A stretch of 42,482 nucleotides of DNA, taken from IMG/VR virus record IMGVR_UViG_3300022833_000022, positions 1 to 42,482 of that record. One strand, written 5' to 3'. The notes under the pieces were generated by a model that saw only the letters and a program-made list of their open reading frames with translations, made no database searches and was not told the DNA's origin. The stretch's first letter is position 1. Every line of letters begins with the position of its first letter. This document shows, piece by piece, positions 1 to 42,482 of this stretch. Both the position numbers and the translations under genes were made by a program. The stretch is from a virus.

Positions 1-2
1 CA

Positions 3-116
3 AAGTTATTACCTAAACCACACGAAGTAACTTGCCCTTGTGGAACTAAATATCTTGAAATATACGAACCTCCAAAAAGGTATATACCTTGTTGTGATGA
101 CTGCCTTCCTTTTTAA
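3..116 (+). CDS. C-terminal end of a small zinc-binding protein (5' partial)
   Basis: The frame is open from base 3 to a TAA, giving 37 visible residues; the start lies outside the window. Four or five cysteines, in a CPCG pair (visible residues 11-14) and a CCDDC cluster (30-34), suggest one bound zinc ion, as in small zinc-ribbon proteins. No family can be named. The stop is followed at once by a long imperfect palindrome (118-190), the same arrangement as the next two small ORFs. Confidence 0.5.
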   Translation, partial: KLLPKPHEVTCPCGTKYLEIYEPPKRYIPCCDDCLPF

Positions 117-117
117 A

Positions 118-190
118 TTTGTGGTAATAAATTGTATATAATTAAGCGATAGCGACCCTTTTTAGGGTTAATTATATACGGTGTTACCAA
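118..190. repeat. Long nested palindrome after the first small gene
   Basis: A perfect 12-bp inverted repeat (134-145 with 168-179, GTATATAATTAA and its complement) encloses an inner hairpin ACCCT-TTTT-AGGGT (155-168). The outer flanks TGGTAA and TTACCA also pair approximately. No T-run follows, so it is not a clear terminator. Its place directly after a stop codon and before the next small ORF resembles an integron attC-type junction, but consensus attC core sites were not proven. Confidence 0.5.
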
Positions 191-224
191 TAGTACGGAT
201 TAATTAATACAAAATTTAATAGAT

Positions 225-413
225 ATGAAATATACATTAGGACAAAAGAAACCAAGTAAAGACCAAATAATAGTATTTAAAGCAAGCCATTCTACATTGC
301 CTGAAATTGGTATATGGTCTGATTTTGAAGATAACCCAAGTGAAATATATGTACCCGCAAACGATGATGTGGAGTTAGTTAAAAACTTAGAATGGTGGAT
401 GCCTATAGAGTAG
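225..413 (+). CDS. Hypothetical protein, 62 aa
   Basis: A short soluble, slightly acidic protein with two tryptophans near the C-terminus (EWWMPIE) and no recognised motif. The start is an ATG preceded by an AT-rich leader with no Shine-Dalgarno sequence. It sits alone between two palindromes (118-190 and 421-448), like a single-gene cassette. The longer opposite-strand frame here is hydrophobic and irregular and was judged a shadow. Confidence 0.4.
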   Translation: MKYTLGQKKPSKDQIIVFKASHSTLPEIGIWSDFEDNPSEIYVPANDDVELVKNLEWWMPIE

Positions 414-420
414 TAGTATT

Positions 421-448
421 GGCAACGTTTGGTGTATGAAACGTTGCC
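421..448. repeat. Perfect inverted repeat after a small gene
   Basis: GGCAACGTTT (421-430) and its exact complement AAACGTTGCC (439-448) flank an 8-nt loop. It begins 8 nt after the stop of the 62-aa gene. Bases 423-438 match bases 767-782, which lie just after the next small gene, at 14 of 16 positions. No T-run follows. It is either a stem-loop or a cassette-type recombination site. Confidence 0.6.
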
Positions 449-552
449 AGCCAAAACTTAACAGATAAACAATAAATTTTGAATTATTAACTAACTTAAA
501 AAAAGACCACAAAGGCAATGTTTTATATACAGTGCTGTGTGGCGTTATTATT

Positions 553-759
553 ATGGCAAAATATAGAATTAAAAAGCACGAAAATTTTCACTCAACAAGT
601 TTTGAGGTGCAAAAAAAGGTTTGGTACATACCATTTTGGTACAACTTTAATAATATAGATGGAATGACTACGGGTTTTTACGGTACTAAAATAGAAGCCT
701 TAGAAGCAATTGAATGTAACCGATTTAAAGACAAATGTAAATTAATAAGCGTGGACTAA
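553..759 (+). CDS. Hypothetical protein, 68 aa
   Basis: The chosen start is the ATG at 553 (MAKYRIKKHENF); a GTG at 532 would add seven residues that look like the palindromic junction sequence upstream. The protein is basic and rich in aromatic residues, with no recognised domain and no membrane segment. It is followed at 767 by a second copy of the CAACGT-x-T-x-GTGTATG motif also found after the preceding gene. Confidence 0.4.
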   Translation: MAKYRIKKHENFHSTSFEVQKKVWYIPFWYNFNNIDGMTTGFYGTKIEALEAIECNRFKDKCKLISVD

Positions 760-882
760 TGACACACAACGTCTAGTGTATGGGAGCTAAGTTAGAACAA
801 GCTTAGTACTACATCTAACGGTTTGATTGAAAGAGGAGAAAGACTCGGTGTATTTAAATTTGTTTAACACTTGATTAGAGTA

Positions 883-1083
883 TTAAAGATAGTTGTAGAG
901 AAAATTATGATTAGCTTGAAAGTAATGACAAACAATGGGCCGGAAAACCAACAATACGATAAAGAATAATATAATAAGAAATTCAGAAACTAATAAGTAA
1001 TACGTAGATAGAATAGAAAGAGAATAAGAAGACAATATAAGAAGAGAGAAGAAGAAAGAGTATAAGAGAATAAGATCTATCAT
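883..1083 (-). CDS. Possible leftward small membrane protein, 66 aa
   Basis: This leftward frame encodes an almost wholly hydrophobic protein with about two membrane segments. Its ATG overlaps the stop of the leftward ORF 1083-1343 as TAATG, the same coupling used by many confident genes here. The purine-rich + strand lacks the triplets that would be stops on the - strand, so the open frame may be a composition artefact. If real, this and its partner are the only leftward genes in the window. Confidence 0.22.
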   Translation of the reverse strand: MIDLILLYSFFFSLLILSSYSLSILSTYYLLVSEFLIILFFIVLLVFRPIVCHYFQANHNFLYNYL

Positions 1084-1343
1084 TAATGAATCATAGAAGA
1101 AAGAAATAGTAAAGGAATGAAAACTATAGTAAAAGGAATGATAAAGAGATAGAAAGAGATAGATGAAAGAAGAAGGTAGAAGAATGACAGTGTAGAAATA
1201 TACGGTAGGTTATGATAGAAGGTATTAAGAACGTAGTTTAAGTGTGTAGAGATAATCCTGTAGATGTAATAATCATTGTTAGAGGGGTTTAGATGTGTGT
1301 CCCTACCTAGTATATAACTCTCGAGAGATAATGGGGCAAACAC
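1083..1343 (-). CDS. Possible leftward membrane protein, 86 aa (GTG start)
   Basis: A GTG-started leftward frame with a polar first half and about two hydrophobic segments in the second half. Its start touches the 27-nt element at 1341-1367, whose other copy (7315-7341) points rightward ahead of the 7470 membrane-protein pair. That gives mild support for real leftward transcription. Against it, the low stop density follows from purine-rich composition, and no homologue is recognised. Confidence 0.22.
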   Translation of the reverse strand: MFAPLSLESYILGRDTHLNPSNNDYYIYRIISTHLNYVLNTFYHNLPYISTLSFFYLLLSSISFYLFIIPFTIVFIPLLFLSSMIH

Positions 1344-1367
1344 TAGGATAACCTACTTAGCCCTAAT
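1341..1367 (-). promoter_or_regulatory. 27-nt conserved element, leftward copy
   Basis: Read on the - strand, this sequence matches 7315-7341 on the + strand at 25 of 27 positions; the shared core is AAGTAGGTTATCCTAGTG. Similarity extends a little downstream in each copy (TTGCCC here, TTGCAC there). Both copies sit in gene-poor DNA. A directional control site or conserved RNA element is likely; its function is unknown. Confidence 0.5.
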
Positions 1368-1491
1368 GTCTCTGTCTATTCTTAGCCCTACTGTCACCAA
1401 TACCGTCAGTTTACTGTTACTTTCCGGAATAACGGGGATAATCTTAGTAAATGTAGTTGTCCGGCCTGCGAATTAATCGTATCTTACTGTT

Positions 1492-1581
1492 ATGACAATA
1501 TATGAGAGTATAGAACATAAAGATCCAGCAAAGAATGAATCGTATTATACTGAGGCTCATTATTCCGGCTTTCCGGTCTAA
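1492..1581 (+). CDS. Possible 29-aa peptide
   Basis: A short ORF encoding a charged peptide (starts MTIYESIEHKDPAK). It is preceded by CGTATCTTA about 15 nt before the ATG, a string also found just before the genes at 6970 and 11121, which may be a weak host-type promoter element. There is no homology evidence; it is listed because the composition is protein-like and the region is otherwise empty. Confidence 0.25.
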   Translation: MTIYESIEHKDPAKNESYYTEAHYSGFPV

Positions 1582-1999
1582 CAGTTATAAATCCAGTCAA
1601 GTAAATGAACTTACTGTGGAGATGAGTGAAGAACTAGTGAAAATGGGGTATAATCTCACGTGATAATCCTCCGGTTTGACTCTTGTAGTAAAGGTAGTCG
1701 AGGAGAGGCACTTCTCTTTAGGTTTATTGCAGATTCTACATATGAAACTCGCCGGATAATCTTGGGGATAAACCCTCCTAAAACTCTATTTAACTAATGT
1801 CTCTCGGTCTTGAAACAGCCGGAATATCCGAAGTACGGTTAGAATCTACATAAGGAAATTAGAGATTGTGTGAAATTGGTAAGAAAGTGGGTAAAAAGGT
1901 AGTGAAAGTATAGGTAATATATCTATAGAGATATAATCATATAGGCCGGTATTTCTTGCCGTAGTGGAAAACAGTGTTGTTTGGTACGTTAAAAGTTCG

Positions 2000-2008
2000 T
2001 ATATTTAG
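2000..2008 (+). promoter_or_regulatory. Early host-type promoter TATATTTAG
   Basis: TTCG then TATATTTAG then GTTATAATAA precedes the ATG at 2030. A TTTG lies at 1980-1983, 16 bp upstream. This fits the Bacteroidota promoter pattern TTTG then TAnnTTTG. The same block recurs before the genes at 2224, 2854 and 3058. Confidence 0.65.
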
Positions 2009-2029
2009 GTTATAATAAGAGAGAGAGAT

Positions 2030-2125
2030 ATGATATATTTAATAGCAACAGCCTTGGGTATATTTATCTGTCCGGTATTAACGTTAGGATGTGTATTAGT
2101 TCACAATGGTAGACATAACTCATAA
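2030..2125 (+). CDS. Small membrane peptide, 31 aa
   Basis: The ATG lies 21 nt after the early promoter element at 2000. The first about 23 residues (MIYLIATALGIFICPVLTLG) form one hydrophobic segment, followed by a short polar tail (HNGRHNS). It is probably a single-span inner-membrane peptide made early in infection. The stop is embedded in an intergenic module repeated after the genes ending at 5042 and 5527. No family is recognised, but promoter and module make it a credible gene. Confidence 0.5.
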   Translation: MIYLIATALGIFICPVLTLGCVLVHNGRHNS

Positions 2126-2170
2126 TGGTTCTGAATAAGATATTAAGTAGCCCTTCTGTAGAAAAGGGTA
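2119..2170 (+). repeat. Intergenic module, copy 1
   Basis: The core CTCATAATGGTTCTGAATAA runs across the stop codon of the 31-aa gene and is followed by TAAGTAGC. It matches modules at 5037 and 5534, both likewise between a stop codon and an early promoter. It ends in a weak hairpin, CCCTT pairing with AAGGG (2151-2168), without a T-run. Confidence 0.5.
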
Positions 2171-2191
2171 GTTAGATCGTTAGAGAGTTCG

Positions 2192-2200
2192 TATATTTAG
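2192..2200 (+). promoter_or_regulatory. Early host-type promoter TATATTTAG
   Basis: Identical to the promoter at 2000 from TTCG through TATAATAA; followed by AGAAATAAGAGTT and the ATG at 2224. No upstream TTTG is evident here. Confidence 0.65.
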
Positions 2201-2223
2201 GTTATAATAAAGAAATAAGAGTT

Positions 2224-2529
2224 ATGAGAAGTAAAATAGAAAGACCGATTAGAGATGAAGACAATGAGCACATGTCAGATGTAGTGTTCAATGCATATGT
2301 TAACCTAGTACAGGCAGGATGTCCAGTTAAGATATGGTGGCAAGTAAAGCCAGGGTATCAAGATTACAGAGGGTATTTTTGGATTGATACTGAGGAGCAA
2401 GGAGCCGGAATGTGGTTAGACTACAATGGTAAGTATGATGGCAGTGAGAGGTTAGCGACTATATTAAGTGATGCTGGCTTATATTTCGAGTGGGAGAACT
2501 CTGCAGTCGCAAGTGTATTTGATATTTAG
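2224..2529 (+). CDS. Hypothetical early protein, 101 aa
   Basis: A soluble acidic protein with many aromatic residues (KIWWQVKPGYQDYRGYFWID, about residues 38-57) suggesting a compact beta-rich fold. The ATG lies 23 nt after a strong early promoter. The next gene starts 3 nt after its stop, so the two form a small operon. No family is recognised; an early host-modifying role is a guess from position only. Confidence 0.65.
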   Translation: MRSKIERPIRDEDNEHMSDVVFNAYVNLVQAGCPVKIWWQVKPGYQDYRGYFWIDTEEQGAGMWLDYNGKYDGSERLATILSDAGLYFEWENSAVASVFDI

Positions 2530-2532
2530 GAT

Positions 2533-2793
2533 ATGATAGATATATTTGGACTATTCAGTTTGACTGAAGATGAGTTGTTTCGTAATCTGTTTCTTTTCTT
2601 CGCAGGAGCCGGGCAGTTGTGTGGTATGGTATTGGCTTATAAGAACTGGAATAATCCTGATATAGGGACTGAGGACATAGTAACGTATCTATTCGTATAC
2701 TGGGCTCTTGGTTTATTTGTTGGAGCAATTGCAATACCGGTTATAATTGTAGGACTCCCTATATGGCTTATAGATAAATTAAGGAGTAATTAA
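2533..2793 (+). CDS. Small integral membrane protein, 86 aa
   Basis: Two to three hydrophobic segments are visible (about residues 17-37, 48-60 and 60-80), joined by a polar loop containing NNPDIGTED. It lies immediately after the 101-aa gene in the same operon. It is a predicted inner-membrane protein expressed early; superinfection exclusion would fit the class, but nothing in the sequence proves that. Confidence 0.6.
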   Translation: MIDIFGLFSLTEDELFRNLFLFFAGAGQLCGMVLAYKNWNNPDIGTEDIVTYLFVYWALGLFVGAIAIPVIIVGLPIWLIDKLRSN

Positions 2794-2821
2794 AATGCTG
2801 GTCTATATGAGATATAGTTCG

Positions 2822-2830
2822 TATATTTAG
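2822..2830 (+). promoter_or_regulatory. Early host-type promoter TATATTTAG
   Basis: Same block as at 2192, including the leader AGAAATAAGAGTTATG; the start codon is at 2854. Confidence 0.65.
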
Positions 2831-2853
2831 GTTATAATAAAGAAATAAGAGTT

Positions 2854-2994
2854 ATGGGAAATTGGAAAGAAATGGGTTTTGAGAGTAAAGAACATTATAA
2901 TGAGTTTCTAAGAGAGAAAATGGAGAAGATGATGAATAGAATCAAAACAACTCCTAAGTTATTAAATGTTTTTAAGAGATTAAGAGATAAATAA
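2854..2994 (+). CDS. Small early protein, 46 aa
   Basis: A short basic, probably helical protein (begins MGNWKEMGFESKEHYNEF; contains EKMEKMMNR). The start is fixed by the leader, identical to that of the genes at 2224 and 3058. No motif is recognised. Size and charge fit a small phage protein that binds a host target or nucleic acid, but this is inference. Confidence 0.5.
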   Translation: MGNWKEMGFESKEHYNEFLREKMEKMMNRIKTTPKLLNVFKRLRDK

Positions 2995-3000
2995 TAATTA

Positions 3001-3017
3001 ATTTGGTTTAACCAAAT
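3001..3017. promoter_or_regulatory. 17-bp palindrome over the -33 element, candidate operator
   Basis: ATTTGGTT and AACCAAAT are perfect arms around a single T. The left arm contains the TTTG lying 20 bp before the promoter core at 3026, so a protein bound here would cover the -33 contact. No T-run follows, so a terminator is less likely. Confidence 0.4.
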
Positions 3018-3025
3018 AGCTTTCG

Positions 3026-3034
3026 TATATTTAG
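3026..3034 (+). promoter_or_regulatory. Early host-type promoter TATATTTAG
   Basis: TTTG (3002-3005), a 20-bp spacer and TATATTTAG, followed by the usual AATAAGAGTTATG leader with the start at 3058. This is the best -33/-7 pair in the early region. Confidence 0.65.
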
Positions 3035-3057
3035 ATTATAATAAAGAAATAAGAGTT

Positions 3058-3195
3058 ATGAATAGTAGAACAACACAATTAGAATTTCAATTAGAGTTAG
3101 ATCAATTAAGTTATGATGGTGATTTTTATGTTTCACATAAGGGATTGTCAATAAAGTATGATCATCATATAGAATTAGGTAAAGTAAATATGTAA
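3058..3195 (+). CDS. Small early protein, 45 aa
   Basis: A short acidic protein (begins MNSRTTQLEFQLELDQLSYD). The start is set by the promoter leader shared with 2224 and 2854. The larger opposite-strand frame covering this stretch was judged a shadow. No domain is recognised. It is the last gene before the AT-rich, CCGG-free island. Confidence 0.5.
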   Translation: MNSRTTQLEFQLELDQLSYDGDFYVSHKGLSIKYDHHIELGKVNM

Positions 3196-3208
3196 TGAAA
3201 GAAAAAAT

Positions 3209-3472
3209 ATGATAACAAAAGAATTTAAATTTAAAAACGGTGATGTAGTTACAGAGAAAGTAACTGGATTCAGTGGGACAATTACAGGTAGTGTATACTA
3301 TTTGACAGGATGTAGCCAATATTTAGTGACTGCAAAACAGAAAGATGAATTTACAGAAGCAGTAACTGTATGGTATGATGAAGGTCGCTTAGAATATTTA
3401 AGCACATCTATTACAGAAGACGATGTTAAAGCAGATGATAACGGATGTGATAAACAAGCTCCTAAAAAGTAA
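3209..3472 (+). CDS. Conserved phage-type small protein, 87 aa
   Basis: The pattern GDVVTEKVTGFSGTITG, then YYLTGCSQYLV, then WYDEGRLEYL resembles a small beta-barrel-like protein found in many phage genomes with no assigned function. The C-terminus is an acidic/polar tail (DDNGCDKQAPKK). It lies 13 nt after the 45-aa gene, probably on the same transcript. I recognise the pattern from memory; no function is claimed. Confidence 0.65.
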   Translation: MITKEFKFKNGDVVTEKVTGFSGTITGSVYYLTGCSQYLVTAKQKDEFTEAVTVWYDEGRLEYLSTSITEDDVKADDNGCDKQAPKK

Positions 3473-3477
3473 ATTAA

Positions 3478-3553
3478 ATAAATAACAATCAAAATTATGC
3501 ATAAAATATATATAGTACTTATCAAATGGTTTACAAACAAATTAGGATTTAAG
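3478..3553 (+). repeat. 76-bp direct repeat, copy 1
   Basis: Identical to 4471-4546, 993 bp downstream. It spans the leader ATAAATAACAATCAAAATT and the first 19 codons of the gene at 3497. It ends in TTTAAG, the short sequence where the two gene copies diverge. Homologous exchange between the copies would remove the genes between them. Confidence 0.9.
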
Positions 3554-3760
3554 AAAGATATACTAAAAAGAGAATATCCTAAACCACATCAACCCTCACT
3601 CGTAAGACCATTAACACCTGAACAATTAAAAGAGTTAGGAATACATATTAATGTAGATGTAACGGATTGTAAAAACTACAAAGAAGCGTCTATGGTACAG
3701 GATTTAATTTTAAACAAAAAAGTGAAAATCAATATATTTCAAAATAATAAAGTAAAATAA
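3497..3760 (+). CDS. Hypothetical protein, 87 aa, duplicated gene (copy 1)
   Basis: Residues 1-19 (MHKIYIVLIKWFTNKLGFK) are identical to the gene at 4490, and a KDILKREYPKP to PLTPEQLKELGI block is also shared. This copy lacks a 31-residue segment present in the other, and instead has a longer C-terminus (from about residue 51) rich in lysine and asparagine. The gap coincides with a TTTAAG repeat, suggesting in-frame deletion by slippage or recombination. The hydrophobic N-terminus may be a short anchor. Function unknown. Confidence 0.6.
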   Translation: MHKIYIVLIKWFTNKLGFKKDILKREYPKPHQPSLVRPLTPEQLKELGIHINVDVTDCKNYKEASMVQDLILNKKVKINIFQNNKVK

Positions 3761-3765
3761 AGGTT

Positions 3766-4251
3766 ATGAAAGTTATGAAAGAATACAAAGTAAAAGTAAA
3801 TAAAGAGTGTACTAGATGGTATAACTTAGAAGGTGAACTTCACAAAGAAGATGGGCCTGCTATTGAGGATGTTAATGGAGACAAATACTATTATATTAAT
3901 GGTGAACTTAATAGAGAAGATGGACCTGCTATAGAATATGCTAATAGATATAAAGCTTATTATATTAATGGTGAAATGCATAGAGAAGATGGTCCTGCTG
4001 TAGAACATACAGACGGATATAAATTTTACTATATTAATGGTAAACGCCACCGAGAAGATGGTCCTGCTATTGAACATACAGACGGATGTAAATTTTACTA
4101 TATTAATGATAAGCGTCATAGAGAAGATGGTCCTGCTATGGAGTATGCAGACGGAAGTAAATCTTACTACATTAATGATAAAGAATTAACCGAAGAAGAG
4201 TTTAATAGTAGAACTAAAACCTGTGAAGGTAAGGTAGTAGAGATTGTATGA
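3766..4251 (+). CDS. Repeat protein with five 23-residue MORN-like units, 161 aa
   Basis: Five tandem units of 23 residues (about 26-140) follow the pattern HREDGPAIE-x5-K-x-YYING, i.e. a beta-hairpin repeat related in style to MORN and YwqK-type repeats. The units are 69 bp long and similar in DNA, so recent expansion is likely. An in-frame ATG at 3775 is an alternative start. The stop overlaps the next start as ATGA. Such repeat proteins occur in phages and giant viruses, usually without known function. Confidence 0.75.
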   Translation: MKVMKEYKVKVNKECTRWYNLEGELHKEDGPAIEDVNGDKYYYINGELNREDGPAIEYANRYKAYYINGEMHREDGPAVEHTDGYKFYYINGKRHREDGPAIEHTDGCKFYYINDKRHREDGPAMEYADGSKSYYINDKELTEEEFNSRTKTCEGKVVEIV

Positions 4252-4478
4252 ATTTAGGATATGCGTGTATAAACACGATTATGAGTGAAAACGGTATTAT
4301 GACAAACCGTACAATGCGTAAAAAAACATTTCAAGCCAAAGGTTTAGAATATGTTTCTGATTTGGCACTGTTAAATGTTAAGGATTTAAAAACAATTGTT
4401 GAATGGAATAATGAACATGATATTAAATTATTTCGTTTGTCGTCACAAATATTCCCCTGGCAAGATGAGTATAAATAA
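4248..4478 (+). pseudogene. uvdE: N-terminal fragment of UvdE-type UV-damage endonuclease, 76 aa
   Basis: The sequence carries the N-terminal signature of the UvdE family: LGYACINTIM, NRTMRKKTF, a GLEYVSDLALLNVKDL block, and FRLSSQIFPW (about 62-71). Full-length members are roughly 300 residues TIM-barrel enzymes that nick DNA 5' of UV photoproducts; here the frame stops after 76 residues and most metal ligands are gone. The break falls where the 76-bp repeat copy 2 begins (4471), so recombination probably truncated the gene. An active product is unlikely. Confidence 0.75.
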
Positions 4479-4546
4479 CAATCAAAATTATGCATAAAAT
4501 ATATATAGTACTTATCAAATGGTTTACAAACAAATTAGGATTTAAG
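4471..4546 (+). repeat. 76-bp direct repeat, copy 2
   Basis: Exact copy of 3478-3553. Its left edge cuts the uvdE reading frame and its right edge is the TTTAAG at which a 93-bp segment (4547-4639, ending in a second TTTAAG) starts that copy 1 lacks. Confidence 0.9.
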
Positions 4547-4732
4547 ATTGTAATGCTCAAAGCAAAATCAGGAAATACTATCATAGAGGGAGATAAAGAG
4601 CTTCTTCGTTATGTGGATATAACAGGATATTTCTTTAAGAAAGATATACTAAAAAGAGAATATCCTAAACCACCACAACCATTGGCCATGAAACCCTTAA
4701 CACCTGAACAATTAAAGGAGTTAGGAATATAA
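4490..4732 (+). CDS. Hypothetical protein, 80 aa, duplicated gene (copy 2)
   Basis: Paralogue of the gene at 3497 with an extra 31 residues (about 20-50, including SGNTIIEGDKELLRYVD) between the shared N-terminus and the shared KDILKREYPKP block. The inserted segment is flanked in DNA by TTTAAG on both sides. It ends at ELGI, where copy 1 continues for 37 more residues. The next gene appears to have lost its start at this end, so the right boundary looks like a recombination joint. Function unknown. Confidence 0.6.
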   Translation: MHKIYIVLIKWFTNKLGFKIVMLKAKSGNTIIEGDKELLRYVDITGYFFKKDILKREYPKPPQPLAMKPLTPEQLKELGI

Positions 4733-4811
4733 TAGACAGCAGGTTCGTGAATTAGAGCTAGCAGTTAAGAAGGCAGCGATCCTTAAATATACTCTAGATA
4801 AATACAAGGGT

Positions 4812-5042
4812 ATGAATCCGACAGCAACGGTAGTGGTAGAGATGAGGTATAGAACGTACGGTAAGGATAAGTATTCAGAGTTTCCGGTAGTGAGTGTTAA
4901 GTTCGTAAGTGGATCTTATATTGACTTTGAGCTAGGCCCTGGGTACGGTAAGGAGCGAGTTTATAAGATATTCGATAAGGTATCTAACGTAGAGACTGTA
5001 GAGAGAACGTTAGAGAGATTTCAAGAGCAGGTTAGTTTATAA
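4812..5042 (+). CDS. Hypothetical protein, 76 aa or 5'-truncated gene
   Basis: The ATG at 4812 gives a 76-residue mixed alpha/beta protein. The same frame is open and clearly protein-like upstream back to about 4736 (RQQVRELELAVKKAAIL before the ATG), with no ATG, GTG or TTG start there. The gene probably once started further left and was cut when the AT-rich island joined at about 4733. It may still be made from the internal ATG. No family is recognised. Confidence 0.5.
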   Translation: MNPTATVVVEMRYRTYGKDKYSEFPVVSVKFVSGSYIDFELGPGYGKERVYKIFDKVSNVETVERTLERFQEQVSL

Positions 5043-5080
5043 CGGTTCTAAATAATACTCTAGCTAGTTACTCTGGAAAA
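5037..5080 (+). repeat. Intergenic module, copy 2
   Basis: TTATAACGGTTCTAAATAAT spans the stop codon of the preceding gene and is followed by CTAGCTAGTTACTCTGG. It matches copy 1 (2119) and copy 3 (5534) in position and core sequence. Confidence 0.5.
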
Positions 5081-5087
5081 AAATACT

Positions 5088-5096
5088 TATCTTTAG
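5088..5096 (+). promoter_or_regulatory. Early host-type promoter TATCTTTAG, near-leaderless
   Basis: CTTATCTTTAGGT is followed directly by the ATG at 5099, only 2 nt after the core. If the core works like other Bacteroidota -7 elements, the RNA would begin at or next to the start codon, giving a leaderless message. Confidence 0.55.
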
Positions 5097-5098
5097 GT

Positions 5099-5527
5099 AT
5101 GATAAAAAAGATAGGAACTTCAGCATTAATAAACACTACAAACATCGTATCAGTAAATGTATTAGGAAAGCATAGTAAAGGAATATTCAGATACATAGTT
5201 AAAACTGGCTTGGGTATGACTTGCCTTGACGCTAGAGACTTTAATAACATTACGTTCATGGAGACTCCGGAAGCTATCATAAGTGGGTATAAGAAAGGAG
5301 CTTTACAGACTGTACAGTTTAAGCCGGAAGGATCAGAGACATGGGCAACAATATTTAGTAGAACCGGGAAGAAGGTTAAGCTAGTAGATGAGTCAATACT
5401 AAGAAGCCTTACTGTAGGAACTATCAATAGCCTATATAACAATACCAACCTAATGGATATGACTCAATATAAAACAGTCAATAGTAAGTGTTGGGCATCT
5501 ACCGCTTTTGTAATGAATAATAACTAA
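5099..5527 (+). CDS. Hypothetical early protein, 142 aa
   Basis: A basic soluble protein with no motif I recognise; the middle contains CLDARDFNNITFMETPEAI and a run PEGSETWATIFSRTGKKVKL that looks beta-rich. The ATG overlaps the expected transcription start; the next in-frame ATG (5217) would lose 39 residues, so the first is preferred. It stands as a single-gene unit between two early promoters. The large opposite-strand frame is a shadow. Confidence 0.6.
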   Translation: MIKKIGTSALINTTNIVSVNVLGKHSKGIFRYIVKTGLGMTCLDARDFNNITFMETPEAIISGYKKGALQTVQFKPEGSETWATIFSRTGKKVKLVDESILRSLTVGTINSLYNNTNLMDMTQYKTVNSKCWASTAFVMNNN

Positions 5528-5533
5528 AAGAGA

Positions 5534-5580
5534 GCGTTACTCATAACGATTCTAAATAATAAACTAAGTAGCTATCTGCA
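5534..5580 (+). repeat. Intergenic module, copy 3
   Basis: CTCATAACGATTCTAAATAA then TAAACTAAGTAGC closely matches copy 1 (CTCATAATGGTTCTGAATAA then TAAGTAGC) and lies between a stop codon and an early promoter. Confidence 0.5.
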
Positions 5581-5612
5581 AAGTAACTGTAGGAAAGCCG
5601 GGAAGTAATCCT

Positions 5613-5621
5613 TATCTTTAG
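5613..5621 (+). promoter_or_regulatory. Early host-type promoter TATCTTTAG, near-leaderless
   Basis: Same CTTATCTTTAGGTATGATA arrangement as at 5088; the ATG at 5624 begins 2 nt after the core. Confidence 0.55.
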
Positions 5622-5623
5622 GT

Positions 5624-6160
5624 ATGATAGAAAGAGGTAATAATAAGAGAGACATTAAGCCATTGAATTACAACTACAGCCAAGAACGTTTAGGTCTTAA
5701 TAGATCTAAGCTGGCTCAAGAAGAGTCTAATGACTGTGTAGTTAAAGCCATAGCATCGGCAGCAAAGATATCTTACGAAGCCTCTCATGCATTTACTGGT
5801 GATTATCTAATGAGATCAAACGGCAAGGGAGTCTGCATAAAGTTGTTTCTACCTAATATCACAAAGAGCCCTATGAAGATAGGAGGACAGAAAGTAATAT
5901 TTGAAGAGCTACATAAGAGTAGAATACTAAACCGCTACAAAGTTAAAGGAAAAATCTACCTAAGAAAGAAGACAGTTAAATCATTCATCCAGGATAATAT
6001 AAAAGGATCATTCGTATTGACTGTCTCAGGTCATGCCCTTGCAGTAGTAGATGGAGTCCTGATAGATAACATAGGAGAAGAATATAGAATGACTAGAAAG
6101 GTTCTGGGAGCTATAGAGGTAAGATCCTCATCAATTAATAAGCAGCTTACTCTCTTCTAA
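5624..6160 (+). CDS. Possible papain-like cysteine peptidase, 178 aa
   Basis: The pattern ESNDCVVKAIASAA (Cys38), SGHALAVVDG (His137) and a following LIDN (Asp148) matches the Cys-His-Asp order of compact papain-like folds seen in phage proteins of unknown role. The N-terminal 30 residues are basic and asparagine-rich. It is a single-gene unit behind a near-leaderless early promoter. Targets are unknown; attack on a host protein is possible. The residue pattern is visible; the enzymatic activity is inference. Confidence 0.5.
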   Translation: MIERGNNKRDIKPLNYNYSQERLGLNRSKLAQEESNDCVVKAIASAAKISYEASHAFTGDYLMRSNGKGVCIKLFLPNITKSPMKIGGQKVIFEELHKSRILNRYKVKGKIYLRKKTVKSFIQDNIKGSFVLTVSGHALAVVDGVLIDNIGEEYRMTRKVLGAIEVRSSSINKQLTLF

Positions 6161-6434
6161 AAAAAAGAAGACTAGAGGCTAGATAGAGGCTAGGAAGAAC
6201 CTAAGTAGACCGGAGAGTATAAGAGAGAGCTACTCCGGTAATAGCCACTTGATACCAAACTATACCGTACGTACTACGTTAATTGTATATACTCAATACA
6301 AGTAGTATTATACTTACTAACGGTAGTACTGAGAGATAAGGGGTGCCATGTTGATAAATATATTCCTGACAAAATTGAGCTTAATACTTAATATATATGT
6401 ATATTGAGAACTAAAGGACTATGTATAATCGCTA
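6161..6434. other. Non-coding stretch with two hairpins
   Basis: Contains an ACCGGAG/CTCCGGT stem (6209-6215 with 6233-6239) and the longer nested stem at 6263-6325 listed separately. CTAG-rich strings occur around 6172-6190. No ORF of note, no tRNA seen. Confidence 0.5.
6263..6325 (+). other. Nested stem, candidate structured RNA or DNA element
   Basis: Three stacked complementary pairs in nested order: TACCGT (6263-6268) with ACGGTA (6320-6325), TACTAC (6272-6277) with GTAGTA (6302-6307), TTGTAT (6283-6288) with ATACAA (6296-6301), and a 7-nt loop. Bulges lie between the stems. No T-run follows. Folding of an RNA control element or an origin/repressor site are both possible. Confidence 0.4.
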
Positions 6435-6599
6435 ATGATCTCCATCGAAGATATTATAAACCAATCTATTGAATTGGGGCTTAAGGACAAACTGCTCTCC
6501 AAGATCTCTATTGATCGAATATACCATCCCCATCGTGACTTAAAGGAAGCATATCTTGATATATTTAAAAAACTAATGAAAGAAAGAGGTAGTGAGTGA
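6435..6599 (+). CDS. Small protein, 54 aa
   Basis: Starts MISIEDIINQSIELGL and continues as a charged, helical protein ending KKLMKERGSE. It is preferred over the opposite-strand frame at the same place because its residue make-up is typical of a soluble protein. Upstream lies AT-rich DNA without a clear promoter. A second protein-like frame overlaps its end (GTG at 6592). No family is recognised. Confidence 0.45.
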   Translation: MISIEDIINQSIELGLKDKLLSKISIDRIYHPHRDLKEAYLDIFKKLMKERGSE

Positions 6600-6727
6600 A
6601 ACAAAGGGCCTAAATACCTTTTACCGACTTTATTATAGAATCCAGATATCCGAAGGATTTTTTTTCCAAAAATTTTAAGATTCTCAAAGATCGGTTTGAA
6701 TCCCTTGAGAGTATCATAGTTCTATAG
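6592..6727 (+). pseudogene. Possible frameshifted small gene
   Basis: From the GTG at 6592 (overlapping the previous stop) a frame reads SETKGLNTFYRLYYRIQISE and ends after a run of eight T (6658-6665). One nucleotide over, the frame continues in protein-like fashion (SKNFKILKDRFESLESIIVL) to a TAG at 6725-6727. With seven T the two would be one 44-residue protein. Sequencing error, mutation or slippage are possible; a chance open frame is also possible. Confidence 0.25.
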
Positions 6728-6969
6728 CGTAAGCTTCCTTATTATAAATCAATGTCATTATTTTATTCGATTCGATCATTATTTTTTAAGTGTATTTATC
6801 TATATATGCTCTATCGTTCTTATCTCTCTCTTTCCTTCTATACTTTTCCATATATACATGTCTTAATATATAAGAGTATCATTTTTTATTATAAGTTATA
6901 ACGTTTTGAGTAAAGATGCAAGCTCTAGGGTAGGTCTTTAGAGATAAATTACGTATCTTATGGGTATCA
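6728..6969. other. Non-coding AT-rich stretch
   Basis: Together with the preceding doubtful frame this leaves over 300 bases without a firm gene. The + strand is pyrimidine-rich at about 6800-6850. A CGTATCTTA string 12 nt before the gene at 6970 may be a promoter element. I see no RNA gene or terminator. Confidence 0.4.
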
Positions 6970-7170
6970 ATGAAACATCAAGACAGAACCACACCTATTA
7001 AGCGAATTGACTGTAAGCAGGCCGGAAAACTTGTGCCTTACCTAGAAGACAGAAATTCTTTAGAGCCTCGATACTATACATTAGAGCTCTCCTCGGATTC
7101 ACAACGAGCCTTAGAAGGGTGGTCGGACGTAGTGTATTATAGCTCAACCCTTAAAAGCGTTAATACTTAG
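6970..7170 (+). CDS. Hypothetical protein, 66 aa
   Basis: A soluble, mixed-charge protein (begins MKHQDRTTPIKRIDC) with no recognised domain or membrane segment. The start lies 10 nt after the TATCTTA string that also precedes the genes at 1492 and 11121. It stands alone between two gene-poor stretches at the early/late boundary. Confidence 0.45.
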   Translation: MKHQDRTTPIKRIDCKQAGKLVPYLEDRNSLEPRYYTLELSSDSQRALEGWSDVVYYSSTLKSVNT

Positions 7171-7469
7171 GTATGTCTGGTTAACTGCCCCTGTCTATTA
7201 GAAGGATTACTACTATTATAGATATATATGCTGGTAAGATCGCGGAGATTTGTAGGAATCATGCTCTTTTACTAACCTTTACCTAACTGTAGTGACCGAA
7301 TGATAACCCTTATTATTAGGGAGAAGTAGGTTATCCTAGTGGTCTTGCACGTTTCACCTATAGACCTTCATACTTAGGTTACTTACACAAGATTAGCTCT
7401 TAGACACGTTATTTTATCAAAGTACATGTAAAAGTTGTAAAGTATAAAGTAATACCCTATATTAAAGGA
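7171..7469. other. Non-coding stretch with hairpin and conserved element
   Basis: Holds a hairpin with arms GATAACC (7302-7308) and GGTTATC (7329-7335), an alternative inner pair CCCT/AGGG, and the rightward copy of the 27-nt element. No ORF of note. It probably carries the control region of the downstream membrane-protein pair. Confidence 0.45.
7315..7341 (+). promoter_or_regulatory. 27-nt conserved element, rightward copy
   Basis: Matches the - strand of 1341-1367 at 25 of 27 positions. In this copy GGTTATC can pair with an upstream GATAACC, which the other copy lacks, so the conserved primary sequence rather than the hairpin is likely what is selected. Confidence 0.5.
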
Positions 7470-7679
7470 ATGATACATAATAACCTAAAACCGAAATATC
7501 TTACAGGATTATCGTTAATACTAACAATCACCTTATTAATCGCCTTTAGGGCAGTATTTACGGTAGATCCTACGTCTATACTAGAAAGAGTTATTGACTT
7601 TACAGCAGAAACTTTAACTATAATTCTCTCTATATCTACAGTATATACGTTCCTCTCTCAAGATACTGAAACTATATGA
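7470..7679 (+). CDS. Small membrane protein, 69 aa
   Basis: Two hydrophobic segments (about residues 11-30 and 46-62) joined by a short loop; the N-terminus is basic. Its stop overlaps the start of the next gene as ATGA, so the two are co-translated. A two-segment small membrane protein next to an N-anchored coiled-coil protein is the usual look of a holin plus inner-membrane spanin pair, but no diagnostic motif is present and other roles are possible. Confidence 0.6.
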   Translation: MIHNNLKPKYLTGLSLILTITLLIAFRAVFTVDPTSILERVIDFTAETLTIILSISTVYTFLSQDTETI

Positions 7680-7981
7680 GCTATCTCGAGTTTTATTTAA
7701 CAGTATTTTTAACTTCTTTACTTACATGCTCCTACTATATATTAAAACATCGCCGGAAATTAGGAAACTTAGAGCAAAAGATAGATACGTTAAGTACAAT
7801 GGTTGAAGACCTAAACACTTATGTAGAGACTTCAGATACACTAAACATAGTGACTAACGTTAAATTAGAAAAATTAATGAAAGGTAGGTTAGACGGTATA
7901 GAAACACGTCAAGAATTAGCTATAGAGGACCTTAACCAGAAGATGAAAGGCTTTAAGTCTAACTTCATGAATAACTATTAG
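7676..7981 (+). CDS. N-anchored coiled-coil protein, 101 aa (spanin-like?)
   Basis: A single hydrophobic segment at residues 4-23 is followed by a basic stop-transfer KHRRK and a long heptad-patterned region (about 30-95), the topology of a protein fixed in the inner membrane with a coiled coil beyond it. It is coupled to the preceding membrane protein. An Rz-type spanin role is inference from topology; a virion or membrane-scaffold role is possible. Confidence 0.55.
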   Translation: MSYLEFYLTVFLTSLLTCSYYILKHRRKLGNLEQKIDTLSTMVEDLNTYVETSDTLNIVTNVKLEKLMKGRLDGIETRQELAIEDLNQKMKGFKSNFMNNY

Positions 7982-7986
7982 AAGCC

Positions 7987-7994
7987 TATTTATT
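7987..7994 (+). promoter_or_regulatory. Imperfect late promoter TATTTATT
   Basis: Seven of eight bases of the TATTTATA octamer, 21 nt before the start at 8016 of the tagged-protein cluster. Confidence 0.35.
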
Positions 7995-8015
7995 ACTAAC
8001 AACTATATAAAAAAC

Positions 8016-8873
8016 ATGTCAGATAATTTCAACATTCAAGAATTCGTACAAAAGACAAGGAACGATACCTTGGAGGCGGCTAACAAACAAGCATTAAAAG
8101 CTAAGAGAAAAATCATAAAAGAAAATCATCAATCACTCGATACAGAGGTTGCTGATATGATTGAAGGATTATTACATATTAGACTTAAAGAAGAGTTTTT
8201 AAGAGCTTTTTCAAACCTCTACAGAGAACTATTAGAAGATGATAATATATTCGATTCAGAGGATATTGTCTCTCACCTTGCAAACGAAATGCAAAACATG
8301 ATAGATATGGATAGTAGTACCCAAATGATGAGCGAAACTAAGCCAAAGAAACCATACCCTGACGATGATTTAGAAGATCGAATGGACGACGGTGACTACG
8401 GAGTAACATTAGCAGAAGAAGTAGAAGGAGGAGATGCTGAGAAAGGATACGGTATAATTGAATACGCTAGTGATATGATACACGACGAGGGTATAGAGAT
8501 ACCAGTACTTCTTGTAAGCATGGAGGAAGACGGAATAACCGCTGCAGATGTAAAAGCTAGTTGGGAAGCAGATTGGGATCATGATGAATGGACAGGTGGA
8601 CAGATTAAACAAATCGAGACTTTAATATCAAGAGCTGCCAAAAAGCTTACAGAAAATGAAGAAGAGGATATCGATATAGATATAGCAGATGACGTTATAG
8701 CAGACGAAAGTGCTATGGAAGCACCGACAGAAAAAAAAGACTCAAAAGAAATATTTAGTAAGTTAGTAGATGCCTACGAAGCAGCTAAAACTCTAGGAGA
8801 TGATAAACTTACTAGACAGTTAGCAAACACAATTACATACTTTAACAAGAGTGTAATTTTCGGGAATATTTAA
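8016..8873 (+). CDS. Acidic tagged virion-type protein, 285 aa
   Basis: The N-terminus MSDNFNIQEFV carries the NFN-x3-Y/F-L/V tag shared with the genes at 8893, 9202 and 10024. Residues about 11-110 are helical and charged; the middle is very acidic (DDDLEDRMDDGDYG, 117-130); a second acidic run lies near 215-230. Composition fits a capsid-internal or scaffold-type protein. The tag resembles T4 capsid-targeting peptides, so packaging into the head is the working idea. No enzymatic motif is seen. Confidence 0.6.
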   Translation: MSDNFNIQEFVQKTRNDTLEAANKQALKAKRKIIKENHQSLDTEVADMIEGLLHIRLKEEFLRAFSNLYRELLEDDNIFDSEDIVSHLANEMQNMIDMDSSTQMMSETKPKKPYPDDDLEDRMDDGDYGVTLAEEVEGGDAEKGYGIIEYASDMIHDEGIEIPVLLVSMEEDGITAADVKASWEADWDHDEWTGGQIKQIETLISRAAKKLTENEEEDIDIDIADDVIADESAMEAPTEKKDSKEIFSKLVDAYEAAKTLGDDKLTRQLANTITYFNKSVIFGNI

Positions 8874-8892
8874 AAACAATAGAAAGACTAAC

Positions 8893-9189
8893 ATGGATAA
8901 TTTTAACTTAAGAGAGTACTTAACAGAAGGTAGACTCCTAAAAGAGGTTATTAGTGTTAATGACCGAGATGTAAACCCTAGAAAATTAATAAAAGCACTT
9001 AGACAAGGTTATTTATTTGAACTGACCGATGGAGAAGATGACTTTGAAATTAATTGGTCCCCACTAGGGAAGTATTACATGGTGATGGTAAATGCTGAGA
9101 TAACATGGAGAGGTACTAAAGCATCTGAGATGCTAATGCAATTACCGCATTTAAGTACCTTAACTGTGTCTTTTAGAGTTAAATCGTAA
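8893..9189 (+). CDS. Tagged small protein, 98 aa
   Basis: Begins MDNFNLREYLTEGRLLKE, the clearest version of the shared tag, with two L-x-E sites (LTE and LKE) of the kind cut by gp21-type prohead proteases in T4. The rest (about 19-98) is a compact alpha/beta domain ending in VSFRVKS. The coding DNA for the tag (8911-8947) is repeated at 9298-9334 with one mismatch. The A-rich leader has no Shine-Dalgarno sequence. Confidence 0.6.
   Translation: MDNFNLREYLTEGRLLKEVISVNDRDVNPRKLIKALRQGYLFELTDGEDDFEINWSPLGKYYMVMVNAEITWRGTKASEMLMQLPHLSTLTVSFRVKS
8911..8947 (+). repeat. 37-nt tag-coding repeat, copy 1
   Basis: Encodes REYLTEGRLLKE and flanking bases; 36 of 37 positions match 9298-9334. Confidence 0.9.
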
Positions 9190-9201
9190 ATAAAAATAAA
9201 A

Positions 9202-9576
9202 ATGGATAATTTCAATATAAAGCAATACCTTAAAGAGAGTACAAGCTTTACACCAAACTCCGGAACAATGAGCGGCGGGGTTACTAACCTAGATAAAAGA
9301 GAGTACTTAACAGAAGGTAGACTTCTAAAAGAGGCCGATAGTGAACACTTAGAAGCTTTTGCAGAAGAGAATGACCTAAATATAGAGAGTTTAAAAGCGG
9401 AGTGGGAAGGTTCAAAAGATAATTACGACTCTATCGAAGATTATGTAGCAGAGTTAAGTGATAATATCGAAGATACAAGAAGTTTTCACGGAGATGAGCT
9501 TAATGAAGTGTCAAATGTAGATCCTGATACAGTAGAAGATAGGAAGTACAGGTTGGAGGAGTTCATGGAAACATGA
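9202..9576 (+). CDS. Protein with two stacked N-terminal tags, 124 aa
   Basis: The first tag is MDNFNIKQYLKES; after a Ser/Gly/Thr-rich linker a second tag follows (KREYLTEGRLLKE, about 33-45), encoded by the 37-nt repeat. The remainder is acidic and helical. The stop is a TGA (9574-9576), and the same frame stays open from there through the next gene to 10020, so a single 272-residue protein may have been interrupted. Tag stacking suggests fusion of two tagged genes. Confidence 0.55.
   Translation: MDNFNIKQYLKESTSFTPNSGTMSGGVTNLDKREYLTEGRLLKEADSEHLEAFAEENDLNIESLKAEWEGSKDNYDSIEDYVAELSDNIEDTRSFHGDELNEVSNVDPDTVEDRKYRLEEFMET
9298..9334 (+). repeat. 37-nt tag-coding repeat, copy 2
   Basis: Second copy of 8911-8947, here internal to a gene that already has its own N-terminal tag. 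Confidence 0.9.
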
Positions 9577-9618
9577 GGTAAACTATCTAACATAGCTCAA
9601 AAAAGAATTTTAACCTCA

Positions 9619-10020
9619 ATGCTGTCCAGGAAATGGAACGACTCCTATTTAGCATATTCAGACGATACAGAAACTATTAAGAGTATAATGAGAGAACTAG
9701 GCATCGGGCAATTTAATGACCCGGAAGGTATTGAGGAAGGTGAAGATGATTACCCCACCCACATTATTACAACAGATGTATATTATGTGAAGGATTACGA
9801 CGGTAACAATGATTGGAAAGAAGAGGCAGTACCGGAATATGAGATAGATGATATAGAAGATTTGTTAGCTGGGTCTAGAGGAAGTAATTTCCTTTATATA
9901 GAGAAAGGTGAGAAAGGCACTTATGAAGACGGAGAATTTACAACTGAAGAAGGGTCTAATACTAGACTTGATCCCGGGTTTGTAAAAGAGATTAACAAGA
10001 AAAAACTAAAAATAAAATAA
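9619..10020 (+). CDS. Acidic protein, 133 aa, or continuation of the upstream gene
   Basis: The ATG at 9619 is in the same frame as the preceding gene and separated from its TGA by 14 open codons (GKLSNIAQKRILTS). It has no tag of its own, unlike its neighbours, which supports the idea that it is the C-terminal part of a longer tagged protein. The visible protein is acidic with aromatic residues (DVYYVKDYDGNNDW) and a basic end (NKKKLKIK). No family is recognised. Confidence 0.5.
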   Translation: MLSRKWNDSYLAYSDDTETIKSIMRELGIGQFNDPEGIEEGEDDYPTHIITTDVYYVKDYDGNNDWKEEAVPEYEIDDIEDLLAGSRGSNFLYIEKGEKGTYEDGEFTTEEGSNTRLDPGFVKEINKKKLKIK

Positions 10021-10023
10021 ACA

Positions 10024-10410
10024 ATGAATTTTAACATGGCAGAATACCTTAGAAAAGGAGGTATAAACAAAAACACTAAGTCACTATTAAAAGAAGATAA
10101 AGCTCCAGGATTCGTAGATAGAAACCAAGGAGAAGCTTTACCTACATACGAAAGTGTTAAAGCAGCTTATGAAGCAAAAAATAAAGTCAAAGAAGAGTAT
10201 AACTCTGGAACTGAGGAATATGATGATGATGCAGACTACGATACCGGCGGATATGTTGAAGCAATGGGTCGAGACTTAGACGAGCATGTTAATGCGATAG
10301 TTAGTCTATTTAAAGAATGGAAAGCCGGTCCGATGACAGAACCAGGCATGGAAGGATATGCTAAGGATGATTTAATTAGCCATATTCAAAGAAAAATACG
10401 AAACGCTTAA
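10024..10410 (+). CDS. Tagged acidic protein, 128 aa
   Basis: Begins MNFNMAEYLRKGG, a shorter form of the shared tag, followed by SLLKEDKAPGF with an L-x-E site at about residue 23. The rest is charged and probably helical (ESVKAAYEAKNKVKEEY) with an acidic patch (EEYDDDADYD) and a C-terminal DLISHIQRKIRNA helix. It closes the run of tagged genes. Packaging in the head is inferred from the tag. Confidence 0.55.
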   Translation: MNFNMAEYLRKGGINKNTKSLLKEDKAPGFVDRNQGEALPTYESVKAAYEAKNKVKEEYNSGTEEYDDDADYDTGGYVEAMGRDLDEHVNAIVSLFKEWKAGPMTEPGMEGYAKDDLISHIQRKIRNA

Positions 10411-10438
10411 CCTCAACTCTTTAAACTAAATAAAAGTA

Positions 10439-10864
10439 ATGAACTTAGATAAGATGTTCTCAATGTTTAACGTAACCGACGAAGAGGTTAGTATACTAGG
10501 CAAGGAACAAGCGACATCTTATAAAGACGATGCACATTTCTACTTAGGGCTGTTTTACAAAATGATTAATAGAGAAGATTCTATTGCTTTTACAGCACTA
10601 ATACAGTCCCTACATGTAGACCAAGCTACTCAAACAGATATTACAACAGTAAGTAAATATTTAACTTACAACCACGCTTTCAACTACCTTACCTCTATTA
10701 ACTTTAATAATCAACAACACCTCGTTCAACTACTTGTATACGATAATTTAGATTTTAAAGCTGCAGCAAATAAAGCTATATGTTATTTTATAGAAGAAGA
10801 AGAGTATGAAAAGTGTAGCTTTCTTAAAAAAGTATTAGACCATACACCACTTCTTAATAAATAA
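10439..10864 (+). CDS. Hypothetical protein, 141 aa
   Basis: A soluble alpha-helical protein (begins MNLDKMFSMFNVTDEEV) with a C-terminal FIEEEEYEKCSFLKKVLD segment. No motif or family is recognised. It follows the tagged cluster and precedes a small coiled-coil gene; both could be assembly factors, but the sequence shows nothing specific. Confidence 0.6.
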   Translation: MNLDKMFSMFNVTDEEVSILGKEQATSYKDDAHFYLGLFYKMINREDSIAFTALIQSLHVDQATQTDITTVSKYLTYNHAFNYLTSINFNNQQHLVQLLVYDNLDFKAAANKAICYFIEEEEYEKCSFLKKVLDHTPLLNK

Positions 10865-10901
10865 GTTGCTATAACACTCTTACGGTATTATATTATACTG
10901 T

Positions 10902-11096
10902 ATGAAGTATAGAGAAAGTATTAATAATAAACTAGAAGTTATAGAGAACGACCTTAAGATATTAAGGATGATCGTACAAAGAGCGGAACCCGTTAAAAAC
11001 TACATCACTCAATTAGAAAACACTGAAAATCACTTAGAGGAAGTTAAAACCTTAGTTTCCTTAGAAGCATTCTCCTCTTCTGAAGTTGCTAGGTAA
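10902..11096 (+). CDS. Small coiled-coil protein, 64 aa
   Basis: Nearly the whole protein has heptad-like spacing of hydrophobic residues (INNKLEVIENDLKILRMIV and ITQLENTENHLEEVKTLV). The leader contains TATTATATTATACTGT just before the ATG but no clear host-type core. It is probably a dimer or trimer; no function is assigned. Confidence 0.5.
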   Translation: MKYRESINNKLEVIENDLKILRMIVQRAEPVKNYITQLENTENHLEEVKTLVSLEAFSSSEVAR

Positions 11097-11120
11097 CGTA
11101 AATATACGTATCTTAACGTA

Positions 11121-11894
11121 ATGAATTTAACAGCAGAGCAATTACAAGAGAATTGGGAGACTTTCTTAAAGAATATAGATACCTATATAGAGTCACCTAG
11201 GAAGGAAGCATTAACTACTTTTTATAAAGAACGAGTAGATAGGTTTATAATAATGCCTGCATCTGCATATATAAAATTTCATAACTGCTTCCCAGGCGGT
11301 TACGTAGAGCATATTAATAGAGTAGTAGCAGCTGCTATAGAAGTTAGAGAGATGTGGGCTAAGTTCGGTGCAGACATGGAAACATTTACACTAGAAGAAT
11401 TAGTCTTCTCTGCAATTAACCACGACTTAGGTAAAGTAGGAGATGTCACACAAGATCTTTACGTACCTTCAAATGACGATTGGAGAAAGAAAAACTTAGG
11501 TGAAATGTACTCCTTTAATAAAGAGGTAGGATTCATGACAGTACCTGACAGATCATTATTCTTACTACAAGAAGCAGGTATAAAATACTCAGTAAATGAA
11601 ATGCTAGCAATAAGAGCTCACGATGGACTTTACGACGATGCTAACAAAGGGTATTATATTTCAAGAATACCAGAAAGTAGACTTAGGTCTATTATAGTAT
11701 ACGTACTACATCAAGCAGATTTCTTAGCATCAGAAGTAGAGAGACATATTAACGCCCCTGAAGGGAACACTTCTAAAAAATTTACCGCCGCACCTAAAGT
11801 AGGAGCTAAAGCTAAAGCAAGGACGAACGCATTAAGTAGTATTAAAAAGACTGACGGATTAACTAATGTAATGGCAAATTTTTTTAATGAATAG
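11121..11894 (+). CDS. HD-domain metal-dependent phosphohydrolase, 257 aa
   Basis: HD-superfamily residues are in order: His64 in GGYVEHINRV, the His101-Asp102 pair in AINHDLGKVGD, a later histidine in AIRAHDGLYD, and an aspartate in LHQADFLASE. Such enzymes hydrolyse phosphate esters or nucleotides with divalent metals; HD proteins of this layout are common in marine T4-like phages. The C-terminus is basic. The stop overlaps the next start by 8 nt, suggesting one operon with the late sigma factor. The substrate is unknown. Confidence 0.75.
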   Translation: MNLTAEQLQENWETFLKNIDTYIESPRKEALTTFYKERVDRFIIMPASAYIKFHNCFPGGYVEHINRVVAAAIEVREMWAKFGADMETFTLEELVFSAINHDLGKVGDVTQDLYVPSNDDWRKKNLGEMYSFNKEVGFMTVPDRSLFLLQEAGIKYSVNEMLAIRAHDGLYDDANKGYYISRIPESRLRSIIVYVLHQADFLASEVERHINAPEGNTSKKFTAAPKVGAKAKARTNALSSIKKTDGLTNVMANFFNE

Positions 11895-12216
11895 TTTAGA
11901 GGTAACAGGAATCGTAAGTATAGTATTTAACATAGTATTACTATACATTAGTAGAAATCTACTAAAAAAGAATGAAAAACAAGAAGATGTAATGGCAGAG
12001 TACTTACTTTACATGGATCGCTTATCAAAAACTATTGAATACACGCAAAAAGCTCTTAGTAAGATAGATGAAAGAGGAATCTTTGAAGCAGATGATGAAA
12101 TTGGATGGTTTTTCAAAACTGTGAAGCAACTACAAGGAATGTTAACTAAGTTTCAACTAATAAACGACAATGGAGACAGTACACAAAGAAAAGAAGAAGA
12201 GGAAAAAGTCAAATAA
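11887..12216 (+). CDS. N-anchored conserved phage protein, 109 aa
   Basis: One hydrophobic segment at about residues 6-22 is followed by a charged helical region with a block RGIFEADDEIGWFFKTVKQ (about 64-82) that I recall from other T4-like marine phages next to the late sigma gene. It overlaps the HD gene by 8 nt and the sigma gene by 47 nt, so the three are tightly packed. Function unknown; a membrane-linked role is inferred from topology. Confidence 0.65.
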   Translation: MNSLEVTGIVSIVFNIVLLYISRNLLKKNEKQEDVMAEYLLYMDRLSKTIEYTQKALSKIDERGIFEADDEIGWFFKTVKQLQGMLTKFQLINDNGDSTQRKEEEEKVK

Positions 12217-12928
12217 CTACTTTACCCACGAGACAGAACTTGCAATAAACAGGTACAATGAGTCTGAAGATTTTGATGAGAGAAATGTAATTTACCGAGA
12301 TGAGATACACCACCCTTTCTTTAAACTTACTCAAAACATAATACATACATTTAAGTACTACTATACGGAAGAGTCTAACTTAGAAGACCTTCAACACGAA
12401 GTAATAACATTTTTACTAAGTAAGTTACATAAGTTCGACGCAACTCACGGAGCAAAGGCTTACTCTTACTTTGGAACTATCGCTAAACGATACCTAATCG
12501 CCTCTAACCAGAAGAATTATAAAAAAAGACTTCAAACAGTAACCTTAGAGCATATTAACGTAGAGAAAGGAGAAAATTCTAGTATGAATTTAACTGCTAT
12601 AAACTTAGAAGAAAATACACCTGAGGAAGTACTGCTACAACAGGAAACAGATCAAACTAAGTTTATGGAAGATTACATACAATACTGCTCTAAGAATATC
12701 TACGAATTATTTCCTAAAGTAGAGCATGCTAAAATTGCAGACGCTATATTGGAATTATTTAGAAAGAGAGATTCTATTACAGTATTTAACAAGAAAGCAT
12801 TATACATTTATATCCGCGAAATAACAGACGTAAAGACTTCTAAGATAACCAAAATCGCTAAGGTATTAGGTAATATTTACAAGAAACACTACGTATTTTA
12901 CTTAGAGAACGGATACACAGGCTTCTAA
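12170..12928 (+). CDS. 55: Late-transcription sigma factor, gp55 type, 252 aa
   Basis: Residues about 75-125 carry a sigma region 2-like block, ESNLEDLQHEVITFLLSKLH followed by KFDATHGAKAYSYFGTIAKR, typical of gp55 of T4-like phages, which lets host RNA polymerase recognise late promoters with the sliding clamp. It is longer than T4 gp55 (185 aa). The N-terminus is very basic (KEKKKRKK). The start overlaps the preceding gene; no later ATG would keep region 2 intact. Its likely targets are the TATTTATA sites in this window. Confidence 0.8.
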   Translation: METVHKEKKKRKKSNNYFTHETELAINRYNESEDFDERNVIYRDEIHHPFFKLTQNIIHTFKYYYTEESNLEDLQHEVITFLLSKLHKFDATHGAKAYSYFGTIAKRYLIASNQKNYKKRLQTVTLEHINVEKGENSSMNLTAINLEENTPEEVLLQQETDQTKFMEDYIQYCSKNIYELFPKVEHAKIADAILELFRKRDSITVFNKKALYIYIREITDVKTSKITKIAKVLGNIYKKHYVFYLENGYTGF

Positions 12929-12942
12929 ACTAAACTACTTTC

Positions 12943-12950
12943 TATTTATA
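12943..12950 (+). promoter_or_regulatory. Late promoter TATTTATA
   Basis: Exact octamer, 22 nt before the start at 12973, at the head of the baseplate gene cluster. Confidence 0.6.
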
Positions 12951-12972
12951 AACATAAGTAATACACAGACCT

Positions 12973-13311
12973 ATGAGTTTAGACAAAATAGTATTTAAAG
13001 ATAAGAAGTTTGCAGATATACTGGAAGAGATATACAACAATCAAAAAAAGAAAAGTAAGCAGATATCTGCTATGATAAGAGAACTGCAACCTCTTATACT
13101 AGATACAGGTGATGCAACTATAATAGTACCTTTGATAAGAGAGTACTTAGATGCCGGTATTAAAAACGATGACCATCTAATTAAGATGTCTACTATAATA
13201 CAGAGAATCCTTAACACTTCTGACTCCGTAGCAGATTCATTACTAATTACGGAAGAAGAAATTGAACAGTTAATGAATGAAGTCAATAAGATAGAAGATA
13301 CTAAAAAGTAA
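12973..13311 (+). CDS. Small helical protein before the baseplate hub gene, 112 aa
   Basis: A charged, all-helical protein with an early basic stretch (NNQKKKSKQISAMIREL) and an acidic C-terminus. Its stop overlaps the next start as TAATG, so it is translationally coupled to the gp5-like gene and probably takes part in baseplate assembly. No domain is recognised. Confidence 0.6.
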   Translation: MSLDKIVFKDKKFADILEEIYNNQKKKSKQISAMIRELQPLILDTGDATIIVPLIREYLDAGIKNDDHLIKMSTIIQRILNTSDSVADSLLITEEEIEQLMNEVNKIEDTKK

Positions 13312-14498
13312 TGGAGTTCGAAGTAGCGGTAGTAAACGATATCGTATTAAATAGTACGAGTAAATTCTTCGCAGATGCTGGTCAATGGGACGGTATAGGA
13401 GCTATAAGCTTCCAGAAAGTTAAAGGAATCAAGCGTAAAGCTAATGGAATAGCATTTCCATACTTCTCAAACCTCTCAAACTACCCCTTAAGGAATGAGC
13501 TAGTATATATTTTCCGTCTCCCCTCCGCAGAGATTCAAGAGAGTACAAGTAAAGAAGTATATTACTACCTAACCCCTCTTAACATCCAAAATCACCCTAA
13601 CAACAACGCCTTACCTAATATATTTGACAATAAACATATACCAGAATCCGAACGTAGAGATTATAAACAAACATCTCTCGGCGCCGCTAAAGAAGTATCA
13701 ACAATCAACTCTGAATTAGACTTAGGGGAGTACTTCACAGAAAGCTCTCAAATTAAACCTTTAAAGAAATTCGAAGGAGATGTTATACTAGAAGGTAGAG
13801 TAGGTAATTCTATTAGATTCGGAACTACTTCAATACATAAAGGTAAAGCTCTTAACAATTGGTCTACTAACGGATCTAACGGTCAACCTATAACTATAAT
13901 AAGAAACGGACAAGGTAAGCAAGGTGCGGTAGGATTTCTTCCTACAGAGGAGACTATAAATAACGATAACTCAAGTATATACCTTACAAGTACTCAACGA
14001 ATACCAATAACCCCAAGTAGTACTAATAGTTATTATAGTTACACTTCTACGAAAGAGAATGCACAAGGTAGAGAAGTAACCGGAGTAATACCACAACCAG
14101 CAAATCAATACAGCGGAGACCAAATACTATTAAACTCTGCAAGGATTTTTATTAACAGTAAATCTGATAGCATATTTTTAAGTTCCGCAGATACAATAAA
14201 CTTAAACAGTATACAGAGCGTAAACGTAGATACAGAAGCTTTAATAGTATCTGCAGGGTTAATAAGATTAGGAGAACCGGATGCAACAGAACCTCTACTT
14301 TACGGAAACAGGACAGTGCAAGTATTAGAAGATATCGTTAAAATACTTCAAAAAATATTACAAGCATCACAAACCGCTACTGCTGGTGCTTATCCAGTCG
14401 CTACACTTAATACTGTCGGGACATTAGAAGCTACTACAATACAGTTACTAGTAGAGCAAATAAAGCATTTAAAATCAACAACAACTTACACTGCTTAA
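13311..14498 (+). CDS. Baseplate hub/central spike protein, gp5-like, 395 aa
   Basis: A block FEGDVILEGRVGNSIRFGTT (154-173), then NGQPITIIRNGQ, resembles the OB-fold and start of the spike in gp5/VgrG-type proteins. Downstream, repeated strand-like pieces (ARIFINSKSDSIFLSSADTI, DTINLNSIQSVNVDTEALIV) look like a beta-prism needle. No T4-style lysozyme insert is visible. The C-terminus is a helical segment. It acts at the tip of the tail tube. Coupled by TAATG to the previous gene. Confidence 0.65.
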   Translation: MEFEVAVVNDIVLNSTSKFFADAGQWDGIGAISFQKVKGIKRKANGIAFPYFSNLSNYPLRNELVYIFRLPSAEIQESTSKEVYYYLTPLNIQNHPNNNALPNIFDNKHIPESERRDYKQTSLGAAKEVSTINSELDLGEYFTESSQIKPLKKFEGDVILEGRVGNSIRFGTTSIHKGKALNNWSTNGSNGQPITIIRNGQGKQGAVGFLPTEETINNDNSSIYLTSTQRIPITPSSTNSYYSYTSTKENAQGREVTGVIPQPANQYSGDQILLNSARIFINSKSDSIFLSSADTINLNSIQSVNVDTEALIVSAGLIRLGEPDATEPLLYGNRTVQVLEDIVKILQKILQASQTATAGAYPVATLNTVGTLEATTIQLLVEQIKHLKSTTTYTA

Positions 14499-14504
14499 CG
14501 TATT

Positions 14505-15473
14505 ATGAACGATAGATTAATAACTCGGATAGCAAAAAACTTACAAAGTAAAAGCTTGTATGCAAAAGTAAGTAACAAATCCGGAGTAAGTAAACTTTTG
14601 AATAGTAGAGTAAACTTTAACAACTCCCCTGTACCTCTAATAGGTCAAGCTAAAATAAATCAACTAATACTATCTAACATTACAAAGCTTAAAAACTTAA
14701 TGGTAGATCAAGTAAGTAACCTCTCAGAAGAACTAGGTATCTCAGAACTAGAAACCGGTAACCCTGTAATAAATGTACCAGCTCACTGTCTTGAACCTAA
14801 GAAGACTGCAGAACTACTAGTTAAACTTAACAACCTATTAACAGTATTAGAAAATACTTCAACGATACTTAACATAACCTCTATAGGATTAAATACTCTA
14901 ACACGGGTACTAAACGGAACTATTACTGCTGTAAACGCTCTTACGTTAGTTAAGATAGGAGTCAACCAAGCAACAAAAGCTTTACCTTTTACTCCAGGAG
15001 TTGTTACTTCTCTAGTAGTAGATATAGGAGATGGCTTACAGATAATAAAAGAGAAACTAGACGGTACCCCTAGGTTACCCCAAATTAAGAATGCATTAAC
15101 GACCGGTACTTCTTATATAACAATAGCAGCAGTTATGATGGGTACTATAGTAACACTTCTTACTATGATTATAGAGGTACTTAAATCTTGTGGAGAAGAA
15201 CCTAACGAATTAGGAGACCAAACTAAAGAGTTTCTAAAACAGTCTCAAACAATTCAAGAGAATAATACATACCCACCTTACAACGGATTCACGTTTAAAA
15301 TAGTAAACCAACTACTACCAAACGATCCTACTGTAACACGTAGAATAGCACAAGCAATAAATACAGAAGGTATTGTAGCTATAGAAACAGAACCTTCTTT
15401 TACCGGTAACCCAAAAGTACTAGTAGAAGAATTAAAATTGATTATCGATAGAGATAACTTAAAAGCATACTAG
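14505..15473 (+). CDS. Baseplate-cluster protein with hydrophobic segments, 322 aa
   Basis: Long helical, hydrophobic stretches (about 105-190) and a clear membrane-like segment TIAAVMMGTIVTLLTMIIEV (about 204-223) stand out; the end is soluble. In this position a tail-tip, tape-measure-like or membrane-penetrating protein would fit, and it follows the hub gene directly. No family is recognised. An opposite-strand frame here is a shadow. Confidence 0.6.
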   Translation: MNDRLITRIAKNLQSKSLYAKVSNKSGVSKLLNSRVNFNNSPVPLIGQAKINQLILSNITKLKNLMVDQVSNLSEELGISELETGNPVINVPAHCLEPKKTAELLVKLNNLLTVLENTSTILNITSIGLNTLTRVLNGTITAVNALTLVKIGVNQATKALPFTPGVVTSLVVDIGDGLQIIKEKLDGTPRLPQIKNALTTGTSYITIAAVMMGTIVTLLTMIIEVLKSCGEEPNELGDQTKEFLKQSQTIQENNTYPPYNGFTFKIVNQLLPNDPTVTRRIAQAINTEGIVAIETEPSFTGNPKVLVEELKLIIDRDNLKAY

Positions 15474-15477
15474 TAAA

Positions 15478-15485
15478 TATTTATA
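15478..15485 (+). promoter_or_regulatory. Late promoter TATTTATA
   Basis: Exact octamer, 5 nt before the start at 15491; the start codon would be close to the 5' end of the RNA. Confidence 0.55.
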
Positions 15486-15490
15486 AAGAG

Positions 15491-15853
15491 ATGAAAGCCA
15501 CAGAACTAAAGAAACTAATTAAAGAAGCAGTAAAAGAAGCGATTGGAGAAGAGATGCGAGAAATCCTTCTAGAAGCGGTCCGAGCTCCTAGACAAGTAGT
15601 CTCTGAGAACCAAACAAACTTTACCCCTACACCTACCGAAGCAGCACCGAGAGTAGACATACAAGAAACTCGTACTAAATATGCAGACGTATTAAATGGA
15701 ATGTCTAAAGGAGAAGATCGTAATATCTCTATGAACTCATCCCATGCTCCAAACTACGCTCCACAAGCATCTAATACCTCCGCTCAAGGCTCATCCCTAC
15801 CCCCTGGAGAAGTAAACATGGAACAAATAATGGGGTTCATAGGCGCTAAGTAA
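15491..15853 (+). CDS. Helix-plus-disordered-linker protein, 120 aa
   Basis: An amphipathic charged helix (MKATELKKLIKEAVKEAI to EILLEAV, 1-33) containing an L-L-E site is followed by a Pro/Ser/Asn/Gln-rich low-complexity region. The N-terminus could be a head-targeting peptide like those of the tagged cluster, or a coiled-coil linker in the baseplate. Its stop overlaps the gp25-type start as TAATG. No homologue is recognised. Confidence 0.6.
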   Translation: MKATELKKLIKEAVKEAIGEEMREILLEAVRAPRQVVSENQTNFTPTPTEAAPRVDIQETRTKYADVLNGMSKGEDRNISMNSSHAPNYAPQASNTSAQGSSLPPGEVNMEQIMGFIGAK

Positions 15854-16263
15854 TGGCTATTAATGCAACTAAAATACATCCGATAGATAATAAGCCTAGT
15901 AAAGCTGTGGGTATCTCTATACCTTTTAATGGCCCAGCAGTATTCAAGTCTAACTATACTACGAAAGATGCAATTAGAAACAACCTAATAAACCTACTCT
16001 TAACCGGTCCTAATGAAAGACCGTTTAAACCAGGTTTTGGAGCAGGACTTCAAACTTTTATATTTGAGCAACTAGCTCAAGACAATATAGAAGGTATACA
16101 AGACTATATTGAAACTGTAATAGGAGAATACTTTCCAAACATCCAAGCTACTGTAGAATTAAGAGCAGAGGATAGTAGAAACTCCCTTTACACAGTTATA
16201 AACTATACTATAACTAATACTGGTATGACCGATACCATACAACTAAACCTGAACAATGCATAA
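15853..16263 (+). CDS. 25: Baseplate wedge protein gp25 type, 136 aa
   Basis: The length is near T4 gp25 (132 aa), and the order DAIRNNLINLLLT then GPNERPFKPGFGAGLQ then FEQLAQDN is characteristic of the gp25/W family, a component of all contractile tails that joins sheath and wedge. The C-terminus is beta-rich (YTVINYTITNTG). It overlaps the preceding stop by TAATG and the following gp6 start by 8 nt, the standard gene order 25-6. Confidence 0.85.
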   Translation: MAINATKIHPIDNKPSKAVGISIPFNGPAVFKSNYTTKDAIRNNLINLLLTGPNERPFKPGFGAGLQTFIFEQLAQDNIEGIQDYIETVIGEYFPNIQATVELRAEDSRNSLYTVINYTITNTGMTDTIQLNLNNA

Positions 16264-18115
16264 TACAAAAGACATAAAATATTTTAATAGAGACTTTGCA
16301 GGGCTAAAAGACCTTCTAGTAGACTTTACAAAGACATATTACCCGGATACTTATAACGACTTCTCTGAAGCTTCTCCCGGTATGATGCTTATAGAAACTT
16401 CTGCGTATGTAGGAGATGTGCTTTCTTTCTACCTAGATAACCAAATACAGGAAACTTTCGTACAGTATGCAAAGCAGACGGAAAGTATCTTTAACTTAGC
16501 ATATATGTTAGGATATACTCCTAAAGTTACCAAAACCTCAACCGTCGCAGTAGACGTTTACCAACAACTACCTGCAAAGCTCGTAAACGGTCTTTATATA
16601 CCCGACTACGATTATGCATTATACATTTCAAACAACACTACCTTAACAACCGACCCTGGAAGAACTAACTTCTTAATACAAGATCCAGTAGACTTTAAAG
16701 CTTCTAGTTCTTACGACCCAACAGACGTAACAGTTTACCAAACCAGCGGAGGTAATCCACAATATTACCTTCTTAAGAAAAGTAGAAAAGCTATATCTTC
16801 TACAATAGGTACACAAACACAAACATTTACAACACCAGAAGCTTTTAGTACTGTCTCTATAAACGCTACTGATATAATAAAAGTACTAGATATAACCGAT
16901 TCAGACGGTAACGTATGGTATGAGGTACCTTACTTAGGTCAAGAGATGGTATACAAACCATTAAAAAACGTTAATACAAATAACCCTAATACCTTTACAG
17001 ATACAGACGCCCCCTACTTACTAAACTTAGAGAAAGTATCGAGAAGGTTTGTTACTAGGTTTAAAACAAACGGGTCTCTAGAAATACAATTCGGTTCAGG
17101 TACAACTAAGGATGTAGATGAAGATATAATACCTAACAGTAACAATGTAGGTATAGGGCTCCCTTTTGAAAAAATCAAAATGACAACCGCATTTGACCCT
17201 ACCAACTTTCTATATACAGGTACTTACGGAATAGCTCCTGCAAATACAACATTAACAATTCGATACCTTACCGGCGGAGGAGTATCTGCAAACGTTGATG
17301 CAGATACGGTTAATACTTTAATATCTACCGGTAACGCAGCATTTCAAAATAGTAACCTTAATGCAACTACCTCAAATTACATCTTCGGAACATTAGCAGT
17401 AAATAACGAGAAAGCTGCTTCTGGTGGAGGGGACGGAGATACAAAAGAAGAGATTAGACAAAATACATTAGCAAGTTTCCAATCTCAATTAAGAAACGTA
17501 ACTGCTAAAGATTATGCTATACGAGCTCTCTCAATGCCTTCTGACTTTGGTGCAGTAGTAAAGTCTCACGTAGAACCTACCAAAGCAAACGAAATCACTT
17601 TACCCGGAGAAATACCTTCTACATTAAGCCTGTATATCCTAGGGTTTGACAAAGGTAAAAATTTAACACAGTCATCCTCTACAATTAAAGAGAACCTAAG
17701 CACATACCTTTCTGAGTACAGGGTAATAGGGGATACGGTTAACATTAAAGACGGGTTTATAGTTAATATAGGAGTAGACTTTGAAATCATAATACTACCT
17801 AACTTTAACAACGATGAAGTACTTAGTAGATGTATTGTAGAACTACAGAACTACTTTAATATAGATAACTGGACTTTTAATCGCCCTATTCAACTAAACG
17901 AATTATATATTAATCTGGATAAAGTGAGAGGAGTACAAACAGTTAAGAATATTACCATCGCTAATAAAAGCGGAATACCAAACGGATATTCAGAATTTGC
18001 TTACGACATAAACGCTGCAACAGAAAATAACACTATATACCCTTCTTTAGATCCCTGTATTTTCGAAGTAAAATATCCAAATACAGATATTAGAGGTAGA
18101 GTAGTGCAGCTATAA
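16256..18115 (+). CDS. 6: Baseplate wedge protein gp6 type, 619 aa
   Basis: The N-terminus FNRDFAGLKDLLVDFTKTYY then DFSEASPGMMLIETSAYVGD then DVLSFYLDNQIQE is the signature of gp6/J-type wedge proteins; the length is close to T4 gp6 (660 aa). A central region with a glycine-rich AASGGGDGDTKEEIRQN and an NVTAKDYAIRAL block matches the conserved J core. It forms the ring that holds the baseplate together. Overlaps gp25 by 8 nt. Confidence 0.85.
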   Translation: MHNTKDIKYFNRDFAGLKDLLVDFTKTYYPDTYNDFSEASPGMMLIETSAYVGDVLSFYLDNQIQETFVQYAKQTESIFNLAYMLGYTPKVTKTSTVAVDVYQQLPAKLVNGLYIPDYDYALYISNNTTLTTDPGRTNFLIQDPVDFKASSSYDPTDVTVYQTSGGNPQYYLLKKSRKAISSTIGTQTQTFTTPEAFSTVSINATDIIKVLDITDSDGNVWYEVPYLGQEMVYKPLKNVNTNNPNTFTDTDAPYLLNLEKVSRRFVTRFKTNGSLEIQFGSGTTKDVDEDIIPNSNNVGIGLPFEKIKMTTAFDPTNFLYTGTYGIAPANTTLTIRYLTGGGVSANVDADTVNTLISTGNAAFQNSNLNATTSNYIFGTLAVNNEKAASGGGDGDTKEEIRQNTLASFQSQLRNVTAKDYAIRALSMPSDFGAVVKSHVEPTKANEITLPGEIPSTLSLYILGFDKGKNLTQSSSTIKENLSTYLSEYRVIGDTVNIKDGFIVNIGVDFEIIILPNFNNDEVLSRCIVELQNYFNIDNWTFNRPIQLNELYINLDKVRGVQTVKNITIANKSGIPNGYSEFAYDINAATENNTIYPSLDPCIFEVKYPNTDIRGRVVQL

Positions 18116-18142
18116 CAAGTACATAAGATTAGTAAATTGATA

Positions 18143-18150
18143 TATTTATA
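18143..18150 (+). promoter_or_regulatory. Late promoter TATTTATA
   Basis: Exact octamer within TATATTTATA, 4 nt before the start at 18155. Confidence 0.6.
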
Positions 18151-18154
18151 CTAA

Positions 18155-19279
18155 ATGGCAATCTATAAATTATTCCCGACAGCAGACACTACTTTATATT
18201 CCGGGTATCCAAATGCTAATACTGGATTGGACGAAATACTAGAAGCAACTACTAACTACCTAATACACAACCCAACGGTAGTAGGAGAAAATCCTCAAGC
18301 TTCAAGAATACTACTACAATTTAGCTCCGCTGAAATAAATTCTCTATTCGAGAATAAAATTAAGAATTTTACGTGGGAAGCAGACTTAAGGGGATTCACT
18401 GCTAATGTAACAGGTTTATCTAGTACAAGTACAATTAACATCAATGCATTAGCAGAGAGTTGGAATATGGGTACTGGTAAGTTTTTAGATCTACCGGAAA
18501 ACCAAAGTGGAGCTTCTTGGACATATAGTCAATACGGCGGAGGTGCAAAATGGACTACCTCTTCGTACGCTGCAGGAACAACTGGATCTTATAATATAGA
18601 TACAAACCCTTTATCAGCAGGAGGAGGTACCTGGTATACTCAAGCAGAAGCGAGTTATACATTTCAGTATTATACAGATCCTGATATTGTAGCAAATATA
18701 ACTCCGATAGTAACTAACTGGTCTTCATCTGCTTTTGATAATTACGGAATAATCGTAAGACAATCTGCTTCGCAGGAGTTTGTAAGTAATATAAATGAAC
18801 AGACAACTATCAAGTATTTTTCAAGAGACACTCATACAGTATACCCTCCGCAATTAGAATTTAAGTGGGACGACCATGTTTACAATACAGGTAGTTTAGA
18901 GTTATTAAGTACGGTACCAGCAATAATAGAGATATCAAATAACCCAGGTACCTTTTACGGAGACAGCGTAAATAGATTTAGAGTTAATTCAAGACCTCAG
19001 TATCCACCCCGTACCTACCAAACTAGTTCAATATACACGCAAAACTATGCTCTACCAGAAGAGAGTTATTACAGCATCAAAGATGTATATACAAATGAAG
19101 TTGCTATTAGCTACGACAGTACTTATACTAAGTTAAGTTCTGACTCTACGGGAAGTTATTTCGATTTATATTTTAACGGCTTACAACCTGAAAGATATTA
19201 TAGAATTGAAATTAAAACTACTATCGGAGACACAGTGTTAGTAGTAGATACAGAGGAATTTAAAATAAGTAATAAATAA
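18155..19279 (+). CDS. Tail/baseplate structural protein with DNRLRE-like fold, 374 aa
   Basis: Starts MAIYKLFPTADTTLYSGYPN, has a single-domain beta-rich make-up, and contains ALAESWNMGTGKF then SGASWTYSQYGGGAKW (about 105-135), a pattern of DNRLRE/CBM-type beta-sandwich domains. The C-terminal about 110 residues may be a separate beta domain. It could bind glycan on the cell or serve as a baseplate decoration. Coupled by TAATG to the next gene. Family assignment is moderate. Confidence 0.6.
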   Translation: MAIYKLFPTADTTLYSGYPNANTGLDEILEATTNYLIHNPTVVGENPQASRILLQFSSAEINSLFENKIKNFTWEADLRGFTANVTGLSSTSTININALAESWNMGTGKFLDLPENQSGASWTYSQYGGGAKWTTSSYAAGTTGSYNIDTNPLSAGGGTWYTQAEASYTFQYYTDPDIVANITPIVTNWSSSAFDNYGIIVRQSASQEFVSNINEQTTIKYFSRDTHTVYPPQLEFKWDDHVYNTGSLELLSTVPAIIEISNNPGTFYGDSVNRFRVNSRPQYPPRTYQTSSIYTQNYALPEESYYSIKDVYTNEVAISYDSTYTKLSSDSTGSYFDLYFNGLQPERYYRIEIKTTIGDTVLVVDTEEFKISNK

Positions 19280-19653
19280 TGAGTCAACCGGTAAACATAC
19301 AAGCAACCTCTTATGATAAAGGTCAATTTAACCTAGCAGTAGACACAGGTTTTACTGAGTTTACAGATATACTAGTAAATACTATGCTACCTGAAGATAG
19401 TATAAGTATAGTAGAATTCTTCACAACATACCGTAAACTTTTCTTAGAAATACCCAAAGAAGGTGAAGTAAATTCACATCAATACCTTATAAACACAAGT
19501 AAAGAGTATACGGGTGGGGAAGATATAAGCGCGGAAGTAGTAGCCCTGGTTCAGGAAGTAACAGAGTTAAGAGAAGAAAATATAGAATTACAGAAACAAG
19601 TCTCACGTTTAGCAGGACTTAGTTCATCAGATATAATCAACAAAACGGCATAA
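19279..19653 (+). CDS. Small coiled-coil baseplate-cluster protein, 124 aa
   Basis: The first about 70 residues are a mixed domain; residues about 80-112 (VVALVQEVTELREENIELQK) form a coiled coil suited to trimerisation. TAATG overlaps on both sides couple it to its neighbours, so it is probably made in proportion with the large tail protein that follows and may be its trimeric adaptor. No family recognised. Confidence 0.6.
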   Translation: MSQPVNIQATSYDKGQFNLAVDTGFTEFTDILVNTMLPEDSISIVEFFTTYRKLFLEIPKEGEVNSHQYLINTSKEYTGGEDISAEVVALVQEVTELREENIELQKQVSRLAGLSSSDIINKTA

Positions 19654-22600
19654 TGGTAAAACCACTAGTAACCCCGTTAGGTAACGGCATATTAAATAAA
19701 AACCAAGTAAGTACCTTATCAGCAACCGACAATGCTAATATTGAAACCACGCAACTGACTCAAAACTTTAATGTAATCACAGACGTATTACAAGGGTATA
19801 TCTATACTATAAATGGAGAGTATATCGATAAAATCACTACAGGCTATAAAGTTGAAGGGGAGTTAGATGTAACTAGCACAAATACACTTGTATTAGACCC
19901 CGGCACAGATGTAATAAGTAATGGGTTTACTCAAGGGATCTACCAAGTACAGTATAACTTCTTAAACCCGCTATTAACAAGTAACCCTACCTTATTCATA
20001 GTAGAGATATCATCCGATAGAACAGAACTAAAGGTTAATAGTAGGTTCTTAGATAGTATACAATTACAAGCAGGGACAGAGACTATTCAAGAATATTTAA
20101 CTAGTACTACTAACATAAACGGGTACTTCTTAGATTTTGGTTTAAATCAATTAGAGTTTGCAGTTAACGTAGGGTACCTAGGTAGAAATCTTCTAATTAA
20201 ACTATACGAACCTTTACCTTTCACAGTAGAAAAAGGAAGTACCTTTAACATATACAGTAAGGTCTCTGATTCTAACATATTTAATGTAAGATTCCCAGAA
20301 CTAGAAGCACAATTACCCAAAACAAAACAACTTAGAGGGCCTAATAAGAATCTCCGAGTAAATACAAAAACCAACAACACAACCGTCTACAAAGATATAA
20401 ACAACCTAACAGACGCATCTGCTAATGGAATGACAAACCAGCTAAACAGTGTGTTAGCAGAAAACAGAGCAGAACTTAACACAGATTACACAGATTATAG
20501 TAACTTCGTATTCTTCAGTTCAGCTAATACTAGACTTACAAATTTTAATTACAAAGCAACTCAATTAGAAACATTCGCTAAGAATATAGCAACTTTAGAA
20601 GGATTAAATACCGCCCCACCTACAGAACTATCTGCTAGTAAAGAACAATATCAGAGACAAGTTAAAAGTACAACTAAAAACTTCGACGGATATGACTACT
20701 ACCTTTATTACAGTAGCGGTTCTCATACATGGCCTAAGCAAAACGATACGCCTCCTTATATACTGTATTCTTACACCTCTTCTGAAGCTACCGCTTGGTT
20801 AAGTACTCAATCTGATACTGCTACTATTTACGATAGAGATAATAGAAATAACCTATTCGAAACATTTCCAAGTTATATAACAGACGATACCGATAACGCT
20901 AACTTTCAACTATTCTCCGAACTCACTGCACAAATGTTCGATGAGATTTGGCTCTATACTAAAGCTCTAGAAAATAGACAAGATGGAGATAATAGATTAA
21001 AGAACGGTATATCAATAGATCTAGTAAGTGATGCATTAGAATCTTACGGAGTAGATCTATACGCTAGTAGTTTAACAAACAACGATGCGTTTACATCCCT
21101 ATTAGGGGTAACTTCTACAGGAGGTTTACTACCACCAACCGGAAGTGAGTTAATTACAAACTACGTAACTGCTTCTGCAGAAACCACACCATTCAACGAA
21201 GCACAGAAATTAGTATATAAGAGAATATACCACAACCTACCCTACCTCCTTAAAAAGAAAGGAACAGTATCAGGATTAAGAGTACTACTAAACTGCTTTG
21301 GAATACCAGACACAATATTAAGAATATCTGAATTCGGAGGTAGAGATAAGAATACTAATACATGGGACTACTGGTATAATCGATTTAACTACGCATACGA
21401 AACATCCGGATCAGGTTACATAACTACCCCTTGGAACGGACCAACCTTCACTTCTTACTGGACCGCAAATAGTCCAATATCACTACCTTTAGTGAGTACA
21501 GGGACATATAATATGTCTGTAGATTGGGGAGACGGTACTACTCCAAGCAACATAACCGCCTGGGATGATACTCAAAAGACACATAACTACACTACCTCTG
21601 GATTCTACGAAGTATCAATAACCGGAGAATGTAAAGGTTTTGCATTTAATAATACGGGGTACACTGCAAGTATAATGGATGTATTCGATTGGGGTAGTTT
21701 AGAACTATCTACAAGCGCTTCATTCTACGGAGCAGATAATCTAGGAGGTAATCGTAGCACCGGTATAATAACCACAACAAGTGCTCCGACAATTAGTACT
21801 ACTAGTTTTAAAGACATATTTAGAGGAGCTACGATATTTAAAGGTCCCGTACAGGGGTGGAAAACAGATACAGTAACTTCTCTAGAGACTTCATTTAAAG
21901 ATGCATTAGCGTTTAACTCTCTTATAGATTGGAACCTCGCTAACGTAACAACCTTACAAGGTACATTTGAAAATGCAGCAGTCTTTAATCAAGATTTAAA
22001 CTGGAATACTTCTGCTAATACCAATATGAGCGGTACTTTTAGTCAAGCGGTAAAATTTAACGGGGATATAAGTTCATGGGATACAGGAAACGTAACTACC
22101 TTCGAAAATACATTCTATAGCGCATCTCTATTCAACCAAACCGTCCAAGGTTTTAATACTGTATTAGCAACTAGTATGAAAGGTATGTTCTCAAACGCTA
22201 CTTCCTTTACTCAGCAAGTATCTAACTGGCCAGTCTCAAACGTAACGGATTTTAGTCAAATGTTCTTAAATGCCTCCAGCTTTACAAACGGAAGTAATGA
22301 AAGCCTTAACCAATGGGTAGTTTCTGCTGCAACAACGATGAACTCAATGTTTAAAGAAACAGACAAGTTTAATTCAAATATGTTTATACTACCTTCCGGT
22401 AACTCAACTACTGATCTAGGTTCAATGTTTGAAAGCGCATCCTTATTCAATAACGGAGGAACAAACACCATTAACAGTTGGGACGTAGCTAACGTAAGTG
22501 ACATGAGCAATATGTTTAAAGATGCAAAAGCTTTTAACCAAGACTTAAGTTCATGGAATACAGTAAGTGTAAATAATATGAGCAATATGTTTAAAGACGC

Positions 22601-22859
22601 TCGTTTATTTGATCAAAACCTCGGCTCCTGGGATATTGCTAATTTAATAGACGCTACAGATATGCTAGACGGTTCCGGTATGTCTAGTACTAATTACACA
22701 CAGTTACTAATACAATGGGCTACCCAAGCTCCAAACATACAAAGTAACGTATCTTTAGGGGCCGGTATAATACAATATGAATCAGCTGCTAGCGCTTCAA
22801 GGTCAACATTAAATTCTGCCCCTCATAACTGGAACATTATTGACGGAGGTCAGATATAA
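19653..22859 (+). CDS. Tail protein with PKD-like and BspA (DUF285) repeat domains, 1068 aa
   Basis: Residues 1 to about 590 are phage-type; the block LPYLLKKKGTVSGLRVLLNC then FGIPDTILRISEFGG (529-566) is one I know from large tail proteins of marine T4-like phages. At about 605-665 a PKD-like domain follows (MSVDWGDGTTPSN). From about 700 to 1040 come repeats of the form NVTDMSNMF-x-A-x2-FNQDLSSW, the BspA-type DUF285 repeat of bacterial surface proteins. The C-terminal part probably binds the cell surface. It seems to interrupt an ancestral larger gene continued at 22886. Confidence 0.75.
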   Translation: MVKPLVTPLGNGILNKNQVSTLSATDNANIETTQLTQNFNVITDVLQGYIYTINGEYIDKITTGYKVEGELDVTSTNTLVLDPGTDVISNGFTQGIYQVQYNFLNPLLTSNPTLFIVEISSDRTELKVNSRFLDSIQLQAGTETIQEYLTSTTNINGYFLDFGLNQLEFAVNVGYLGRNLLIKLYEPLPFTVEKGSTFNIYSKVSDSNIFNVRFPELEAQLPKTKQLRGPNKNLRVNTKTNNTTVYKDINNLTDASANGMTNQLNSVLAENRAELNTDYTDYSNFVFFSSANTRLTNFNYKATQLETFAKNIATLEGLNTAPPTELSASKEQYQRQVKSTTKNFDGYDYYLYYSSGSHTWPKQNDTPPYILYSYTSSEATAWLSTQSDTATIYDRDNRNNLFETFPSYITDDTDNANFQLFSELTAQMFDEIWLYTKALENRQDGDNRLKNGISIDLVSDALESYGVDLYASSLTNNDAFTSLLGVTSTGGLLPPTGSELITNYVTASAETTPFNEAQKLVYKRIYHNLPYLLKKKGTVSGLRVLLNCFGIPDTILRISEFGGRDKNTNTWDYWYNRFNYAYETSGSGYITTPWNGPTFTSYWTANSPISLPLVSTGTYNMSVDWGDGTTPSNITAWDDTQKTHNYTTSGFYEVSITGECKGFAFNNTGYTASIMDVFDWGSLELSTSASFYGADNLGGNRSTGIITTTSAPTISTTSFKDIFRGATIFKGPVQGWKTDTVTSLETSFKDALAFNSLIDWNLANVTTLQGTFENAAVFNQDLNWNTSANTNMSGTFSQAVKFNGDISSWDTGNVTTFENTFYSASLFNQTVQGFNTVLATSMKGMFSNATSFTQQVSNWPVSNVTDFSQMFLNASSFTNGSNESLNQWVVSAATTMNSMFKETDKFNSNMFILPSGNSTTDLGSMFESASLFNNGGTNTINSWDVANVSDMSNMFKDAKAFNQDLSSWNTVSVNNMSNMFKDARLFDQNLGSWDIANLIDATDMLDGSGMSSTNYTQLLIQWATQAPNIQSNVSLGAGIIQYESAASASRSTLNSAPHNWNIIDGGQI

Positions 22860-22873
22860 TATTAAGTCACGGA

Positions 22874-22881
22874 TATTTATA
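22874..22881 (+). promoter_or_regulatory. Late promoter TATTTATA
   Basis: Exact octamer, 4 nt before the start at 22886, placed between two halves of what may once have been one tail gene. Confidence 0.6.
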
Positions 22882-22885
22882 GTAA

Positions 22886-25800
22886 ATGGCAACAGTAAAG
22901 AGTATACAATTTAGGTTTAAGTCACCAACAGCCTCACCAACAACACCTGCTTCTCAATCCCTATTTACAAATATAGATAAAGGAAACGATACCCAATTTA
23001 CAGTAATACTCGAACATACCACACCCGTTACGTCCGGGTCATACTCCGGATCTATAGTTAGTTCAGACGCTAAATACGCAGATCTAAGTTTCATTCACGA
23101 AGGTTTAGCGAAATCTGCAAGTATAAGCTTACCTTTTATAGATGGAGGGTGGTGGTCTGTAATGGTAACTCAAAAAGACGAGTATACTTACACACTATAT
23201 GCATCAAACAAAGTATATGATGGAGTAGACGGAAATACAGTAGGGTTTGAAGCATCCCATTCGTTTACTGGAACAGACGACTGGACTAAACCAGGAGATG
23301 TATATTTCCCAGGGTCAGGTTCTCTTACTATAGCAAGAGGTACATATACACCTTTCACAGGATCTCTACAAGAATTAAGATACTTTACAGATACTGTAAC
23401 TAAGCCACAATTTAGAGATTTCGTACAAGATTCTAATTCAATAGAAGGAAGTTCGAATCTACTTTTTAGAGCAGCTCTAGGAGGAGAATTATATAGAAAT
23501 ACTAGCTCCATACATCCTGGAGTAGGAACTCCTGACTCACCTCTTTCATTTAGTACAGGTAATAACTTTACAATAACAAATGGTAATTTTCGACCTAATT
23601 ATGAAATTGCACTAGTAGACCAAGTAGGAGGAGGTATACGTAATAGAAGCTCCACAAAGATAAAGAAACAAGAACTAATACTACCTACATCCTCTTCTAT
23701 ATACAGCAACATACCTGTAAATACAGTACTAGCAGCAAGTCTAACTGTACAACAACAAAGAAAAGTAAGTAACAGTCTAACTAGAAATGTTAACTACGCA
23801 GAAGTAGCCTTATCTCCTCAAAACGAAATAAACGACGATATAAACGCTACTCACGGTTACCTTAATATCGGAGAGTATATTGGAGATCCGAGAGATATAA
23901 ACAATATATCAAGAACATATTTAGAACTAGATAATTTACGAGAGACGTACTTTACAAAGTATAGTCATAACTACAACTATAGCGATTACATAAGACTTTC
24001 TAAGTATTATGATAATGCAGTATTCCAGATGGTAAAGGACTACGTACCTGTAAGAACAGGGTTAGCTACCGGTATAGTAATCAAGCAGCATCTACTAGAA
24101 AGAAATAAAGTACGTCCAGCACAAGTAAGCTATAAAAACCTCACAATAACTGGATCCTTAAAAGCTCAATCAAGAAACTATAACAACGGAACACTTCAAG
24201 TTATATCTGCCGGACCAGGTGGGTCAGTTAATAGTTTAAGTAGTACGTCTCAAATATGGAATAACGTATACAACTCTCCGATTGGAGTAGTTAACCAAGT
24301 TGAATCATCACAGTATGAATTTTTTAATGGAGAATATTCAGGGTCAACAACAACAGCCCAAGTAATACATTCTATAAATAGTAAACCACTATTAAATAAT
24401 ATTGAAACAAGTAGAGCATCTACTCTATATCAAGATGTAGACTATTCCTATAACGCAATAACACCAGTAAACATTAACCTTATATTAAATAAATCCGCCA
24501 CCCCCGCAACCGTACCGGATTCTAATTACAGCAGTTTACGAAGTATTAATTCACGTTACCTAGGAAGTAAAAACACAGGGGATATTAACTACAAACAACT
24601 ACTATCTACCTCATCAATCGCACCCGGAACCCCTATCGATAACTTTACCCCCTGGTTCGCTCACTTTAACGGAATATATGGCTCTGCAGAACTCGGTAAT
24701 GGTATCGGAGGTAACCTAAACGTAACCGAGCTTATAAACGCAGAGACTAAAGATAGGATCTTAATGACTACTGCTAATAAGAATATAGATTTCTTAGGAC
24801 AATTATTTAAACAAGGAGATACTCCTTTTATAGCACCTATTGCAATAGATCAGATACTTGAAGGAGCGGTGGAAATAGAAGCAGTAGGGGAACTATATCA
24901 AACTATACTGATGAAATCAGGAAGTGTAGGGACCGGGTATAATGGAACGTCTTTCCCGAACGGTGCGATCACTTATGGCTACTCTACCGCCACCCCAGAT
25001 ACCCGAGGATTTCACAACGGTATTGCAGTAACACAATCACTAGACCACTATACTTTCCCCTCCCAAGCTTCCTGGCGCGGATATGCACCAACAACTGCAG
25101 CTTCCGAAATACGCCATATAGGAAGTGTAAATACCGTAACAACAACAACCAATCTCCCCAACAACGGACTACCCCCCGTATATACCACATTCGGTACACA
25201 GGAATCACAATCATTAGCCGCAGGAGAAATTAAAAGAACTCTCGTCAATCTAAACGCATCCGGAAGTTCTACTACCATTGCTTTTGCAGACTTCGATAAA
25301 TGGACTATTACTAGTGGCTCAATCACAGAAGCAGACAACAACCTAATCGACCTCCCCAATGAATGGGTTGACAATTTTCCTTTGGTATGGTTCTACTTCT
25401 CCGCTTCCGCCGCAGAAATAACTTCTACCTTATCCTGGAGCTTAAACTACCAGGAATACTCTAGTTCATTCGAAGACGGGTGGTTCGACCTTATAACCGC
25501 CAACCCTGTAACCTACCCCATTAATTTTCCTTCTGCTATGCAGAGTCTTGGGAACGTATACATATACAACAAGGTAACTAATGAATACACTCAAGAAACA
25601 GTAAACCCAGCAGAGGAAACATACTTCCCACTTCAACGAGGGGATTTTATAAGAGTGGGGACTACTGCAAGTATGGACACTACTCAAAAAGTAGGTAGTA
25701 AACAAGTATCCCCTCTAGGCCTTATGAGGACGATATCTTACACTCCAGGTTCAGATGCTGCATACACTCTAACTGTACCACAAGGTGAAAATAATTCAAC

Positions 25801-26083
25801 TAATACATTTCGAAGACTCTCCGATTCTTATGATAGAACTGGCTTTAAATATAATGCCGGATTACTAACCCCTCTACCGGAGGTAGAAGGACTAACCGAC
25901 ACGGCGGATTACGGAAATCAAAACTTTAGAATAATAAGAAGAATTCCTACAGAATTCTACATATTGTTGAAAAACCGACCAGGAGCATATACAGGAGAAG
26001 GGTTACTTTTACCGCACAACTTTAATCCTAAATATAACGCTAAGAGAGTAGCGCAAGACTTAGGAGTGATTAAGATGGTATAA
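22886..26083 (+). CDS. Large tail protein with N-terminal LamG-like domain, 1065 aa
   Basis: Residues about 5-190 look like a concanavalin/LamG fold (FTVILEHTTPV, GGWWSVMVTQKDEYTYTLY, FTGSLQELRYFT). A central region has conserved phage-type blocks (NYNYSDYIRLSKYYDNAVFQ, then MVKDYVPVRTGLATGIVIKQ, then HLLERNK). The C-terminus ends EFYILLKNRPGAYTGEGLLL. It starts where comparable long tail proteins would be in mid-chain, so I take it as the C-terminal portion of a split gene. Opposite-strand frames are shadows. Confidence 0.65.
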   Translation: MATVKSIQFRFKSPTASPTTPASQSLFTNIDKGNDTQFTVILEHTTPVTSGSYSGSIVSSDAKYADLSFIHEGLAKSASISLPFIDGGWWSVMVTQKDEYTYTLYASNKVYDGVDGNTVGFEASHSFTGTDDWTKPGDVYFPGSGSLTIARGTYTPFTGSLQELRYFTDTVTKPQFRDFVQDSNSIEGSSNLLFRAALGGELYRNTSSIHPGVGTPDSPLSFSTGNNFTITNGNFRPNYEIALVDQVGGGIRNRSSTKIKKQELILPTSSSIYSNIPVNTVLAASLTVQQQRKVSNSLTRNVNYAEVALSPQNEINDDINATHGYLNIGEYIGDPRDINNISRTYLELDNLRETYFTKYSHNYNYSDYIRLSKYYDNAVFQMVKDYVPVRTGLATGIVIKQHLLERNKVRPAQVSYKNLTITGSLKAQSRNYNNGTLQVISAGPGGSVNSLSSTSQIWNNVYNSPIGVVNQVESSQYEFFNGEYSGSTTTAQVIHSINSKPLLNNIETSRASTLYQDVDYSYNAITPVNINLILNKSATPATVPDSNYSSLRSINSRYLGSKNTGDINYKQLLSTSSIAPGTPIDNFTPWFAHFNGIYGSAELGNGIGGNLNVTELINAETKDRILMTTANKNIDFLGQLFKQGDTPFIAPIAIDQILEGAVEIEAVGELYQTILMKSGSVGTGYNGTSFPNGAITYGYSTATPDTRGFHNGIAVTQSLDHYTFPSQASWRGYAPTTAASEIRHIGSVNTVTTTTNLPNNGLPPVYTTFGTQESQSLAAGEIKRTLVNLNASGSSTTIAFADFDKWTITSGSITEADNNLIDLPNEWVDNFPLVWFYFSASAAEITSTLSWSLNYQEYSSSFEDGWFDLITANPVTYPINFPSAMQSLGNVYIYNKVTNEYTQETVNPAEETYFPLQRGDFIRVGTTASMDTTQKVGSKQVSPLGLMRTISYTPGSDAAYTLTVPQGENNSTNTFRRLSDSYDRTGFKYNAGLLTPLPEVEGLTDTADYGNQNFRIIRRIPTEFYILLKNRPGAYTGEGLLLPHNFNPKYNAKRVAQDLGVIKMV

Positions 26084-26109
26084 TAATAACTAACTTTGAA
26101 CAAATCATA

Positions 26110-26117
26110 TATTTATA
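26110..26117 (+). promoter_or_regulatory. Late promoter TATTTATA
   Basis: Exact octamer within TATATTTATA, 17 nt before the start at 26135. Confidence 0.6.
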
Positions 26118-26134
26118 ATAAATAAAAGTACAAC

Positions 26135-26788
26135 ATGGGTTTTTTAAGCAACACCACAGTAACATTAGACGCTATACTAACAACAAAAGGTAGAGAACTT
26201 CTCGCAAGAGGAGATGGTTCCTTTAGAATTACTCAATTTGCTCTATCTGACGATGAAGTAGATTATAGTATGTATAATCCTACGCATCCTTCAGGGTCAG
26301 GATTCTACGGAGAAGCAATAGAGAATATGCCAGTACTAGAAGCATTCCCAGATCAGACTCAAGTAATGAAATACAAACTTGTAACACTACCTAGAGGTAC
26401 TGCTAGAATGCCTGTATTAGACTTAGGGTACAGTCAACTAACTCTAAAACAAGGAGCAGCTTTCTCAATAAGACCACAAACATTAAACTACCTATCTCAA
26501 GCACAAGCTTATGAGACTAACGGGTATACTTTTACTATCTCCGACGTAAGGTTGTTTAATTCATTTAACGGAATAGGAGTTGATACTCCAGAAGTAACAG
26601 CTTTAAATTCAACTACCACAATAGGTACAGCAGTATCAAAAACAGTAATAGGTACTAGTTTAAGCTCAATAATAACTACAATAAATACCTTATTCGGAAC
26701 CAATTCAACCCTTACCGCTACTCTACAAGTAGTAGGAAGAGACTCCGGAGCAAGAGCTTCTATACCAGTAACTATCAAGAAAATATAA
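26135..26788 (+). CDS. Virion structural protein, 217 aa
   Basis: The N-terminal pattern LDAILTTKGRELLARGDGSF then RITQFALSDDEVDYSMY (about 11-49) belongs to a conserved structural family of T4-like marine phages. The C-terminal third is Ser/Thr/Ile-rich and beta-prone, ending in a compact VVGRDSGARASIPVTIKK. It sits with the tail genes; a tail or fibre attachment role is likely but not proven. The next gene starts 1 nt after the stop. Confidence 0.65.
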   Translation: MGFLSNTTVTLDAILTTKGRELLARGDGSFRITQFALSDDEVDYSMYNPTHPSGSGFYGEAIENMPVLEAFPDQTQVMKYKLVTLPRGTARMPVLDLGYSQLTLKQGAAFSIRPQTLNYLSQAQAYETNGYTFTISDVRLFNSFNGIGVDTPEVTALNSTTTIGTAVSKTVIGTSLSSIITTINTLFGTNSTLTATLQVVGRDSGARASIPVTIKKI

Positions 26789-26789
26789 C

Positions 26790-27776
26790 ATGTCATATAA
26801 GAAATTAGACTCAGAAGACTTTTTAGTAAGTATAGACTCAGTAACATCTACTGTATGGTCAGACGAAGCACCAACCCTTACTACATTCTTTACAAGCTCT
26901 ACAACAAGTACAAACGATCCTTACTATAAGAACGTTTACAAAACTGCCTCAACCGGAAGCGTACAATTCGCAATAGCGTACGGAGACAAGAAAGGATCAG
27001 GTAGTGCAAACTACAACGACTTAGTACCTGGAGCTTCCCCTACAAGAACCGTCTACGGTCAATTTAGAAACTTAGTATATGGAGACGAAGAGTTAGATTT
27101 TAATTTCGGAGGTACTACTTCTGAATTCTTCTGGGCACTTTCTATAGAGAGAGCAAGGTATAAAGAAAAACTTCTACCCGGTACTCTTAATATAAAAATA
27201 TCCGGATCATTAGGAAAGGTATTTGAATTAACAGATAACTCTGTTGATACTCCTACTGCTACTTTCCTTGAATGTGGAAGAGTTTATCAACTTATATCCG
27301 GTTCTAATGGAACTTCTTACGACGGAGGTACGGGTTATAGCGCCGAGTCTGGATCTTACGGATTATTCTTACCTGACATCTCAACAATAATATTAAATCC
27401 ACTAGCACTTTCCGGAAGTGTACCTTTTAGTAGAACTGATGACTCTGCAGGTGAGAACATTGAAAAAATGTTTAACGCTATATCTGGATCAAACGCTGCC
27501 TCTTTTGCAATCAATAGTCAAGAGACATTATCATCTGATTACGTATTTATAAGAGCAAGAAACTCTGAATTTAATTACTCTGAAAATCCATCATTTATAT
27601 CAGGGTCTACAGGAGACGTATTATTTCCATCTCAGATCAACTCTCCACAAACCTTCGTAACATCTGTAGGACTATATAACGACGTAAACGAACTACTAGC
27701 TATCTGCAAACTCTCAAAACCTTTAACAAAAGACTTCACTAAAGAAACTTTATTAAGAGTAAAATTAGACTTTTAA
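26790..27776 (+). CDS. Tail structural protein, 328 aa
   Basis: A beta-rich, Ser/Gly/Thr-rich protein containing AIAYGDKKGSGSANYNDL and FRNLVYGDEELDFNF, a type I associate with tail proteins of T4-like marine phages. Its last about 40 residues (VTSVGLYNDVNELLAICKLS) are similar to those of the next gene (VTGVGLYNDNQELLAIAKVA), indicating a shared C-terminal module and common ancestry. It probably contributes to the tail fibre or baseplate rim. Confidence 0.6.
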   Translation: MSYKKLDSEDFLVSIDSVTSTVWSDEAPTLTTFFTSSTTSTNDPYYKNVYKTASTGSVQFAIAYGDKKGSGSANYNDLVPGASPTRTVYGQFRNLVYGDEELDFNFGGTTSEFFWALSIERARYKEKLLPGTLNIKISGSLGKVFELTDNSVDTPTATFLECGRVYQLISGSNGTSYDGGTGYSAESGSYGLFLPDISTIILNPLALSGSVPFSRTDDSAGENIEKMFNAISGSNAASFAINSQETLSSDYVFIRARNSEFNYSENPSFISGSTGDVLFPSQINSPQTFVTSVGLYNDVNELLAICKLSKPLTKDFTKETLLRVKLDF

Positions 27777-27781
27777 AATGA

Positions 27782-28726
27782 ATGAGCGTTTACAAACCAC
27801 TACTAGCATCCGATATAATAGTAACCCCATTACAGGTAAGTAAAGCCTTTGCATACCAAACCCCTGCAGGTATTAATAACGCAGGGATAAACATGTTTAA
27901 AGGTAAGAATATAACTGGACTATTCTCATTAGAAGAACCGACCACGGGTATAACCTCCGTAGAGTATCAAAGACTAGTATATAATACTATAAGCGAACTA
28001 TATTACTCTAATTACATAAGCTCAAGCTACGGAGACAATCTATCTACACCGGTAAATCTTATAAACGAAAATACAACCGGACCTGTATCGTCTGCAGGAA
28101 GGTATGAAAACTACCTACAAACAGACTTAACATTTGAAAGATACTTTCCAACCTCATCAGACGCAATAATAGGAGTATGTTCTATACCTCAAAACCTATA
28201 TGGAGATAAAGTACAACCCAACTCATTTCAACTAACCTCTCCAAAAGGTCTAATAGTTGATGACGGCGAAGGTAACTTAATATTAAATACAGACCCTAAC
28301 ACAATCGTAGGTACAATAATATACCAACACGGTATCGCTATAATAACAAAAGATACTTCAGAAGCAGTTAGCGGTATTATAAACGCCTTTACAACAGCCT
28401 CTTCACTGTACTGTGCTTTCTCTTCCTCATACGACATATATGAAACTCAGTATAAATGTACCATTAACCCTTCCGAATACAACTTTACACTAAACCAGTC
28501 TATAATATCTGGATCTAGTTCATTCGAATACAGTTCAAGCTACTACTACCAACCTAAAGACGGTATAGTAAATAATTTCGCTACAAGCTCTACCTTTACT
28601 CCATATGTGACCGGAGTAGGTCTTTACAACGACAATCAAGAACTACTAGCAATTGCGAAAGTAGCTCAACCACTCCCTACAAGCACTACAATAGATACAA
28701 CAATACTTATTAACATAGATAGGTAA
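27782..28726 (+). CDS. Tail structural protein, 314 aa, C-terminal paralogue of previous
   Basis: Starts MSVYKPLLASDIIVTPLQVS. The middle is beta-rich with many Ser/Tyr residues (SSFEYSSSYYYQPKDG), and the C-terminal VTGVGLYNDNQELLAIAKVA block repeats that of the gene upstream. Both probably occupy equivalent positions in the tail. It is the last structural gene before the nuclease-primase block. Confidence 0.6.
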   Translation: MSVYKPLLASDIIVTPLQVSKAFAYQTPAGINNAGINMFKGKNITGLFSLEEPTTGITSVEYQRLVYNTISELYYSNYISSSYGDNLSTPVNLINENTTGPVSSAGRYENYLQTDLTFERYFPTSSDAIIGVCSIPQNLYGDKVQPNSFQLTSPKGLIVDDGEGNLILNTDPNTIVGTIIYQHGIAIITKDTSEAVSGIINAFTTASSLYCAFSSSYDIYETQYKCTINPSEYNFTLNQSIISGSSSFEYSSSYYYQPKDGIVNNFATSSTFTPYVTGVGLYNDNQELLAIAKVAQPLPTSTTIDTTILINIDR

Positions 28727-28739
28727 ATAAAAAGAAATT

Positions 28740-29183
28740 ATGTTAAAATGGTTATATAAGAATGAGGATATCACCTCTATAGAACAATTCCCAGACACCT
28801 GCCACGGTTTCGTCTATAAGATAACAAACCTAACAGACGGTAAATTCTATATAGGTAGGAAAATCTTACAAAATACATTAACTAAGAAACTTACAAAGAG
28901 AGAACTGTCTGAACAGACCGGGCCTGGACGTAAACCAACAAAAAAGAAAGTCTTAAAAGAGTCTAACTGGTTAAACTATTGGGGATCCAATAAACCTCTG
29001 CTAGAAGAAATTGCTCAATTAGGAAAAGAAAATTTTGAAAGAGAAGTATTGCAGTTGACTTTCTCAAAAAAACAATTAACTTACTACGAGTTACATTATC
29101 AATGTGTATACGAAGTGCTCTTAAAAGATTCATACAATGAAAATATACTAGCTAAATTTTTTAGAAAAGACTTGGAGACCTGA
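28740..29183 (+). CDS. GIY-YIG nuclease-domain protein, 147 aa
   Basis: GFVYKITNLTDGKFYIGRK (23-41) gives the GIY (as FVY) and YIG motifs, and a conserved glutamate lies in YYELHYQ (about 116-122). A basic insertion KKLTKRELSEQTGPGRKPTK (about 49-68) and an NYWGSNKPLLEEI block match a small GIY-YIG family I know from T4-like marine phages at comparable places. It could be a homing or host-DNA nuclease; since it is conserved in that group, a housekeeping role in phage DNA processing is equally likely. Confidence 0.75.
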   Translation: MLKWLYKNEDITSIEQFPDTCHGFVYKITNLTDGKFYIGRKILQNTLTKKLTKRELSEQTGPGRKPTKKKVLKESNWLNYWGSNKPLLEEIAQLGKENFEREVLQLTFSKKQLTYYELHYQCVYEVLLKDSYNENILAKFFRKDLET

Positions 29184-29194
29184 GTAATAGTTCT

Positions 29195-29203
29195 TATATT
29201 TAG
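29195..29203 (+). promoter_or_regulatory. Host-type promoter TATATTTAG before primase gene
   Basis: TTCTTATATTTAG is followed after 4 nt by the ATG at 29208. It is the early-class core, placed inside the late structural cluster, so primase could be made early. Confidence 0.5.
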
Positions 29204-29207
29204 TACA

Positions 29208-30134
29208 ATGGTAAATCACTTACTTATGGACCTCGTTGATAATGTTCTAGGAAAAGGTAAAGCTACCTCTGGAGCTAATCAAGCCTACCACTGTCCTTTC
29301 TGCAATCACCGTAAAAATAAACTAGAAGTAAACTTCCAAGAAAACGAAGAAGGTATTAACCATTGGCATTGTTGGGTATGTAACGCAAGAGGAAAGTCTA
29401 TAGCAAGCTTATTTAAAAAAGTAGGTGCTCCTGCTAGTAAGATGCAGGAACTTAAAAGCTACGTAAAGATTTCATTCTACGAAGGTACTAATCAACAAGA
29501 AGAGTTAATAGAACTACCTAAAGAATATAGCTCTTTGATAGACCCCAATACTGCTGACACCTCTACACGACAAGCTCTTAGATACTTAAAAAATAGAAAT
29601 ATAGGTAGTACTGAGATAAAAAGGTATGAAATAGGGTTTTGTGCAACCGGTAAATATAAAGACATGGTAATCATACCTTCCTATACCGAAGAGGGGGTTT
29701 TAAATTACTTCGTAGGACGTAACTTTGGACCTTCAGACTATAAGTACAAGAATCCAAAAGTTAATAAAAACATAATACCTCTAGGATTACATATTAATTG
29801 GAACTCTCCTTTAATAATCTGCGAAGGAATGTTTGACGCTTTAGCAATTAAACGAAACGCAATACCTTTACTAGGTAAAACAATACCAAAAAAATTAATG
29901 CACAAGATTGTAGAATCTAGTGTTAAACAGATTTTTATAGCACTCGACAATGATGCTATCAAACAAGCATTAGAACACTGTCAGACCTTTCTTAACCATG
30001 GGAAGGAGGTGTTCTTAATCGAACTTAACAACGAAGATCCTTCAGAGCTAGGATTTAAAGAATTTACTAAACTACTACACACAAGTACACCGATGACTTT
30101 TAAAACACTAATAGAGAAAAAGTTTCAACTATGA
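29208..30134 (+). CDS. DnaG-type DNA primase (gp61-like), 308 aa
   Basis: A zinc-binding module with CPFC (29-32) and CWVC (55-58) lies at the N-terminus; a Toprim domain follows with Glu206 in LIICEGMFDALAIK and the Asp pair 247/249 in FIALDNDAI. This is the order of DnaG/gp61 primases that lay down RNA primers at the fork; the length is near T4 gp61 (342 aa). The stop overlaps the next start as ATGA, coupling it to a nuclease. No helicase domain is fused. Confidence 0.8.
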   Translation: MVNHLLMDLVDNVLGKGKATSGANQAYHCPFCNHRKNKLEVNFQENEEGINHWHCWVCNARGKSIASLFKKVGAPASKMQELKSYVKISFYEGTNQQEELIELPKEYSSLIDPNTADTSTRQALRYLKNRNIGSTEIKRYEIGFCATGKYKDMVIIPSYTEEGVLNYFVGRNFGPSDYKYKNPKVNKNIIPLGLHINWNSPLIICEGMFDALAIKRNAIPLLGKTIPKKLMHKIVESSVKQIFIALDNDAIKQALEHCQTFLNHGKEVFLIELNNEDPSELGFKEFTKLLHTSTPMTFKTLIEKKFQL

Positions 30135-30925
30135 TTGAGAAAAACAAAGACATTAAAAAAGATGCATTCGTCAAAAGATTAATACATCCAGACTCCACTG
30201 CCCGTCAAATCACTCTAACCGACAGTAGATTTTACCAACGTAACAAGGAAGAATATTATCCCTCTGTAACAACAGTACTTTCGTACTTCCCAAAAGGAAA
30301 GTTCTTCCAAAGCTGGTTAAAAGACGTAGGAGCAAATGCTGACATTATAATGCGTAGAGCGGGTAATGAAGGAACCCAAGTACATGAAGCTATAGAAGCA
30401 TACCTTAAAGGCGAAGAAATTCAATGGCTTGACCAATGGGGTAAGACAAAGTATAGTCTCTTAGTCTGGAAGATGATCCTAAAGTTCAAAGACTTCTGGG
30501 ATACACATAAACCAACACTAGTAGAATCTGAAATACATGTATTCTCAGACGAACTTAAAATAGCTGGAACAGCTGACTTAATACTCGAAATAGACGGAAA
30601 ACTATGGATGGTTGATATTAAAACCTCAAACTACTTACACGATACATACGACCTACAACTCGCCTGTTATACACAAGGGTGGAATGAATGTTTTGAGAGA
30701 CCTATTGAAAAGATGGGTATACTATGGCTCAAAGCTGCAACCCGTGGAGAAAGTAAAAAGAAAGGAGTACTTCAAGGAAAAGGATGGCAATTAAAAGAAG
30801 CTTCTACACCGTTTGAAGAATGTAAGAGGATATTTAAACACCTTTACGAAGTTTATTTAATAAAACAACCCAACTTAAAACCAATAACAGAAGTGCTACC
30901 AACAAGCATTAAGCTAAATCCGTGA
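30131..30925 (+). CDS. RecB/Cas4-like PD-(D/E)XK nuclease, 264 aa
   Basis: Conserved elements in order: SVTTVLSYFP, His85 in GTQVHEAIEAYLKGEE, Asp149 in IAGTADLILE, and Asp162-Ile-Lys164 in WMVDIKTS, followed by LQLACYTQGW, the QxxxY-like motif of RecB nucleases. It should cut or trim DNA with Mg2+. It is translated with the primase, so repair or recombination at replication forks is a reasonable role. No iron-sulphur cysteine set as in Cas4 is visible. Confidence 0.8.
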   Translation: MIEKNKDIKKDAFVKRLIHPDSTARQITLTDSRFYQRNKEEYYPSVTTVLSYFPKGKFFQSWLKDVGANADIIMRRAGNEGTQVHEAIEAYLKGEEIQWLDQWGKTKYSLLVWKMILKFKDFWDTHKPTLVESEIHVFSDELKIAGTADLILEIDGKLWMVDIKTSNYLHDTYDLQLACYTQGWNECFERPIEKMGILWLKAATRGESKKKGVLQGKGWQLKEASTPFEECKRIFKHLYEVYLIKQPNLKPITEVLPTSIKLNP

Positions 30926-30933
30926 TATTTATA
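30926..30933 (+). promoter_or_regulatory. Late promoter TATTTATA
   Basis: Exact octamer, 4 nt before the start at 30938, heading the nucleotidyltransferase pair. Confidence 0.6.
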
Positions 30934-30937
30934 CAAT

Positions 30938-31906
30938 ATGACAACATTAACAAGTCTCCTTCGAGAAATCCTAACCGAAGGAGGTAATGTCTTCGGGACA
31001 ACTGCACCAATAGAGAAAGATAAGATTGAACCTACACTAGAAAAGTTTGTTGAAGAGTTAGGAAGGGTATTTCCCAACAAAACCTCTGCTTTTAAAACCT
31101 TCGAGAAAATAGGTTCTGCAGGTAAGAAAGATATGTCGGGAGATATAGATGTAGCTTTCCCTGTAGCTCATATGACCTTAGACGGAAAGCCGGATTTAAA
31201 AAGCTGGGGATTAGATGAAGAGAAGTTTACCGAATACTACGATAGGATAAGAAAGAGAGCTAAAACGGCTACAGAATCCCAATCGCAATTAAGAGCAATG
31301 CTTACGTTAGTTGCTGAGAAGATTAACGAGAAGAGTAAAATACTCCAAGCAGATCCTAAATCTGCAGGAGCTAACTCTTTATTCTTAGCATTCCCACAAT
31401 ACGGAGTAGACGGTAAGAGACAATCAGAACTAATACAGGTAGATATTAATATTGGAGACCCAGAATGGTTAAGATTTAGTTACTACTCAAACATATACAA
31501 AGGAGTAGTTAAAGGACTACATAGAACTCAATTAATGCTAGCACTATTTACCGCTAAAGGTAAGATGTTTAAACATGAAAAAGGAGTTTTAGATAAAGAA
31601 ACTAGAGAAGTAGAAGCTAGCACACCAAAAGAAGCTTTGAATCTAATTAATACTTTATATAACACCGAACTAAGTCAAGACCAGTTAAACGACTACTTTG
31701 AATTATCAGATGTCCTAGAAACACAATTAACAAAAGAAGATTACGGAAAAGTAATGGACATCTACATAAAGATATTAGACAATACAGGACCTACAGCACA
31801 TATCCCAGAGAACTTAGAAAATTATTGGATAGCAAACCAAGAGAGGTTAGGTTTAAAAGGTAAAAGACTACCGGAAGATTCACCACTTAAGAAATACGCA
31901 GTATAA
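30938..31906 (+). CDS. Nucleotidyltransferase-fold protein with tag-like N-terminus, 322 aa
   Basis: KIGSAGKKDMSGDIDVAFP (about 53-71) is the GS then DxD signature of pol-beta-type nucleotidyltransferases, and a third acidic site may lie in LIQVDINIGDP. The N-terminus MTTLTSLLREILTEGG matches the x-E-Y/I-L-T-E-G form of the tagged proteins at 8893 and 9202, so this enzyme may be packaged in the head. It is coupled to the next gene by TAATG and led by a late promoter. The acceptor substrate is unknown. Confidence 0.65.
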   Translation: MTTLTSLLREILTEGGNVFGTTAPIEKDKIEPTLEKFVEELGRVFPNKTSAFKTFEKIGSAGKKDMSGDIDVAFPVAHMTLDGKPDLKSWGLDEEKFTEYYDRIRKRAKTATESQSQLRAMLTLVAEKINEKSKILQADPKSAGANSLFLAFPQYGVDGKRQSELIQVDINIGDPEWLRFSYYSNIYKGVVKGLHRTQLMLALFTAKGKMFKHEKGVLDKETREVEASTPKEALNLINTLYNTELSQDQLNDYFELSDVLETQLTKEDYGKVMDIYIKILDNTGPTAHIPENLENYWIANQERLGLKGKRLPEDSPLKKYAV

Positions 31907-34900
31907 TGTCAGGAGCAGCAGGAGGTAGTAGGATAACAAGAACCGCAGTAAAACAAACGGTTGAAGACTATACTGAAAATATACTTTCCAAGATAGAAGG
32001 CTTTAAAGATGCAAAACTATCCGGCTCTATAAATAGACCGGAAAAAGATGACTTCGGAGATATAGATATTATAGTAACTATAGAAACAGAAGACGATAAA
32101 AGAGTAGTTAAAAAAGCAATAGTAGAACTATTCGCTAGCCTCTCTGACGATGAACTACCTCCTCTACGGAACCCCAAGTACAACGGTAAAAAATCTATAA
32201 ACCACGGAGAAATGGTCACAGTACTGTACCCTATATCTGACATGCCTGGAGAATTTGTACAGATAGATAATATTATAGCACTCTCTTCCGACGAAGGAGC
32301 TTTTAAGAAGACTATACTTGACTACCCCGCTGAACTTCAAGGAATAATACTAGGACTAGTTAAAACCCCCCTACTAGAGGAAAGACCGGAAGAAGTCTTT
32401 GCTCGAATGGGTATTAAAGACATACCAGAATTAGGAGAAAATAAAGAGTACGAATTTCATATAGATACTTCAGGACTTACCCTCCGTCTAGTAACATACG
32501 GAGCTAACTATAAAATTCTCGATAGTAATACTGTATGGCAATCAAAAAGCTTTACAGACGTTAAGACTCTACTAAAGGATTTTGACTTAGATGGAAGTTT
32601 TAATGCATTCATCGAACAAGTTAAGAGGTTAAAGAACGAACGCTCTAAAAATAGAGTAAAAGGGTTCTTTAAAAGATCTATAAAAGTAGGAGCAGCAGAA
32701 CAAGGAACGTCTAAAGGAGACGTAAAACAAAGAGCCTTAGATACAGTAGCACAGATACAAGAGAGTAGAGCACTTCATACAAGAGCTAGGTTAACAACAA
32801 AATACTTAGACGAAGACAGTAAGAGTAGAATCGCTGTATTCCCTGGAGCTTTCAAACCTCCTCATAAAGATCATATTGCAAGAATTAAAGCAGCTTCTGA
32901 AAAAGTCGGTGACGATGGAAAGGTTCTAGTTATTATATCCCCTAAACCGAGAACAAAAGACGGGCAAGAGACAATAGATGCTAATCAAACAGTTGCAGTA
33001 TTTGATCTCTATAAGAGTAAAGGAACATTACCTAATAATGTAATATTTAAAATATCAGATACAAACTCACCGGTAGGAGCAGCATACGCAGAATTTGAAA
33101 GCGACAGTACACAACCTTATATCGCTGTATTCGGAAAAGATGATAAAGCTAGGTTTAGCAGTATAGAAGATAACCTCCCGAACGTAGTAATAGATAGTTT
33201 TGAAGAAGCAGGAGTAGGTAATACATCAGCAACAGACTTAAGAATCGCAATCGCTAATAGAGATAAAGAAGAACTTGTAAAACTAATAGCACCAGGCGTT
33301 ACAGCAGAAGAGTACTTAGATGCATTAGGTATAGAAGAGGTAGAAGAAATAGAAGAGGAAATAGAGGAAGAGGTAGAAGAGGAAAGGGATGAGGTATTAG
33401 AAGAGGAAATACTAGAAGAAGAAGAGGATGAAGACAGAGATACAAACCCCTGGGATAAACATGCTACTATGCTCAATAAGATGCAAAAAAGACCTGAGCT
33501 CCTTAAAGGATTATGGAAAAGTATTTCAAAAGCCTCTAGAAAAGCTTTAGTCTTATATTTTAGAGAGAAGAAACAACAAGAAACCGCTGCACCGGTTGAA
33601 TCTATTAAAGAGCAGAGTAATACAAAGAATAACGTATTAAACGAGAACAGTACCTACTCTAAAGACATAGATTATAAGTTAAAGATTAGAGAGTTAACAG
33701 AACACATGTTGGAAAAAGGTATGAATATTAAACCTCTACCTAAAGTTACTTTTAAACATAGTAATAGCGCTAATGCTCGACTATTTAACGGTAAAACAGC
33801 CTACTATGAACCAGCAACAAGCACAATAGTACTCTACACAGAAGGAAGACATCCTAAAGATATTGTAAGATCATTCGCACATGAGATGATGCACCATATA
33901 CAAAACCTAGAAGGTAGGTTAGGCAGTATTAACACCACGAACACTAAAGAGTCAGAACACTTAAATGATCTTGAAAAAGAAGCTAACTTAAATGGAACAA
34001 TGACTTTCAGAAACTGGACTGATTCAGTAACTGAAAACTTAACTACCAAGATAGATACTTTCCTAACTGAGAACAATATAAAACTACCACCAGACCAGGA
34101 AGTAGTACTTCAAGCAGGTACTGAAGACCATGAAAGAGGTTTAATTGTAAAATGGAGAAGTGATGGAGGGTATGACGTAGCTTATTGGTATGGTACACCA
34201 GACAATATAGTATCAGCTGAACTAGTAGGAGACGGTGAATCTTTCGGAGACATTAAACATGTATGGTTAGGATATCATCCAGAATTAGATAGCGAAGAGA
34301 AAGTATATGAAGAAAGTTCAGGAGTAGACGGAGAAGTAGTTTGTAGAGGGTGTGGATGGATATGGGACTTAGAAAACGGAGGAGAAGATCCCTACCTTTG
34401 TCACAAGTGCGGTTACGACAACTCTCCGAACATAGGTGAACAACATAAGACAAGAGACCCGTTTGGATTAAATCAATACGCTAGAGAATTAGCTGCTGAC
34501 CTGGAAGAATCCCTAGATCAAGACGAAACTACTGCTAGTAAAAAAAAAGAACTAAAAGAAGGAGTATTTGATACTATCACCAATAAAGTATCCTCTGACG
34601 TATTCAACAGTTGGAAGCAACAGTTTGACGAAGATAATAACGTAGGTAAGATATCTTTTAATGAAGAGTATGACCTCGTAGATAGTAAGGGTAGACAATT
34701 AGAATTCTACCTCGAAGCAGAATTAGAACTTAACCAAACAGAAGAGAGAGTATATAGCGCAGACGGAGGAGCCGATGCTGGAGACGAAGAAGAGTTCGAC
34801 AGTAAAGGTACTATGAAAGACCCAGGACTCGCAGGAGATATAAATCTCAACTTCACAATAGACCCTCGAGACCTTCCAAAAGCATGGACTACCCTTTCAA

Positions 34901-35232
34901 TGGACCTGAAAGACATCGTTAGACACGAGATAGAGCACTTAACACAGTCCGGATATAATATAATACCTAGTAAAAGTTTACCGGACGACCAAGAAATAAG
35001 AGACCGTATACTAATATACAAAACACTACCTGAAAGAGAGTATTATACCCTAGATAAAGAAATACCAGCAATGCTACAAGGGATGTACTTTAAAGCAAAG
35101 AAATTAAAGAAATCCTTTAAAGATGTAGTAAAGGTTTACTTAGATAGTAGAAAGGTTTCTCAAGAAGATCAAGAAAAAATAATTAAACGTTGGAAGCCTG
35201 CAGCAAAAAAGCTAAATTTACCAAACTTATAA
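31906..35232 (+). CDS. Multidomain protein: nucleotidyltransferase, cytidylyltransferase-like, two zincin motifs, 1108 aa
   Basis: Visible modules in order: GS (40-41) with FGDIDI (50-55), a second pol-beta-type nucleotidyltransferase; about 306-460, an NMNAT/cytidylyltransferase-like domain with FPGAFKPPHKDH (HxxH 320-323) and TSATDLR (440-446); an acidic run (about 470-512); a zinc-protease motif HEMMH (659-663); a rubredoxin-like ribbon with CRGC (813-816) and CHKC (832-835); an L-K-E-G site (883-886); and a second HEIEH motif (1007-1011). Function of the whole is unknown; a processed virion polyprotein is one explanation. Confidence 0.7.
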   Translation: MSGAAGGSRITRTAVKQTVEDYTENILSKIEGFKDAKLSGSINRPEKDDFGDIDIIVTIETEDDKRVVKKAIVELFASLSDDELPPLRNPKYNGKKSINHGEMVTVLYPISDMPGEFVQIDNIIALSSDEGAFKKTILDYPAELQGIILGLVKTPLLEERPEEVFARMGIKDIPELGENKEYEFHIDTSGLTLRLVTYGANYKILDSNTVWQSKSFTDVKTLLKDFDLDGSFNAFIEQVKRLKNERSKNRVKGFFKRSIKVGAAEQGTSKGDVKQRALDTVAQIQESRALHTRARLTTKYLDEDSKSRIAVFPGAFKPPHKDHIARIKAASEKVGDDGKVLVIISPKPRTKDGQETIDANQTVAVFDLYKSKGTLPNNVIFKISDTNSPVGAAYAEFESDSTQPYIAVFGKDDKARFSSIEDNLPNVVIDSFEEAGVGNTSATDLRIAIANRDKEELVKLIAPGVTAEEYLDALGIEEVEEIEEEIEEEVEEERDEVLEEEILEEEEDEDRDTNPWDKHATMLNKMQKRPELLKGLWKSISKASRKALVLYFREKKQQETAAPVESIKEQSNTKNNVLNENSTYSKDIDYKLKIRELTEHMLEKGMNIKPLPKVTFKHSNSANARLFNGKTAYYEPATSTIVLYTEGRHPKDIVRSFAHEMMHHIQNLEGRLGSINTTNTKESEHLNDLEKEANLNGTMTFRNWTDSVTENLTTKIDTFLTENNIKLPPDQEVVLQAGTEDHERGLIVKWRSDGGYDVAYWYGTPDNIVSAELVGDGESFGDIKHVWLGYHPELDSEEKVYEESSGVDGEVVCRGCGWIWDLENGGEDPYLCHKCGYDNSPNIGEQHKTRDPFGLNQYARELAADLEESLDQDETTASKKKELKEGVFDTITNKVSSDVFNSWKQQFDEDNNVGKISFNEEYDLVDSKGRQLEFYLEAELELNQTEERVYSADGGADAGDEEEFDSKGTMKDPGLAGDINLNFTIDPRDLPKAWTTLSMDLKDIVRHEIEHLTQSGYNIIPSKSLPDDQEIRDRILIYKTLPEREYYTLDKEIPAMLQGMYFKAKKLKKSFKDVVKVYLDSRKVSQEDQEKIIKRWKPAAKKLNLPNL

Positions 35233-35244
35233 AAGAAGTACGCA

Positions 35245-35252
35245 TATTTATA
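35245..35252 (+). promoter_or_regulatory. Late promoter TATTTATA
   Basis: Exact octamer, 20 nt before the start at 35273. Confidence 0.6.
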
Positions 35253-35272
35253 ACATATAATAAAACAATAGA

Positions 35273-35872
35273 ATGAAAAAATCACATCTAAAAGAGCTAA
35301 TAAAAGCATCAAAGAAGCACCCGGTTAAAGAAGCAGATTCTCCCGACATGGGTCTCCTAAGCAACTTAGAAACTAAGTTAAAAACTCACGACTGGTATTA
35401 TATGATGTCAGATGATCAGAGAAAATATACTCGTGGAATAGATCAACAAAGAGAGATAAGAGACATTCTATTAAAGTTAGATAATTCCAAAGAAGCTAAA
35501 GAACTTTATAATAAGTACGCCCCTACTCATGAAGATGGTCCAGATATGAAAGTATCAGAAGAAGTAAGCGAAGACTATGACGCCTTAGAAGAAGGTCCTA
35601 TGATGAATAAACCTTCAGCAGACATTGAAGAAGACGGGTATGAAGACGGTGAGAAAGCAGTTGAGATGTTTAGGTTTAAAGAATTACAAAACAGACCAGA
35701 CTTATTATCATATACAAGAGGTTTTATACAGGGCATACGTGATAACGGAAGTTACTTTGTTAGCGAAACTAACTATAAGAAAGGTATGAATGAAAAAGAC
35801 ATGGGAGAGAGTAATAAGAAAATACATGAACAAGTAAAGAAAGCATTACTTAAAAAACTATTAAAAAAATAA
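35273..35872 (+). CDS. Charged virion-type protein, 199 aa
   Basis: A basic amphipathic N-terminus (MKKSHLKELIKASKKHPVKE) with a V-K-E site, a helical middle, an acidic patch (EVSEDYDALEEG), and a strongly basic C-terminal helix (VKKALLKKLLKK). It has its own late promoter. The layout resembles head-internal DNA-binding proteins, and the N-terminus could be a targeting peptide, though less clear than the NFN tag. No family recognised. Confidence 0.55.
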   Translation: MKKSHLKELIKASKKHPVKEADSPDMGLLSNLETKLKTHDWYYMMSDDQRKYTRGIDQQREIRDILLKLDNSKEAKELYNKYAPTHEDGPDMKVSEEVSEDYDALEEGPMMNKPSADIEEDGYEDGEKAVEMFRFKELQNRPDLLSYTRGFIQGIRDNGSYFVSETNYKKGMNEKDMGESNKKIHEQVKKALLKKLLKK

Positions 35873-35898
35873 AAGTTGCCGTCTAAGTAATAAATTCT

Positions 35899-35907
35899 TA
35901 TCTTTAG
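35899..35907 (+). promoter_or_regulatory. Host-type promoter TATCTTTAG
   Basis: TTCTTATCTTTAGGTTATAA is an early-class promoter with the ATG 11 nt downstream at 35919, inside the late region. Confidence 0.55.
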
Positions 35908-35918
35908 GTTATAATAAT

Positions 35919-36314
35919 ATGGCATACAAGATAGTAGCAAAGACGGAACAAGACTTAGAAGAAGTCTTAAACAACATTAACAACTGGTTTAGTAATACTC
36001 AAGACTTTGAAGTAGGGTTTACCGAAGAGCGTAAAAAGTTCTTTAACCCCGAGAGTAAAGTAATCGAAGAAAAAAGTATTAACGTAATAACAGTCAAAGA
36101 GTACGCAAGTAATAAACAGGCTAAGGTTAAGTTTATACCGTTACTAAAGACTACGGAAATAAAAGTAGAGATTAATGGAGAAGGTGAGTTTTTAATTAAA
36201 AATAAGATCTCTAACCAAGTTAAAACTAAAGCAGTACTTAAATCCTATAACAAAGATACTCTTAAACCTATGAAGAGTACTGAGAAACAGTTTAACCTAA
36301 CCACAACCGCTTAA
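35919..36314 (+). CDS. Hypothetical protein, 131 aa
   Basis: A basic, beta-prone protein (begins MAYKIVAKTEQDLEEVLNNI; middle KINVIT-like strands) with no recognised motif. It is led by an early-class promoter and followed 11 nt later by a zinc-ribbon protein, so the two may be early proteins placed inside the late cluster. No membrane segment. Confidence 0.6.
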   Translation: MAYKIVAKTEQDLEEVLNNINNWFSNTQDFEVGFTEERKKFFNPESKVIEEKSINVITVKEYASNKQAKVKFIPLLKTTEIKVEINGEGEFLIKNKISNQVKTKAVLKSYNKDTLKPMKSTEKQFNLTTTA

Positions 36315-36325
36315 ACAATTATATA

Positions 36326-36895
36326 TTGTCAGAATCAAAACTAAAAAAAGACTTTGCTAAGAAAGACGTACAGAGAATGCGAAACCTTATACAAGGTAAA
36401 GCAGGGGCGAGTACTACTATATCCTCTGGGTACAGTAAGCAAGTAAAAGACCGAGTAGAAGGAGAGACCTGGGAAGAAGACGAACGTACCTGGGTAATTA
36501 AGAATGGAATAAAGCAAACTGTATCAAAGCTACAAGAAGCAAGAGACCTTGCTAAAACCCCTTTATTCTGCCCGGAATGTAAAATAGTAATGAATCATCG
36601 GTACGATAAAGAATTCTACACTATTAACAAAAGATGCTTTGAATGTCAAGTTAAGTTCGAAACACACCTAAAGATTACAGGTAAATTTGAAAGCTATAGA
36701 GATGCCATACATAATTCTGAAATAGATAACACTATCGACAACTACGAACTGTGGGTAGACGATCTTATAAACAGTACTAATGATGGATTTATATCCGAAA
36801 CAGGGGAATTAGAAAACTGGTCTAAAGGCGCCTCCACTGGATTAACTAAACAAAAAGAAGAAGCTATAGAATATCTCAAGAGCTTAAGAAAGTAA
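36326..36895 (+). CDS. Zinc-ribbon protein, 189 aa (TTG start)
   Basis: CPEC (about 78-81) and CFEC (about 98-101) make a four-cysteine zinc ribbon between a basic helical N-terminus and a helical C-terminus. The start is TTG; the frame stays open upstream but I see no nearby ATG. It lies two genes ahead of the terminase, so a packaging or nucleic-acid role, even small-terminase-like, is conceivable, but no gp16 signature is visible. Confidence 0.6.
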   Translation: MSESKLKKDFAKKDVQRMRNLIQGKAGASTTISSGYSKQVKDRVEGETWEEDERTWVIKNGIKQTVSKLQEARDLAKTPLFCPECKIVMNHRYDKEFYTINKRCFECQVKFETHLKITGKFESYRDAIHNSEIDNTIDNYELWVDDLINSTNDGFISETGELENWSKGASTGLTKQKEEAIEYLKSLRK

Positions 36896-36898
36896 GAC

Positions 36899-36906
36899 TA
36901 TTTATA
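36899..36906 (+). promoter_or_regulatory. Late promoter TATTTATA
   Basis: Exact octamer, 3 nt before the ATG at 36910, overlapping the end of the preceding operon. Confidence 0.55.
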
Positions 36907-36909
36907 AAC

Positions 36910-37392
36910 ATGAATAAGAACATACTTAGGAACCTTATCAGGAAAGTAGTAACTACAAAACTGAAACCTACACGAAGTAATAAGTACGCAGGTATAAAAA
37001 TATTAGAAACACATTCAGAACTAATACCAATACTAAGCGACCTGATGACCCCTGACTTCCACCTGTTCACTGAAGATATAGAATGGGTAGCTCCTTCTCC
37101 AAAGACGTATAGAGTAGTATTAAAGAATAAAGAGTTTTTTTACCTCTACGACTTAGGAAGATCTTGGGTAGCACAAGTCTCCGGTAAAAAGCACTACCTT
37201 CTAAACCTCGGAGAAGAGACAATGGCTGCAAAGGCAATATCAAAACTCCTCAGGTTTACCACCGCAGTAGAAGAAGAAGAGATAATAGATTCAGAAGAAG
37301 TAAGTGATATAGGTGATATGGGAGACGATACTTCCCCAGAAGAAGATATACCTACAGGAGACGACTTACCTGACGAATTAACCCCCGCATAG
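36910..37392 (+). CDS. Acidic-tailed protein, 160 aa
   Basis: A basic N-terminus (MNKNILRNLIRKVVTTKLK), a folded middle (about 25-115), and a long acidic tail (EEEEIIDSEEVSDIGDMGDD, about 119-138, with more to the end). Polar charge separation of this kind is usual for scaffold or DNA-mimic proteins. It is under a late promoter, just upstream of two larger genes and the terminase. No family is recognised. Confidence 0.55.
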   Translation: MNKNILRNLIRKVVTTKLKPTRSNKYAGIKILETHSELIPILSDLMTPDFHLFTEDIEWVAPSPKTYRVVLKNKEFFYLYDLGRSWVAQVSGKKHYLLNLGEETMAAKAISKLLRFTTAVEEEEIIDSEEVSDIGDMGDDTSPEEDIPTGDDLPDELTPA

Positions 37393-37400
37393 AATAAAAA

Positions 37401-38540
37401 ATGGATACAATAGATAAAATACTTCTAGAATGGTCCTTCAGATGTGAAAAAGGTTATCCAGATCTTAGTAACGAAGAAGATATTCTAATAATAGAAACAT
37501 TACTAAGTAATGCAGTAGGTGAAGAGTTTAAGCTAAACGAAAGAAAACACCCCTTCGAATACCTTAACTCTACAGCTCAAGAGGTAGGTAAAGAGTTAAT
37601 TAAACAACTTAATCTAGAAGATAGCGAGATAGTTGCTCACTCTAAGAATAGAATTATAATATTCACCGATAGGAAGAGACAAGATATATTTAAGGAACTA
37701 GCTAACTTAGGGTACGAAAAAGGTACCATTAGAGGATCAAGCGGCGGAGGGTTTAGAACACTCGAAGGAGTAGAGATTATACACAAAAATATAACTTCCC
37801 CCGGTAATGCTGGATTGGATAATGAATATATCGTTGTTAGTAAAATTAACGAGTACATTGCAGAGGTAGGAGAACTAACTGTTATAATAAAAGCATTAGG
37901 TAATGGAGTAGAGGTAAAATACGAAGGTATAACCGGTGCTAAGGATGTAGGTAAAGCTACTGGAGATAATAAGAAAGCAGACATATTATTGCTAACCAAA
38001 GGTGCAGACTTACCAATCTCTATAAAAAAAGACGGACAGTTTAGATGGTCCTCTGCAATGAGAACCCACGGCGATGTATTTCATAAAGTTATAGGAGGTG
38101 CTTTTAAAGGCGAACGAGACGATTTGAAATTAATACCGGATGAAGACAATCCACGAGTTCTTAGAATGATGAACCCCAAGAACAACCTACCGTACGGACG
38201 AGTATTCGTCACTAATGTACCCGGTGTAGGACTTAAAGAAATGGCTTTCGGTTCAGACAACTCAAAAATAATTCAAAGAACATTCAGTGATTCAGACTTC
38301 TCTATCGAAGGTAATACTCTAACTATAAAAGCTACTAATTTATACCTAAACGTTGAAGATTTTGAAGATAAAGACCAGCCGATAATACAGTTCGAGAGAA
38401 ACTCATCAAAAGCTACCTCACAAGATCCGGAGAAATATACAGGTAGGGGTATAACAATTAGAACAGTTCCTATATCAGTCATACCTAAACCCGGCAGTAA
38501 AGCAAACACTCTTACAGTAGATTGGAACGATATAAAGTAA
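37401..38540 (+). CDS. Protein with restriction-endonuclease-like motif, 379 aa
   Basis: The central stretch GDNKKADILLLTKGADLPIS then IKKDGQFRW (about 190-218) has the spacing of a PD-(D/E)XK active site (Asp, then a beta strand ending S-I-K), as in some type II restriction enzymes. The N-terminus MDTIDKILLEW contains an L-L-E site similar to the proposed head-targeting peptides. The rest is unassigned. A packaged or packaging-linked nuclease is a hypothesis. Confidence 0.5.
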   Translation: MDTIDKILLEWSFRCEKGYPDLSNEEDILIIETLLSNAVGEEFKLNERKHPFEYLNSTAQEVGKELIKQLNLEDSEIVAHSKNRIIIFTDRKRQDIFKELANLGYEKGTIRGSSGGGFRTLEGVEIIHKNITSPGNAGLDNEYIVVSKINEYIAEVGELTVIIKALGNGVEVKYEGITGAKDVGKATGDNKKADILLLTKGADLPISIKKDGQFRWSSAMRTHGDVFHKVIGGAFKGERDDLKLIPDEDNPRVLRMMNPKNNLPYGRVFVTNVPGVGLKEMAFGSDNSKIIQRTFSDSDFSIEGNTLTIKATNLYLNVEDFEDKDQPIIQFERNSSKATSQDPEKYTGRGITIRTVPISVIPKPGSKANTLTVDWNDIK

Positions 38541-38589
38541 AACGTAAAGGGTAGGGTACACTTTCTACAAAAGTAAAAAAGTTATTATA

Positions 38590-41574
38590 ATGAGTCAAGA
38601 ACTAAAACAAGTAATAAGACAGGAATACGTAAAATGTGCTAAAGACCCAGTACATTTCATGAAAAAGTACTGCTATATACAACACCCTCAAAGAGGTAGA
38701 ATACTATTTCACTTATTTCCCTTCCAAGAAACTACATTAAACCACTTCCAAGATAATGACTACTCTATAATACTAAAGTCAAGACAGCTCGGAATATCAA
38801 CTCTAGCAGCAGGGTTTTCACTATGGTTAATGACTTTTCATAAAGATAAGAATATACTTACATTAGCAACAACACAAGCTACTGCTAGAAACCTTGTAAC
38901 TAAAGTACAGTTTATGTACGAGAATCTACCTACCTGGTTACGAGTAGGGTCCGCAGAGAAGAATAAGTTAAGTTTAAGACTAGTTAACGGATCTAAGATA
39001 ACAGCTAAATCCTCTAACGCAGACGCCGCTAGATCGGAAGCAGTATCGTTACTGATAATTGACGAGGCAGCATTTATAGATAATATAGCTGAAACATGGG
39101 CGTCTGCTCAACAGACACTTGCAACAGGTGGAGGAGCTATAGTATTGTCATGTGTAGTAGGAGATACTTATGTAACTACCTCTGAAGGCATTAAGCAGGT
39201 AAAGGATTTTATAACGGAGAAGCAAGAACCCGGCTTTAATACAGTTAAACCTTACCACATACTAGGAAAAGGTAAAATTAGAGAAGGGCATCAATTCTAC
39301 CGAAACGGCACTGTCCCCACCTTGAAGATACATTCTAAAAATGCACAACTAGAAGGTTCAGAAAACCATAAACTATACACCTTCTCCGGTAATACCTACG
39401 GGTGGAATAAACTAGAGACCCTGAAGGTAGGAGACTTTGTAGCAGTGCAGGGGGGGCACCGTATTTGGGGAAATAACGATACTCTAAACTACCAAAATAT
39501 TGCTAAGAATAGAAAAAAATTAAACTTCAACACAGAGGAAATCACCCCGGACCTTAGTTACCTTTTCGGCCTCTACCTAGCAGAGGGCAGTTCTAACGGA
39601 ACAACTACAATAGACATCACCTGCGGGGATGATCAAGATATAGATAGAGAACTTAATAAGTTAGACCTATATTACAGCAGAACCGATGGGAGATTGGCTA
39701 AAAGGCTCTGTTCTACCTCTTTAGTGGATATTTTTAATAAAGTAGGTTTTGAACTAGGCGAACATACAGCGCTAACTAAGTTCCTTCCTAAGAAGATACT
39801 TTCGATGTCGGAGAAGAATATAGCTGCCGTGGTTCAAGGAATGTTTGACGGGGACGGGTGTGCTACTGTAAAAGGATTAGTGACTTATGCAAGTATCTCT
39901 AAAGACCTAGTGGAGGGTTTACGTAGCATACTCTTAAACTTCGGAGTATATAGTAGAGTCTATGTGAGGACAGCACTGCATAGTAACGCATATGTCGCTT
40001 CAAAACGAGAGCAGGGTTGTGAATGGGCCTTCGAATGGAATAAACATAAACACGACTGTTATATTTTAGAGATAACCGGTGAAGGTTTAGAGATTTTTCA
40101 TAAGCACATTGGATTCCGCATAGACAGGAAGCAATTAAATTTAAAGACATCAGTACATAACTATAAAAAACAAACTAGGAAATCCACCTTAGACTTAATA
40201 CCGGCAGGAGATAACCTCATAAAATTGCTATATGACCGCTCAGAACTCTCACAGTACAGTTTTATAAAGGAATCTGAGAAGTCACTTAGCAACATCTTAA
40301 ATAGAACTAGGAGTAGGAAAACTATTCATTGTTCAAGGGCAACCGTAAAGGTCGTTTTTAGTAAATGGAAACATTTATTAAACGAGGAGGAGCTAACTCA
40401 CTGGGACAATATACTAGATGATAGAATACGGTGGAACATTATTAAGGAGATCACAGAAGGGGTTTCTGAGACGTATGACTTTTCTCTACCGGATAACATT
40501 AAAACAGAAGGGGAATGGTGTCATTCTGTAATATACAACGGTATGGTAGGACACCAAACCCCTTTCGGTACAGGTAATTGGTTCCATAAGACCTGGTGTG
40601 CAGCGGAGACAGGAGAAAATGCATTCTTACCTATCAAGTTACCGTGGTTCGTACACCCGGAAAGAGACCAAACCTGGAGAGATTCACAAGATGCTCAATT
40701 AGGAGATCCAAGGTTAGCAGCACAGGAGTGTGATGTTACATTCTCTACCTCTGGAGATACGGTAATATACGGCGACCTTATAGAATTTTATGAAGAGACC
40801 TATAGAAAAGATCCTGTAGAGAGAAGAGGGGTGGATAGAAACCTGTGGATATGGGAACCTGTAGACTATTCCAGAAACTACATGGTAGTAGCAGACGTAG
40901 CTCGAGGAGACGGAAAGGATTTCTCCGCTTTTCATATAATAGATATAGAAACGTGTAGCCAGGTTGGAGAATACAAAGGACAACTCCCCCCTAAAGAGTT
41001 TGCCCACCTATTAGTCGGAATATCGACAGAGTATAACAACGCACTGTTAGTAGTAGAGAATGCAAACATAGGATGGTCTACTATCGAAACAGTACAAGAA
41101 CGAGGTTATACTAATCTATACCATTCTCCAAAGTCTGGTAATGTTACCTCAGAAAGTTACTTCGACCCCCACGGGCTAAATACTAATATGACCCCAGGCT
41201 TTTCCAACACGTTAAAGACAAGGCCTCTTATAATAGCAAAACTACAAGAATCTATTAATGACAAGTCAGCGATAATACATTCAAAGAGAATGCTTGATGA
41301 ACTAAAAGTCTTTATATGGAGAAACAATAGAGCAGAAGCTCAAGGAGGTTATAACGATGATTTAACAATGTCTTGGGCAATAGCGATGTATGTAAGAGAA
41401 TCAGCCTTTAGAATACAGACTGGAAACGCTAACATCGTAAGAAGTGTATGGGAGAACATTACTACCACTAATAATAACCCAGACATAATCTATACTCCTC
41501 AAAGCGCCAACAACCCTACACAGATAGACAACGGTAAAGGAGGGTTCGAAGACATGTCTTGGATCTATAAATGA
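38590..41574 (+). CDS. 17: Terminase large subunit (gp17 type) with intein, 994 aa precursor
   Basis: Extein 1 (1-187) has a Walker A-like SRQLGIST (64-71) and Walker B LLIIDE (154-159); extein 2 (657-994) has nuclease acidic sites in VVADVARGDGKDFSAFHIID, LLVVENANIGW and NDDLTMSWAIAM. Removing residues 188-656 restores AIVLS joined to TPFGTGNWFHK, the ATPase coupling motif (S/T-T-P), and leaves 525 residues, close to the family's length. It drives DNA into the prohead and cuts the concatemer. It precedes the portal gene. Confidence 0.9.
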   Translation: MSQELKQVIRQEYVKCAKDPVHFMKKYCYIQHPQRGRILFHLFPFQETTLNHFQDNDYSIILKSRQLGISTLAAGFSLWLMTFHKDKNILTLATTQATARNLVTKVQFMYENLPTWLRVGSAEKNKLSLRLVNGSKITAKSSNADAARSEAVSLLIIDEAAFIDNIAETWASAQQTLATGGGAIVLSCVVGDTYVTTSEGIKQVKDFITEKQEPGFNTVKPYHILGKGKIREGHQFYRNGTVPTLKIHSKNAQLEGSENHKLYTFSGNTYGWNKLETLKVGDFVAVQGGHRIWGNNDTLNYQNIAKNRKKLNFNTEEITPDLSYLFGLYLAEGSSNGTTTIDITCGDDQDIDRELNKLDLYYSRTDGRLAKRLCSTSLVDIFNKVGFELGEHTALTKFLPKKILSMSEKNIAAVVQGMFDGDGCATVKGLVTYASISKDLVEGLRSILLNFGVYSRVYVRTALHSNAYVASKREQGCEWAFEWNKHKHDCYILEITGEGLEIFHKHIGFRIDRKQLNLKTSVHNYKKQTRKSTLDLIPAGDNLIKLLYDRSELSQYSFIKESEKSLSNILNRTRSRKTIHCSRATVKVVFSKWKHLLNEEELTHWDNILDDRIRWNIIKEITEGVSETYDFSLPDNIKTEGEWCHSVIYNGMVGHQTPFGTGNWFHKTWCAAETGENAFLPIKLPWFVHPERDQTWRDSQDAQLGDPRLAAQECDVTFSTSGDTVIYGDLIEFYEETYRKDPVERRGVDRNLWIWEPVDYSRNYMVVADVARGDGKDFSAFHIIDIETCSQVGEYKGQLPPKEFAHLLVGISTEYNNALLVVENANIGWSTIETVQERGYTNLYHSPKSGNVTSESYFDPHGLNTNMTPGFSNTLKTRPLIIAKLQESINDKSAIIHSKRMLDELKVFIWRNNRAEAQGGYNDDLTMSWAIAMYVRESAFRIQTGNANIVRSVWENITTTNNNPDIIYTPQSANNPTQIDNGKGGFEDMSWIYK
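39151..40557 (+). mobile_element. Intein with LAGLIDADG homing endonuclease in terminase
   Basis: Residues 188-656 (469 aa). The N-terminal splice block begins Cys188 (CVVGDTYVTTSEGI); a His in GSENHKL fits block B; LFGLYLAEG (325-333) and VVQGMFDGDG (414-423) are the paired LAGLIDADG motifs; the C-terminus reads VIYNGMVGHQ before Thr657. The last residue is Gln rather than the usual Asn, a known minority form. The DNA uses more GGG, CTC and AGG codons than the exteins, suggesting recent arrival. Confidence 0.9.
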
Positions 41575-41593
41575 TATAAGTAGCTTTTTCTGA

Positions 41594-41601
41594 TATTTAT
41601 A
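41594..41601 (+). promoter_or_regulatory. Late promoter TATTTATA
   Basis: Exact octamer, 16 nt before the portal start at 41618. Confidence 0.6.
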
Positions 41602-41617
41602 ACTATATTATAAATTA

Positions 41618-42482
41618 ATGGCAGACAAAAGTATATTAAACAGACTCAAAAGATTATTCTCCACAGATGTTATCATTAGAAATGTTGGAGGAGATCAGCT
41701 TAAAATAGCAGACGTTAACCAGATCCAGATGGCTGGTAATCTTGAAAATAACTCATTTCAAGATAAGTACTCAAGTATACACTCTACTAGCCCTTCATCA
41801 ATGTACGGTAATCAACAAGCGTATAACTACCAAACATTAAGAACACAACTATACTCAGAGTACGATATCATGGACACAGACGCTATAATAGCATCTACCT
41901 TAGATATAATATCTGAAGAAGCTACCTTAAAAAACGACCTAGGAGAAGTATTACATATAAAATCAGCAGATGAGAATATACAAAAAATACTTTACAATCT
42001 ATTTTACGATGTACTAAACATAGAATTTAACTTAGCCTGGTGGATAAGAAACGCATGTAAATATGGAGACTTCTTCCTAAAATTAGAAATCTCTGATAAG
42101 TACGGAGTATATAACGTAATTCCTTTCACAGCATTTCATATAGAGAGACAAGACGGTTACGATAAAGAACACCCAATGTCTACTAGATTTAGGTATAATG
42201 AAGGAGGACTATCAGGAGAAAGTTACGGATACTATAGCACTCCAAACTCTAATGATACGAAAGCAGTATACTTCGATAACTACGAAATGGCCCACTTTAG
42301 GTTATTAACAGACGTTAACTACCTACCGTACGGTCGATCATACTTAGAACCTGCTAGGAAATTATTTAAACAATATACTATGATGGAAGACGCAATGTTA
42401 GTACATAGAATTGTTAGAGCTCCTGAAAAAAGAATCTTCTATATGAATGTAGGAGGTATTGCCCCAGCTGAAGTTGAGAATT
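41618..42482 (+). CDS. 20: Portal protein gp20 type (3' partial), 288 residues visible
   Basis: Begins MADKSILNRLKRLFSTDVII and runs off the window. YSEYDIMDTDAIIASTLDI then ISEEATLKNDLGEVL, then LAWWIRNACKYGDFFLKL, and a YLPYGRSYLEPARKLFKQYT block are conserved gp20 features. The dodecameric portal sits at the head vertex, is the docking site of the terminase and joins head to tail. It follows TerL by 43 nt under its own late promoter, the usual 17-20 neighbourhood. Confidence 0.85.
   Translation, partial: MADKSILNRLKRLFSTDVIIRNVGGDQLKIADVNQIQMAGNLENNSFQDKYSSIHSTSPSSMYGNQQAYNYQTLRTQLYSEYDIMDTDAIIASTLDIISEEATLKNDLGEVLHIKSADENIQKILYNLFYDVLNIEFNLAWWIRNACKYGDFFLKLEISDKYGVYNVIPFTAFHIERQDGYDKEHPMSTRFRYNEGGLSGESYGYYSTPNSNDTKAVYFDNYEMAHFRLLTDVNYLPYGRSYLEPARKLFKQYTMMEDAMLVHRIVRAPEKRIFYMNVGGIAPAEVEN

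Follow-up and report, generated by a model that had tools for sequence, protein, structure and literature searches.

A six-module protein of a T4-like phage is probably a precursor of virion cargo enzymes joined at prohead-protease tripeptides

The window analyzed here is the entire 42,482-base record of a virus (IMG/VR IMGVR_UViG_3300022833_000022), and it stops ahead of its own capsid cluster and protease. The source is a T4-like phage of flavobacteria-type hosts. An intact open reading frame of 1108 residues occupies positions 31906–35232 of the forward strand, and a second UViG record (L001) carries a complete copy that is 100% identical; the multi-module gene described in an earlier note on this DNA is thus real. 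The coupling of this gene to a tagged nucleotidyltransferase gene was also borne out, as the final base of the leader-bearing upstream ORF (30938–31906) is the first base of the 1108-residue ORF. The late promoter claimed for the locus was not found: the forward T4 late promoter TATAAATA is absent upstream of 30938, where its reverse complement TATTTATA is present. The features of the locus are listed below, with a slash marking each candidate cleavage point.

30938–31906, forward strand: coupled upstream gene for a second NTase-like protein with a 14-residue leader, MTTLTSLLREILTE/GGNVF (leader in most relatives)
30938–30979, forward: leader of the upstream gene, a capsid-targeting-like propeptide (comparison with leaderless homologues)
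31906–35232, forward: ORF of the putative precursor polyprotein (1108 residues, intact frame)
31906–32763, forward: module 1, pol-beta-type nucleotidyltransferase (NTase), residues 1–286, up to site IQE/S (invariant GDID; Foldseek; pLDDT about 85)
32755–32814, forward: NTase/NMNAT junction with candidate sites IQE/SRA (residue 286) and LDE/DSK (residue 303); a site lies in the 13-residue window at 79/79 NMNAT starts
32815–33327, forward: module 2, predicted NMNAT/cytidylyltransferase-like domain, residues 304–474 (profile matches; Pfam CTP_transf_like)
33331–33438, forward: acidic linker, residues 476–511, in which nine candidate [LIVM]xE sites overlap (pLDDT <50 at 480–513)
33439–33612, forward: helical segment, residues 512–569, ending at candidate site IKE/Q (sequence and model)
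33637–33645, forward: candidate site LNE/NSTYS, residues 578–580, ahead of module 3 (site at 69/78 distinct module-3 starts)
33646–34035, forward: module 3 (Zin1), HEMMH metallopeptidase-like domain, residues 581–710 (invariant residues; weak Pfam matches)
34027–34071, forward: candidate sites VTE/N (residue 710) and LTE/N (residue 722) (tripeptide)
34072–34311, forward: module 4 (M6), about 80 residues without assigned function, residues 723–802 (at other positions in relatives)
34303–34311, forward: candidate site VYE/ESSG, residues 800–802 (site at 35/35 ribbon starts, at one fixed position in 30)
34312–34440, forward: module 5 (ZnR), zinc ribbon CxxCGWxW...CHKCG, residues 803–845 (conserved cysteines)
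34552–34560, forward: candidate site LKE/GVFD, residues 883–885 (G-x-[YF]-D immediately preceded by [LIVM]xE at 73/73 distinct starts)
34561–35229, forward: module 6 (Zin2), HEIEH domain, residues 886–1108 (invariant motif; confident model)

Module 1 carries the motif GSx9DID, within which GDID is invariant in the family. When the whole model was compared using Foldseek, DNA polymerase lambda/beta gave the best matches (E about 3e-6, probability 1.00), and the module therefore belongs to the pol-beta nucleotidyltransferase superfamily, as had been claimed. The best 50 matches listed were all pol-beta, so the whole-model search is uninformative on the other domains. The NTase profile searched against PDB sequences provided a single marginal match to an unrelated protein, which was discarded. 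Module 2 contains FKPPHKDH...SATDLR, and its profile retrieves solved NMNAT, NadD, NadR, and PPAT chains with E values down to 3e-7; Pfam CTP_transf_like is matched by 31 of the 36 members of the family. These motifs and profile matches place module 2, by prediction, in the NMNAT/nucleotidylyltransferase superfamily, in agreement with the HxxH and SATDLR motifs pointed out previously. A leader-like helix lies between the candidate sites IQE/SRA and LDE/DSK, and pLDDT is <50 at residues 287–296.

The HEMMH sequence of module 3 appears at residues 659–663 (33880–33894), and the family invariants are R-H-P-K-D, H-E..H, and later glutamates. Its Pfam matches are weak: M91 at a best E of 0.0027, DUF6782 at 0.0015 (below its cutoff for the HEMMH domain of the window itself), and MPTase-PolyVal at 0.017 (below its cutoff). 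Nothing credible was obtained with the HEMMH profile against PDB sequences. The M6 module is found at other positions in the relatives L051, L095, and L128. The zinc ribbon was recognized correctly in the earlier note, since C, C, and CHKC are invariant in the family and the two CxxC knuckles expected of a rubredoxin-like ribbon are present; the acidic linker at 476–511 and the LKE at 883–885 are likewise as described there. Chance-level Pfam matches such as Fe_hyd_lg_C and TFIIF_beta_N were discarded.

The HEIEH sequence of module 6 is located at residues 1007–1011 (34924–34938), with H, E, and H invariant in the family. The domain was modeled with a pLDDT of 95.3 and a pTM of 0.89; the invariant HE.EH lies inside a helix at model positions 112–132, and an invariant E170 opens a later helix. 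Foldseek against the PDB gave no match below E 0.1, the metallopeptidase matches being weak and nonsignificant, and the HEIEH profile retrieved nothing credible from PDB sequences. Against viral models, three uncharacterized phage proteins were matched. The domain was detected in at least 541 places in viral contigs. A scan of genome contigs gave one locus, in a Winogradskyella MAG. Two HExxH motifs are therefore present as reported, with H, E, and H invariant in both families; their zincin nature has weak Pfam support for the first domain and no significant PDB match for the second. Because the HEIEH domain is widespread and confidently modeled and has no close solved relative, it may represent a new enzyme fold.

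The modules are joined at the tripeptide [LIVM]-x-E. The tripeptide is short and the homologues counted are not independent, and with that reservation it was found at the module starts of the NMNAT (79/79), ribbon (35/35), HEIEH (70/70), and HEMMH (69/78) families. The numbers expected by chance are 31, 12, 26, and 35, respectively, in linker windows and 14, 6, 14, and 18 anywhere, which corresponds to a chance rate of 18–45% at starts. Six of the nine HEMMH starts that have no site follow a ribbon. In a second count of HEIEH starts, the site is present at 73/73 across six kinds of left context, one of which is none, and LKE (883–885) is the best-conserved of the predicted cut sites. Observed-to-expected ratios show an approximately twofold depletion of the tripeptide in modules and an enrichment in linkers (0.52 versus 1.39 for [LI]xE and 0.42 versus 1.61 for [VM]xE); control spacings and control residues gave no such split. 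The in-module ratios for the four families are 0.50, 0.49, 0.58, and 0.28. Control ratios of the tripeptide in single genes range from 0.4 to 1.8, and single-gene ratios scatter widely whatever the pattern, so the depletion argument rests on the agreement of four families and not on one family. Some tripeptides occur inside folded modules (residues 74, 158, 175, and 1043). The junctions coincide with the low-confidence linkers of the model; leader-like helices are kept before the fused NMNAT, and the ribbon–HEIEH junctions have the tripeptide alone and no leader helix.

Across 55 relatives, together with 80 additional loci at which the last module occurs, modules are reordered, duplicated, lost, or solitary. 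Two polyproteins that are 97–99% identical over their common length differ by an in-frame cassette of 315 residues, which contains a superoxide dismutase and another module. The domain order had been thought undescribed, and this must be softened: gp088 of Flavobacterium phage immuto (907 residues, aligning to 73% of the query at about 40% identity) already has NTase-NMNAT-HEMMH-HEIEH with [LIVM]xE junctions, but lacks the ribbon and M6 and is annotated "NMNAT, NadR" solely from its NMNAT domain.

Stand-alone genes for the same modules have leaders of 8–14 residues that end in [LIVM]-x-E, as in a kinase (MISLMQLLKE/VQG), a phosphatase (MGNLADLLLE/ESD), and a HEIEH-domain gene (MIKLIDILKE/GAYD). 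An N-terminal leader is also present in NMNAT-first relatives. The leader of the upstream NTase-like gene is retained by most relatives; leaderless homologues begin precisely where it ends, and the immuto-type versions begin MGGNVF with a stop upstream in place of the leader. An N-terminal capsid-targeting leader was sought in the 1108-residue protein and none was found; module 1 starts directly with MSGAAGG. With no leader before it, the NTase might stay outside the head.

T4 gp21 cleaves after L/I-x-E, and T4 capsid-targeting sequences are approximately 10 residues long (PMC9026906). A gp21-type Peptidase_S77 is encoded in 9/9 large relatives, whose gp23 propeptides (9/9) contain [LIV]xE at positions that are conserved, among them the point where maturation cleavage is expected. 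Mass spectrometry of cyanophage virions has revealed NMNAT-like proteins (PMC10665884, PMC9602691), which begin MKNFSSFLTE/A and MKSFLQFLKE/A. As the modules are joined at the tripeptide expected of the capsid-maturation protease, the 1108-residue protein is most likely a head-packed precursor that is split into enzymes. A precursor of virion cargo proteins, cut by a gp21-type prohead protease and injected, is given a probability of roughly 0.78. The virion polyprotein proposed in the earlier note is thereby supported by independent kinds of comparative evidence: the [LIVM]xE at module starts, the in-module depletion, the leader-bearing single genes, the protease and MCP sites of the relatives, and the cyanophage virion proteins. 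That the protein is cleaved, packaged, and injected, and that its modules are active as enzymes, is inferred.

It is improbable that the protein is a long multi-enzyme chain that stays whole, whether packaged or used in the cell, with its LxE-rich linkers acting as flexible spacers. Polyvalent proteins such as the N4 virion RNAP travel uncut (PMC5512222), and the low-confidence linkers are compatible with spacers, but an uncleaved chain does not predict an exact tripeptide at the starts of nonhomologous modules, its depletion within them, or single-gene versions whose leaders end in it. Still less credence is given to release of the modules by the HExxH domains themselves, as proposed for the zincin domains of polyvalent proteins (PMC5512222). 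At least one HExxH domain occurs in nearly all of the polyproteins found, and the weak resemblance of the HEMMH domain to MPTase-PolyVal is consistent with autoproteolysis, whereas the sites fit the specificity of gp21 and the MCP propeptide sites of the clade, the same site is carried by single-gene kinases and phosphatases that have no HExxH domain, and no peptidase is matched significantly by the HEIEH domain.

The least probable explanation is that [LIVM]xE serves mainly as a docking or targeting motif by which each module is recruited to the scaffold core, with cutting incidental. The ribbon–HEIEH junctions, which keep the tripeptide without a leader helix, argue against this, and in-module avoidance fits a cut site better, although the leaders resemble the T4 capsid-targeting sequences (PMC9026906) and leader-like helices are retained ahead of the fused NMNAT. 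A variant compatible with a cargo precursor, and itself rather unlikely, would have head cargo only from the first site onward, with the leaderless NTase serving as a carrier or working inside the infected cell. In every homologue the NTase begins at M1, with no leader, and the neighboring NTase-like gene does have one, but all MSGAAGG-type proteins carry the NTase as an in-frame fusion ahead of the cargo.

For a cleaved precursor of head cargo, the following pathway is proposed. The precursor would enter the prohead core alongside other leader-bearing proteins, and the gp21-type protease would cut it in trans after linker [LIVM]-x-E, concurrent with the maturation of gp23. The predicted products are the NTase, an NMNAT-like enzyme, a HEMMH metallopeptidase-like protein, the small M6 module, a zinc-ribbon peptide, and the HEIEH protein; the acidic linker would be chopped into small pieces. 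The released proteins would stay beside the DNA inside the head until they are injected, and would act on the host at the onset of infection. Modules could be gained, lost, and reordered as cassettes because the cleavage tripeptide would be their sole shared requirement.

The internal head proteins of T4 (IPI–III and Alt) similarly have a short leader ending L/I-x-E, and a gp21-type protease is found in the relatives of the polyprotein. They are packed in the head with DNA, and the Alt enzyme is delivered early in infection, a likeness that we infer for the polyprotein. T4 cargo is encoded by single genes with one leader each, whereas the polyprotein has several enzymes per chain and, between them, sites whose first residue can also be V or M. 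Polyvalent proteins (Iyer et al. 2017, PMC5512222) likewise combine disparate enzymatic domains in one polypeptide, among them pol-beta NTase domains and, putatively in the query, zincin-like domains, with architectural shuffling, and injection with DNA was proposed for them as it is here. Unlike them, the query has no recognized ArdC-N/DdrB-type hallmark, nor any other of their signature domains apart from the below-cutoff MPTase-PolyVal match, and its modules are bounded by a prohead-protease tripeptide in a T4-like phage, where zincin autoprocessing was proposed for polyvalent proteins. The virion proteins S-SCSM1 gp91 and S-CREM2 gp154 of T4-like cyanophages share the NMNAT-like domain and have a 10-residue leader ending FLxE, but each is a separate gene, unfused to NTase, HExxH, or ribbon modules. 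In phiKZ and SPN3US, a prohead protease related to gp21 matures the head ejection proteins by cutting behind a short motif whose last residue is E, but long propeptides are removed from single proteins and there is no multi-enzyme cassette precursor (PMC5694885). In a limited literature search, in which absence is not proof, no prohead-protease-cleaved cargo polyprotein was found described for tailed phages.

The polyprotein can be seen as a cross between T4 internal proteins and polyvalent proteins, with cassettes delimited by putative protease sites, and the proposed strategy recalls RNA-virus polyproteins. It is somewhat likely that many of the T4-like phages infecting Bacteroidota and related hosts follow a tailed-phage counterpart of a Gag-Pol-type strategy. 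An arsenal of interchangeable enzymes would then be synthesized as a single chain, enter the head in one packing step, and be freed by the protease that matures the capsid, and cassettes would be exchanged at the tripeptide; its members would be NTases, NMNAT-like enzymes, Zeta-toxin-like kinases, NT5C-like phosphatases, metallopeptidase-like domains, and also a superoxide dismutase and a plastocyanin-like domain. The model predicts exact cleavage sites and fragments. If true, it would explain how many enzymes are loaded into a virion by one targeting event, would join two separately described phenomena, the T4 internal proteins and the polyvalent proteins, and would allow effectors that uncultured phages inject to be found by splitting predicted proteins at [LIVM]-x-E.

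The open reading frame of the candidate polyprotein is intact. Its modules are as follows.

31906-35232, + strand: polyprotein ORF, uninterrupted, 1108 aa
Residues 1-285: pol-beta-type nucleotidyltransferase (NTase), GDID invariant in 32 homologues
Residues 304-474: NMNAT/cytidylyltransferase-like domain, profile matches to solved NMNAT, NadD, NadR and PPAT chains
Residues 581-710: HEMMH domain, weak matches to Peptidase_M91, DUF6782 and MPTase-PolyVal
Residues 723-802: unknown module, found at other positions in relatives
Residues 803-845: zinc ribbon, CxxC/CxxC
Residues 886-1108: HEIEH domain, modelled at pLDDT 95.3 and pTM 0.89

The best solved matches to the whole-chain AlphaFold model are DNA polymerase lambda/beta (E about 3e-6, probability 1.00), which together with the invariant GDID bear out the pol-beta-type assignment of the earlier note. 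Its NMNAT/cytidylyltransferase-like domain is upheld by the profile matches and by Pfam CTP_transf_like, matched by 31 of 36 NMNAT-like members. The two proposed HExxH zincins stand in part. Both motifs are present, and in the HEIEH model the motif lies within a helix and an invariant Glu opens a later helix, but the HEMMH matches are weak. Structure prediction, the check proposed in that note, fits the NTase but gave no significant match between the HEIEH model and solved structures; the name zincin is therefore not yet justified by the fold.

The tripeptide [LIVM]-x-E appears just ahead of module starts in nearly all contexts. In the tested boundary windows it was found for the NMNAT-like domain, ribbon, HEIEH and HEMMH domains in 79/79, 35/35, 70/70 and 69/78 cases, against 31, 12, 26 and 35 expected from equal-length windows elsewhere in linkers and 14, 6, 14 and 18 from windows anywhere in the protein, respectively. 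The nine HEMMH starts lacking a site are a weakness of the cleavage reading. At ribbon starts, 30 of 35 tripeptides occupy one fixed position. In a second count the tripeptide directly precedes G-x-[YF]-D in 73/73 distinct HEIEH starts, with 12 identities of the middle residue and left-hand contexts of six types, one of them being none. The observed/expected ratio is 0.52 within modules versus 1.39 in linkers for [LI]xE, and 0.42 versus 1.61 for [VM]xE; depletion inside modules recurs in four large families taken one by one (0.50, 0.49, 0.58 and 0.28), with the caveats that homologues do not count as independent cases and that the ratios of individual control genes scatter widely. A module/linker split is absent for the control patterns [LI]E, [LI]xxE, Ex[LI], [LI]xK, [LI]xQ and FxE and weak for [LI]xD. 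Low-confidence linkers of the whole-chain model hold the junctions near 286, 570-588 and 841-886.

Stand-alone gene versions of the modules carry a short leader ending in the same tripeptide (a slash marks the predicted cut): MISLMQLLKE/VQG for a kinase, MGNLADLLLE/ESD for a phosphatase and MIKLIDILKE/GAYD for the HEIEH domain. More distant kinases do likewise, with MIPFILKE/G in Pelagibacter phage HTVC008M and MKTFAELQE/G in Methylophilales phage Melnitz. T4 capsid-targeting sequences are of similar length (PMC9026906). Mass spectrometry of virions from cyanophages S-SCSM1 and S-CREM2 detected NMNAT-like proteins, where the authors of both papers consider carry-over into the preparations possible (PMC9602691, PMC10665884); the N-termini of these proteins are MKSFLQFLKE/A and MKNFSSFLTE/A, respectively. 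The coupled upstream gene begins MTTLTSLLREILTE/GGNVF. Its homologues of the type in Flavobacterium phage immuto start MGGNVF, with a stop codon in place of the leader, so the leader is separable exactly at the predicted cut. The NTase, as first module of the 1108-aa protein, carries no leader, a weakness of the head-cargo reading. Three small genes (window 8893-9189, 9202-9576 and 10024-10410) have similar leader-like N-termini (DNFNLREYLTEGRLLKE and similar), resembling those of immuto gp076/gp077/gp092; they probably encode further head proteins.

T4 gp21 cleaves after L/I-x-E (PMC9026906). Evidence on the protease and gp23 comes from relatives, as the window stops short of that region. Peptidase_S77 scored above cutoff in 9/9 large relatives tested, and in the gp23 propeptides of these phages [LIV]xE sits at conserved positions, one of which is the expected mature start (e.g., QLVTE/A). 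These sites agree with the broader [LIVM] preference of the polyproteins.

The comparison set comprised 55 relatives and 80 further loci of the HEIEH module, of which at least 541 exist. Among complete ORFs, the five tracked modules occur in 18 arrangements, including NMNAT-first, HEIEH preceding HEMMH, NMNAT twice in tandem, the ribbon ahead of HEMMH or behind it, and the HEIEH domain alone. Two loci differ by a single cassette.

L051:3071-6832 versus L050:4080-6896: near-identical polyprotein pair, differing by a 315-residue cassette

These are 97-99% identical over their shared length, and are set apart by one in-frame insert containing a superoxide dismutase and the unknown module. The dismutase is a complete Fe/Mn enzyme (Pfam E 1.8e-29), with a plastocyanin-like domain (3e-14) nearby in the L051 ORF. 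Other cassettes include NTP_transf_2, a Zeta-toxin-like kinase (L068) and two weak cases, NT5C-like phosphatases and a RegB-like match. In an open-ended relative of 1762 aa (L030:4840-10128), an additional nucleotidyltransferase and DUF5661 accompany a third segment of the HExxH type (HELTH), and there is a RegB-like match, again weak. The NTase gene of L043 lies in two ORFs (1366-1923 and 2025-3461), through a frameshift, sequencing error or genuine separation. Modules at L119:6264-7238 and L128:5997-7412, which contain LYHVTSPQRYKQIM and IYYRGALDS segments, resemble ADP-ribosyltransferases on visual inspection; Pfam matched nothing in them.

The window, a 42,482-base IMG/VR record, is T4-like in gene content (baseplate genes, primase, exonuclease, terminase large subunit). 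The terminase ORF (38590-41574, 994 aa) is separated into two halves by a LAGLIDADG_3 domain at aa 411-508, a probable intein. The hosts are probably flavobacteria, because the closest annotated relative is a phage of Flavobacterium and the single match in cellular genomes is a contig of a Winogradskyella MAG. The reverse complement of the T4 late promoter core, TATTTATA, has ten + strand copies, a total not above chance in the window; eight end 4-23 bases ahead of a start codon, a striking placement.

12943, 15478, 18143, 22874, 26110, 30926, 35245, 36899, + strand: TATTTATA near gene starts
About 2180-2200, 5080-5098, 5605-5623, 35890-35918: second gene-start motif TATNTTTAGGT, ahead of other genes, resembling the Bacteroidota -7 element

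The best-supported reading is that the 1108-aa precursor would be packed as head cargo, that the prohead protease would cleave it in trans, and that the released enzymes would then be injected. The virion polyprotein suggested in the earlier note thus gains from the module composition and shuffling, the placement and avoidance of the tripeptide, the leaders, and the protease and capsid sites of relatives; from these we infer packaging, cleavage, delivery and the enzymatic roles. Such a protein would resemble T4 internal proteins and polyvalent proteins (PMC5512222) in its working. Processing by a zincin was proposed for the latter (PMC5512222), whereas the evidence here favours the capsid protease. 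The general idea has precedent, since virion-assembly processing was inferred for a polyvalent protein with a C-terminal assemblin-like protease fusion (PMC5512222); no description of the trans-cleaved, site-delimited cassette layout was found in the literature searched. Given what is established about its superfamily, an injected NMNAT-like enzyme could plausibly act in host NAD or nucleotide metabolism.

What the first reader, a model, noticed from the sequence alone, without database searches (positions are those of the whole stretch)
39151..40557. Intein placed exactly in the ATPase coupling motif of the terminase
The intein separates S187 from T657-P-F-G, the catalytic coupling (motif III) site of the packaging ATPase. 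The enzyme should be inactive until splicing, so packaging could be timed by splicing. The C-terminal residue is Gln, not Asn, and both LAGLIDADG motifs look intact.
Basis: partly seen in the sequence, partly recalled or inferred. Interest (0 to 1): 0.6.

Follow-up and report, generated by a model that had tools for sequence, protein, structure and literature searches.

The report
Gln-ending intein in phage packaging motor
A self-excising protein insert sits at a key motif of a phage DNA-packaging motor; it belongs to a group of such inserts, found in many uncultured T4-like phages, that mostly end in glutamine instead of the usual asparagine and so should cut themselves out by a less common chemical step.

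Summary
ORF 38590-41574 (+, 994 aa) is a T4 gp17-type large terminase with a 469-aa intein at 39151-40557 (C188-Q656) between S187 and T657. T657 aligns with gp17 T287 of the ATPase coupling motif. Of 80 close relatives, 77 have an uninterrupted S|T site, 2 carry this intein, 1 is cut off. The class 1 splicing residues are present, with Gln in last place, and both LAGLIDADG acids are intact. In a divergent phage, 370 nt of shared intein differ at 2 positions while the sequence after it differs by about 15%: recent homing. The Gln is not a one-off. Pattern scans of IMG/VR gave 111 relatives at this site, 104 ending in Gln. They form a supported clade with some Asn members inside and Asn-ended inteins outside, a lengthened block F and Gly at G:5. 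The site is known from mycobacteriophages and Mic1; Gln-ended inteins are known from archaeal Pol II and CIV RNR. I found no report of this clade. Nothing here supports splicing-timed packaging; a selfish homing element is the simpler reading. Splicing itself is untested.

The parts
38590..39150 (+). N-extein of TerL (residues 1-187; Walker A SRQLGIS residues 64-70; Walker B D158/E159)
   Evidence: gp17 match 10-183 in 3ezk/3cpe; positions
39151..40557 (+). Intein, 469 aa, Cys1 to Gln469
   Evidence: intein_Nterm and LAGLIDADG_3; empty sites; family HMM; AF2 model; Foldseek
39151..39189 (+). Block A CVVGDTYVTTSEG with Cys1
   Evidence: Cys1 in 64 of 64 full family representatives
39367..39369 (+). 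Block B His (H73 of the intein)
   Evidence: His in 64 of 64
39562..39588 (+). First LAGLIDADG motif LFGLYLAEG, acid E145
   Evidence: in the family E 49, D 6 of 64
39832..39858 (+). Second LAGLIDADG motif VQGMFDGDG, acid D235
   Evidence: D in 52 of 64
40471..40557 (+). Blocks F and G: TYDFSLP...EWCHSVIYNGMVGHQ, with lengthened block F, Gly at G:5 and Gln at G:7
40558..41571 (+). C-extein of TerL (T657 +1 residue; rest of ATPase and nuclease domain)
   Evidence: gp17 match 657-935; against L086 dN 0.047, dS 1.30
41618..42482 (+). Portal protein gene (runs off the contig), the next gene
   Evidence: phrog_213 portal, E 6e-25

Best explanation
This is a full-length class 1 homing intein in the large terminase of an uncultured T4-like phage whose nearest cultured relatives are the Flavobacterium phages immuto. 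It removes itself by Cys1 N-S acyl shift, transfer to Thr+1, cyclisation of the terminal Gln (glutarimide) and O-N shift, restoring IVLS-TPFG and an active packaging ATPase. Its LAGLIDADG nuclease cuts intein-free terminase genes at the conserved coupling-motif DNA, so that the element spreads between co-infecting phages. It belongs to a clade of inteins seen only at this site, in T4-like terminases, in which Gln probably replaced Asn once and has mostly been kept. Shown here: anatomy, site, empty alleles, recent transfer, clade-wide Gln, predicted fold. Inferred: splicing, Gln chemistry, nuclease activity.
For: Exact insertion versus 77 empty alleles. C1, block B His, F:4 Asp, F:13 His, penultimate His and +1 Thr are all present. 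Gln recurs in 104 of 111 family members, with +1 Thr in 111 of 111. Combined tree of 91: a 69-row clade (60 Gln, 9 Asn; SH-aLRT 97) with the window as its first branch; the rows outside are Asn except L127. Block F spacing 12-16 in 64 of 65 Gln representatives against 7 in three canonical Asn members. Homing: 2 differences in 370 nt of shared intein against about 15% from 40569 on; L194 and L150 have 91% identical exteins but 48% identical inteins. Gln-ended inteins are known to splice (review PMC4031507, passages read).
Against: No splicing or cleavage was measured. L086 begins inside the intein, so only its 3' boundary could be examined. The record is a 42-kb fragment, so a second intact terminase elsewhere cannot be excluded. 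The family HMM was trained mostly on Gln members, and the two main patterns fixed parts of block G; of 12 members found outside those patterns, 7 end in Gln and 5 in Asn. The single origin of Gln rests on a quick tree with 29 open forks and 7 inferred changes.
Confidence: 0.82

Rival explanations
1. Regulatory intein: splicing is slow or conditional (Gln cyclisation, cold, redox through the conserved Cys next to the F:13 His) and delays packaging until late infection.
For: Insertion in the coupling motif; Gln slows the Pab and Mma Pol II inteins; residue 457 of the intein is Cys in 46 of 64.
Against: Sporadic presence (2 of 79 informative close relatives), recent horizontal transfer, residue 457 not Cys in 18 of 64, CIV RNR splices better with Gln than with Asn. 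No condition dependence was tested.
Confidence: 0.1
2. Splicing-impaired or decaying intein: Gln marks loss of function and the phage depends on leaky splicing or another terminase.
For: Gln is uncommon in inteins; 14 of 64 family members have lost a nuclease acid.
Against: Gln is kept across inteins only 25-40% identical to this one, together with the other splicing residues; an essential gene carries it in an open frame in separate records.
Confidence: 0.06
3. The Gln is actively maintained as an improved chemistry: the lengthened block F and Gly at G:5 rebuilt the active site so that Gln is as fast as or cleaner than Asn. (This is compatible with the best explanation and adds a reason for the Gln.)
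For: Gln, block F spacing 12-16 and Gly at G:5 go together (64 of 65 and 63 of 65 Gln representatives); precedent CIV RNR.
Against: Four Asn members inside the clade keep the same block F, so Asn is tolerated; L127 has Gln with canonical spacing.
Confidence: 0.35

Closest known systems
Mycobacteriophage TerL6-f inteins (Phlyer/Athena; Kelley et al. 2016, PMC5050341)
   Same: Terminase intein in the coupling (C-) motif: MILIQ|C...HN|TRWHPED; Gadjet has the empty site
   Different: 254-aa intein ending in Asn, in a different terminase family
Microcystis phage Mic1 TerL large intein (PMC7156551)
   Same: Same site, LLTG|CVAP...SHN|TPKG; +1 Thr; 17 more such loci in IMG/VR
   Different: Ends in Asn, canonical block F, LAGLIDADG acids lost; about 24% identical
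Gln-ended inteins of archaeal Pol II and CIV ribonucleotide reductase (review PMC4031507)
   Same: C-terminal Gln in place of Asn
   Different: Other host proteins and sites; shared ancestry not tested
AceL-TerL / GOS-TerL split inteins
   Same: Phage terminase inteins by name
   Different: Split, and +1 residue Cys (table passage in PMC11766414), so another site
RaK2 and K64-1 terminase inteins
   Same: T4-like jumbo-phage terminase with Hint and LAGLIDADG (PMC5259590 passage)
   Different: At Walker A (QMGK|...HN|TT), ending in Asn

Membership tests
Class 1 intein | Cys/Ser/Thr at position 1 and at +1 | tested here: met
   C188 and T657
Class 1 intein | Block B His, F:4 Asp, F:13 His, penultimate His | tested here: met
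   H73, D443, H458, H468 present; the usual block B Thr is a Ser here (EGSENH)
Class 1 intein | C-terminal Asn (Gln, Asp and Glu accepted as variants) | tested here: met
   Variant Gln; accepted variant per PMC4031507
Class 1 intein | Excises and ligates the exteins | not testable with these tools
   Needs expression
LAGLIDADG homing intein | Two motifs with catalytic acids | tested here: met
   E145 and D235; Foldseek top hits are full homing inteins
LAGLIDADG homing intein | Horizontal spread into other alleles | tested here: met
   3' boundary only: 370 nt with 2 differences, then about 15%
LAGLIDADG homing intein | Cuts the empty site | not testable with these tools
   Needs an assay
Terminase coupling-motif inteins (TerL6-f type site) | Insertion directly before the conserved Thr of motif III | tested here: met
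   T657 on gp17 T287; Phlyer and Mic1 junctions
Gln-ended TerL clade (defined here) | Same site, Gln at G:7, lengthened block F, Gly at G:5, tree placement | tested here: met
   the clade has SH-aLRT 97, the fork just inside the window's branch 86
AceL-TerL / GOS-TerL split inteins | Split intein with +1 Cys | tested here: not met
   Continuous, +1 Thr; literature trait

The most novel reading that the evidence does not exclude
A large clade of T4-like phage inteins has made glutamine its standard splicing residue: a lengthened block F and Gly at G:5 form an active site tuned for glutarimide formation, so that Gln is a stable, optimised solution rather than a damaged Asn, with occasional returns to Asn providing natural test pairs.
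Probability: 0.35. Interest if true: 0.65.

Novelty: new variant of a known kind. Interest (0 to 1): 0.5.

Why it matters
Inteins lacking the terminal Asn have been described as variants at different stages of regaining activity after losing a catalytic residue (PMC4031507, passages). A clade where Gln is the rule, at one site, with natural Asn members beside it, gives direct comparisons of Gln and Asn chemistry and a large new set of inteins for protein engineering. The nearly identical intein in two terminases about 15% apart in DNA is a clean snapshot of recent homing between uncultured phages.

Tried and rejected
Composition as evidence of foreign origin: intein GC 0.394 against 0.397 for the TerL exteins, no contrast; GC3 0.388 against 0.331 is only mildly higher. 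PDB sequence search with the intein gave two irrelevant hits at E 0.14. phrog_17415 was not found in RaK2 or K64-1, so its source phage stays unknown. The one genome-contig scan gave 2 loci, one real (L260, a MAG) and one chance match (L259). The automatic alignment of Phlyer to the others was wrong around motif III, so that site is placed by its own junction, the empty Gadjet allele and the paper. Extein identities are unreliable where a second intein lies within 100 residues upstream; only the pair L194/L150 is cited. dS 1.30 is near saturation, and that divergence may predate the insertion, so it says only that both terminases are kept functional. Rows dropped: four long-branch Gln rows (L161, L173, L177, L216) from the combined tree, and these four plus L147, L169, L176, L180 and L183 from the alignment used for the structure; ORFs under 60 aa from the listing; 26 of 137 pattern stretches were not accepted as family members.

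Full report
Observation. The window's ORF 38590-41574 (+) is 994 aa. Its ends match T4 gp17 in two blocks, query 10-183 and 657-935 of 3ezk (E 1e-33), so residues 188-656 are the extra part. D158/E159 fall on chain 255/256 and T657 on chain 287, the expected gp17 numbering (that gp17 T285-T287 is the coupling motif is recalled). The extra part starts with Cys after Ser187 and ends His-Gln before Thr657; codon CAA at 40555-40557. NCBIfam intein_Nterm and Pfam LAGLIDADG_3 both pass their cut-offs.

Empty alleles. A scan of IMG/VR with the C-extein found 516 relatives, of which the best 80 were returned. Of these 80, 77 read ...LS|TP(Y/N/C)G without a break, 2 carry this intein (contigs 3300022822_000076 and 3300007523_000546) and 1 begins after the site. 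The intein therefore sits without loss or duplication between two adjacent codons of a conserved motif. The nearest cultured relatives are the Flavobacterium phages immuto (54% over the C-extein, 74% over the N-extein), which are empty.

Recent transfer. L087 is the same phage (99.96% over 10.7 kb). L086 is a different one: 370 nt of shared intein differ at 2 positions; the first difference after the intein is at 40569, 12 nt into the C-extein, and from there about 15% of positions differ. At 15% about 56 differences would be expected in 370 nt. The C-exteins differ with dN 0.047 and dS 1.30. This is the signature of a recent move of the intein between two long-diverged terminases with almost no co-converted flank on the 3' side. 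L086 starts inside the intein, so the 5' side cannot be seen.

The Gln is a clade trait. A pattern for N-G-x-x-x-H-[N/Q/K/H]-T-P-[N/Y/H/D]-G gave 102 stretches in IMG/VR and, when translated, many terminases ending ...W-C-H-S-V-I-Y-N-G-x-x-G-H-Q|T-P-N-G. A second pattern on the W-x-H-S...Y-N-G signature, which leaves the exteins free, gave 100 stretches. Pooled with L086 and L087, 137 match positions were examined. An HMM from 46 representatives accepted 111: last residue Gln 104, Asn 7; penultimate His 111; +1 Thr 111; +2 Pro 110. Of the 88 with a visible N-junction, Cys1 is 88 of 88 and -1 Ser 87 of 88. At under 90% identity over the last 110 residues there are 72 representatives (65 Gln, 7 Asn); 64 have a full intein (57 Gln, 7 Asn). 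Of the 102 positions that match the second pattern, 101 are family members and all are at this site, so the family is tied to it. Bias: both patterns fix parts of block G, although they treat N and Q alike. A third scan, by motif patterns of the family alignment including a LAGLIDADG pattern, returned 80 loci; 51 score at least 380 bits with the family HMM and have a readable end: 46 Gln, 5 Asn, and 12 of them were new, 7 Gln and 5 Asn. The Gln share is thus high but lower than the first patterns suggest. That scan also shows odd ends: Phe-Gln in three loci, Ser-Asn in three.

Anatomy of the family. In the 64 full representatives C1, H73, D443 and H468 never vary, nor do G13, G53, N263, G265, N463 and G464. 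Both LAGLIDADG positions are acidic in 50 of 64, including the window. The distance from the F:4 Asp to the F:13 His is 12-16 in 64 of 65 Gln representatives and in four Asn members, but 7 in three Asn members of ordinary shape and in one Gln member, L127; G:5 is Gly in 63 of 65 Gln representatives. The window intein is 25-40% identical to the others and, at 469 aa, the longest in the set (392-469).

Tree. With the last residue removed, 91 inteins (61 Gln at this site, 21 Asn at this site, 9 Asn elsewhere) give a clade of 69 (60 Gln, 9 Asn) with SH-aLRT 97; the window is its first branch. Outside it lie a 10-row Asn clade at the same site (99), Mic1, and inteins of other sites, all Asn, plus L127 (Gln) on a long branch. 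Seven Gln/Asn changes are needed. A reading with one early Asn-to-Gln change and later returns to Asn fits, but 29 of 88 inner branches are open. A tree of the 64 family members alone needs five changes.

Mobility within the family. L194 (Asn) and L150 (Gln) have exteins 91% identical and inteins 48% identical, which suggests replacement of one intein by another at the same site.

Structure. AlphaFold2 with 54 relatives gives pLDDT 90.9 and pTM 0.91. Foldseek's best hits are TliVMA (E 2.3e-22, TM 0.66/0.71), PI-PfuI and, lower, PI-SceI: an ordinary Hint fold with an inserted LAGLIDADG nuclease.

What is known. Kelley et al. 2016 (PMC5050341, passages read) report terminase inteins in the ATPase domain, including TerL6-f in a putative coupling motif. 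I confirmed the junction in Phlyer (MILIQ|C...HN|TRWHPED) and the empty site in Gadjet. Mic1 (PMC7156551, passages read) has an Asn-ended intein at the equivalent site, and 17 IMG/VR loci resemble it; its authors also proposed splicing control of packaging. The review PMC4031507 (passages read) says Gln-ended inteins splice: slowly in Pab and Mma Pol II, better than Asn in CIV RNR. AceL-TerL and GOS-TerL have +1 Cys (PMC11766414 passages), hence another site; RaK2 and K64-1 have Walker A inteins. Two family members searched against 50,697 phage records found no relative at this site except Mic1 among the rows listed: all 3 rows and the best 20 of 54. Nine full-text searches listed no paper on a Gln-ended terminase clade; the library lacks most subscription journals. 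Other papers looked at by passage only (one search's PMC7468147 among them) did not describe it.

Mechanism. Inferred: class 1 splicing with Gln cyclisation, homing by the LAGLIDADG nuclease. The coupling motif is a good target because its protein sequence is constrained and an imprecise loss would damage an essential gene. Regulation of packaging by splicing is possible but nothing here favours it over a selfish element.

Verdict. A real intein, correctly read; the site and the Gln each have precedents, but their combination as a clade-wide trait in T4-like phages appears undescribed. New variant of a known kind, interest 0.5.

Noticed in passing
L146 and L166 (ORF 1890 aa), L143, L153, L211: Terminase genes with two or three inteins: one after the Walker B region (ALTALG|C or TLS|C), one at motif III, and in L146 and L166 a weak third match further on.
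   Followed up: partly
L284, L298, L299; L293, L305, L309: Family members ending Phe-Gln and Ser-Asn instead of His-Gln: loss of the penultimate His in two ways.
   Followed up: no
L127: A Gln-ended intein with the ordinary block F spacing of 7, possibly an intermediate or an independent Gln.
   Followed up: no
L124, L125 (RaK2, K64-1): Walker A terminase inteins that appear to start with Ala or Leu after QMGK, without a Cys at position 1.
   Followed up: no
L093-L109: 17 Mic1-like terminases carry an intein at motif III; in the four read in full (L093, L094, L098, L108) the LAGLIDADG acids are lost, as in Mic1.
   Followed up: partly
L086 1-6024: The contig starts inside the intein, possibly because near-identical inteins in different phages break the assembly.
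   Followed up: no
window 37401-38540: Gene before terL matches phrog_12709, unknown function.
   Followed up: no
window 29208-30925: A primase-like and an exonuclease-like gene lie upstream of terL in a region that also holds baseplate genes further up.
   Followed up: no
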